A DNA stretch of 36,177 nt from Polyangium sp. 15x6 (GTDB lineage: Bacteria; Myxococcota_A; Polyangia; Polyangiales; Polyangiaceae), in contig NZ_JASBQE010000115.1 in NCBI RefSeq assembly GCF_029960785.1, positions 1 through 36,177 on the forward strand, read 5' to 3'. The notes beneath the pieces are model-generated. The model did not search any database, had not been told where the DNA came from, and saw nothing but the letters and a program-made list of their open reading frames with translations. A program made the position numbers and the translations under genes. Shown piece by piece: positions 1 to 36,177 of the stretch. Position 1 is the stretch's first letter, and each line of letters starts with the position of its first letter.

Positions 1-478
1 GGTAGAGCTCGAAATCGATGGGCACCTGCTCCTTCCTGTTCGACACGCAAAGACTCACCCCTATCTGGCAATTCGTGATCTTGCCGGCGGAGCCCGTATA
101 TTGTCTCTTCACGCCGACGGAGTTTTTTTCCTGCTTCAAAAATCCCGTATCATCAATAATCCAGACGGTCACCGGGTCGTGTTTCAGCATGGCGTCAACG
201 GCGTAGCGCGCAGCGGCGCGTCGGACGTCGCGATCGCTCCAGGGCGAATCCCGGGTGAAGTAGAGAAGCCGATCGTGGCAACGCTGCACGTCCTCGGGGT
301 CGCTGAACGCTCGGGCAGCAATGGGCTCGACGCTCTTCCTCTCGCCATCCCCAAGGATCCCGAACGCGTAGGTCGCGAACGACTCGCGCTGCTCGGGCCG
401 CCGCAGATGTGTGCCGATGATGCCCTGGAAAAACTCCCTGGCACGATGGCTCGTCGAGAAGTCCGTTCCGTACGACAT
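1..478 (-). CDS. IS701-type DDE transposase, N-terminal part (runs off the window)
   Basis: The reading frame is open from the ATG at 478 to the left edge, so only about 159 N-terminal residues are visible. It contains the first catalytic Asp region WIIDDTGFLKQ followed by NSVGVKRQYTGSAGK and TNCQIGVSL, which is characteristic of IS701-family transposases. Upstream of it is the block GDGERKSVEPIAAR, also typical of the family. The frame remains open upstream of 478, with possible TTG starts at 553 and 565, but family similarity starts close to the ATG. Whether the element is intact cannot be told because the C-terminal half lies outside. It differs in sequence from the second IS701-type element at 21060-22571, so these are two separate insertions. 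Confidence 0.85.
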   Translation of the reverse strand, partial: MSYGTDFSTSHRAREFFQGIIGTHLRRPEQRESFATYAFGILGDGERKSVEPIAARAFSDPEDVQRCHDRLLYFTRDSPWSDRDVRRAAARYAVDAMLKHDPVTVWIIDDTGFLKQEKNSVGVKRQYTGSAGKITNCQIGVSLCVSNRKEQVPIDFELY

Positions 479-638
479 GCGGAGCGCATCATGCGGTCCG
501 CGGACAAACCTTTCAAGTACCTGGGCAAACCGGGCGCAAGATTTGGAGGACAAAGTAAGAAACAAACGACACAACCCCACCCAGGACCCGCTCGAGCCCG
601 CGCAGAGGTGGATGAAGGTCCCGCAGTAGTGGTAGTCG

Positions 639-701
639 TTCGACCGGACCTGCTCAATGATTCAACCTATCCTACTAAATTTTCGACCAGACCTGCTCAA
701 T
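639..701. repeat. Pair of 20-base direct repeats near the IS end
   Basis: The 20 bases beginning ttcgaccggacctg at 639-658 recur at 682-701 with one change (ccgg to ccag), start to start 43 bases apart. They lie upstream of the left transposase, where an IS end would be expected, so they may be transposase-binding repeats or the scar of an earlier insertion. No matching inverted copy was found in the window. Confidence 0.5.
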
Positions 702-891
702 GGTGGAGTGGATCTGCCGAAGTTGCGGCTGATGCGACGGTCGTATGTGCATCACGCTGGGGGCGGACCACCGTGTCCTTCGTCCGAAAACGTATGAATT
801 GAGCACCTTGAGTCGATAGGCAAGATGCGAAGGCTTATTCAGGTCGTCATCGAATTCCGAACGTGGTGTTCTGAGCGCATCGTCCCGCACT

Positions 892-976
892 ACGCTGGAC
901 ATAGTGCCCCGGCGATCCACCCGTGGCACCACACCACCGGTATCCCGCGGTATCTGCGGGGCACTATGACCAGCGT
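892..976. promoter_or_regulatory. 19-bp inverted repeat upstream of the stress-protein gene
   Basis: Arms 892-910 (core catagtgcccc) and 958-976 (core ggggcactatg) are reverse complements over 19 bases with a single mismatch, separated by 47 bases that include a repeated cggtatc. The right arm ends 9 bases before the strong Shine-Dalgarno at 985-994. If transcribed it would form a long hairpin in the 5' leader; otherwise it could be a two-site operator or a small mobile repeat. Confidence 0.6.
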
Positions 977-984
977 TGTCGGGC

Positions 985-994
985 GAGGAGGTGA
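985..994 (+). promoter_or_regulatory. Strong Shine-Dalgarno for the stress-protein gene
   Basis: gaggaggtga lies 9 bases upstream of the ATG at 1004 and is nearly a perfect anti-16S match. It decides this start over internal GTG codons nearer the domain. Confidence 0.8.
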
Positions 995-1003
995 CGACCC
1001 CCC

Positions 1004-2065
1004 ATGCCGACCAGATGGAGGGCGCTCTTGAAGGGTATCGCGCACACGGGCTCGCGACGTAGAGCGGCTGATCGTCGCGTCAAGCTACTTCGCGCCCGTC
1101 CTCAGGGCACGAGGATTGCAGCACACGGTGCTGTGTCAATCATTTGCGGTACTACGCTGGCGCCCGAGAACGAGCAGGCAAACCAGGCTGCCGCAGCACT
1201 CTCGTTGCTGCTCGGCGACGAGTTGCACCTCGTCCACGTCGTCGATGAGCTCGGCGCCGAGCTCGCCCTCGCCGAAGAATACGACACCCTCTACGAGCCG
1301 GCCGGCAGGCATCTGCGCGGCGAGGCGGATGACCTGCGGCAGCTCGGCATCCAGATCGAGCCCGAGCTCGCCGCGGGGCCATGGCACGCGGAGCTGCCCA
1401 GGGTTGCCATGCATCATCGCGCGCGCTTGATCGTGCTTTCGCCCCATCCGGGGGTCGTGCGCAAGCGCCCTTCCCCCTGGGCCGCCGTGAGGATCGCCCG
1501 CGCCGCGCCCATTCCGGTCATGCTCGTCCACCGTGCGGATGGACTGCTCCGATGGGCCCGAGAGCATTCCCCGCTGCGCGTCCTCATCGCGCTGGGGTGC
1601 TGCCCGGGCTCGCTGGCCGCCCTGCGTTGGATCGCCGAGCTCCGATCCGGCGGCCCCTGCGAAGCATGGCTGGCGTATGTCTCGCGTCTGGGAGGCGTTT
1701 CGGACGCCAGCGCGGAGACATCGGCGCACCCTTATCGTAGCCTGCGTCCGTCCCGCTGCGAGCCTCCCCTCCACGAGGTCGAAACATTCCGGGACGAACT
1801 CCGCCGGCTGGGGGTAAGCGTCACAAAGACCAGCGTTCAGGACGCGAGCGTGCTCGAAGATCTCGCGCAGCGAGAGGCCATCGATCTCGTCGTGGTCCCC
1901 CGGGACCTGCCGCGAGGCCACTTGTGGCCGAGGTGGCTGTGGCACAGCCTGTTTCGAGCCGCTGTGCCCGGCGTCGTCGTCTGCGTGCCGCCCGATTACG
2001 CAGCCGCGCGCGTACGGCCGGCAGGGCTGCTGAGCAAGCTCGTCCGCCACCCTCCGCCGCGTTGA
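1004..2065 (+). CDS. Tandem universal stress protein (two UspA domains)
   Basis: The 353-residue product has two UspA-like Rossmann domains, about residues 43-175 and 185-330. The first opens with VSIICGTTLAPENEQAN and ends with PIPVMLVHRADG; the second opens with LRVLIALG and ends with VPGVVVCVPPDYA. The nucleotide-binding GxxG...GS signature is not clear in either half, so ATP binding is uncertain. The first ~40 residues are basic and unlike the family. The gene lies 106 bases upstream of the Mrp antiporter operon on the same strand, which suggests a shared role in ionic or pH stress. The start is fixed by a near-perfect Shine-Dalgarno. USP family membership is well supported; the specific function is unknown. 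Confidence 0.85.
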   Translation: MPTRWRALLKGIAHTGSRRRAADRRVKLLRARPQGTRIAAHGAVSIICGTTLAPENEQANQAAAALSLLLGDELHLVHVVDELGAELALAEEYDTLYEPAGRHLRGEADDLRQLGIQIEPELAAGPWHAELPRVAMHHRARLIVLSPHPGVVRKRPSPWAAVRIARAAPIPVMLVHRADGLLRWAREHSPLRVLIALGCCPGSLAALRWIAELRSGGPCEAWLAYVSRLGGVSDASAETSAHPYRSLRPSRCEPPLHEVETFRDELRRLGVSVTKTSVQDASVLEDLAQREAIDLVVVPRDLPRGHLWPRWLWHSLFRAAVPGVVVCVPPDYAAARVRPAGLLSKLVRHPPPR

Positions 2066-2121
2066 CGGCACGTTTCTTCCTAAGGGGCCGTTCGCCCGCG
2101 GACTTCGGACCGGTCTCTTCG

Positions 2122-2136
2122 CGAACCCGGGGTTCG
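2122..2136. promoter_or_regulatory. 15-bp palindrome in the mrp leader
   Basis: CGAACCC-G-GGGTTCG is a perfect inverted repeat with a one-base centre, 35 bases upstream of the mrpA start codon in the 106-base gap after the stress-protein gene. Its length and position suit a dimeric repressor or activator site; a role as an operator is inference. Confidence 0.45.
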
Positions 2137-2171
2137 AACGTGGCGTCGGAGCGGCGACGGGGGAGCGCAGT

Positions 2172-4478
2172 GTGCAGACGATACTCATCGCCATCATCGC
2201 CACTCCCTTCGTGGGCGCTATGGCCACACTCTTCCTCTCGGCCCGCTGGGCGGGACGGATCGCCTTTTTTCCCCCGGCGCTCGTGCTCGTGCTCGCCATC
2301 CCACGCTGGCCGGCGGCCGCTACAGGGGAGACGAACATCGTCACGATCCCCTGGTTCCCATCCGCGGGAATGACGGCGAATCTCCGCCTGGATCACCTCG
2401 GCGCATTTTTCGTCCTGCTCATCGCGGGCGTGGGCCTCGGCATCGTCCAGTATAGCCGCGCCTATCTCGGGAAAAAGGCCACGCCGCGGTTCTGGGCCGC
2501 GTTGCTCGCGTTCATGGGCGCCATGCTCGGGCTCGTCCTTTCGGATTCGCTGCTCTTGCTCTTCGTTTTCTGGGAGCTCACCACCCTCGCATCCTTCCTC
2601 CTCATCGGAATGGGCGGCCAGATCCCGGAGGCGAGGGCGGGGGCCATTCGCGCGTTCATAGTGACGGGCGCTGGGGGGCTCTCCCTGCTCGCAGGCACGC
2701 TCGTGCTCGGGCAGATCGCGGGGACCTACGACCTCTCCAGCATGCCCGCGCGCGCAGAGCGTATCCTGGCGAGTCCCACGCGGGATGTCGCGCTCCTCCT
2801 CATGCTCGGCGGCGCCTTCGCCAAATCGGCTCAGGTCCCGTTCCATTTCTGGCTCCCGGGCGCGATGGCCGCGCCCGCGCCGGTGAGCGCCTATCTCCAC
2901 TCCGCTACCATGGTGAAGGCGGGCATCTTCTTGATCGGCCGGTTATCGCCGATCTTCGGCGCGTCGCCCGCGTTCCAGCCCCTCCTGCTCACCGTGGGGC
3001 TCACGACGTTTCTCGTCGGCGGATGGGACGCCGTGCGCGCGTGGGATCTGAAGAAGCTCCTCGCCCACAGCACCGTCGCGAACCTGGGCGTCCTCACGGC
3101 GCTTTATGGCGTATACCCTCCGGCCGAGGTCCAGGGAGGGATCGTGCGCGGGGAGTTGCTCTCCATCACGAACCACGCGCTTTACAAATCGGCGTTGTTT
3201 CTCCTCGTCGGGTGGATGGAGAAGGTCTCGGGGACGCGTGATCTCTCGATCCTGAAAGAGGAGCGCTGGTTTCAGCGCGAGCCGGTCGCCGGTGTGCTCA
3301 TCGGGATCGGTGCGATCACGATGGGGGGCTTCCCGTTTCTGCTCGGCTTCATGAGCAAGGAGGTGTTCCTCGAAGCGCTCCTCCACGCCCGATTCCCTGG
3401 CGTCGTCGCCGCTGTCGCTGCGGCCGTCGTGGGGGGCGCGATGGCGGTCGTCTATGCGCTCAAGCTCTGCGTGAGCACGTTCTGGGGGCCGAAGGTGCCG
3501 CCCGATTCGCGCGGCTATCCGAGGGCTGCGCTCTCACGATGGCTGCTCGTCGTGCCGGCGGTTTTCCTCTTGCCCCATGTGATTGGGGGCATCGCCCCGG
3601 GGTGGTTCATCGGCTCCGTGCTCGAGCCGGGGACCCATTGGCCCGCATGGATCGCCGTGTGGCACCATATCGATCGCATCTTCCTGCTCAGCGTCTCTAC
3701 CCTCGCGCTCGGAGTCGGGGGGTATCTCTTGTGGAGACGATATGCGGAAGTGCCGTCCCAACCGGAGACGCAAATCGCCTTCGATCGCCTCGCCTCCACC
3801 GTGCTGGGCGCATCGAACTGGTTCAGTCACGCGGCCCAGGCGGGCGGGCATCCGCGGTATCTTGTCGTCATGCTCGTGTTCGCTGCCGCGGCCGCCGCGG
3901 CCGCCATGCGCGGAGGCTCGCCCCCGCCGCTCCCCGGCGCAGAGGCCTGGTCCGTCGACCTCGCCGCCGCGTCGCTGCCCGCCGCGATCGTCGCCGCGGG
4001 CGCCGTGCTCGCGGTGCTCATGCAGGACCGCGTCTCCAAGGTCGTCCTGATGGCCGCGGCTGGATATGGGTTGGCGGTCTTTTACGTCCTCTTCCGGGCG
4101 CCGGACCTCGTGCTCACGCAGATCCTGGTCGAGACGATCTCGCTGCTGCTCCTCCTGCTCGTCTTTCAGCGGCTTCCGCGCCTCGGCGCCGACGAGCGAT
4201 CGCGCGGGCAGCGAGCCATGCACGGCCTTTTCGCGGCTGCGCTCGGGCTCGGAGTAGCGGCCCTCGCCTGGGCTTCGGGCATTCATCCGGCCGCTCGTCC
4301 AGCAGGCGTGGAGCAACTCGCGCTCTCGTTGCCAGAGGCGAAGGGGCGCAACGTGGTGAATGTCATTCTAGTCGATTTCCGCGGCGCCGACACGCTCGGA
4401 GAGATCACCGTGCTCGCCATTGCCGCGATCGGGGTCGTGGCCCTCCGCGTGGGGCGCGCCCGAAGGGAGGGGGCATGA
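2172..4478 (+). CDS. mrpA: Mrp Na+/H+ antiporter subunit A
   Basis: The 768-residue polytopic protein corresponds to MrpA/MnhA, the large NuoL-like subunit of the multi-subunit Na+/H+ antiporter in the cytoplasmic membrane. The NuoL-like part (about 60-430) shows VFWELTTLASFLLIG, AKSAQVPFHFWLPGAM and KLLAHSTVANLG, including the conserved Glu and Lys residues of proton-translocating subunits. A DUF4040 (MbhD-like) segment covers about 605-675, and an MbhE-like segment about 700-765 (VDFRGADTLGEITVLAIA). Start is GTG at 2172 behind ggggag. MrpB is a separate downstream gene, unlike the fused MrpAB of many Proteobacteria. The stop overlaps mrpB by 4 bases. Confidence 0.96.
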   Translation: MQTILIAIIATPFVGAMATLFLSARWAGRIAFFPPALVLVLAIPRWPAAATGETNIVTIPWFPSAGMTANLRLDHLGAFFVLLIAGVGLGIVQYSRAYLGKKATPRFWAALLAFMGAMLGLVLSDSLLLLFVFWELTTLASFLLIGMGGQIPEARAGAIRAFIVTGAGGLSLLAGTLVLGQIAGTYDLSSMPARAERILASPTRDVALLLMLGGAFAKSAQVPFHFWLPGAMAAPAPVSAYLHSATMVKAGIFLIGRLSPIFGASPAFQPLLLTVGLTTFLVGGWDAVRAWDLKKLLAHSTVANLGVLTALYGVYPPAEVQGGIVRGELLSITNHALYKSALFLLVGWMEKVSGTRDLSILKEERWFQREPVAGVLIGIGAITMGGFPFLLGFMSKEVFLEALLHARFPGVVAAVAAAVVGGAMAVVYALKLCVSTFWGPKVPPDSRGYPRAALSRWLLVVPAVFLLPHVIGGIAPGWFIGSVLEPGTHWPAWIAVWHHIDRIFLLSVSTLALGVGGYLLWRRYAEVPSQPETQIAFDRLASTVLGASNWFSHAAQAGGHPRYLVVMLVFAAAAAAAAMRGGSPPPLPGAEAWSVDLAAASLPAAIVAAGAVLAVLMQDRVSKVVLMAAAGYGLAVFYVLFRAPDLVLTQILVETISLLLLLLVFQRLPRLGADERSRGQRAMHGLFAAALGLGVAALAWASGIHPAARPAGVEQLALSLPEAKGRNVVNVILVDFRGADTLGEITVLAIAAIGVVALRVGRARREGA

Positions 4479-4894
4479 ATTCGTTTCTCCTACGCCAGGT
4501 CGCGAGGGGTGTGCTCCCGGTGGCCGTCCTCTTCGCCATCTACTTGCTCCTCCGTGGCCACGATGCGCCGGGCGGTGGGTTCGTCGCGGGGCTCGTCACC
4601 TCGGCCGCCGTGGTGCTCCACGCGCTCGCGAACGTCGCCCCGTCCGAGCGGGCGCGGAGGCCACGCGTCCTCGGCTCCGTCTGGCTCGGGCTCCTCGTCG
4701 CCGCGGGGACCGGTCTCGTCGCCGTCGCCGCCGGCGGCCCGTTCCTCACGCATTCTCATTTCGATGTCGGGTCCGGCCCGGCCACGATCCACCTGTCCAC
4801 GACGCTCCTCTTCGACGTCGGCGTGTTTCTGGTGGTGGTCGGCTCGACGATCACGACGCTCGCCGCGTTCGCCGGAGGGGAAAACCCGCGATGA
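4475..4894 (+). CDS. mrpB: Mrp Na+/H+ antiporter subunit B
   Basis: This 139-residue membrane protein matches MrpB (MnhB domain): four predicted helices and the motif LLRGHDAPGGGFVAGL, typical of the family, followed by a PFLT...G loop. It begins with ATG at 4475 inside the mrpA stop (ATGA overlap) and its own stop overlaps mrpC the same way, so translation of the series is coupled. Family length is about 140 residues, so it is complete. Confidence 0.95.
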   Translation: MNSFLLRQVARGVLPVAVLFAIYLLLRGHDAPGGGFVAGLVTSAAVVLHALANVAPSERARRPRVLGSVWLGLLVAAGTGLVAVAAGGPFLTHSHFDVGSGPATIHLSTTLLFDVGVFLVVVGSTITTLAAFAGGENPR

Positions 4895-5235
4895 TCGGCC
4901 TCGCTGCGGCCCTTTCCGGCGTCCTCTTCGCGTGCGGGCTCTACCTGCTCCTCTCCCGCAATTTGCAACGCATGGCGATCGGCTTCTTGCTTCTGTCGAA
5001 CGGCATCAATCTGTTCGTCCTCACGTCCGCGGGGCTGCCCGCGCGCGCGGCGCCGCCGCTCCTCGTCGAGGGCGAGGGGGCGAGCCGGGGCCCGTTCGCC
5101 GATCCCCTGGCGCAGGCCTTCATCCTCACGGCCATCGTGATCGGCCTCGGGATGGCCGCGTTCCTTTTGGCCCTTTCGACGCGGCACCACGACGCCTCGG
5201 GGCGCGATGACGTCGAGGGGGACGACGAGACATGA
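4891..5235 (+). CDS. mrpC: Mrp Na+/H+ antiporter subunit C (NuoK-like)
   Basis: The 114-residue protein has three helices as in NuoK/MrpC: GLYLLLSRNLQRMAIGFLLLSNGINLF is the diagnostic second block (helix 1-2) and DPLAQAFILTAIVIGLGMAAFLL the third helix. The C-terminal tail is short and acidic. It overlaps both neighbours by 4 bases. MrpC is the small subunit bound between MrpA and MrpD in the complex. Confidence 0.95.
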   Translation: MIGLAAALSGVLFACGLYLLLSRNLQRMAIGFLLLSNGINLFVLTSAGLPARAAPPLLVEGEGASRGPFADPLAQAFILTAIVIGLGMAAFLLALSTRHHDASGRDDVEGDDET

Positions 5236-6752
5236 TGGATTCGCTCCTCGTCTTGATCCCGGTCGGATTGCCGCTGATCACGGCGGCGCTCCTGCTCCCG
5301 CTAACGGGCCGAGCGCGGCTCCAGCAAGCGGCCGCGCTCGTGAGCGGGGGCGTTCTGCTCGCGAGCGCGATGCTGCTCTGCGCGCGCACGGCGCGCGGCG
5401 CGATCCTGGTTCTGCCCCTCGGCGGCTGGAGCCCACGCGTCGGGATCGTGTGGGTGGCGGACGCGCTGGCCGCCGTGATGCTCCTTTTCGTGACGATCGT
5501 CTCGTATGCGACGCTGCTCTACGCGGGGGGCTCGCTGCGTGGGGAGCGCGAGCGCCGGTACTTCTATCCGCTGCACCAGTTCCTGCTGGTCGGCGTGGGA
5601 GGCTCGATCGTGACGGGCGACATCTTCAATCTCTTTGTCTTCTTCGAGGTTATGCTGCTCGCGTCCTTTGCGCTGATCGCGCTGGGAGGGCGTGCACGGC
5701 AGGTTCGAATGGGCGTGCCCTACGTGATCGTCAACCTCGTCGGGAGCGCGCTGTTTCTCGCAGCCGTGGGCGCGATCTACGGCGCGGCTGGCACCGTCAA
5801 CATGGCGGAGCTCTCCCTGCGCGCCGGAGGCGGCGGCCTGCCGGGGGTATTCTGGGGCGCGACGGCGCTCGTGCTCATCGTCTTCATGGTGAAGACCGCT
5901 CTCTTTCCCGTCTTCGCATGGCTGCCTGATTCCTATCCGGAGGCGCCCGTCACCGTGAATGCCCTCTTCGCCGGGCTGCTCACGAAGGTGGGTGTGTACA
6001 CGCTCTTCCGCACCATCCCGCTCCTCGGGGGGACGGCGCCCGGCGGATGGCTGCAGCCGGCGCTCGTCGCCATCGCGGCCACGACCATGCTCGTCGGGGT
6101 CCTCGGCGCGCTCGGCCGGAGCACGATCCGTGGGGTCCTGTCGTTCCACATCGTGAGCCAGGTCGGCTACATGATCTTCGGGCTCGCCCTGTTCACGCCG
6201 CTCGCGCTGGCCGCGGGGCTGTTCCACACGCTCCATAACATGCTCGCGAAGACGGCCCTCATCTTTGCTGGCGGAGTCGCGGAGCGCATTTGCGGATCAG
6301 GAAAACTCTACGCCATGCGGGGGCTCGCGCGGACGGAGCCATGGCTCGCGGCGGGATTCTTCGTCGCCGCGATGTCGCTCGCGGGGATGCCCCCTTTGAG
6401 CGGTTTCTGGGGGAAATGGTTCCTGGTCGCGGGCGGCCTCGCGGCCGACGCGCCCGTCGCGACGGGGATCTCGTTGCTCGTGGGCCTGTTTACGCTCGCA
6501 TCCATGTTGAAGATCTGGAATGCCGTCTTCTGGGGCGAACCGGAGGGCCAGCGATACCCGGGGCGCGGCCGGCATCACGGCATGCTCGGGGCGACGCTTT
6601 CGCTCGCGGCGATGACCCTTTTGATGGGGCTCTTCGCCGCGCCCATGTTTTCGCACCTCGAGCGCGTGGCGACGCAGCTCCTCGACGTCACGCCCTACGT
6701 CGCCGCCGTGCGCGCAGCCGAGCGTCGTGAAGTCCATGCGGAGGCCCCATGA
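5232..6752 (+). CDS. mrpD: Mrp Na+/H+ antiporter subunit D (NuoN/NuoM-like)
   Basis: The 506-residue polytopic protein is an antiporter-like subunit of the NuoL/M/N superfamily. Visible key features are the TM5 Glu in NLFVFFEVMLLASFALI, the Lys in FMVKTALFPVFAWLP, the proline-rich PEAPVTVNALFAGLLTKVG block, SFHIVSQVGYMIFGLALF, and HNMLAKTALIFAGG. These residues form the proton path in complex I relatives. Length is normal (about 490-510). It overlaps mrpC and mrpE by 4 bases each. Confidence 0.96.
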   Translation: MMDSLLVLIPVGLPLITAALLLPLTGRARLQQAAALVSGGVLLASAMLLCARTARGAILVLPLGGWSPRVGIVWVADALAAVMLLFVTIVSYATLLYAGGSLRGERERRYFYPLHQFLLVGVGGSIVTGDIFNLFVFFEVMLLASFALIALGGRARQVRMGVPYVIVNLVGSALFLAAVGAIYGAAGTVNMAELSLRAGGGGLPGVFWGATALVLIVFMVKTALFPVFAWLPDSYPEAPVTVNALFAGLLTKVGVYTLFRTIPLLGGTAPGGWLQPALVAIAATTMLVGVLGALGRSTIRGVLSFHIVSQVGYMIFGLALFTPLALAAGLFHTLHNMLAKTALIFAGGVAERICGSGKLYAMRGLARTEPWLAAGFFVAAMSLAGMPPLSGFWGKWFLVAGGLAADAPVATGISLLVGLFTLASMLKIWNAVFWGEPEGQRYPGRGRHHGMLGATLSLAAMTLLMGLFAAPMFSHLERVATQLLDVTPYVAAVRAAERREVHAEAP

Positions 6753-7246
6753 GCGCGCTCGCGTTGAACCTGCTGCTCGCCATGGTCTGGATGTTCATCC
6801 AGGCGACGTTCTCCCTGCGCAGCTTGATCGTCGGGTTCGGGATCGGCTTCGTCGCGATCGCATTCGTGCAGCGCCTTCGCGGGAGTCACGCGTATGCGCG
6901 GACGGCGGCCTCGATCGTGCGCCTGTTCGCGTTTTTCCTCGCGGATCTCGTGCGGAGCAACCTCACGCTCGCCCGCGACATCCTCCGCCCCGTACCCGCC
7001 TTCGTGCCGGCGCTCGTTCGTTTCGAGGTCGCGGACCTGTCGCCGATCGAGACGGCGCTGCTCGCGAACCTCGTCTCGCTCACGCCGGGGACGCTCACCG
7101 TCGATGCGGAGGACGACGGCAGCGCTATCTATGTTCATGCCCTGTATGGAGGCGACCCAGAAGGCGTCCGCCGGCGTATCGGCCAGCTCGCAGGGATGAT
7201 CCGCCGCGCCGGCGGGCGCCCGATGCAGCCCCGGGACGCGGCATGA
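6749..7246 (+). CDS. mrpE: Mrp Na+/H+ antiporter subunit E
   Basis: The 165-residue protein matches MrpE: two N-terminal helices (LNLLLAMVWMFIQATFSLRSLIVGFGIGF), then the conserved soluble part with LVRSNLTLARDIL, TALLANLVSLTPGTLTVD and YVHALYGGD. It is needed for full antiport activity in the family. The start ATG overlaps the mrpD stop and the end overlaps mrpF. Confidence 0.95.
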   Translation: MSALALNLLLAMVWMFIQATFSLRSLIVGFGIGFVAIAFVQRLRGSHAYARTAASIVRLFAFFLADLVRSNLTLARDILRPVPAFVPALVRFEVADLSPIETALLANLVSLTPGTLTVDAEDDGSAIYVHALYGGDPEGVRRRIGQLAGMIRRAGGRPMQPRDAA

Positions 7247-7524
7247 GCCCCGGCGTTTTCAAGATCGCCGTGCTGCTCCCGGCGCTCGCGGTCCTCGGCG
7301 TGGGCGTCGCGTTTTGCTTCGCGCGCATCCTCCGCGGACCCTCACCGTTCGACCGTGTGCTCGCCTTCGATTGCCTCGGGCTCAACGTCGTGGGCGCGCT
7401 GCTGCTCCTCTCGAGTTTATTCGACACCGATGTCTTCCTGGACGCGGCGCTCGTGGTGCTCCTCTTGGGCTTTCTGGGGACGATGTCTCTGGCCGCATAC
7501 CTGGAGAGAACCCATGCTGATTGA
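7243..7524 (+). CDS. mrpF: Mrp Na+/H+ antiporter subunit F
   Basis: The 93-residue protein has three helices and the MrpF block ARILRGPSPFDRVLAFDCLG, with DVFLDAALVVLLLGFLGTM near the end. It corresponds to the full family length. ATG at 7243 lies in the mrpE stop; mrpG starts 11 bases before its end. Confidence 0.94.
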   Translation: MSPGVFKIAVLLPALAVLGVGVAFCFARILRGPSPFDRVLAFDCLGLNVVGALLLLSSLFDTDVFLDAALVVLLLGFLGTMSLAAYLERTHAD

Positions 7525-7876
7525 GGCCGTCGCCGTCGTTTTGGGTGTCTGCTTCATGTTCCTGGCCTCGTTGGGGGTGCTTCGCTTGGGCGACTTTTAT
7601 GCTCGCATTCACGCCCCCACCAAGGCCGCTACGCTGGGGCTCGTGTTCCTTCTCGCCGCGCTCGCCTTCGAGGTGCAAGACAAGGCTGCCGTGACGAAGG
7701 CGGTGCTCGCGATGTTGTTCGTCGGGATGACGGCCCCGGTGGGAGCGCACATCCTCGCGCGGTCCGCCTACCGGCGTGGGGTGCGTCCGTCCGCCCGTGT
7801 AGACGAGTACGCGCATTTCGTGGCTGTGAGGAAGACCCGGGCCGTCCATCGAGGGGAGCGTGGCGCGCAGCCTTGA
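7514..7876 (+). CDS. mrpG: Mrp Na+/H+ antiporter subunit G
   Basis: The 120-residue protein matches MrpG (PhaG/MnhG): three helices with LGVLRLGDFYARIHAPTKAATLG and FVGMTAPVGAHILARSAYR, both diagnostic. It overlaps mrpF by 11 bases and ends the seven-gene series. The last ~25 residues are a hydrophilic tail. A 169-base leader separates it from nhaA. Confidence 0.94.
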   Translation: MLIEAVAVVLGVCFMFLASLGVLRLGDFYARIHAPTKAATLGLVFLLAALAFEVQDKAAVTKAVLAMLFVGMTAPVGAHILARSAYRRGVRPSARVDEYAHFVAVRKTRAVHRGERGAQP

Positions 7877-7967
7877 AGCATCTCTCCCGTTTCGGACGAC
7901 CCTCGCGCCCACTCGACGGGCAGGCGAAAGCGTGCGATGGTCGAAGCGCGTTCATTGCAAGGAAGGG

Positions 7968-7986
7968 TGCAGCGACGGTCGCTGCA
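7968..7986. promoter_or_regulatory. 19-bp palindrome in the nhaA leader
   Basis: TGCAGCGAC-G-GTCGCTGCA is a perfect inverted repeat with a single-base centre, 59 bases before the nhaA start. As DNA it could be an operator. As RNA the 1-base loop would open to a shorter stem, giving the first helix of a structured leader. It lies just upstream of the two alternative helices at 7994-8042. Confidence 0.6.
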
Positions 7987-7993
7987 GGACCAA

Positions 7994-8042
7994 GGATGGT
8001 CGGGCCGCCATCCCAGCCGGCGAATCTGCCGGCGAGGGATGG
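7994..8042 (+). promoter_or_regulatory. Candidate cation riboswitch: SD-hiding hairpin with competing helix, nhaA leader
   Basis: CCATCCC (8008-8014) pairs with GGGATGG (8036-8042), and inside it GCCGGC (8016-8021) pairs with GCCGGC (8028-8033) around a six-base loop, gaatct. This hairpin ends 3 bases before the ATG at 8046 and contains the purine-rich ribosome binding site (gagggatgg). The same CCATCC can instead pair with GGATGG at 7994-7999 (six pairs, eight-base loop), which would free the binding site. Two mutually exclusive helices with one occluding the ribosome site is the layout of a translational riboswitch. Known nhaA-linked candidates are the nhaA-I and nhaA-II (Li+-responsive) motifs; I could not run a covariance model, so class assignment is inference. 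Confidence 0.65.
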
Positions 8043-8045
8043 AGC

Positions 8046-9467
8046 ATGTCGACTGTACACACACCGGGGCAGGGCCCCCTTCCTTCGTCGCCTCCCGAAG
8101 CCTGGGAGCCGCTCTTGCGGCTCACGCGGCTCGCGAGTCGTCCGCTCGAGCGTTTCCTCCAGATCGAGGCCGCGAGCGGCATCTTGCTCCTCGTCGCCGC
8201 GGCCGTCGCGCTCGTCTGGGCCAACTCTCCCTGGGCGGAGAGCTACGCGTTGCTCTGGCACACGCCGCTCGGGATCCGCGTCGGCACGTTTACCTTCGAG
8301 CGCACGCTCGAGTGGTTCGTCAACGACGGCCTGATGGTGATCTTCTTCTTCGTCGTGGGGATGGAGATCCGACGCGAGATCCACCACGGCGAGCTCTCCG
8401 AGTGGCGGCGCGCGGCGCTCCCCGCCGCGGCTGCGCTGGGCGGGATGCTCGCTCCGGCGGCGCTCTACCTCGGCTTCGCCGGAGCCCCCGCGACCCGGTC
8501 GGGGTGGGGCGTCCCCATGGCGACCGACATCGCCTTCGCCGTCGGTGTCCTCACGCTGCTCGGCAAACGCGTCCCGGCCGCGCTGCGTGTGCTCCTGCTC
8601 GCGCTCGCCGTCATCGACGACCTCGGGGCCATCGTCGTCATCGCGCTCTTCTACTCGAAGGGCATCTCGGTCTCGGGGTTCGTGATCGCCGCGGCAGGGT
8701 TTGGCGGCGTGTTCGCGATGCAGCGCTTTGGCGTGCGCGCGAAGCTGGCCTATGTCGTGCCGGCCATCGTCGCATGGGCCGGCATTTACGCGGCGGGGGT
8801 TCATCCGACGATCGCCGGTGTGATCGTCGGGCTCGTGACGCCGGTGCGCGCGTGGCTCGGGCCGGACGGGTTCATCGTCGGCGTTCGCAACCAGCTCGAG
8901 CACCTCGCGAGGTCCACGCCGCACGAGCTCTCGTCGCACGAGCTCGCGGGGACCTTGCGCCACGTGGACCTCGCGCGCCGTGAAGCGACGTCGCCCGCCG
9001 AGAGCCTGATCACCACGCTCCATCCGTGGGTGGCCTTCGGCATCATGCCCCTGTTCGCGCTCGCCAACGCGGGGGTCACCGTGTCGGGTGGGTCGCTCGA
9101 TCCCGCCTCGTGGCGTGTCCTCATCGCCGTCGCCGTGGGCCTCGTCGTCGGCAAGCCGGTCGGCGTGCTCCTCGCTTGCTGGATCACGCTGCGCCTGCGG
9201 ATCGCGACGCTCCCCGTGGGCCTCGGCGTGCGGCACCTCGTGGTGCTCGGCGTCGTCGCCGGCGTGGGATTCACGATGGCCTTGTTCGTCGCGCAGCTCG
9301 CCTTTGTGGACCCGTCGCTCCTCGCCGCGGCGAAGCTCGGCATCCTTTCGGCGAGCGGCGGCGCGGCGATCCTCGGCCTCGGCCTCGGCCGGTCCCTCCT
9401 CACGCCGGTGGGGACGGCAGGCGCCGCGCAGACGGCCGACGAGGCGGAGAGCTCGACGGAGGTCTGA
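8046..9467 (+). CDS. nhaA: Na+/H+ antiporter NhaA
   Basis: The 473-residue protein is an NhaA-type electrogenic Na+(Li+)/H+ antiporter of the inner membrane. The ion-binding residues are visible: Asp161 in MATDIAFAVG, and the Asp191-Asp192 pair in LAVIDDLGAIVVIA, equivalent to E. coli D133, D163 and D164. A Lys in VVGKPVGVLL fits K300. PTIAGVIVGL and GVGFTMALFVA are also family blocks. It is about 80 residues longer than the E. coli protein, with an extra hydrophilic N-terminus (about 45 residues) and a C-terminal tail. The ATG at 8046 is chosen because the ribosome site and leader structure sit directly before it. Its stop overlaps the next gene. Confidence 0.96.
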   Translation: MSTVHTPGQGPLPSSPPEAWEPLLRLTRLASRPLERFLQIEAASGILLLVAAAVALVWANSPWAESYALLWHTPLGIRVGTFTFERTLEWFVNDGLMVIFFFVVGMEIRREIHHGELSEWRRAALPAAAALGGMLAPAALYLGFAGAPATRSGWGVPMATDIAFAVGVLTLLGKRVPAALRVLLLALAVIDDLGAIVVIALFYSKGISVSGFVIAAAGFGGVFAMQRFGVRAKLAYVVPAIVAWAGIYAAGVHPTIAGVIVGLVTPVRAWLGPDGFIVGVRNQLEHLARSTPHELSSHELAGTLRHVDLARREATSPAESLITTLHPWVAFGIMPLFALANAGVTVSGGSLDPASWRVLIAVAVGLVVGKPVGVLLACWITLRLRIATLPVGLGVRHLVVLGVVAGVGFTMALFVAQLAFVDPSLLAAAKLGILSASGGAAILGLGLGRSLLTPVGTAGAAQTADEAESSTEV

Positions 9468-10444
9468 TGACGAGCCCGTGGATTCAGCTCGTCGGGGGCG
9501 GCGTACTCCTGTACTTCGGCGCGGAGTGGTTCGTCGGCGGCGCGTCGGCTCTGGCCCTCGCCTTGCGGGTGCCGCAGATCCTCGTCGGCCTCACGGTCGT
9601 CGCTTACGGCACGTCGGCGCCCGAGGTCATCGTGGGCGTGCAGGCGGCGATCGACGGGCACGGCGAGGTGGCGCTCGGGAACGTCATCGGCTCGAACATC
9701 GTGAACATCGGTCTGATCCTCGGCGTCGCCGTGCTCATCCGGCCGGCGCGGGTGGACGGCGCGCTTCGCCAGCGTGAGCTGCCGATGTTCGTCGCGAGCG
9801 CGCTGCTCGTCCCGCTGCTCATGCTCGACGGCGCCGTGCGCCGCTGGGAAGCGGCTGCGCTGCTCCTCGTGGCGGCCGGCTACACGGGATGGATGATCCG
9901 CGCCGCGCGCTCCGCTTCGGTGGTCGCCGAGGCCCGGGAAGACGCGACCGTCGCCGGGCGGGCCGCGGACGAGGCCGGAGCCCCGAAGCGCGGGGGAGCT
10001 TTGCGCGCCGTGGCGACGGCCGGCGTCGGCCTGGTGGTCCTGCTCCTCGGGGGCGACATCTTCGTCGACGGCGCGGTCTTGGTCGCGCGCGCGCTCGGAA
10101 TGAGCGATCGGCTCGTCGGACTCACCATCGTCGCGGTGGGGACGTCGCTGCCGGAGCTCGTGACGGGGGTGATCGCCGCTCGACGCGCGCACGCCGACAT
10201 CGCCATCGGCAATGTCGTGGGCTCCAACATCTTCAACACGTTCCTCTGCCTGGGCGCGGCGGCGCTGGCGGGCCCGGTGCATGCGCCGCTAGGGACGCTC
10301 GGGCTGGATCTCGCAGGTCTGCTCGTGATGACGGGCCTCGGGGCGATGTTCATCCGGAGCGAGCGGACCGTCTCGCGCCTGGAGGGCGCGCTCGCGGTCG
10401 GCCTCTACGTGGCATTCACGGTCATTACCGTGGTGCGAGGCTGA
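9467..10444 (+). CDS. Calcium/cation:proton antiporter (CaCA family, YrbG-like)
   Basis: The 325-residue protein has the internal duplication of the CaCA superfamily. The first alpha repeat has GLTVVAYGTSAPEVIVG and ALGNVIGSNIVNIGLILG; the second has GLTIVAVGTSLPELVTG and AIGNVVGSNIFNTFLCLG. The GTS-PE and GSN residues form the cation site. A hydrophilic loop rich in Ala and Glu (about 150-175) separates the halves. The ATG at 9467 overlaps the nhaA TGA by one base, so the two are surely co-translated. Substrate (Ca2+ or Na+/K+ with H+) cannot be told from sequence; context suggests a part in the same cation-homeostasis unit. Confidence 0.92.
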   Translation: MTSPWIQLVGGGVLLYFGAEWFVGGASALALALRVPQILVGLTVVAYGTSAPEVIVGVQAAIDGHGEVALGNVIGSNIVNIGLILGVAVLIRPARVDGALRQRELPMFVASALLVPLLMLDGAVRRWEAAALLLVAAGYTGWMIRAARSASVVAEAREDATVAGRAADEAGAPKRGGALRAVATAGVGLVVLLLGGDIFVDGAVLVARALGMSDRLVGLTIVAVGTSLPELVTGVIAARRAHADIAIGNVVGSNIFNTFLCLGAAALAGPVHAPLGTLGLDLAGLLVMTGLGAMFIRSERTVSRLEGALAVGLYVAFTVITVVRG

Positions 10445-10508
10445 GACCTACGACCGGATCCTATCGAATGCAGAGCCGCCCCCCTCCGCGGGGCGCCCAG
10501 CGAAAGAG

Positions 10509-11390
10509 ATGACCATGAAAAAGCACCCGCCCGCAGCGCAGACGGCGTTCGGCCCGATGGTGATCGCGGCCGTCGAACAGCATTACCCCGAGGCCCAGCG
10601 GCTCATCCGGGACGACCTCGCCGTGCGTTTCTTGCCGCCCGGCCTGAGACTCGGGGTGCATGCTTGCAAGTGGACATTCATGCGCAACCTGGGGATCACC
10701 GCGACGGAAAAGAAGGCCCCGGGCATCTGGGGAGGCGTCCTCTGCCGGAAGCGGTATGCCGACGACAAGGTTGTCGAGGCCATCGACGCTGGAATCACGC
10801 AGGTCGTGATCCTCGGCGCCGGCCTCGACACCCGGGCGTACCGGCTGCTCGCCCCGGCAGGTGTTTCAGCCTTCGAGGTCGATCTGCCTGCGAACATCAC
10901 CTACAAGCAGGAGAGATTGCACGAGATTTACGGCCGGGTGCCCGAGCACGTGACGTTGATCCCGGTCGATTTCCAGATCGATGATCTCGGAAGTGCTCTC
11001 GCAGGGAATGGCTTTCGTCTCGAGGCGCGGGCCATGTTCGTCTGGGAGGCCGTCACCCAGTACCTGACCGAGGAAGGCTTCCGGAAGACCCTGGGGTTTC
11101 TATCGAAGGCAGCCGCTGGCAGTCGCCTGATCTTTACGTACATCCGCGAGGACTTCCTTGCCGGAATCAACTTCTATGGCGCGGAGCGGATTCACCAGGA
11201 CATGAAGAAACACGACGTGTGGCATTTCGGCATCGCGCCCGAGAACGTGGACGGCCTGCTCCGCGCATACGGCTGGGCCGAGCATGAGCAGGTCGGATCC
11301 AGCGAGTATTTCGCGAGGTACATCGAGCCGTCGGGCCGTGCTTTGTCCGTGTCGGAGATCGAACGGTTCGTCTACGCCGAGAAACGTTGA
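10509..11390 (+). CDS. Class I SAM-dependent methyltransferase (leucine carboxyl methyltransferase-like)
   Basis: The 293-residue protein shows the SAM-binding glycine loop VVILGAGLDTRAYRL at residues 99-113 and an acidic residue after strand 2 (FEVDLP, about 122-127). This pattern belongs to the PPM1/LCM-like family of putative methyltransferases common in Actinobacteria and Myxobacteria. These are often linked to secondary metabolism, but the substrate is unknown. The conserved FVWEAVTQYLTEEG block is present. Two in-frame ATGs occur at 10509 and 10515, with a weak aaagag before the first; either could be used. It stands 64 bases after the antiporter gene on the same strand. Confidence 0.88.
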   Translation: MTMKKHPPAAQTAFGPMVIAAVEQHYPEAQRLIRDDLAVRFLPPGLRLGVHACKWTFMRNLGITATEKKAPGIWGGVLCRKRYADDKVVEAIDAGITQVVILGAGLDTRAYRLLAPAGVSAFEVDLPANITYKQERLHEIYGRVPEHVTLIPVDFQIDDLGSALAGNGFRLEARAMFVWEAVTQYLTEEGFRKTLGFLSKAAAGSRLIFTYIREDFLAGINFYGAERIHQDMKKHDVWHFGIAPENVDGLLRAYGWAEHEQVGSSEYFARYIEPSGRALSVSEIERFVYAEKR

Positions 11391-11618
11391 GCCCCGTCCG
11401 AGGACACGTGAGTGCTCGCTGCCGGAAACTACCTCAACCGCGCCCACGCGCTGGCTCGGCTCAATTCACGGCCATGTCCTGGTGCAGGGGCAGCCGCGAA
11501 GAACGGGCGCCCGACCGTTCATGGGTCGGCCCAGGAGGAGTGCGCGGCAGCTCGCAGATGAACCGGCCCGCATCCCGCTTCGCTGGCTGAGCTGGCGCGA
11601 TGATGCTAACGTTCGGCC

Positions 11619-12284
11619 GTGATCCTTGCCCTGGGAACTCCTCGGAAGGTCCTCCTCCCGCTGGCCCTGTGCCTCGTTGCCTGCAGCGGCGAGGATGACT
11701 CCGAGGCGGCCGGCGCGACCCAGATCTCCGTGTTCACCGGCCGACTGGAGACCGCGGACGCGGTCGTGGGCCTGGCCGTGTCGGATCGGGGCGACGTGGA
11801 GGCCTACGTCTGCGGGGGCGCCATGACCTTCGCGACCCATTCCCGTTGGTTCGTCGGCTCGCTCTCGTCGGGCTCCGCTTCGCTCGAAGCCGAGGGCCTC
11901 CGGCTCGACCTGACGCTACAGGGCGAGGCGACGGACATCACCCTCACCGCGGCGGACGGGGCCGTGCACTCGACCCAGGCCGCGCGAGCCGGAGCCGGGA
12001 GTCGCTCGGCCCTGTTCGAGTCGCCCACCGACGCCAGTTGCCGCTGGGGCGTGGTGATGCTGGACGACGGCGGGGCAGCGCCGGACATCTTCGGCGCCTG
12101 GTGTAGCCGGACCGGGTCGATGTACGGAGACGCTCCGGATGAGTCGACCGAGGTCTTCGCGCAAGTCACCCCGGTGGAGCCAGTCGACTTCGGGAACACG
12201 CTCCTGCCCGTGGTCGCGAACACACCCGCCGGTGAGCAGTTCTTCGAGGTTCGCCGGATCAGCGCTCGTCGCGCCGACCCGTGA
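11619..12284 (+). CDS. Hypothetical lipoprotein
   Basis: The 221-residue product begins with a lipoprotein signal: basic start, hydrophobic stretch, and lipobox LVAC with Cys22, followed by SGEDDSEAAG. The remainder is short-strand, beta-rich and has three Cys (in AYVCGG, DASCRWG and GAWCSRT) that could form disulphides after export. No family was recognised. The start is GTG at 11619; the 228 bases upstream hold no gene. The last four bases (GTGA) are shared with the start of the STAND regulator, so the two are translationally coupled. The coupling suggests the lipoprotein is functionally linked to the regulator, for example as an envelope sensor or output, but this is inference. Confidence 0.7.
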   Translation: MILALGTPRKVLLPLALCLVACSGEDDSEAAGATQISVFTGRLETADAVVGLAVSDRGDVEAYVCGGAMTFATHSRWFVGSLSSGSASLEAEGLRLDLTLQGEATDITLTAADGAVHSTQAARAGAGSRSALFESPTDASCRWGVVMLDDGGAAPDIFGAWCSRTGSMYGDAPDESTEVFAQVTPVEPVDFGNTLLPVVANTPAGEQFFEVRRISARRADP

Positions 12285-15013
12285 GCGCCGTGACCCGGCC
12301 CCATGGAGCCCTCCGTGAGCGGAGCGCAGCCGTGGGCCCGCCGAGCGCAGCCGTTCGCGGCTTCGACATTCCCAGGCCGGAGCTGCTCACCCCGTTCGTC
12401 GGCCGTGACGCCGACCTCGAGCGCATGGGCGCGTTGTTTCGATCGAAGCGCCTGGTCACGCTGTGGGGGCCGGCCGGCATCGGCAAGACGCGCCTGGCGG
12501 TCGAGTACGCGTGCCGCGGGACCGGCGAGTCCTTGTTCGTCGATCTCTCCAGCGCGCGCAGCCTGGGGACGGTGTGCGAGACGGTCGCGAGGGCGCTCGA
12601 CGTCGTCTTGCCCGACGGGCGCGAATCCGACCAGGCCCCCCTTCGACTCGGGCGCGCGCTGGCCGCGCGAGGACCGCTCCTCCTCGTGCTCGACAACTTC
12701 GAGCGGATCGCTTCGCTCGCCGTCGAGACCGTGGGCCGGTGGCTCGTGGAGGCGCCGGAAGTCCGCCTCCTCGTGTGCTCTCGCGAGCGACTCCGGCTCC
12801 GCGGTGAGGGGATCCTGGAGCTCGGCCCGCTCAGCCTGCCCGCGGACGCCGCGCTCGCCGCGTCCGAAGCGGGGAAGCTCTTCCTGCTCAAGGCGCAGGC
12901 CGAGGACGACTCCTTCGAGCTGACCGACGAGAACGCCCCCCGCATCGCGGAGCTGGTCCAGAAGCTCGAAGGAATACCGCTGGCCATCGAGCTCGCCGCC
13001 GCGCGGCTGCCCTTGCTCGGCGTGGACGGGCTGATCTCCCGGCTCGGCAAGCGGCTCGACGTCCTCGCCGGCGGCTTTCGAGACGCCGAGCCGCGCCAGG
13101 CCACGCTGCGCGCGGCGCTCGAGTGGTCCTGGGACCTCCTGACGGAGGAGGACCAGCGCGCGCTGGTCGAGTGCGCGCTTTTTCCAGGGGCCTTCTCGTT
13201 GTCCTCGGCGGAGGCGGTGCTGAGCGCCAAGGACGTGCTCGGCCGGCTCGACTCCCTGCGGGAGAAGTCGCTGCTCCGGGTGCTCGGCACGGGGAAGCTC
13301 GGTCTCTTCGAATGCGTGCGCGAGCTGGCAGGCGAGCACTCCGCGGAGGTCGATCCCGGGCGCGGCGCGGAGGCGCGCCACACGGAGCACTTCCTGGCCC
13401 TGGCCAGCGGAAGGCACGAGCAAAGCCCGGACGACCCCCTGGAGCCCGAGCTCAGGGACAACGTGGTGGCGGCGCTGAAACGCGAGCTCGACCGACTGGA
13501 ACAGGTGCCGAGCCGAGAGCGCAGGCCGCCCGCGGGCCTCGCGCCGGAGCGCGCCGTCCGGGCGCTGCTCGCGATCGAACCGGCGCTCGCTCGCCGGGGG
13601 CCGGCGGACCTCTTGCTCGAGCTCTTGGAGCGGACGCTGCACATCGCGCCCGACAGCCCGCCGGCCCTGGCCGCGCCGCTGCTCGCGGCGCGGGGCCGCG
13701 CCGCGCAGGTGCGAGGTCGCGCGGACGAGGCGCGCGCCAGGTTCGACCAGGGAATCGAGCTGGCGAAGGCCTCCGGCTTGTTCGCCATCCAGGCTGCGAT
13801 CGTCACGGACCTGGGCGTGCTCCACCACGAGCAGCGCGAGCTCTCCCACGCGCGCGCCTGTTATGACCTCGCCATGTCGCTCCTGGCCGACCAGAAGGAC
13901 CGGCGCGCGGAGGGCCGGCTGCTGGCCAACCTCGGGGCCCTGCTGCACGACCTCCGCCAGTACGAGGTCGCCAGGGAGCGCTACCAGGACGCGCTCCGCG
14001 TGCTCGGCGACGCGGGCGTGGTGCGGCTCCAGGGCATCGTGCAGGTCAACCTGGGCGTTCTGGAGCAGGAGCAGGGCGACCTGAGCACCGCGCTCGCGCA
14101 TTACGAGATCGGCCTGCGCCTGCTGGAGCGTACCGGTGATCGGCGCCTGGAGGCGATCGCCCTCGGGAACCTGGGCACGCTCCAGCACGAGCGCAGCCAG
14201 TTCGCGTCCGCGCGCAGCTATCATGAGCGCGCCCTCCTGGCGCTCCGCACCACCGGGGACGTCCGCTCCGAATCGCTGGCCCGTGGCAGGCTGGCGATGG
14301 TGCTCGCGGCGCTCGGGCAGAACGCCGCGTCCCGTGGGCTGCTCGCGGAGGCGGAGCTCGCGGTCACGAGCGGCGGAGACGCGCTCGCGGCCGCGTTCGT
14401 GGACCTGGCCTGGGGCGCGGCGGAGCTCGCCGACGCCGAGGCGCTGGAGGCGCGAGATCCGCAGGGCGGAAGGGCGCTCCTCCAGCACGTGCGGCAGCGG
14501 ATGGAGCGCGCGCACCGCGCCTCGGCGACGGGAGGTCCGTCGCCGGCCGAGCTCTCGGATGACGTGCGCATCGGCCTCCGGATCCTGAGCGCCGCGCTGG
14601 GCCGCCTGTCGGCCGAGGCCGCCGAGGCCCCCGAGGAGCTGTCCGCCGACGCGCTGGTGATCGCGCCGAGCGCGGGCCGTTATCGGCCTCCCGGGGGAGA
14701 ATGGGAGGATCTGCACCAGCACCCCGTCCTGCGCCGCCTCTTGTTCGCGCTGGTCGAGCAGCGCGGCGCGCGGCCCGGCGTGGGGCTCTCTCTGGATGCG
14801 ATCCAGCGAGCGGTCTGGCCGGGAGAACGTATTCAAGTCGACGCCGCGGCCAACCGCATCTACGTGGCGGTCTCCAAGCTGCGGCGTCGTGGGTTGCGGG
14901 ACTTCTTGCGGAGCCAGGACGACGGCTACGCCCTGGATCCCAACCTCGAAGTGCAGCGCTTCGACGGCGCGACGCCCGGCGCGAATACGTCCCCGACCGG
15001 AGGCGAGCCGTGA
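12281..15013 (+). CDS. STAND-family ATPase regulator: NB-ARC-like, TPRs, C-terminal winged helix
   Basis: The 910-residue protein has a P-loop GPAGIGKT (63-70), Walker B LLLVLDNFER (about 133-142), and the GxPLA motif in GIPLAIELAAARLP, all typical of STAND/AfsR-like ATPases. TPR-type helical repeats fill about 455-720 (for example AIVTDLGVLHHEQRELSHAR and AIALGNLGTLQHERSQFASA). The C-terminus (about 785-890) is an OmpR/PhoB-type winged helix with SLDAIQRAVWPGE, NRIYVAVSKLRRRGL and the wing DDGYALDP. SARP/AfsR regulators carry this DNA-binding domain at the N-terminus, so the order here is reversed. It is a likely ATP-switch transcription factor. GTG start lies in the stop of the lipoprotein gene (GTGA). 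Confidence 0.88.
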   Translation: MSAVTRPHGALRERSAAVGPPSAAVRGFDIPRPELLTPFVGRDADLERMGALFRSKRLVTLWGPAGIGKTRLAVEYACRGTGESLFVDLSSARSLGTVCETVARALDVVLPDGRESDQAPLRLGRALAARGPLLLVLDNFERIASLAVETVGRWLVEAPEVRLLVCSRERLRLRGEGILELGPLSLPADAALAASEAGKLFLLKAQAEDDSFELTDENAPRIAELVQKLEGIPLAIELAAARLPLLGVDGLISRLGKRLDVLAGGFRDAEPRQATLRAALEWSWDLLTEEDQRALVECALFPGAFSLSSAEAVLSAKDVLGRLDSLREKSLLRVLGTGKLGLFECVRELAGEHSAEVDPGRGAEARHTEHFLALASGRHEQSPDDPLEPELRDNVVAALKRELDRLEQVPSRERRPPAGLAPERAVRALLAIEPALARRGPADLLLELLERTLHIAPDSPPALAAPLLAARGRAAQVRGRADEARARFDQGIELAKASGLFAIQAAIVTDLGVLHHEQRELSHARACYDLAMSLLADQKDRRAEGRLLANLGALLHDLRQYEVARERYQDALRVLGDAGVVRLQGIVQVNLGVLEQEQGDLSTALAHYEIGLRLLERTGDRRLEAIALGNLGTLQHERSQFASARSYHERALLALRTTGDVRSESLARGRLAMVLAALGQNAASRGLLAEAELAVTSGGDALAAAFVDLAWGAAELADAEALEARDPQGGRALLQHVRQRMERAHRASATGGPSPAELSDDVRIGLRILSAALGRLSAEAAEAPEELSADALVIAPSAGRYRPPGGEWEDLHQHPVLRRLLFALVEQRGARPGVGLSLDAIQRAVWPGERIQVDAAANRIYVAVSKLRRRGLRDFLRSQDDGYALDPNLEVQRFDGATPGANTSPTGGEP

Positions 15014-15043
15014 GCGCGTGAGCTCGTCCGCCGCCCGATCTCG

Positions 15044-16156
15044 TCAGCGGGCGCGCGCGGCGGGGTGCATCCGCATCGAGCGGCCTTGGGAGGGGCTGAA
15101 TCCGACCGCCGTCGCCTGCGCTGGATGGAAATGCATGAGGTTGTCCGGGCCGGTGTCCTCGAGCGGGTCGGTGAGGCCGTCCTCTTCGACCACGTGGTAG
15201 AGGCCGAGGTAATGACCGAGCTCGTGCGCGAGGAAATGCGCCTGCGCACGGGCGGGGAGGTCGACGGGCCCCGAGCCTTTCGCGAAACAATCGAGGCCGG
15301 GCATGAACACGGCGTCGGCGGGGCCGGCGCCGCCCGGGATCCTCGGCGTGAATCCGTTGACTGCGCTGGGCGGGCCGAAAAACGGGTCGTCGTAGAGGAG
15401 GCACCCGCCGAAGACGACGTCGATGGTCGTCTCCGCCCTCGGCGGGGCGTTCGCGAGCAACGCCGAGAGGGCCGCGGGGTCGCCGGCGTGGAAGCGGACG
15501 TCCGCGGGCAGCGTGTCGAGGTCGTGCACCTCGACGAGCCGGGGGATGAGGCCCCCCGGGGCGAGCTCCTGCCCGAGGTGCGCGAAGAGCTCCGCCCGGC
15601 GGTCCTCGTCGCCGAACAGGATTGAGCTCTTCGTGACCAGGAAGCGCAGGTCGATCGTCGCCGGATCCGGGATCACCTCGATGCGCTGCGCCGCGACCCG
15701 CAACGTCGGGCGGTCTTCCGGCGCCGCGAGCGGCGTCAGCGTCAGGCAGTCGACCCGCGCGAAGCGGAGCGAGAGGCCGGTCTTCGGCTCGAAGTGTCCC
15801 TCCTCCGCCGGAAGGAGGAAGACGCCGGCGGAGACCACGACCGACGTGCGCAGCGCGCAGTCGCGGCAAAACGCGCCTGCGCTTCGCCCGTCGACCCCCA
15901 CGCGCCCTTCACCGTCGACGGCCGAGCTGAGCTGAAAGCACACGCCGGGGGCGGTGGTGGCCCGCAGCGCGATCCCCGCGCAGGGCGCCTGCGCGGAGAT
16001 CACCAGGTCGTCGGTCTCGCCGTCGCCCTGGAACGGCGTCGCGAAGGCCTCGACCCAGGCCGACACGGCAGCGTCCGGAGCTTCGGGCGCGTGCGAGGAG
16101 CAGCCGGCGAGCAGCGCGGCCAGCGCGACACCGGCGAACGCTGCCCGCGGGCTCAT
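15044..16156 (-). CDS. Metzincin-like zinc metalloprotease lipoprotein
   Basis: The 370-residue product starts with a lipoprotein signal (AGVALAALLAGC, Cys19) and is therefore predicted to be exported and lipid-anchored. Near the C-terminus HELGHYLGLYH (311-321) is the metzincin zinc motif HExxHxxGxxH, with the Met of NLM (341) as a likely Met-turn. The catalytic Glu is present. Several Cys pairs (CRDC, VDC, GGC, LDC) suggest disulphides. The N-terminal ~150 residues match no family I know. It is the last gene of a three-gene operon; its ATG overlaps the preceding stop (ATGA). A role in maturing or releasing the other two products is inference. Confidence 0.8.
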   Translation of the reverse strand: MSPRAAFAGVALAALLAGCSSHAPEAPDAAVSAWVEAFATPFQGDGETDDLVISAQAPCAGIALRATTAPGVCFQLSSAVDGEGRVGVDGRSAGAFCRDCALRTSVVVSAGVFLLPAEEGHFEPKTGLSLRFARVDCLTLTPLAAPEDRPTLRVAAQRIEVIPDPATIDLRFLVTKSSILFGDEDRRAELFAHLGQELAPGGLIPRLVEVHDLDTLPADVRFHAGDPAALSALLANAPPRAETTIDVVFGGCLLYDDPFFGPPSAVNGFTPRIPGGAGPADAVFMPGLDCFAKGSGPVDLPARAQAHFLAHELGHYLGLYHVVEEDGLTDPLEDTGPDNLMHFHPAQATAVGFSPSQGRSMRMHPAARAR

Positions 16157-18006
16157 CGCAGCGCCGCCGCGGGCACGAAGGTGCCGATGAGCTGCATCAA
16201 CCGGGCGCTCGTCTCCCGGTGGAACTGCGCCACGAGGTGGCCACGCGCCTCGGGCCGCGTCCGAGACGCGTCGCCGAGCCATGTGATGATCGCGGCCCGC
16301 TCCGGGATCGACGTGCTCGCCGCGAGCTTGTCCGCCATCAGCGCGACCGCGTCGGCCGTGGGCGACCCGCGCAAGGCCCCCACGATGGCCGTGCGGACGG
16401 CGGGATCCGTCTCCTCGCGGAGACGCTCCAAGAGGCGCGGCCCGGCCTCCACGGGATCCAGGCGTCCCAGCGCTTCGGCCGCGTGCTGCCGCGTCGACGC
16501 GCTCTCCGCGCCGAGCTGCGCCTCGAGCTCGTCGGCGAAGGCCGGATCGCCGCTGTTGCCCATGGCGTCGAGGACGAGGCGCGTCTTGCCCTCGTCCGCG
16601 GCGGCCGAGAGCTCCCTGTCGAGCGACGCGTGGACGTACGTCTCGAGCTCGTCGTCGTCGCCGCTCCGCCGGGCCATGCTGCCGAGGCCGAGCAAGCTGA
16701 CGTTCGCGACCATGTCGTCGCCGTCCTTCTGCGCCTGCGCGAGGAGCAGCTCGGCCGTGCCCCGCGTGGGCGCGCCGAGGTCGGATAGAGCGGACGCGGC
16801 CCGGGCGCGGTCGACGGCGCGCAGGCGCCTGTCCACGAGCACGTCCGAGAGGGCCCCCCGCGCGGCCTCGGTGCCCGACAGCTCGAGCGCGAGGAACAGC
16901 GCGGGCCGGGCCGCGTCGTCGATGTCGCCCGCCCGCAGCGCGGCGACCAGCCGTTGCGCTCCCTCGGGGTGCGCCGCGAGCCACGCCGCGAGCTCGCGCG
17001 CGGCCGCGTAGCTCGGATCCCCGGGCTCGCGGAAGTGCGCGAGGAACGCCTTGAGCGCCTCCTCGTAGGACACCTTCGCCATCCGGGCATCGACGTGCGG
17101 GTCACGTGCGACATCGAGGGCGAAGGCGTCGCGGAAGTCGGCGTCGCCCGGCGCGAAGGCGCGCACCGCGACGAACCGCGTATCGTCGCGCCTCATGCGG
17201 AATCGCTGGAGCAGGTCCGCCTGCACCTGGCCCTGCACGAGGATCTGGACGCGCTCGAGGCCGGACGTCGACGCGAACCATCGCGGATGGTCGTGGTCGA
17301 AGCTCGCGGTGGCCTCCGAGGCGACCACCACGACCGACAGGCCCAGGGCCTCGGCCTGCGCTTTCCCCTCGTACGCGGCCTTGCGCCGCTTCATGCGCAG
17401 CGCCGAGCCCGTCGCCTCGGACACGTCCTCGTAGTTCGCCTCGAAGGGGCCCATCCCATCCGACTGGGACGCGCTCCAGCGCCGCGTCTCGTCCGTGGCT
17501 GGCAGCACGAACTCGTGGGTCAGGAGCAGCGACTGCACGAACTGCCGGCGGCGAGCGTCCCAGTCGCGCGCGAAGCCGAAGCCGACGAAGCGACACGAGG
17601 CGTCCATGTCCACGAAGAAGGGGTCCGTGAGGGATCCCTTCACGCGCTCCTCCGGCAGCGTCAGCTCCTGGCTCCGGGAGACGTCGCTGAGCGCGGCGCG
17701 GAGCCGATAACGCGTCGCCGAGAGCTGCTCGACGACCTCCACGCTCAGCGTCGCGCGGAGGTGGTCCTCTTCCTCGCCGCGCACGTCGCGGACCGTGGAC
17801 GCGAGCGTGAACGCCGCCGTCTCGCCGGGCTCGAACCGGCACTGCGGGGCGACCGAGGCCGCGCGCGCGGCCTCCGTCTCTTTGGCAGGCACGCCCGGCT
17901 CCGCCCCTCGCCGCAGGCCGAACGTGATCCCCAAGATCGAGACGGCGGCGAGCGTCGCCGCGACGGCCGCCATCTTCTTGCGATCGCCCTTCGCCATGGC
18001 GCTCAC
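16153..18006 (-). CDS. Membrane-anchored beta-domain plus HEAT-like protein, resembling LLTP/vitellogenin N-module
   Basis: The 617-residue protein has an N-terminal anchor (about 12-32) after a basic start, then a beta-rich region (about 55-290) and a helical repeat region (about 305-615) of HEAT-like units such as RQHAAEALGRLDPVEAGPRLLERL. The order and spacing resemble the N-terminal sheet plus helical domain of large lipid transfer proteins (vitellogenin, MTP): an opening F-x-P-G-E strand, the RYRLRAALSDV strand, DPFFVDMDASCRFVGFGFAR followed by a helix (RRQFVQSLL), and a later LVQGQVQADLLQRFRM strand. This resemblance is by eye, unverified. GTG start at 18006 follows GAGGAG and overlaps the upstream stop (GTGA); ATG at 17997 is an alternative. 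A plain HEAT/PBS-repeat protein is the fallback. Confidence 0.7.
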   Translation of the reverse strand: MSAMAKGDRKKMAAVAATLAAVSILGITFGLRRGAEPGVPAKETEAARAASVAPQCRFEPGETAAFTLASTVRDVRGEEEDHLRATLSVEVVEQLSATRYRLRAALSDVSRSQELTLPEERVKGSLTDPFFVDMDASCRFVGFGFARDWDARRRQFVQSLLLTHEFVLPATDETRRWSASQSDGMGPFEANYEDVSEATGSALRMKRRKAAYEGKAQAEALGLSVVVVASEATASFDHDHPRWFASTSGLERVQILVQGQVQADLLQRFRMRRDDTRFVAVRAFAPGDADFRDAFALDVARDPHVDARMAKVSYEEALKAFLAHFREPGDPSYAAARELAAWLAAHPEGAQRLVAALRAGDIDDAARPALFLALELSGTEAARGALSDVLVDRRLRAVDRARAASALSDLGAPTRGTAELLLAQAQKDGDDMVANVSLLGLGSMARRSGDDDELETYVHASLDRELSAAADEGKTRLVLDAMGNSGDPAFADELEAQLGAESASTRQHAAEALGRLDPVEAGPRLLERLREETDPAVRTAIVGALRGSPTADAVALMADKLAASTSIPERAAIITWLGDASRTRPEARGHLVAQFHRETSARLMQLIGTFVPAAALR

Positions 18007-20108
18007 TGGAGCTCCTCGGGCGTGCCCATCGACGCGCTCAGGAGCCGCGTCTCGAAGCTGGGGGAGGAGAAGCTGAAGAGGTGCACCTTCAGGCTCTTGG
18101 CGAAGCGACGGATGCCGACCTTCCCGACGATGGAGACGTCGCCTTCGAGCGGCGTGAACGACATGTCCCAGGTCACGTCGCCGCGGACGAGCAGCTTCTC
18201 ATCGGCGGTGAGCCCGAAGCCGAGCGTCGTGTCGAGCGGGAAGCTCGTGGTGACGAAGCGCAGATCGGCGACCACCGCCGCCTTCACGATCTTCAAGTCG
18301 ACGCCGCCCTCCACGGTGCCGGTCAGGCCGAAGTTCGGCGAGGTGACGCGCGTCATCCGGCCGCACGCGGTGATGGTGTCGGCCGACTTCAAGAGGTCCT
18401 GGCACGTGGCGGAGTCCGAGAGCGCCTCGAGCGTGTCTTCGAGCGCGACGCCGATGGAGCCGCCGACGCCGATCTTGAAGCCGACGGTCACGGGACCGAA
18501 GCCGAAGCCGAGGCTGCCGATCGTGAAGGACTTCGCGGCGCTGAAGTCCTCGGTCTGGACGATGATCGCCGCTTGCTTCGACACGCCGAAGATGCGCTGC
18601 CCGAAGGCGTCGACGCCCACCTCGTACGAGGTCTTCGTGGGGTCGACGGCGAGGTTCGCGTCGGCGAAGGCGCGCGCCATTGTCAGGTCGAAGCTCTTGC
18701 CGATCTTGCCCTTCAGCGCGACCTCCCCCTCGGTCCGGCTGAACGCGCCGCTCAGGTCGAGGCGGTTCTGGGTCGACATCGTGCTCTCGATCGCGATGCG
18801 ATCATTGCCGAGCTTGCGCTCGAACTCCTTGTCGAAGCTGCGAGAGGAGGCGGCCGAAGAGGACGAGGCCTCGCGCACGAGCACGACCTCGAGCTCGCGG
18901 CAATCGTCGAGGTTGCCGTCGCCCTCGTTGCCCCCCTGGGCGAACGCCCCGGTGAAGCAGCCGCGGATGACGAAGTCGCTCTGGTTCGCCCACGCGCCGC
19001 CGGGCGATACGGCTTCGAGGGCGGCCCCTTCGAGGTAGAGCTCGTGCACGGCGTCGTTGGCCGTGCCCGGCACGATGCGATCGACGACGACCTCGGCGAC
19101 CCTGCTCTTCGGATTGGCGGGATCCCGGATGGTGAGGGGCAGTTGCGTCATGCCGTCGGCCGCCGACCGGATGGTGTAGGACACGGTCGCCTTGCCGGGC
19201 GGCACGCTGACGGCGGCCAGCGCCGCGTCGTCGAGCCCGAATTTCAGGTCCTCCTCGATGGTGGGGACGGCCTCGAGGAGCGATGGCGGGATCTGCGAAG
19301 GATCCAGCGCGGAGATGTACGGGTCGCGCCCGTTGACGACGAAGCGCGACTGGACCACGAGGGCGGGGTCGATGTCAGGGGGGCCGTCGGGGCCGATGTC
19401 CTCGGTGGGCTGCCTCGACAGGACGGCCACCGAGGAGCTCGAGCTGAGCGCGTAGCGGACGTCGATGAGCGAGCCTTCGGCGCCCGTGGGGGTCGGCTGG
19501 AGGCGGATCGGGTGCACGCAGCCGGGCTTGGGGTCCGCCGCGTCGAGCGAAGCGCGGCAGAGCTTGTTCGGCGCGTCGCCTCGGCGCGCGTCCGAGAACA
19601 CGACGCTCGGGGCGTCGAGGTCCGACCCGATCTCGGCCGCGAGCTCCGGGCCCCCATTGAAGTCGACCTGGAGGTTCACCTCGGTGTTTTTCGCGGCGAG
19701 CTCGGCGCACTGCGAGGTGGGCCAGATGTAGGCCTCGACGATCCGCTCGGTCCCGTCGCCGATCACCTCGACGTCGATGGCGCTGGAGCTGCAGCCGAGG
19801 GGGTTCTTCGGGTCGGTGGGGTTGGCCTCGACGAACGAGAACGTGACGGCGACATTCCGGGTGCCCGGATTCGCGGGGTCGTCGCTGTCCGCGGTGATGC
19901 CGAAGGTGATGGGGACCCGATTATTGACGTAGACCGGCTTCGACAGGTCGTAGGGGACGTCGAGGTGCGTCAGCCGCATCCGCTGCACGGCGGCGGCAGC
20001 GACGCACTGGCCATTGCGTTCGACGCTCCCTTCCTCACAAACGGCTGCTTCTTGGCAGGCGGCGGCAAGGAGGGAAAAAGCAAGGAGGTAAGAAGGACGA
20101 AAGTGCAT
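18003..20108 (-). CDS. Large beta-rich lipoprotein of unknown function
   Basis: The 701-residue product begins MHFRPSYLLAFSLLAAAC with lipobox Cys18, followed by a short Cys-rich stretch (CEEGSVERNGQC) seen in many myxobacterial lipoproteins. The ATG at 20108 is preferred to an in-frame GTG 60 bases upstream because the signal peptide starts here and GAGG precedes it by four bases. The middle is Ig-like or beta-sandwich in style; a Ser-rich linker (SSSSAASSR) precedes a C-terminal half of alternating polar/apolar strands (for example TLGFGLTADEKLLVRGDVTW) like the amphipathic sheets of lipid-binding or outer-membrane proteins. First gene of the operon; its stop overlaps the HEAT-like gene. 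No known family recognised. Confidence 0.75.
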   Translation of the reverse strand: MHFRPSYLLAFSLLAAACQEAAVCEEGSVERNGQCVAAAAVQRMRLTHLDVPYDLSKPVYVNNRVPITFGITADSDDPANPGTRNVAVTFSFVEANPTDPKNPLGCSSSAIDVEVIGDGTERIVEAYIWPTSQCAELAAKNTEVNLQVDFNGGPELAAEIGSDLDAPSVVFSDARRGDAPNKLCRASLDAADPKPGCVHPIRLQPTPTGAEGSLIDVRYALSSSSSVAVLSRQPTEDIGPDGPPDIDPALVVQSRFVVNGRDPYISALDPSQIPPSLLEAVPTIEEDLKFGLDDAALAAVSVPPGKATVSYTIRSAADGMTQLPLTIRDPANPKSRVAEVVVDRIVPGTANDAVHELYLEGAALEAVSPGGAWANQSDFVIRGCFTGAFAQGGNEGDGNLDDCRELEVVLVREASSSSAASSRSFDKEFERKLGNDRIAIESTMSTQNRLDLSGAFSRTEGEVALKGKIGKSFDLTMARAFADANLAVDPTKTSYEVGVDAFGQRIFGVSKQAAIIVQTEDFSAAKSFTIGSLGFGFGPVTVGFKIGVGGSIGVALEDTLEALSDSATCQDLLKSADTITACGRMTRVTSPNFGLTGTVEGGVDLKIVKAAVVADLRFVTTSFPLDTTLGFGLTADEKLLVRGDVTWDMSFTPLEGDVSIVGKVGIRRFAKSLKVHLFSFSSPSFETRLLSASMGTPEELQ

Positions 20109-20249
20109 GGGACCTCGCGGTGGCCAGGAGTTGGGGTGCGAGGCGAGCGACGCGCCCGCCATAGACACACCCGAAAGCTAGGGTGGCTCGCGCGTGCCGT
20201 CGCCTTACTCGGCCTTAATCGTCCCGACTGACCTTACCCGCGCGGGACG

Positions 20250-20888
20250 TCAGCCTTCGGCGCGCAGTCTCGTCGACCAAGCGACCCGGCCACGGGACGA
20301 GAGGTTTTGATCTCGCGCGACGTGGCCTCCGGTTCGACTTGGACGGCGCTCGGTGCGCGGGAACGTCGCGTCGGCGCCCGCCGCATCGAGCGCCGTCCTC
20401 ACAGCCGTGGCTGCCCGATCAAGGACACGAAGCACGTTCGCTTGGTGCGCCTCGACCCAGAAATGCACCGTCATCTCCACGTTCGAGGGCCCGAGCGACT
20501 CGACATAGACCCACGCCGCCGGATCGGCCATGACGCCCTCCGTGCCGGAGAGCGCGCCCCGGATCACCTCGCGATCCACGTCGACGTCGTCGACGTAGCT
20601 GATGCTGACGCCGAGGCGCACGCGCCGAGGTCCGTTCGCGGTGCGCACAATCATGCCTCGCGTGTAGACCTCGCCGTTCGGCACAACCAACAGCTCGTTG
20701 TCGTAGGTCCGAATCCGGGTCGAGCGGACGTCGATGTCCTCGACCGTGCCCTCGTAATTGCCAGTGCGGATCTGATCGCCGATGCGGAAAGACCTTCGCC
20801 CGAGCAGGAGCACACCGGCCACGAAGTTCTGGAGGATGTCCTTCAGCGCGAACCCAATGGCCACCGAGCTGATCCCGAGCCCTGCCAC
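20250..20888 (-). pseudogene. MscS-type mechanosensitive channel, 5'-truncated
   Basis: From a GTG at 20888 the frame encodes AGLGISSVAIGFALKDILQNF, the pore helix (TM3) of MscS channels, followed by LGRRSFRIGDQI, NYEGTVEDIDVRSTRIRT and VPNGEVYTRGMIVR, the beta domain. The first two transmembrane helices and the start of TM3 are missing: the frame runs only 17 codons further upstream (through WRDLV) to a TGA at 20940-20942. Family members begin at least 60-100 residues earlier. The C-terminal tail is Arg-rich and irregular. It lies beside an IS701 element (21060-22571), so loss of the 5' end through transposition or deletion is likely. A functional channel is not expected. Confidence 0.8.
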
Positions 20889-21055
20889 GAGGTCGCGCCA
20901 GCGCGAATCTACCGGCAGACAAGCGGCTTGATGCCGACATCAACGACCCCGTCCATTCTCGCCGCATCGTTCGTGCATCTACGCACGGTGCTCCAGGACG
21001 CCCGCTCGAGCCTGCCCGGAGAGGGCGCGGAGACGTGCGCTCGACGCCCAAACGA

Positions 21056-21072
21056 CTAGCACTACTCTGCCA
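21056..21072. repeat. IS left end: target duplication CTAG plus 13-bp terminal inverted repeat
   Basis: ctag (21056-21059) is the putative target duplication; cactactctgcca (21060-21072) is the terminal repeat. Its exact reverse complement is at 22559-22571, followed by ctag at 22572-22575. Confidence 0.9.
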
Positions 21073-22571
21073 CCACCACCCACGCGTTTCATATCGGCAC
21101 GAGCGCCCGCACCGTCGCTCCGCACCGCGCGCATTTTTGGGGCGCAGCGAGCCTTTGAATCAATCGCCGCCGGATCTCCGGTAGCGACGGTTCAGGCGGC
21201 GGGCCGCTGCGCCCGGTCGTTTTTTTCGGCGTTACGCAGGTGCTGGAGGAAGGCGAAGGCCATCATCGTCAGGAGCGCGTGATGGTGCAGCGCGTGCCAG
21301 GAGCGGCACTCGACGTGGTCGAGCCCGAGCTCCTCTTTCATCTGCTGATGAGCTTGCTCGCAAACCCATCGCGCCTTGACCACCGAGGCAAGCGTTCCGA
21401 GGTCGGCGTCAGCCGGGTAGTTCGAGAGATAATACTTCCGCTCGCCGCTCGCGCGCTTTTCGCAGATGAGCCATGCCTCTTCGCCAGGCCCGTGATTGTG
21501 TCCGACGACCTTCGGTCCGTCAGCCACGCGTACGCGAATTGCCGCGAAGGACGCAGTAAGAGGGTTCTTCGTGCCGTCACGCCAGCTCACTTCCTCGAAG
21601 CCGTTTTTCGCTCGCGTGGAGAACACCTCGTGTGCCTTCTTCGGGGCCGCCGATACCTTCCCGCGCTTCGGCGGACGACCGCCCGGTCGTGTTCTCTCGG
21701 GCGCGGCCACACGTACGGATTTCGGATAGACGAGCTGGTTCGAGTTCACGCCAACCGCCCACTTGAGCATCAATTGTGAAAGCCCGCGTCGAAACGCGGC
21801 GCACGCGCCGTACCCCGCATCCGCCAGGACATCGCCGAACTCGACGCCGCTCTGCATGATGCGCTCGACCTCATCGAGTGCGATTTGCCATTTGGGCCGA
21901 AACACCACGTCTTCGGGCACCTTTGCGCGGCGCCGCCGCGCTGGATCGTGCGCCCACTCTTTCGGGAGGTAGAGCCGGAGCGCGACGGGGACGGGCACCT
22001 CGTCACGCGCAAGCGTGACCGAGACGAGAGCTTGGCAATTAGCGTTCTTGCCGAGCTGCCCGCAGTACTGATGCGCGACGCCAACCGAATGAGTCCCCTT
22101 CTTCGGGATCGCCGTGTCGTCGATGACGAGATGGGCATCTTTGCCGCCGACGAGCGCTCCTGCCTTCTCGAGGAGCACCCGCTCGTGCCCGGCCGTGTCC
22201 CAGCGAGAGGTCGAGACGAAGTGGTGAAGCTGCTGTGTCTCGCCCGGGCAAACCCGCGCGGCCATCGGCTCGATGCTCTTGCGGTCGCCAGGCCCGAGGA
22301 GCCCACGCATGTAGACCTGCGACCACTTCCGCTGAGATGGGTAGCCGAACTCGTGCAGGAACGGCGCTAGCCAGTGCTCGAACTCGCGCTCCCAGTGCTC
22401 CTCGGCCAGTTCGTCACTCTTGAACGTGGGTTTGACGGCGGTCACGCGGACAAACCAGCGCAAGGCGTTCCGCCGGGCCAAATTTTGGTCAGGGAAAGAT
22501 CGGAAGGCAGGTAGATCTAGCTTGTCGCGCGTCAGGTCGCGGGCACGATCGGTCAGGATGGCAGAGTAGTG
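21060..22571 (-). mobile_element. Complete IS701-family insertion sequence, 1512 bp
   Basis: The element is bounded by perfect 13-bp terminal inverted repeats and flanked by CTAG on both sides, the four-base duplication expected of the IS701 family. It holds a single uninterrupted transposase gene (21192-22481) and no passenger genes. Both termini and the frame look intact, so it may be recent or still active. It lies between the truncated MscS gene and the foreign-looking ABC/two-component module. Confidence 0.92.
21192..22481 (-). CDS. IS701-family DDE transposase
   Basis: The 429-residue product carries all catalytic blocks: the first Asp in LVIDDTAIPKKGTHSVGVAHQ, the second in VLADAGYG, and the Glu in CEQAHQQMKEELGLDHVECRS. 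GPGDRKSIEPMAARV is the family's N-terminal signature. The reading frame opens with TTG at 22481; a GTG at 22445 (VTAVKPTF) is an alternative start closer to the conserved part. It is intact and full length for the family. It is clearly a different element from the transposase at the left edge of the window. Confidence 0.94.
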   Translation of the reverse strand: MARRNALRWFVRVTAVKPTFKSDELAEEHWEREFEHWLAPFLHEFGYPSQRKWSQVYMRGLLGPGDRKSIEPMAARVCPGETQQLHHFVSTSRWDTAGHERVLLEKAGALVGGKDAHLVIDDTAIPKKGTHSVGVAHQYCGQLGKNANCQALVSVTLARDEVPVPVALRLYLPKEWAHDPARRRRAKVPEDVVFRPKWQIALDEVERIMQSGVEFGDVLADAGYGACAAFRRGLSQLMLKWAVGVNSNQLVYPKSVRVAAPERTRPGGRPPKRGKVSAAPKKAHEVFSTRAKNGFEEVSWRDGTKNPLTASFAAIRVRVADGPKVVGHNHGPGEEAWLICEKRASGERKYYLSNYPADADLGTLASVVKARWVCEQAHQQMKEELGLDHVECRSWHALHHHALLTMMAFAFLQHLRNAEKNDRAQRPAA

Positions 22572-22575
22572 CTAG
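22559..22575. repeat. IS right end: 13-bp terminal inverted repeat plus target duplication CTAG
   Basis: tggcagagtagtg (22559-22571) is the exact reverse complement of 21060-21072, and ctag (22572-22575) repeats the four bases outside the left end. Confidence 0.9.
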
Positions 22576-22801
22576 GCGCCGGGGAGGAGGAAATCCCGGG
22601 TTGTTTGCCCTATGCGCCGACGCGACCACGGCGTCGTCCCGCTAAGCTTGCACTTCTCCTGCAATTGATGGACTGACGCTCACCGCTCATCCTTGATTTG
22701 CGCCGTTCGTCACGGCCGGCCGCGCTTTCGTATCTGAGCGCTGGCCTGCTGTCGCCCTGCCCTCTAGCCTCATCCTTGCGTTCCACTCCAAGGAAGCTGC
22801 C

Positions 22802-23671
22802 ATGCTCTTGCTCCGCCATCTGCACAAGACCTATGACAACGGCGTCCACGCCACGAATGACGTCAGCCTCGACATCCCCACCGGCCTGTTTGGCCTGCTC
22901 GGCCCGAATGGCGCGGGCAAGTCCTCGCTGATGCGCACCATCGCCACGCTGCAGACGCCCGACAGCGGCAGCATCCACCTGGATGGTGTGGATGTGCTGC
23001 GCGATCCTCTGGCCCTGCGCCGTCGGCTGGGTTATCTGCCTCAGGATTTCGGGGTCTATCCCAAGGTCAGTGCGCTGGAACTGCTGGACCACTTCGCCGT
23101 CCTCAAGGGGCTGACCCGGCGTGGCGAGCGTAAGGAAGCCGTGGAAGCCCTGCTCCACCAGACCAATCTGTGGGAAGCACGCAAGCGGGCTGTGGCCAGC
23201 TACTCGGGCGGTATGCGCCAGCGCTTCGGCATCGCCCAGGCCCTGCTCGGCGCGCCGCGCCTCGTGATCGTCGATGAGCCGACGGCGGGCCTGGATCCGG
23301 ACGAGCGCAACCGCCTTCTCAATCTGCTGGCGCGCATCGGCGAGAAAGTCATCGTGATCCTGTCCACGCATATCGTGGAAGACGTGACCGACCTGTGTGC
23401 GCGCATGGCCATCATCGGCAAGGGCCGGGTGCTGGTAGAAGGCGAGCCGCAGGCGGCTATCGCCACGCTCAAGGGCCGCATCTGGCGCGGCGCCGTCAGC
23501 GATGCGGAGCTGCCGGACTTCCAGCAGCGCTTCACGGTCCTGTCTTCGCGCCTGGTGGGTGGTAAGCCGCAGATCAACATCTTCGCGGAAGCCCAGCCCC
23601 ATGCGGGCTTCTCCCAGGTCGAGCCGGGCCTGGAAGACGTCTACTTCCTGCAGCTGCGCGCGGCAGCCTGA
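22802..23671 (+). CDS. ABC transporter ATP-binding protein
   Basis: The 289-residue cytoplasmic ATPase has Walker A GPNGAGKS (34-41), the Q-loop Gln (LPQDFG, 81), signature SYSGGMRQR (133-141), Walker B LVIVDEPTAGLDP (154-166) and the switch His in ILSTHIVEDV. It resembles CcmA/multidrug-type ATPases with a short C-terminal extension. An aaggaag ribosome site precedes the ATG. The next gene, 10 bases downstream, encodes its permease partner fused to a peptidase. Codon use is CTG- and CGC-rich and unlike the CTC-rich genes at 1004-10444. Confidence 0.94.
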   Translation: MLLLRHLHKTYDNGVHATNDVSLDIPTGLFGLLGPNGAGKSSLMRTIATLQTPDSGSIHLDGVDVLRDPLALRRRLGYLPQDFGVYPKVSALELLDHFAVLKGLTRRGERKEAVEALLHQTNLWEARKRAVASYSGGMRQRFGIAQALLGAPRLVIVDEPTAGLDPDERNRLLNLLARIGEKVIVILSTHIVEDVTDLCARMAIIGKGRVLVEGEPQAAIATLKGRIWRGAVSDAELPDFQQRFTVLSSRLVGGKPQINIFAEAQPHAGFSQVEPGLEDVYFLQLRAAA

Positions 23672-23681
23672 GGTGCGGATC

Positions 23682-26600
23682 ATGTGGAAGAGCTTTTTCG
23701 CCTTCGATCTGCGCTACCACCTGCGTCAGCCCCTGCTCTGGATCAGCACCCTGCCGCTCGTGCTGATCTCCTTCCTGTCCGCCAGCAGCGACAGCTTCCG
23801 CATCGGCGGGGCGATCGGCAATGCGCACATGAATGCGCCCGTCGTCATCGTCAACCAGCTCGGCGTGTTGAGCATCATCGCGATGTTCCTCGTGACCGTC
23901 TTCCTGGCTGGCGCCATCCTGCGCGACAGCGAGGTGGGCATGGCCGACCTGCTGTTCGCCACGCCGATGCGCAAGTTCGACTACCTGTTGGGCCGCTTCC
24001 TGGCTGGCTTCGCGACCTGCCTGCTGGTATTCGGGCTGATCACGGTGGCCATGATGATCGGCTCGCGCATGCCTGGCATCGATCCCGCGCGCATCGGGCC
24101 TTTCTCGCTGCAGTCTTATGCCTGGGGCTTCTTTGTCTATGTCGTGCCGAACCTGCTCTTCGTGTCGGCGCTGCTGACGCTATTGGCCGCGACGACGCGC
24201 TCGATGATGATGGTCTATGTCGGCGTGCTCGGCTTCGTCGCCCTGTGGTCGATTGCTGGCTTCCTCGGCGGGCGCGCCGATAGCGCCGTGTTGGCCGTGC
24301 TGCTCGATCCCTTCGGTGTGCGGGTGCTGGCCCAGGCCACGCGCTATTTCACGAGCGCCGACATGAATGTGCGTCTGCCCGAACTGAGTGGCGCGCTGCT
24401 GATGAATCGCGCCTTGTGGACCATGCTCGCCCTTGGCATGTTCGGCACTACGCTGGTGCTATTCAAGCCCCTGCGGGTCGGAACTGGGCGTGGCTGGCGC
24501 AAGCGCCGGGCCGTACTGGAAGTGGCGGCCAGCGCGGCGCCATCCACGCCGCTGCGCCGCATCGAACCGATATTCGGTGCGGCGACGGCTTGGCATCAAA
24601 CGGCCCGCCTGCTGCGCGCCGATGTGCGCGCCGTCCTGCGCAGCCTGCCCTTCCTCGTCATGCTCCTGCTGGCACTGGCGAACTTCTTCGCCAACTACAC
24701 AATCGGCGGCATGCGCTTCGACAGCACGCCGTACCCGCTCACACGCCTGATGCTCGAAGAACTCGCGGGCGGCCTCAATGAGATGCTCGTCATCGTGCTG
24801 ATCTTCTTTAGCGGGGAATTGGTCTACAAGGACAGACAGGCCCGCATCGACGGCCTGGCCGACGCCCTGCCCGTGCCGAACTGGGCGCCGCTGCTCGCCA
24901 AGTGCGGCGCGCTGGTGGCGATTGTGCTGGCCTTCCTGCTCGCTGGCGTGGTGGCGGCCGTGGGTATTCAGCTCGTGGTTGGCGGCGCGCCCGTCGACGT
25001 CATCCTGTATGCGAAGGGCACGCTGATCTCCTCGGCCTACTTCGTGCTGATGGCGATGGCGCTGCTGGCCCTGCAGGTCGTAGCAGGGAACAAATTCCTC
25101 GGCTACGCGCTTGGCATCGCGGTGCTCGCATCCGGCCCGGTGCTGCGCGGCCTGCGTATCGAGCACCATCTGTCGAACTTCGCATCCCTGCCGACGCTGC
25201 GCTATTCGGACATGAACGGTTACGGCCACTACATCGCGGGTTGGGCGTGGTTCGTGCTGTACTGGGGCCTGCTGGCGGCAGCCATGCTGATCGCGGCCCA
25301 GGGCTTTTGGGTGCGCGGCACGGCCCCGCGCTGGGGCGAACGGGTGAAGGCTGCCGCAGCGGCCCTGCGTGGCCGCGCCGGCGCCGCACTCGCGCTCTGC
25401 CTGTCCGGCTTTGCAGCGGCGGGCGGCTGGATCTACTACAACACGAATATCCTCAACGATTACCAGTCCAGCGAAGCCCTGCTTGACTTCCGCGCCGGCT
25501 ACGAGAAAGCCTACCGCAAGGACATGGACCTGCCTCTCCCCAGCCTGACGGGCATAAGGGCCGAGGTGGACATCTTCCCGTCCGAGCACGTGCTGCGCAT
25601 CCATGGCCACTACGTCCTGCAGAACAAGACGCAGGCGCCGCTTGCTGTCCTGCGTATCCAAAACGATCTGCGTGCCACGACCCATTTCGACAAGCTGCCC
25701 GCAGGCCGCCTGGTACGCGACGACGCGCGCTACGGCGTGCAGGACTGGCAGCTCGACCAGCCGCTGGCGCCTGGCGCCAGCATTGCCCTCGACTTCACGG
25801 TGGATGTGCGCAGGCACGGCTTCACGAACGACGGCATGCCCGATCCTGTGAACGACAACGGCACCCTGTTCGCGTTCGAGGATTACTTCCCCAAGTTCGG
25901 CTACAACCAGTCGCTCGAAATCGACGACGCCAAGGCCCGCAAGGCGCGCGGCCTGGGCGAGGCGCACCGCATGCCCAAGCTGGAAGATGGCCAGGCCCAG
26001 TACAAGAACTACTGGAAGCTGTTCGGCATCGATGCCGATTTCATCGACTTCGAGACCACTGTCTCGACCAGCGCGGACCAGACCGCGCTGGCGCCCGGCT
26101 CCCTCGTGAACAGCTGGGAGAAGGATGGCCGCCGCTACTTCCACTACAAGATGGACCGGCCGATCCTGCCCTTCTTCGGCTATCAGTCGGCGCGCTGGGA
26201 AGTCAAGCGCGACCAGTGGAGCGGTCTGCCCATCGAGGTCTACTACGACACGAAACACGCCTACAACATCGACCGCATGATCGCGGGCGCGAAGGGCGCG
26301 CTCGACTACTACACGGCCAATTTTGGTCCCTATCCCTACAAGCAGGTGCGCATCGTCGAGACCCCGCTCTACCAGAGCTATGCGCGCGCCTTCCCGACGC
26401 TGACGCCCTTCTCCGAATCGCTCGGTTTCATCAGCGACCTGCGCGACCCGGCCGCAGCCGACCACGTGTTCTACGTCACGGCCCACGAACTAGCGCATCA
26501 GTGGTGGGGTGACCAGGCTATTGCCGCCAACGTCCAGGGTGGCGGGCTGGTGACGGAATCGCTGGCCGAATACTCGGCCCTGATGGCCGTCGAAAAGCAT

Positions 26601-27251
26601 TACGGCGCCGAGACGGTGCGCCGCATCCTGCGCTTCGACCTGGACGAATACCTGCGTGGCCGCACCGCCGAAGGCGCCGAGGAGCAGCCCCTGATCCGCA
26701 ACGAGAGCCAGACCTATCTGCAGTACCGCAAGGCCAGCCTCGTCTTCTACCGCCTGCGCGAAGAGATCGGTGAGGCGGCCGTGAACCGCGCCCTTCGGCG
26801 CTTCCTCGACGACAAACGCTACCAGACAACACCCTACACGACGAGCCGCGACCTGCTTGGCTACCTCCGCGCGGAGACGCCCGCCAGCAAGCAGGATCTG
26901 GTGACGGACCTGTTCGAACGCATCGTCTTCTACGACAACCGCGTGCTCGCCGCCAAAGCCAGCCCGCGCGCGGACGGCCGCTGGGACGTGAGCGTCACGG
27001 TGCGCCTGGCGAAGACGGAAGCGGATGGCCACGGCAAGGAGACGGCCCGCGTCTACGACGAGCCGATCGACATCGCCGTCTTCACAGGCGGGCGCCTGCT
27101 CCCTGCGGCGCAACGCGTGCTGCCTGCCGGCGAAACGCGCTTCACGCTCACCGTGGCGGAAAAGCCTTCCGAAGTGTGCATCGACCCGCGCCAGCTGCTG
27201 ATCGACCGCGTCCCGGCCGACAACCGCAGGGCTGTCGACATCGCTAACTAG
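23682..27251 (+). CDS. ABC permease fused to an M1-type aminopeptidase domain
   Basis: The 1189-residue protein has ABC-2-like transmembrane bundles (about 1-560), then a periplasmic region from about 600 with an M1 gluzincin domain. The zinc motif is HELAHQWWGDQ (His935, Glu936, His939) with the third ligand Glu959 in TESLAEYS; 19 residues separate His939 and Glu959, one more than in classical M1 enzymes. The catalytic Tyr may be that in YRKASLVFYRL. The GxMEN exopeptidase motif is absent; YARAFPTLTPFSE occupies its place. Permease/M1 fusions of this type accompany an ATPase and LytTR systems in other Proteobacteria; substrates are unknown. ATG at 23682 follows the ATPase by 10 bases. Its stop overlaps the stop of the convergent regulator. 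Confidence 0.92.
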   Translation: MWKSFFAFDLRYHLRQPLLWISTLPLVLISFLSASSDSFRIGGAIGNAHMNAPVVIVNQLGVLSIIAMFLVTVFLAGAILRDSEVGMADLLFATPMRKFDYLLGRFLAGFATCLLVFGLITVAMMIGSRMPGIDPARIGPFSLQSYAWGFFVYVVPNLLFVSALLTLLAATTRSMMMVYVGVLGFVALWSIAGFLGGRADSAVLAVLLDPFGVRVLAQATRYFTSADMNVRLPELSGALLMNRALWTMLALGMFGTTLVLFKPLRVGTGRGWRKRRAVLEVAASAAPSTPLRRIEPIFGAATAWHQTARLLRADVRAVLRSLPFLVMLLLALANFFANYTIGGMRFDSTPYPLTRLMLEELAGGLNEMLVIVLIFFSGELVYKDRQARIDGLADALPVPNWAPLLAKCGALVAIVLAFLLAGVVAAVGIQLVVGGAPVDVILYAKGTLISSAYFVLMAMALLALQVVAGNKFLGYALGIAVLASGPVLRGLRIEHHLSNFASLPTLRYSDMNGYGHYIAGWAWFVLYWGLLAAAMLIAAQGFWVRGTAPRWGERVKAAAAALRGRAGAALALCLSGFAAAGGWIYYNTNILNDYQSSEALLDFRAGYEKAYRKDMDLPLPSLTGIRAEVDIFPSEHVLRIHGHYVLQNKTQAPLAVLRIQNDLRATTHFDKLPAGRLVRDDARYGVQDWQLDQPLAPGASIALDFTVDVRRHGFTNDGMPDPVNDNGTLFAFEDYFPKFGYNQSLEIDDAKARKARGLGEAHRMPKLEDGQAQYKNYWKLFGIDADFIDFETTVSTSADQTALAPGSLVNSWEKDGRRYFHYKMDRPILPFFGYQSARWEVKRDQWSGLPIEVYYDTKHAYNIDRMIAGAKGALDYYTANFGPYPYKQVRIVETPLYQSYARAFPTLTPFSESLGFISDLRDPAAADHVFYVTAHELAHQWWGDQAIAANVQGGGLVTESLAEYSALMAVEKHYGAETVRRILRFDLDEYLRGRTAEGAEEQPLIRNESQTYLQYRKASLVFYRLREEIGEAAVNRALRRFLDDKRYQTTPYTTSRDLLGYLRAETPASKQDLVTDLFERIVFYDNRVLAAKASPRADGRWDVSVTVRLAKTEADGHGKETARVYDEPIDIAVFTGGRLLPAAQRVLPAGETRFTLTVAEKPSEVCIDPRQLLIDRVPADNRRAVDIAN

Positions 27252-27946
27252 AGGCGCTTGAGCTGCTTGAACTGGACGGCGCGGCGGCGCGACATGTCCA
27301 CGTTCAAGCCGCTTTCGAGCTGCAGCACCAGGCCGCCCGCGGCCGACGGTCCCACGCTCCGCACGTAGCGCAGATTGACGATGTGGCGGCGGCTCACCCG
27401 CATGAAGTGCTGCGGGTCGAGCCGCTCTTCGAGCTGGCTCAGGGAGCGCAGCAGTAGCGGGCGGTTGTGGTCGAAGTAGACGCGCGTGTAATTGCCCTCG
27501 GATTCGAACAGGACGATCTGCTCCACGTCCACGAACCAGCAGCGTTCCCCGTCCTGAATGAAGACCTTGCCGTCCGTGGCCTTCTGCGGCGTGGGTGCGG
27601 CGTCGCGGCTGTATTTTTTCAGGGCCTGGGCCAGGCGTGGCGGTTCGATGGGCTTGAGCAGGTAGTCAAGCGCATTCGCGTCAAAAGCCTTGAGCGCGAA
27701 CTGGTCGTAAGCCGTCGTGAAGATGACGGCGGGCGCGCGCTCCAAGGCCGCCAGCAGCTCGAAGCCGCTCCCGTCGGGCATGCGGATATCGAGGAACACG
27801 AGGTCCGGCGCCATGTGACGGATAGCGTGCAGTCCATCGGCCACATTGGCCGCTTCGGCCACGACTTCCACTTCCGGGTGGGCGTCGAGCAGACGCCGCA
27901 GCTCGCTCCGCGCGAGGCGCTCGTCGTCGATGATGGCGACTCTCAT
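27248..27946 (-). CDS. LytTR-family response regulator
   Basis: The 232-residue protein has a receiver domain (1-115) with acidic pair Asp8-Asp9, phospho-acceptor Asp53 in LVFLDIRMPD and Lys98 in YLLKPIE. A LytTR DNA-binding domain follows (about 128-232), with FESEGNYTRVYF and FMRVSRRHIVNLRYV. LytTR proteins bind direct-repeat operators upstream of target genes; the ABC/M1 operon next door is the obvious candidate target. ATG at 27946 lies in the stop of the kinase gene (ATGA). Its TAG overlaps, tail to tail, the TAG of the permease gene. Confidence 0.93.
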   Translation of the reverse strand: MRVAIIDDERLARSELRRLLDAHPEVEVVAEAANVADGLHAIRHMAPDLVFLDIRMPDGSGFELLAALERAPAVIFTTAYDQFALKAFDANALDYLLKPIEPPRLAQALKKYSRDAAPTPQKATDGKVFIQDGERCWFVDVEQIVLFESEGNYTRVYFDHNRPLLLRSLSQLEERLDPQHFMRVSRRHIVNLRYVRSVGPSAAGGLVLQLESGLNVDMSRRRAVQFKQLKRL

Positions 27947-28998
27947 GCGGCTCCCTGTGGCAGTGTCACGGTGGCGCGCACCCAGCCGCCTTCCTCCGCG
28001 AGGACGCAGCTTGCCTGCGGGCCGCATTGCAGGGCCAGCCGCTGGATGGCGTTCGACAGGCCAAGCCGCGTGGACGTGCTGGACGCGGCGAGCCGGCCCT
28101 GGTTGCATATCTCGACGCGCACCAATCCATCGGCGCCGAGGCGCGCCGATATCCTGACTTCGCAGGGCGCGACCGTGCGCTCGACGCCGTGCTTGACCGC
28201 GTTCTCGACGAGGGTCTGCACCACCATCGGCGGCACCGGCGTCGCCGCCAGCGCCGGATCGATGTCGATATGCGCCCGCAGGCGTTCGTCGAAGCGCAGC
28301 TTCTCGATGCCGAGATAGGCGCTAACGGCCGCCATTTCCGCGCCGAGGGGGATGGTGCCGGTCTGGTCCGTTTGCAAGCGCTGGCGCATCATGCCCGCGA
28401 GCTGGCTGACGGCATGGGCGGCGGCCGGCGCGTCTTCGTAGATCAGGGCGCGGATGCTGTTCAGGCTATTGAAGAAAAAATGGGGATTGACCTGGAACTG
28501 CAGGGCGCGCAGCTCGGCATCCTTCACGCTCACCTCCAGCTTGAGCTTTTCCAGCTCGGCGCGCTGGGCGCGGCGGCGCGCGAGGGCGACCGCATAGCAC
28601 AGGGTCCAGACGGCGAAAATGGCGAACCACAGGACGAACAGCATGGCGTAATCGACAGGACCTGTCGACGGATCGCGCAGCAGAGCGCCATCGCGGAAGG
28701 CCAGGTCGGCGGCGAGCAGGCAGCCCGTCTGCAAGACGGCCAGCACCAGCAAGCCGGCGATGATGCGGCCGAAGGGAATGCCGGTGGCGCGGTCCACCCA
28801 CGCGCGCCGCTTGAGCTGGAGCCGCCAGACATGGGACAGGCCGAGGCCCGTCACCATGCAGAAGCTCTTGGCGAGCGCGAAGCGCAGCATCTGCTGCGTA
28901 TCGCCGCTGGACGAGGATAGCACGCCGACGCAGGCCAGCGCGCCCCAGCCGGCCAGCTGACAAAGCCAATAATCACGCTGTGTTGTCTGCTCCTGCAT
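27943..28998 (-). CDS. LytS/YpdA-type sensor histidine kinase
   Basis: The 351-residue membrane kinase has four hydrophobic segments in residues 10-140, then the His_kinase domain with phospho-acceptor His173 in QVNPHFFFNSLNSIRAL and the N-box VVQTLVENAVKHGV. No large extracytoplasmic sensor is present, so it likely senses membrane state or its transporter partner. The ATG at 28998 (MQEQTTQRDYW) is preferred to a start 120 bases upstream because the segment between is unlike the family. It overlaps the response regulator by 4 bases. Confidence 0.92.
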   Translation of the reverse strand: MQEQTTQRDYWLCQLAGWGALACVGVLSSSSGDTQQMLRFALAKSFCMVTGLGLSHVWRLQLKRRAWVDRATGIPFGRIIAGLLVLAVLQTGCLLAADLAFRDGALLRDPSTGPVDYAMLFVLWFAIFAVWTLCYAVALARRRAQRAELEKLKLEVSVKDAELRALQFQVNPHFFFNSLNSIRALIYEDAPAAAHAVSQLAGMMRQRLQTDQTGTIPLGAEMAAVSAYLGIEKLRFDERLRAHIDIDPALAATPVPPMVVQTLVENAVKHGVERTVAPCEVRISARLGADGLVRVEICNQGRLAASSTSTRLGLSNAIQRLALQCGPQASCVLAEEGGWVRATVTLPQGAA

Positions 28999-29152
28999 GG
29001 TCCCGAAGTGAAGAGGATCGAACGAGGCGCATGGTAGCAGTAGAATTGGCTTGCGAACATGGGGGAGCCGAAAAAAAAATGGAGACGCCACGTGTCGATC
29101 ACCGGCAGGCTGCTGCAATCGGGCGCGTGCATCTGTTTCGCGCCGTTGGAAG

Positions 29153-29242
29153 CGAGACGCCCGCGGCCGCGATGATGTCGTTCACCGACGTCGGCTCGTA
29201 GCCCCGCTCGAAGAACAGCCGCTCGGTCGTGTGTCGAGGCAA
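29153..29242 (-). pseudogene. TetR-family regulator, N-terminal fragment
   Basis: Reading from a TTG at 29242 gives a TetR helix-turn-helix start: RLFFERGYEPTSVNDIIAAAGVS. Resemblance to TetR proteins stops abruptly after GVS, where family members continue KGTFYHHF. Here the sequence changes to unrelated residues. The very N-terminus also seems shortened (helix 1 is nearly missing) and a stop lies three codons before the TTG. The break coincides with the right end of the foreign-looking ABC/two-component module. Confidence 0.6.
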
Positions 29243-29355
29243 GGCACGCTACGGGTAGGCTCGCATTGGACAGAATCCCTTCGAGGGTTCGGCCGCGATG
29301 GGGGCCACAGCGACCGGGATTAGAAGGGCGTCAAGGCGGCCGGTCGGCGAGCATC

Positions 29356-29397
29356 CGCCCCGGAGAGCCCTGGCGGTGGGCAGGGCTCCCCGGGGCG
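29356..29397. repeat. 17-bp hairpin in non-coding DNA
   Basis: Arms 29356-29372 (ending gagccctg) and 29381-29397 (starting cagggctc) are reverse complements with one mismatch, around an eight-base loop gcggtggg. It could fold as a very stable RNA or DNA hairpin. There is no T run after it on either strand, so it is not a standard intrinsic terminator. Confidence 0.6.
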
Positions 29398-29552
29398 TGC
29401 GCGCTACCTCCGCGATCGTCGGCCGGAGCGTGCCACCGCAGCCATCGCCGCGAGAAGCTTCCCCATGGCGCCGTGCGCCGCGCGCGCAGCGTCGATCGCC
29501 CGTTCGCCTGCCGGGAGCGAACGTCGCGCACGACGCCGCGGCGCCCGAAAAA

Positions 29553-29567
29553 TCATTCAATGAATGA
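29553..29567. promoter_or_regulatory. AT-rich 15-bp palindrome
   Basis: TCATTCA-A-TGAATGA is a perfect inverted repeat in an AT-rich patch within GC-rich DNA. Length and composition are those of TetR or MarR operators, and a TetR fragment lies 310 bases away, but no intact neighbouring gene starts here. Operator function is inference. Confidence 0.4.
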
Positions 29568-29869
29568 AATCCGAAACGATATGCCTCCCAGAGTCGTCGG
29601 TGGACGAAATGCTCCCAGCAAGCCGATGCATACTCGAAGTCTTCGCGCGTGGGCGCAAGCGTACCGCAGCAAAAGTACGGTTCACGGCGACTTCGCTCTG
29701 TTCTACGGCGATCACGGGATGCCAGAGCTTATCGAACCCCTCCAAGCCAATGGCACGAAGCTCGATGAATGTCTTGCCCCCGTGAGGAGAGCCGCGTAAA
29801 AAGCAGGGCGAACGGTCACCAAATTTCAACGGAACGCGGGACGTCCCCCGTTGTCTGCGAAGGGCCGCT

Positions 29870-32797
29870 ATGCGAACCGTCGTACGAAGCTCTGCTCGCT
29901 CGATCGCCACCCTCAGTTTGTTCGTCACCGCGTGCGCGCCAGCCGAGAGGCACGTGGCGCAGCAACCGACCAAGGCGACTCCGAGCGCGCCAGCCTCGCC
30001 CGGCGAGCAGCCCGTGCGGTTCTTCTCGCTCGCGAGGGACATCTCGGGCCCGCACCGCATCGACGCGCGTCACGTCGTGTGGGGAGGGCTGCGCGCCGAG
30101 GTCGACGGGGGCACGGTCACACGCGTCGCGGAGCAGGCGCTCTCAGGGAGCATCATCGCCGCGGTCCCCTCGGGCTCCGACTGGATCTTCGTCGACCAGC
30201 GCGGCAACGCCTCGCGTGCGACGGGCTTCCTTGGGACGCCGGTCCCGCTCGGCCGCGTCGCCCCGAGCTTCGAGGTCACGTGCCGCGGGGCCTCGGGCCG
30301 CGTCGCGTGTGTGGCCGACGGAGCCCTGTGGATCACCGACGGAGTGGCCCCGATCGCGCCCGCGCCCGAGCACCACCGAGGCCCCGTGCTCTCGGCGGCG
30401 TTCCTCGACGCACGCTTCGGTGCCGCGGTCTTCGAGGGCGGCGTGCTGGCGATCACCCGCGACGGAGGGGCCTCTTGGCGCACGCAGCCCATGCCCGACG
30501 GGCGCGCTTCGATCGAAGTCTTTGTGCGCGAGGGAGAGCTCGAGGTCCGCACCACGCGGGGCTGGTACGGGCTGCACGTGGACCAGCCGCCCACGCGCGG
30601 CGCGCCCAACATCGACCGCTCAGACTGGCGCAACCGCGCCGCCGCGGAGCTCGCCCCTTCGCTGCTCGCGGTCTTCGCCGAGCACTTCCCCTTTCAGTGG
30701 GAGGAGCTGGGCTTCACGCGCCCATTTCAGCGCCGCAACGACGGCACCTTCCTCTGGCTCGACGACCGCGCCAACACGACCACGCGCTACGACCGCAAAC
30801 GCGGGACCGAGCTCACGGGCGCTGCGAATCGCGCGCAGTTCCGCCGCGACACCGACCTCGACGCGTGGGGCGAGGGGCTCGTGTTGCGCCGCGGCGGTGA
30901 GCTCTTTCGCGCGACGAAGGGCCTCGCGTTCGAGCGCGTCGCGACCGACGCCGACGACTCCCGCGCGTGCGTCGTGGTCGCCTCCGACGACGGCTTGCAC
31001 GCGGCGGGTATCGGCCCCTGCAACGGAGAGCCCACGCTCACGGTGCTCGACGAGGAGCACGCGCGCATGCGGCCCCTCGCGCTCGCCCCCGAAGACACCC
31101 CGCAATCCTTCGTTGGTATGCACGGCACGCACGTGCTCGGTGTGCGCTGCACGGTGCGTTCAGGCGCCAAACCTCCGTGCGCGCCCGTGGTGATCGACAC
31201 CGCGCGCGGCACGCGCGTCGCGCTCACCCTCGACGGCGAGCCCCTGCCCGCGACGCTCGAAGGTACGCTCGCGCGCGACGGCACGGTGACCGCCCTGCTC
31301 ATGCCGCCCGAAGGTACGCTCGCGCGCGACGGCATGGCGACGGCCCTGCTCGCCCCGTCTGATGCCGCCTCCTCGCAGCTCTCCGTCGCGGTGGGGCCTA
31401 TCACGGGTCCGCTACATAAGGTCGCTTTGCCCGCGGGAGCGCTCACGGCACGCTTCTTCGACGCGCGTCGGGGCATCGCTGTGGGCGAGACCTGGGGATC
31501 GCTCCAGCGCACCCTCGACGGGGGCGCGCACTGGGAACCACTGCGAATTCCCTCGTCGATCGTCGCGCCTGACGCGCGCATCTTTGGCGGCGTGTACCTC
31601 AGCCACTCGTGGACCGGGACCTTGGCGGGCTCCATGGACTGCGATGAGCACCGCTGCTCGCTCTTTGCCCAGGTCGCCATGGTGGGCTGGGGAAAGCTCC
31701 CCGAAGCGCTGAGCGACGAGGCCCCGCGCGGGCAGCCCGCGCTCCCGCCGAGGCGCGACTGGAGGGTGGACTGCACCTATCGCCTCCCCGCGAACACGCG
31801 CGAGAGCGGGGCCGCCCCCGCGAACGTGGGGGAAGAGGGGCTGCCGCGGGACATCCGTGAGAGCAACGCGTGGGTGCACATCGAGCGCGCGGGCGCGCAA
31901 AGCGTGAGTTTGCGCTGGCAGATCGAGCGCAATGGGGCCCCGTCACCGTTGCGCGGCTCCGCCACGTTTCGCCTCGATGGCGTCCCCTCGCCCGACGCCG
32001 AAGCCACCTCGGCGCAGCGCGTGCGGTGGGACCTGCGCGCGGTCACCGACCGCGGAGTGCTCCTCGAGCGGTGCGTCTCGAGCACCGAGTGCACGCTAAT
32101 CTTCAGCGGCGCGCGCGGGGCGCCCGTCGTCCTGCGTCCGCCGGCCTCCGACGATGACTACACACCACGCGCCAAGGTGTTCGACGCGCTCGCGCTCGCC
32201 AACGGGGACCTCGTGGTGCGCGCGCAGAGCGCGGTCGAGCGCGTCATCGTCTTCGCCCCCGACGGGCGCGCCCGCTGGCAGCGCGACTTCACCTTCGACC
32301 GCGAACACTCGGGCCAGGCCTACTGGGACCACCGCGTGCGCGGGCTCGCACTGCGCGCGGGTGCGCCGGGTTACGCCGCCGAGACCGACGCGCGCGGCTC
32401 GCTGCTGTTCTTCCCGCTCACCGAAGCGTCTGCTGACCCCGAGCACATCGCCGCCCCGGCCAGCGCGCACTTTCGCGCCTGCACCTCCGCCGTCACGCCC
32501 GCCGGCGCGGTCTCGGTGCGCCTCGCCCAGTACTCGTCGCCCTCGGTCTCGCTCAGCTACACGGTCGAGGACGGGGGTGGTTCGCGCGGTCTGACCGGCT
32601 CCGCAACGCGCGTGTACGCCGTTGTCGAGCGCACGGACGAGGGCGTGTGCCTGCGCTCCATCGAGCGCACGGAGGGTTCTGCCCTTGCGTCGCGCGATTA
32701 CCACGGAATCTCGGTGCGTGCCTCAAGCGACGGGGCGCTCAGGGGCCGCTACGCGGGGCCCCCGGGTACGTACCCGCTGCGGTGCAAGGTCGAGTAG
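29870..32797 (+). CDS. Large lipoprotein with Asp-box (BNR-like) repeats
   Basis: The 975-residue protein has a lipoprotein signal (SLFVTAC, Cys22) followed by an Ala/Pro/Thr-rich spacer. At least two Asp-box motifs are seen, ITRDGGASWRT (about 195-206) and RTLDGGAHWEP (about 547-558), which mark beta-propeller blades as in sialidases and photosystem assembly factors. No sialidase active-site set is visible, so enzymatic activity is not implied. Residues 464-497 are a tandem duplication of 17 residues (EGTLARDG...). The C-terminal half is strand-rich with paired Cys. ATG at 29870 follows aaggg. The gene stands alone. Family not recognised beyond the propeller-like motifs. Confidence 0.78.
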   Translation: MRTVVRSSARSIATLSLFVTACAPAERHVAQQPTKATPSAPASPGEQPVRFFSLARDISGPHRIDARHVVWGGLRAEVDGGTVTRVAEQALSGSIIAAVPSGSDWIFVDQRGNASRATGFLGTPVPLGRVAPSFEVTCRGASGRVACVADGALWITDGVAPIAPAPEHHRGPVLSAAFLDARFGAAVFEGGVLAITRDGGASWRTQPMPDGRASIEVFVREGELEVRTTRGWYGLHVDQPPTRGAPNIDRSDWRNRAAAELAPSLLAVFAEHFPFQWEELGFTRPFQRRNDGTFLWLDDRANTTTRYDRKRGTELTGAANRAQFRRDTDLDAWGEGLVLRRGGELFRATKGLAFERVATDADDSRACVVVASDDGLHAAGIGPCNGEPTLTVLDEEHARMRPLALAPEDTPQSFVGMHGTHVLGVRCTVRSGAKPPCAPVVIDTARGTRVALTLDGEPLPATLEGTLARDGTVTALLMPPEGTLARDGMATALLAPSDAASSQLSVAVGPITGPLHKVALPAGALTARFFDARRGIAVGETWGSLQRTLDGGAHWEPLRIPSSIVAPDARIFGGVYLSHSWTGTLAGSMDCDEHRCSLFAQVAMVGWGKLPEALSDEAPRGQPALPPRRDWRVDCTYRLPANTRESGAAPANVGEEGLPRDIRESNAWVHIERAGAQSVSLRWQIERNGAPSPLRGSATFRLDGVPSPDAEATSAQRVRWDLRAVTDRGVLLERCVSSTECTLIFSGARGAPVVLRPPASDDDYTPRAKVFDALALANGDLVVRAQSAVERVIVFAPDGRARWQRDFTFDREHSGQAYWDHRVRGLALRAGAPGYAAETDARGSLLFFPLTEASADPEHIAAPASAHFRACTSAVTPAGAVSVRLAQYSSPSVSLSYTVEDGGGSRGLTGSATRVYAVVERTDEGVCLRSIERTEGSALASRDYHGISVRASSDGALRGRYAGPPGTYPLRCKVE
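31259..31360 (+). repeat. 51-bp in-frame tandem duplication inside the Asp-box lipoprotein gene
   Basis: The segment beginning gaaggtacgctcgcgcgcga at 31259 is repeated from 31310, exactly 51 bases later, with a few substitutions. It encodes two consecutive 17-residue units, EGTLARDGTVTALLMPP and EGTLARDGMATALLAPS. The frame is kept. Confidence 0.9.
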
Positions 32798-33563
32798 CGG
32801 GCCCGACGACGCATATACTCTTCGACGACGTGGGCGACGACGGCGGGCGACGTTCCCGCGCGCCTCCCGCCATTCTCCTGCAGGTTTGCTCGTCAATACG
32901 CTGCGCTGGATGAATCAAATCCGCCGCCGCGCGCGGCCCATGGCGCGTACGAGCGCACGATCATCCCCGCGCTCGTACGCCTCGAACAGCGGGGCATCGT
33001 GACGTTGACACAGGCCAGGACGGGGGACCCGATGGCGGAGATTCTTCCGAGAGGGCGTCACCCACGTCGAACTACGGGTCGTCGTGTGAGCCCCCTCGTG
33101 AAGCTCCGCGCGATCGCCTATGGCTACCGGGTCGAGATCCGGGGACAGGCGGTCGGAACGCTGCGGCGCGTTCGAACGGAAGACGGGGAGTGCTGGGCAT
33201 GCGAGACGGCATTCATCCGCGCGAATCCCGAGAGCAGAGTCTCTGACAACGGCTTGATGTGATCACACGGCTTCATCTCCTCGCGCCGGAAATGCTCGAG
33301 TGCGAGGGCAAACCGGAGCATGTTGCGGCGTCCTGCACTCACGCGTGGTTCACCAGCGAGGTCGCTCGGCCTTCCAAGGGCAAGCAGCGCTTGGCGAAAG
33401 CTCGGACCTGGCACCACGGCGCCATTCGAGACAAGCCACATGAGCCCCAGTCCGAGCTCGATTCCCCCCGGCACACTGGCCACGATGGCAGCAGGCATCG
33501 TCTGGTCGACCGGTTCGAGTCTGCTGCTCGGTCCAACGACGACGTTTACCGTCTGCGTCTGGG
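32798..33563. other. Stretch without a confident gene
   Basis: The plus strand has an open frame at 32999-33262 (87 codons) whose second half has coding-like third positions (KLRAIAYGYRVEIRGQAVG), but no family is recognised and the start is arbitrary. The minus strand is open from 33741 to 33124 in one frame; its upstream part probably belongs to the frameshifted lipoprotein described next, and the two frames overlap. Otherwise nothing recognisable. Confidence 0.4.
32999..33262 (+). CDS. Possible small hypothetical protein
   Basis: An 87-codon frame from ATG at 32999. The last ~55 codons favour G/C at third positions and read as plausible beta-rich protein ending with CWACETAFIRANPE; the first ~30 codons do not. 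There is no ribosome site of note and no family recognised. It overlaps the minus-strand frame by about 140 bases, so at most one of the two is real here. Confidence 0.25.
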   Translation: MTLTQARTGDPMAEILPRGRHPRRTTGRRVSPLVKLRAIAYGYRVEIRGQAVGTLRRVRTEDGECWACETAFIRANPESRVSDNGLM

Positions 33564-33737
33564 TCACGGACGGCGCGGACGATCCCGGCGGCGTGGCCGG
33601 GGAGCGTTGGCCCCCCACGTCACGGGCATGAGCGCTGCGTCGCCGGTAGCGGCATGGATCACCGTGTTCGGCGTGGGGCCGCTGCACGCCGTGAGGCCAA
33701 GGGACATCGCGAACAGAATGAACGCAGGGGACTGCAT
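33124..33737 (-). pseudogene. Small lipoprotein interrupted by a frameshift at a G6 run
   Basis: From ATG 33737, behind a strong GGAGGAG ribosome site, the frame reads MQSPAFILFAMSLGLTAC, a textbook lipoprotein signal with Cys18, then SGPTPNTVIHAATGDAALM. It stops after 57 codons (33564-33566) in an Arg/Pro-rich tail. The run of six G on the coding strand (33611-33616) lies just before the Arg/Pro tail. One extra base there would join the signal to the frame reading SPATPPGSSAPSVTQTQT and VNVVVGPSSRLEPVDQTMP, a sensible Ser/Thr/Pro linker and hydrophobic segment, open to 33124. Either a pseudogene, a sequencing error or slippage control. The true C-terminus is uncertain because the last ~80 residues look irregular. 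Confidence 0.55.
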
Positions 33738-33958
33738 CCAAGCTCCTCCGTCGCGATGTTTTGCACCACGACGCGTCGACCAGTACCCCGCGGCGTGAGC
33801 AAGGGCAGTGCAGGATTTCCGTGGCTGAATGTAGGCGAGATCCTGGTGCCTATGTCACGAACGTTGCCCGGCGGCAGGTGTACGTCCACGAATCGACGAT
33901 CCGGGTTCCATAGCTCAAAACTCGTAATCGCTCGCGTGCCATGGTCTCGGGCGGAGCG

Positions 33959-34339
33959 TTACTGATTCCTCGGCGAGCGGCGCTGGCGCTTCGGCGTCGG
34001 GCGCTTCTCGGCCCAAGTGAGCAGCTCGTCGAGCGCAGGGCACAGCGACTGGCCCCAGTCGGTCAGGTGGTACTCGACCTTGGGCGGCACCTGCGCGTGG
34101 ACGATGCGCGCGACGATGCCGTCCTGCTCGAGCTGCCGGAGCTGCTGGATCAGCATTTTCTGCGAGATGCCCGGGATGGCACGCTCCAGGTCGGAGAACC
34201 GCTGCTTCTTTCCGCCGAACAGGTGGAAGAGAATGACCAGCTTCCAACGGCCCTCGAGCATCTGGATGGCGTCCTCGATGCCGCTGGCCGCCGACGCGGG
34301 GGTGTGATGGTCATGCTTACCCAAAGGTATGTACCCCAC
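33959..34339 (-). CDS. HxlR-family transcriptional regulator
   Basis: The 126-residue protein is a winged-helix regulator of the HxlR family: IQMLEGRWKLVILFHLFGG, RFSDLERAIPGISQKMLIQQLRQLEQDGI and VEYHLTDWGQSLCPALDELLTWAE are the family's signature blocks. The usual N-terminal redox Cys is missing, so it probably does not sense oxidants in the YodB manner. The frame opens with GTG at 34339; a TTG at 34324 (LGKHDHH) is an alternative. It is divergent from the NTF2-like/dehydrogenase operon with about 50 bases between, an arrangement in which HxlR proteins commonly control the divergent genes. Confidence 0.93.
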   Translation of the reverse strand: MGYIPLGKHDHHTPASAASGIEDAIQMLEGRWKLVILFHLFGGKKQRFSDLERAIPGISQKMLIQQLRQLEQDGIVARIVHAQVPPKVEYHLTDWGQSLCPALDELLTWAEKRPTPKRQRRSPRNQ

Positions 34340-34346
34340 TTTTTGG
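34321..34346. promoter_or_regulatory. Candidate HxlR operator between divergent genes
   Basis: The segment holds a nested inverted repeat: ccaaa (34321-34325) with tttgg (34342-34346), and inside it GGTA-TG-TACC (34326-34335). It lies at the GTG of the HxlR gene and about 45 bases before the ATG of the divergent gene, a good position for autoregulation. If this is an operator, the regulator's start may be the TTG at 34324 rather than the GTG. Confidence 0.4.
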
Positions 34347-34389
34347 TGCGTTCTTGCGCAACGGAAGCCTACTCCTTAAAGAATGGGCC

Positions 34390-34734
34390 ATGCAAACGAA
34401 CTCCGCGAACTCTTTCGAGCTGCCTGCGCCGGTAGCAAGCTACTTCGCCAACGAGACGACCGACTCACAGGCCGTAGCCCGGTGTTTCACCGAGGACGCC
34501 TTCGTCGTGGACGAGGGACACGAGCATCGCGGTCGCGCTGCCATCGCGGACTGGAACGCCGACGCCACAGCAAAGTTCTCGTTCACCACCGAGCTGCTCG
34601 CGGCAGAGACGGACGGCACGCGCGCCACGGTCCGCGCGAAGGTGACCGGCAACTTTCCGGGGAGCCCCATCGAGCTTCGCTTCCGCTTCACCCTCGCGGG
34701 CGATCTGATCGCCCGGCTGGAGATCGCGCCATGA
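34390..34734 (+). CDS. NTF2-like/SnoaL-type small protein
   Basis: The 114-residue protein fits the NTF2-like fold: helix [22 protein letters not shown], then strand [16 protein letters not shown] with the conserved RG and ADWN, and strands [34 protein letters not shown]. Such proteins act as small isomerases, hydratases or binding proteins; the substrate is unknown. ATG at 34390 matches family length; an upstream in-frame ATG at 34354 would lie in the regulator's promoter. It overlaps the dehydrogenase gene by 4 bases (ATGA). Confidence 0.85.
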
Positions 34735-35510
34735 GCTTCGACCTCGAGCTTCAGAACCGCCGCGCGCTCGTCACGGGCGGCACCAAGGGCGTCGGCGCGG
34801 CGGTCGTGACCGCGCTTCGCGATGCAGGGGCCCGCGTCGTCGCTATCGCTCGCTCGGTGCCGAGCGACGCGGACGGTGTGCACTACGTCGCGGCTGACGC
34901 CACCACCGCAGAAGGCTGCGCGCTCGTCGCGCGTGAGGCGCTCGCGTACCTCGGCGGCGTCGACATCCTGGTGCACGTCCTCGGAGGCTCGAGCGCGCCT
35001 GCGGGCGGCTTCGCTGCGCTGGGGGATGACGAGTGGAAGAAGGCGCTCGACCTCAACCTGATGCCTGCCGTGCGACTCGACCGCGCGCTCTTGCCGTCGA
35101 TGCTGGCGCAGGGGTCGGGCGTCATCGTGCACGTCACGTCGATCCAGCACGAACTGCCACTGCCCGAGTCGACCACCGCCTACGCGGCCGCGAAAGCAGC
35201 GCTCTCGACCTACAGCAAGGCGCTTTCGAAGGAGGTGAGTCCGAAGGGCATTCGCGTCGTGCGCGTGTCGCCGGGCTGGGTGGAGACGGAGGCGTCCGAG
35301 CGCCTCGCCGAGCGCCTCGCTGCCCAGGCAGGCACGGACTACGAGGGGGGCAAGAAGATCATCATGGACTCGCTCGGCGGCATCCCGCTGGGGCGACCTG
35401 CGAAGCCGCGCGAGGTGGCGGACCTCATTGCCTTCGTCGCGTCACCACGCGCAGGATCCATCACCGGCACGGAATACGTCATCGACGGCGGCACGGTGCC
35501 CACGGCGTGA
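34731..35510 (+). CDS. Short-chain dehydrogenase/reductase (SDR)
   Basis: The 259-residue enzyme has the Rossmann cofactor loop TGGTKGVG (15-22), the catalytic set Ser137, Tyr151 and Lys155 (YAAAK), Asn109 in LDLNLMPAV, and the C-terminal [14 protein letters not shown] typical of classical SDRs. The residue after strand 2 is Arg (IARSVP), which favours NADP(H). It is an intact oxidoreductase of unknown substrate. It is translationally coupled to the NTF2-like gene and probably under control of the divergent HxlR regulator, a common arrangement for small-molecule detoxification genes. Confidence 0.94.
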
Positions 35511-35761
35511 GCGGCGAGCACGGATAGGATCGAGCAGCGACGTCGGACCTGAGGGGGCCGGCAGCATCCCGCAACAATCGCGCGTGTGATGCAGGCGCCG
35601 CATGGACGTGCGGCTGGGCTTGCGATGACTTCGGACCGGCTTTCGCCGTTCTCCTGGTTTCGAGACCGCAACATCGCCTTTGACAACCCAACAAATTTGG
35701 CGCTATCGATCGTCATCTTGATGGGTGCTATGGATGGTCATCCCAGGCAGCGGAGGGGGCT

Positions 35762-36052
35762 TCACTCGCGAGCTTCCTCCGCGGCCTGAACCAGCTCCCA
35801 GGCGAGAATTCCGAGGGCATGCGCGATTCGCTCGATGTTCTGCAAAGACAGATTTCGCTCGCCGCGCTCGATGCTGCCGATGTAGGTGCGATGCAAATTG
35901 CAGCGTTCCCCGAGTTCCTCCTGGGTCAAGCCAAGGGCCTCGCGTCGATCCCGAACGATTCGACCCATACGCTGCTGTAGCGTCTCCCTCACGGCGAAGG
36001 AGTAGTTTACGCCACGCGATGGCTTCGTCTCTACAGTTTTCGTGATTGGCAC
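35762..36052 (-). CDS. XRE-family helix-turn-helix regulator
   Basis: The 96-residue protein has a Cro/C1-type HTH (about 30-88): RIVRDRREALGLTQEELGERCNLHRTYIGSIERGERNLSLQNIERIAHALG, with the typical TQEELG recognition pattern and the GERNLS turn. The rest is a short acidic tail. The frame opens with GTG at 36052, but residues before 29 are not needed for the fold and an ATG at 35968 would give a 68-residue HTH-only protein; no clear ribosome site decides. No partner toxin gene is seen within the window on either side. Confidence 0.88.
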   Translation of the reverse strand: MPITKTVETKPSRGVNYSFAVRETLQQRMGRIVRDRREALGLTQEELGERCNLHRTYIGSIERGERNLSLQNIERIAHALGILAWELVQAAEEARE

Positions 36053-36177
36053 CTAATTCTACTGCGGGACATTAGAATCAAGCAAGAGGGGTTGGCGCAT
36101 GTTGGTGGCGTGGGATGGCGGCTCTCTACAGGAGGACCCGTGCATGACATCGCCGGTGCGGTGACAGAATGGGCACC

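Follow-up and report, generated by a model that had tools for sequence, protein, structure and literature searches.

An nhaA-I (Li+-I) riboswitch aptamer ahead of nhaA in Polyangium sp. 15x6, and a rival stem that may hide the ribosome site

Introduction

The nhaA-I RNAs form a described class of riboswitches, Li+-I, whose tested members respond to Li+ and activate expression, nhaA included (White et al. 2022, PMC9646797). In the parts of that study drawn on here, the authors "speculate" that most members act at the ribosome site, terminator platforms being rare within the class, and they mention trehalose-6-phosphate synthase. The same parts describe Na+-sensing variants (Na+-II) that carry terminator stems, stand before genes of unknown function and, in a D. 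propionicus construct, have C in place of U at position 54, the specificity base. The nhaA-II (Li+-II) and Na+-I (DUF1646) RNAs likewise precede genes for monovalent-cation transport.

We analysed a window of 36,177 nucleotides from Polyangium sp. 15x6 (contig NZ_JASBQE010000115.1), in which the leader of an nhaA gene had been predicted to be a cation-responsive riboswitch with two mutually exclusive folds. The locus itself is an unremarkable representative of a class already known, and its leader is very probably an nhaA-I/Li+-I riboswitch that turns translation on. Because the published study, in the parts drawn on here, only speculated on ribosome-site control, the comparative support presented below is a modest addition; what the comparison offers is a concrete model that can be probed by mutation, in a genus of which several species have been sequenced.

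The nhaA leader contains an nhaA-I aptamer

When the whole window was compared with Rfam 15, the sole match at gathering level was the nhaA-I RNA (RF03057; 54.7 bits against a gathering score of 37, E 2.8e-8, model positions 1-55 of 55), and the prediction of a cation riboswitch ahead of nhaA is borne out by this covariance model, well over its gathering score. Of the three Rfam models named with that prediction, nhaA-I was recovered; nhaA-II (Li+-II) and Na+-I (DUF1646) were absent among the seven Rfam matches to 7800-8100 at E up to 10. Five further weak matches in this interval were rejected, as they lie far below their own gathering scores. The leader comprises the following elements.

7965..8013, + strand: nhaA-I RNA (Li+-I riboswitch aptamer), from Rfam RF03057
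7968..7986, + strand: stem P1 (the "palindrome"), 8 bp, loop CGG, from pair counts over 22 alignment rows
7994..8013, + strand: stem P2, arms 7994-8000/8007-8013, loop CGGGCC 8001-8006, from the loop and covarying pairs in 104 leaders
8008..8042, + strand: rival stem, 8008-8014 with 8036-8042 around a hairpin 8016-8021/8028-8033, from folding and comparative tests
8034..8039, + strand: likely Shine-Dalgarno GAGGGA, 6 nt 5' of the ATG, by reading the sequence

As the class requires, the aptamer has a conserved P2 with the loop CGGGCC and a P1 with GGGUGC...GCAGG, and it sits just before a cation antiporter gene (nhaA), as is typical. In the full-length model match, the conserved P1, P2 and loop and the place before nhaA it is like the class; it differs from the consensus in a shorter P1 loop and in having A rather than U after CAGG. 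Judged by its sequence, the leader RNA is a member of the already described Li+-I riboswitch class, and Li+ would be its ligand by analogy with that class.

All coordinates of the original prediction proved correct on rechecking (7968-7986, 7994-7999, 8008-8014 and 8036-8042). The inverted repeat, found where it had been placed at 7968-7986, is TGCAGCGACGGTCGCTGCA (9 + 1 + 9). GGATGG occupies 7994-7999 and CCATCCC 8008-8014, and GGGATGG at 8036-8042 is the exact reverse complement of the latter; GCCGGC occurs twice, at 8016-8021 and 8028-8033. The nhaA ATG stands at 8046, and the rival helix stops 3 bases short of it.

Distribution among relatives

The genome of Polyangium sp. 15x6 (13.38 Mb, 275 contigs) holds two nhaA-I matches over the cut-off, that of the window and one on contig 80, which precedes an nhaA paralogue and has the same rival stem. 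Counting this genome, there are matches at E 0.01 in 39 of 144 relatives, and 35 of 144 exceed the cut-off; in the class, 76 of 317 genomes match at E 1e-4 and 73 of 317 exceed the cut-off. From these we took 104 aptamers with downstream DNA, three of them (L057, L107 and L108) below the family cut-off, and left out a match in G143 and ten sub-threshold matches in the Polyangium sp. 15x6 genome. The loop CGGGCC and its closing U-G pair are identical in all 104 leaders, and P2 pairs 1-4 occur as various standard pairs, with changes on both sides. A frame similar to the window's NhaA, itself 95% identical to the NhaA of P. fumosum DSM 14668, follows 56 of the 104 aptamers (phmmer, E 1e-5).

Chance inverted repeats are common in GC-rich DNA, such as this intergenic stretch, and an exact target for the 7-mer arose in 131 of 20,000 mononucleotide shuffles of 8015-8060, which is notable but alone not decisive. 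An origin of the whole arrangement by chance would, however, have to accommodate the E-value of the Rfam match, an identical loop with a covarying P2 across the leaders and the recurrent NhaA relative downstream, and we regard its probability as negligible.

When loci of the relatives were searched by pattern, a short core pattern was found upstream in 32 of the 56 loci examined (out of 80). In the seven Pseudomonadota relatives with this pattern (L157, L161, L166, L167, L170, L173 and L186), a GGAG- or GAGAG-like stretch lies almost directly after P2, and a different arrangement is suggested for them.

Two loci deserve a separate remark. The NhaA of L120 (BNCN01000001.1, titled Comamonas sp. 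KCTC 72670) is 77% identical to the Polyangium protein and its leader is Myxococcus-like; the Comamonas label of this record looks wrong. At L040 (G005:C1:4161194), the NhaA-like reading frame is not in phase with the expected ATG and reaches 114.7 bits only, possibly through a frameshift or an assembly error.

Gene context and candidate promoter

The genes around the leader, with a candidate promoter, are as follows.

4834-5232: upstream Mrp-type gene, PF00420
5232-6749: upstream Mrp-type gene, PF00361
6749-7243: upstream Mrp-type gene, PF01899
7913..7941, + strand: promoter-like block TCGACG - 17 nt - GATGGT, candidate nhaA promoter, from conservation judged by eye
8046..9467, + strand: nhaA, Na+(Li+)/H+ antiporter, PF06965 453.4 bits, TIGR00773 390.9 bits (cut-off 254)
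9467..10444, + strand: CaCA-family calcium/sodium antiporter, PF01699 209.8 bits, TIGR00367 220.8 bits (cut-off 179.65)

The upstream gene that ends at 7876 is presumably an Mrp subunit as well. A scan of 7700-8100 for the sigma-70 consensus returned no promoter. By eye, the first part of the promoter-like block (CTCGAC) recurs in nine of ten Polyangium leaders, L041 being the exception, and in seven of nine leaders of other relatives; the leader of the nhaA paralogue, which has a different upstream gene, is among those that share it. The block would suit a promoter private to nhaA, with transcription beginning 5' of the aptamer, near 7948. Downstream, the nhaA stop TGA (9465-9467) and the CaCA ATG (9467) overlap by one base. 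The same overlap is found in P. fumosum, and in Polyangium sp. y55x31 the ATG after nhaA begins two bases past the stop.

Deltaproteobacteria is the older home of the myxobacteria. It is also the group from which the Na+-II variants were reported (White et al. 2022, PMC9646797), and the aptamer could on this account be a Na+-responsive offshoot, with a switch that answers Na+ and not Li+; the products of the adjacent Mrp-type and CaCA genes transport Na+ as well, and the A after CAGG departs from the Rfam consensus U. In the parts of the study drawn on here, however, these related aptamers have a terminator platform, other genes of unknown function and C at the specificity base, whereas here the gene is nhaA and no terminator-like site was found in 7700-8100. 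The base at issue (C54, usually U) most likely corresponds to the U before CGGG, which the window shares with 104 of 104 leaders. We consider a Na+ switch unlikely and favour one that answers Li+.

Fold competition in the leader

The stretch 7965-8060 folds better than all 200 of 200 shuffles (z -4.37). Within it, P1 with the rival stem and the inner hairpin comes to -39.9 kcal/mol, against -36.0 for P1, P2 and the inner hairpin, and when P1 and P2 are enforced, the best fold reaches -39.3 kcal/mol. In these models the rival fold is favoured over P2 unless P2 is enforced. Left unconstrained, 7965-8060 has a best fold of -52.6 in which P1, too, is broken and pairs with the beginning of the coding sequence; we build no conclusion on it.

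The original prediction had a second fold that buries the ribosome site, and the rival stem does cover the likely Shine-Dalgarno. Positions 8036-8041 are fully paired in the free ensemble and paired at 0.45-0.83 with P1 and P2 enforced. When the segment from P2 to the ATG is folded alone, the accessibility of the ten bases 5' of the ATG rises from 0.24 in the free state to 0.94 with P2 enforced. When the linker was dinucleotide-shuffled 1000 times, 106 of the shuffles paired the P2 3' strand with bases downstream to the same extent, and none shows a gain in ribosome-site accessibility of the same size on enforcing P2.

Comparative analysis of the rival stem

Over 74 representatives of the 104 leaders, the helix score of the P2 3' strand with its own leader's downstream segment is 12.38, against 11.00 +/- 0.32 for strands permuted among leaders (p = 5e-5), and the observed score is reached by 0 of 300 linker shuffles. 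This score does not reward the invariant GCC; it was picked after a null result with base-pair probabilities, and so the test was not fixed in advance. The null result came from a swap test (p = 0.26) that used 36 representatives drawn from 54 NhaA leaders, the 56 without L021 and L061; for L039, L040 and L047 the start was assigned manually. Under shift-tolerant clustering, with six scorings for each set, 65 representatives give p 0.0002-0.046; stricter clustering weakens the preference for the own strand, to p 0.004-0.085 with 24 representatives and p 0.12-0.53 with 11.

A second line of evidence, more selected than the test over all 104 leaders, comes from an alignment (A1) of 22 rows chosen by eye for a visible downstream hairpin, with L164 omitted as its start is unclear. 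Twenty of the 22 leaders prefer the rival pairing (L119 prefers P2 and L147 keeps it), and 20 of 22 open the ribosome site once P2 is enforced (the exceptions are L139 and L147); because the rows were selected by eye, these are not unbiased rates. The mean opening is 0.33 in 15 non-redundant rows, compared with 0.07 +/- 0.04 for shuffled linkers (100 rounds, maximum 0.19). Sequestors are re-paired in L113 (TCGGC/GCCGA) and L120 (CCGGT/ACCGG), as are rival pairs in L130 (ATCCC/GGGAT).

A test for covariation in homologous leaders had been proposed as a check. P2 covaries across the 104 leaders, and on A1 the cells of P1 and P2 are paired at 96.4%, with 0 of 500 shuffles as high. For the rival stem the outcome on A1 is modest, with 72.8% of cells paired against 71.0 in shuffles (7 of 500 as high) and a covariation score equalled by 18 of 500, an outcome owed in part to MAFFT, which places the hairpins in differing registers; several outer pairs are broken in 10-14 of the 22 rows. 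Among the aligned Polyangium leaders, the complete 7-bp rival helix is seen in the window alone. The GGGATGG side reads GGGATGA, GGGATGT, GGGATCG, GGGACGG or GGGAGCG in the others, so that only the inner 4 to 6 rival pairs persist in the genus. The two exclusive folds have comparative support from the helix-score test and the opening of the ribosome site; one metric is null and the outer pairs are lost within the genus. Taken over these sequences, the comparison with related bacteria suggests that the switch works by hiding and exposing the ribosome site.

In eight of the 56 NhaA leaders, the distance from the aptamer to the assigned start is 11-17 nt, which leaves little room for a sequestering hairpin, and the sequestering platform is therefore not universal. 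Such short leaders, together with the rare class members that have terminator platforms (White et al. 2022, PMC9646797), would suit a real riboswitch whose main effect falls on transcription or mRNA stability, through termination or Rho access, and not on ribosome access. We searched 7700-8100 and found no terminator-like site, and intrinsic-terminator control was rejected on this ground; moreover, the rival stem covers the likely Shine-Dalgarno and ends 3 bases before the ATG. An effect mainly on transcription or stability seems quite improbable to us. The lack of a terminator-like site in that interval fits the ribosome-site control presumed in the parts of White et al. (PMC9646797) drawn on here. 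A downstream hairpin that mimics P2, described here by comparison, was not encountered in those parts.

For a switch acting on translation, we propose that at low Li+ the P2 3' strand (8008-8014) would pair with 8036-8042 around the GCCGGC hairpin and hide the nhaA ribosome site. Binding of Li+ would stabilise P1 and P2 with its CGGGCC loop, and P2 formation would take the 5' arm from the sequestering stem and open the site. NhaA would then be made and expel Li+. This ON direction is what we infer for the window, and the one-base overlap probably couples translation of the CaCA antiporter to that of nhaA.

Wider associations of nhaA-I aptamers

The genes downstream of the other aptamers were named by Pfam or NCBIfam where these were run, and otherwise by eye. 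An nhaA-I RNA in G099 has a CaCA gene (PF01699) as its first long downstream frame, and in G114 a frame similar to it by eye follows an nhaA-I RNA, so that CaCA is a plausible regulon member. We put at even chances a broader proposal, that the nhaA-I switches of myxobacteria have a common platform, with a ribosome-site strand that imitates the P2 5' strand and co-evolves with it, and that the same switch heads a regulon for Li+ (or Na+) stress wider than nhaA in the class, taking in CaCA, Mrp-type, CPA1 and NhaD-like transporters, fusions for trehalose synthesis and a family of small membrane proteins whose tested members match neither Pfam nor NCBIfam. If these associations hold, they would indicate that additional proteins serve in the response to Li+ or Na+ stress.

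Other loci with nhaA-I leaders

Small membrane-like proteins of one family (108-148 aa), with a motif like RxxDxxxxxGxTxxGEPAT, follow 13 of the 104 nhaA-I leaders. They are encoded at L097:687-1013 (+), L059:1589-1921 (+) and L010:1132-1473 (-), and after the leaders L103, L104, L106, L079, L110 (two), L049, L058, L046 and L034. No Pfam match was found for the two members tested and no NCBIfam match for the four tested.

Long frames like trehalose-phosphatase/synthase fusions follow nhaA-I leaders at L082, L080, L084, L085, L086, L094, L098 and L105, a call made with Pfam for L082 and by eye for the rest. Leaders resembling nhaA-I also stand before glycosyltransferases at L052:273-1523 (-) and L113:4820-5600 (+), for which the best NCBIfam model is that of a rifamycin-inactivating glycosyltransferase, far below its cut-off. 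The L113 glycosyltransferase leader lies about 400 nt past an nhaA gene that has its own aptamer. Finally, paired nhaA-I matches occur on one contig within about 0.1-2.5 kb of each other, some divergent and some in the same direction, at L084 (G208:C113), L088 (G206:C63), L110 (G050:C71), L104 (G248:C2) and L043/L015 (G099:C1).
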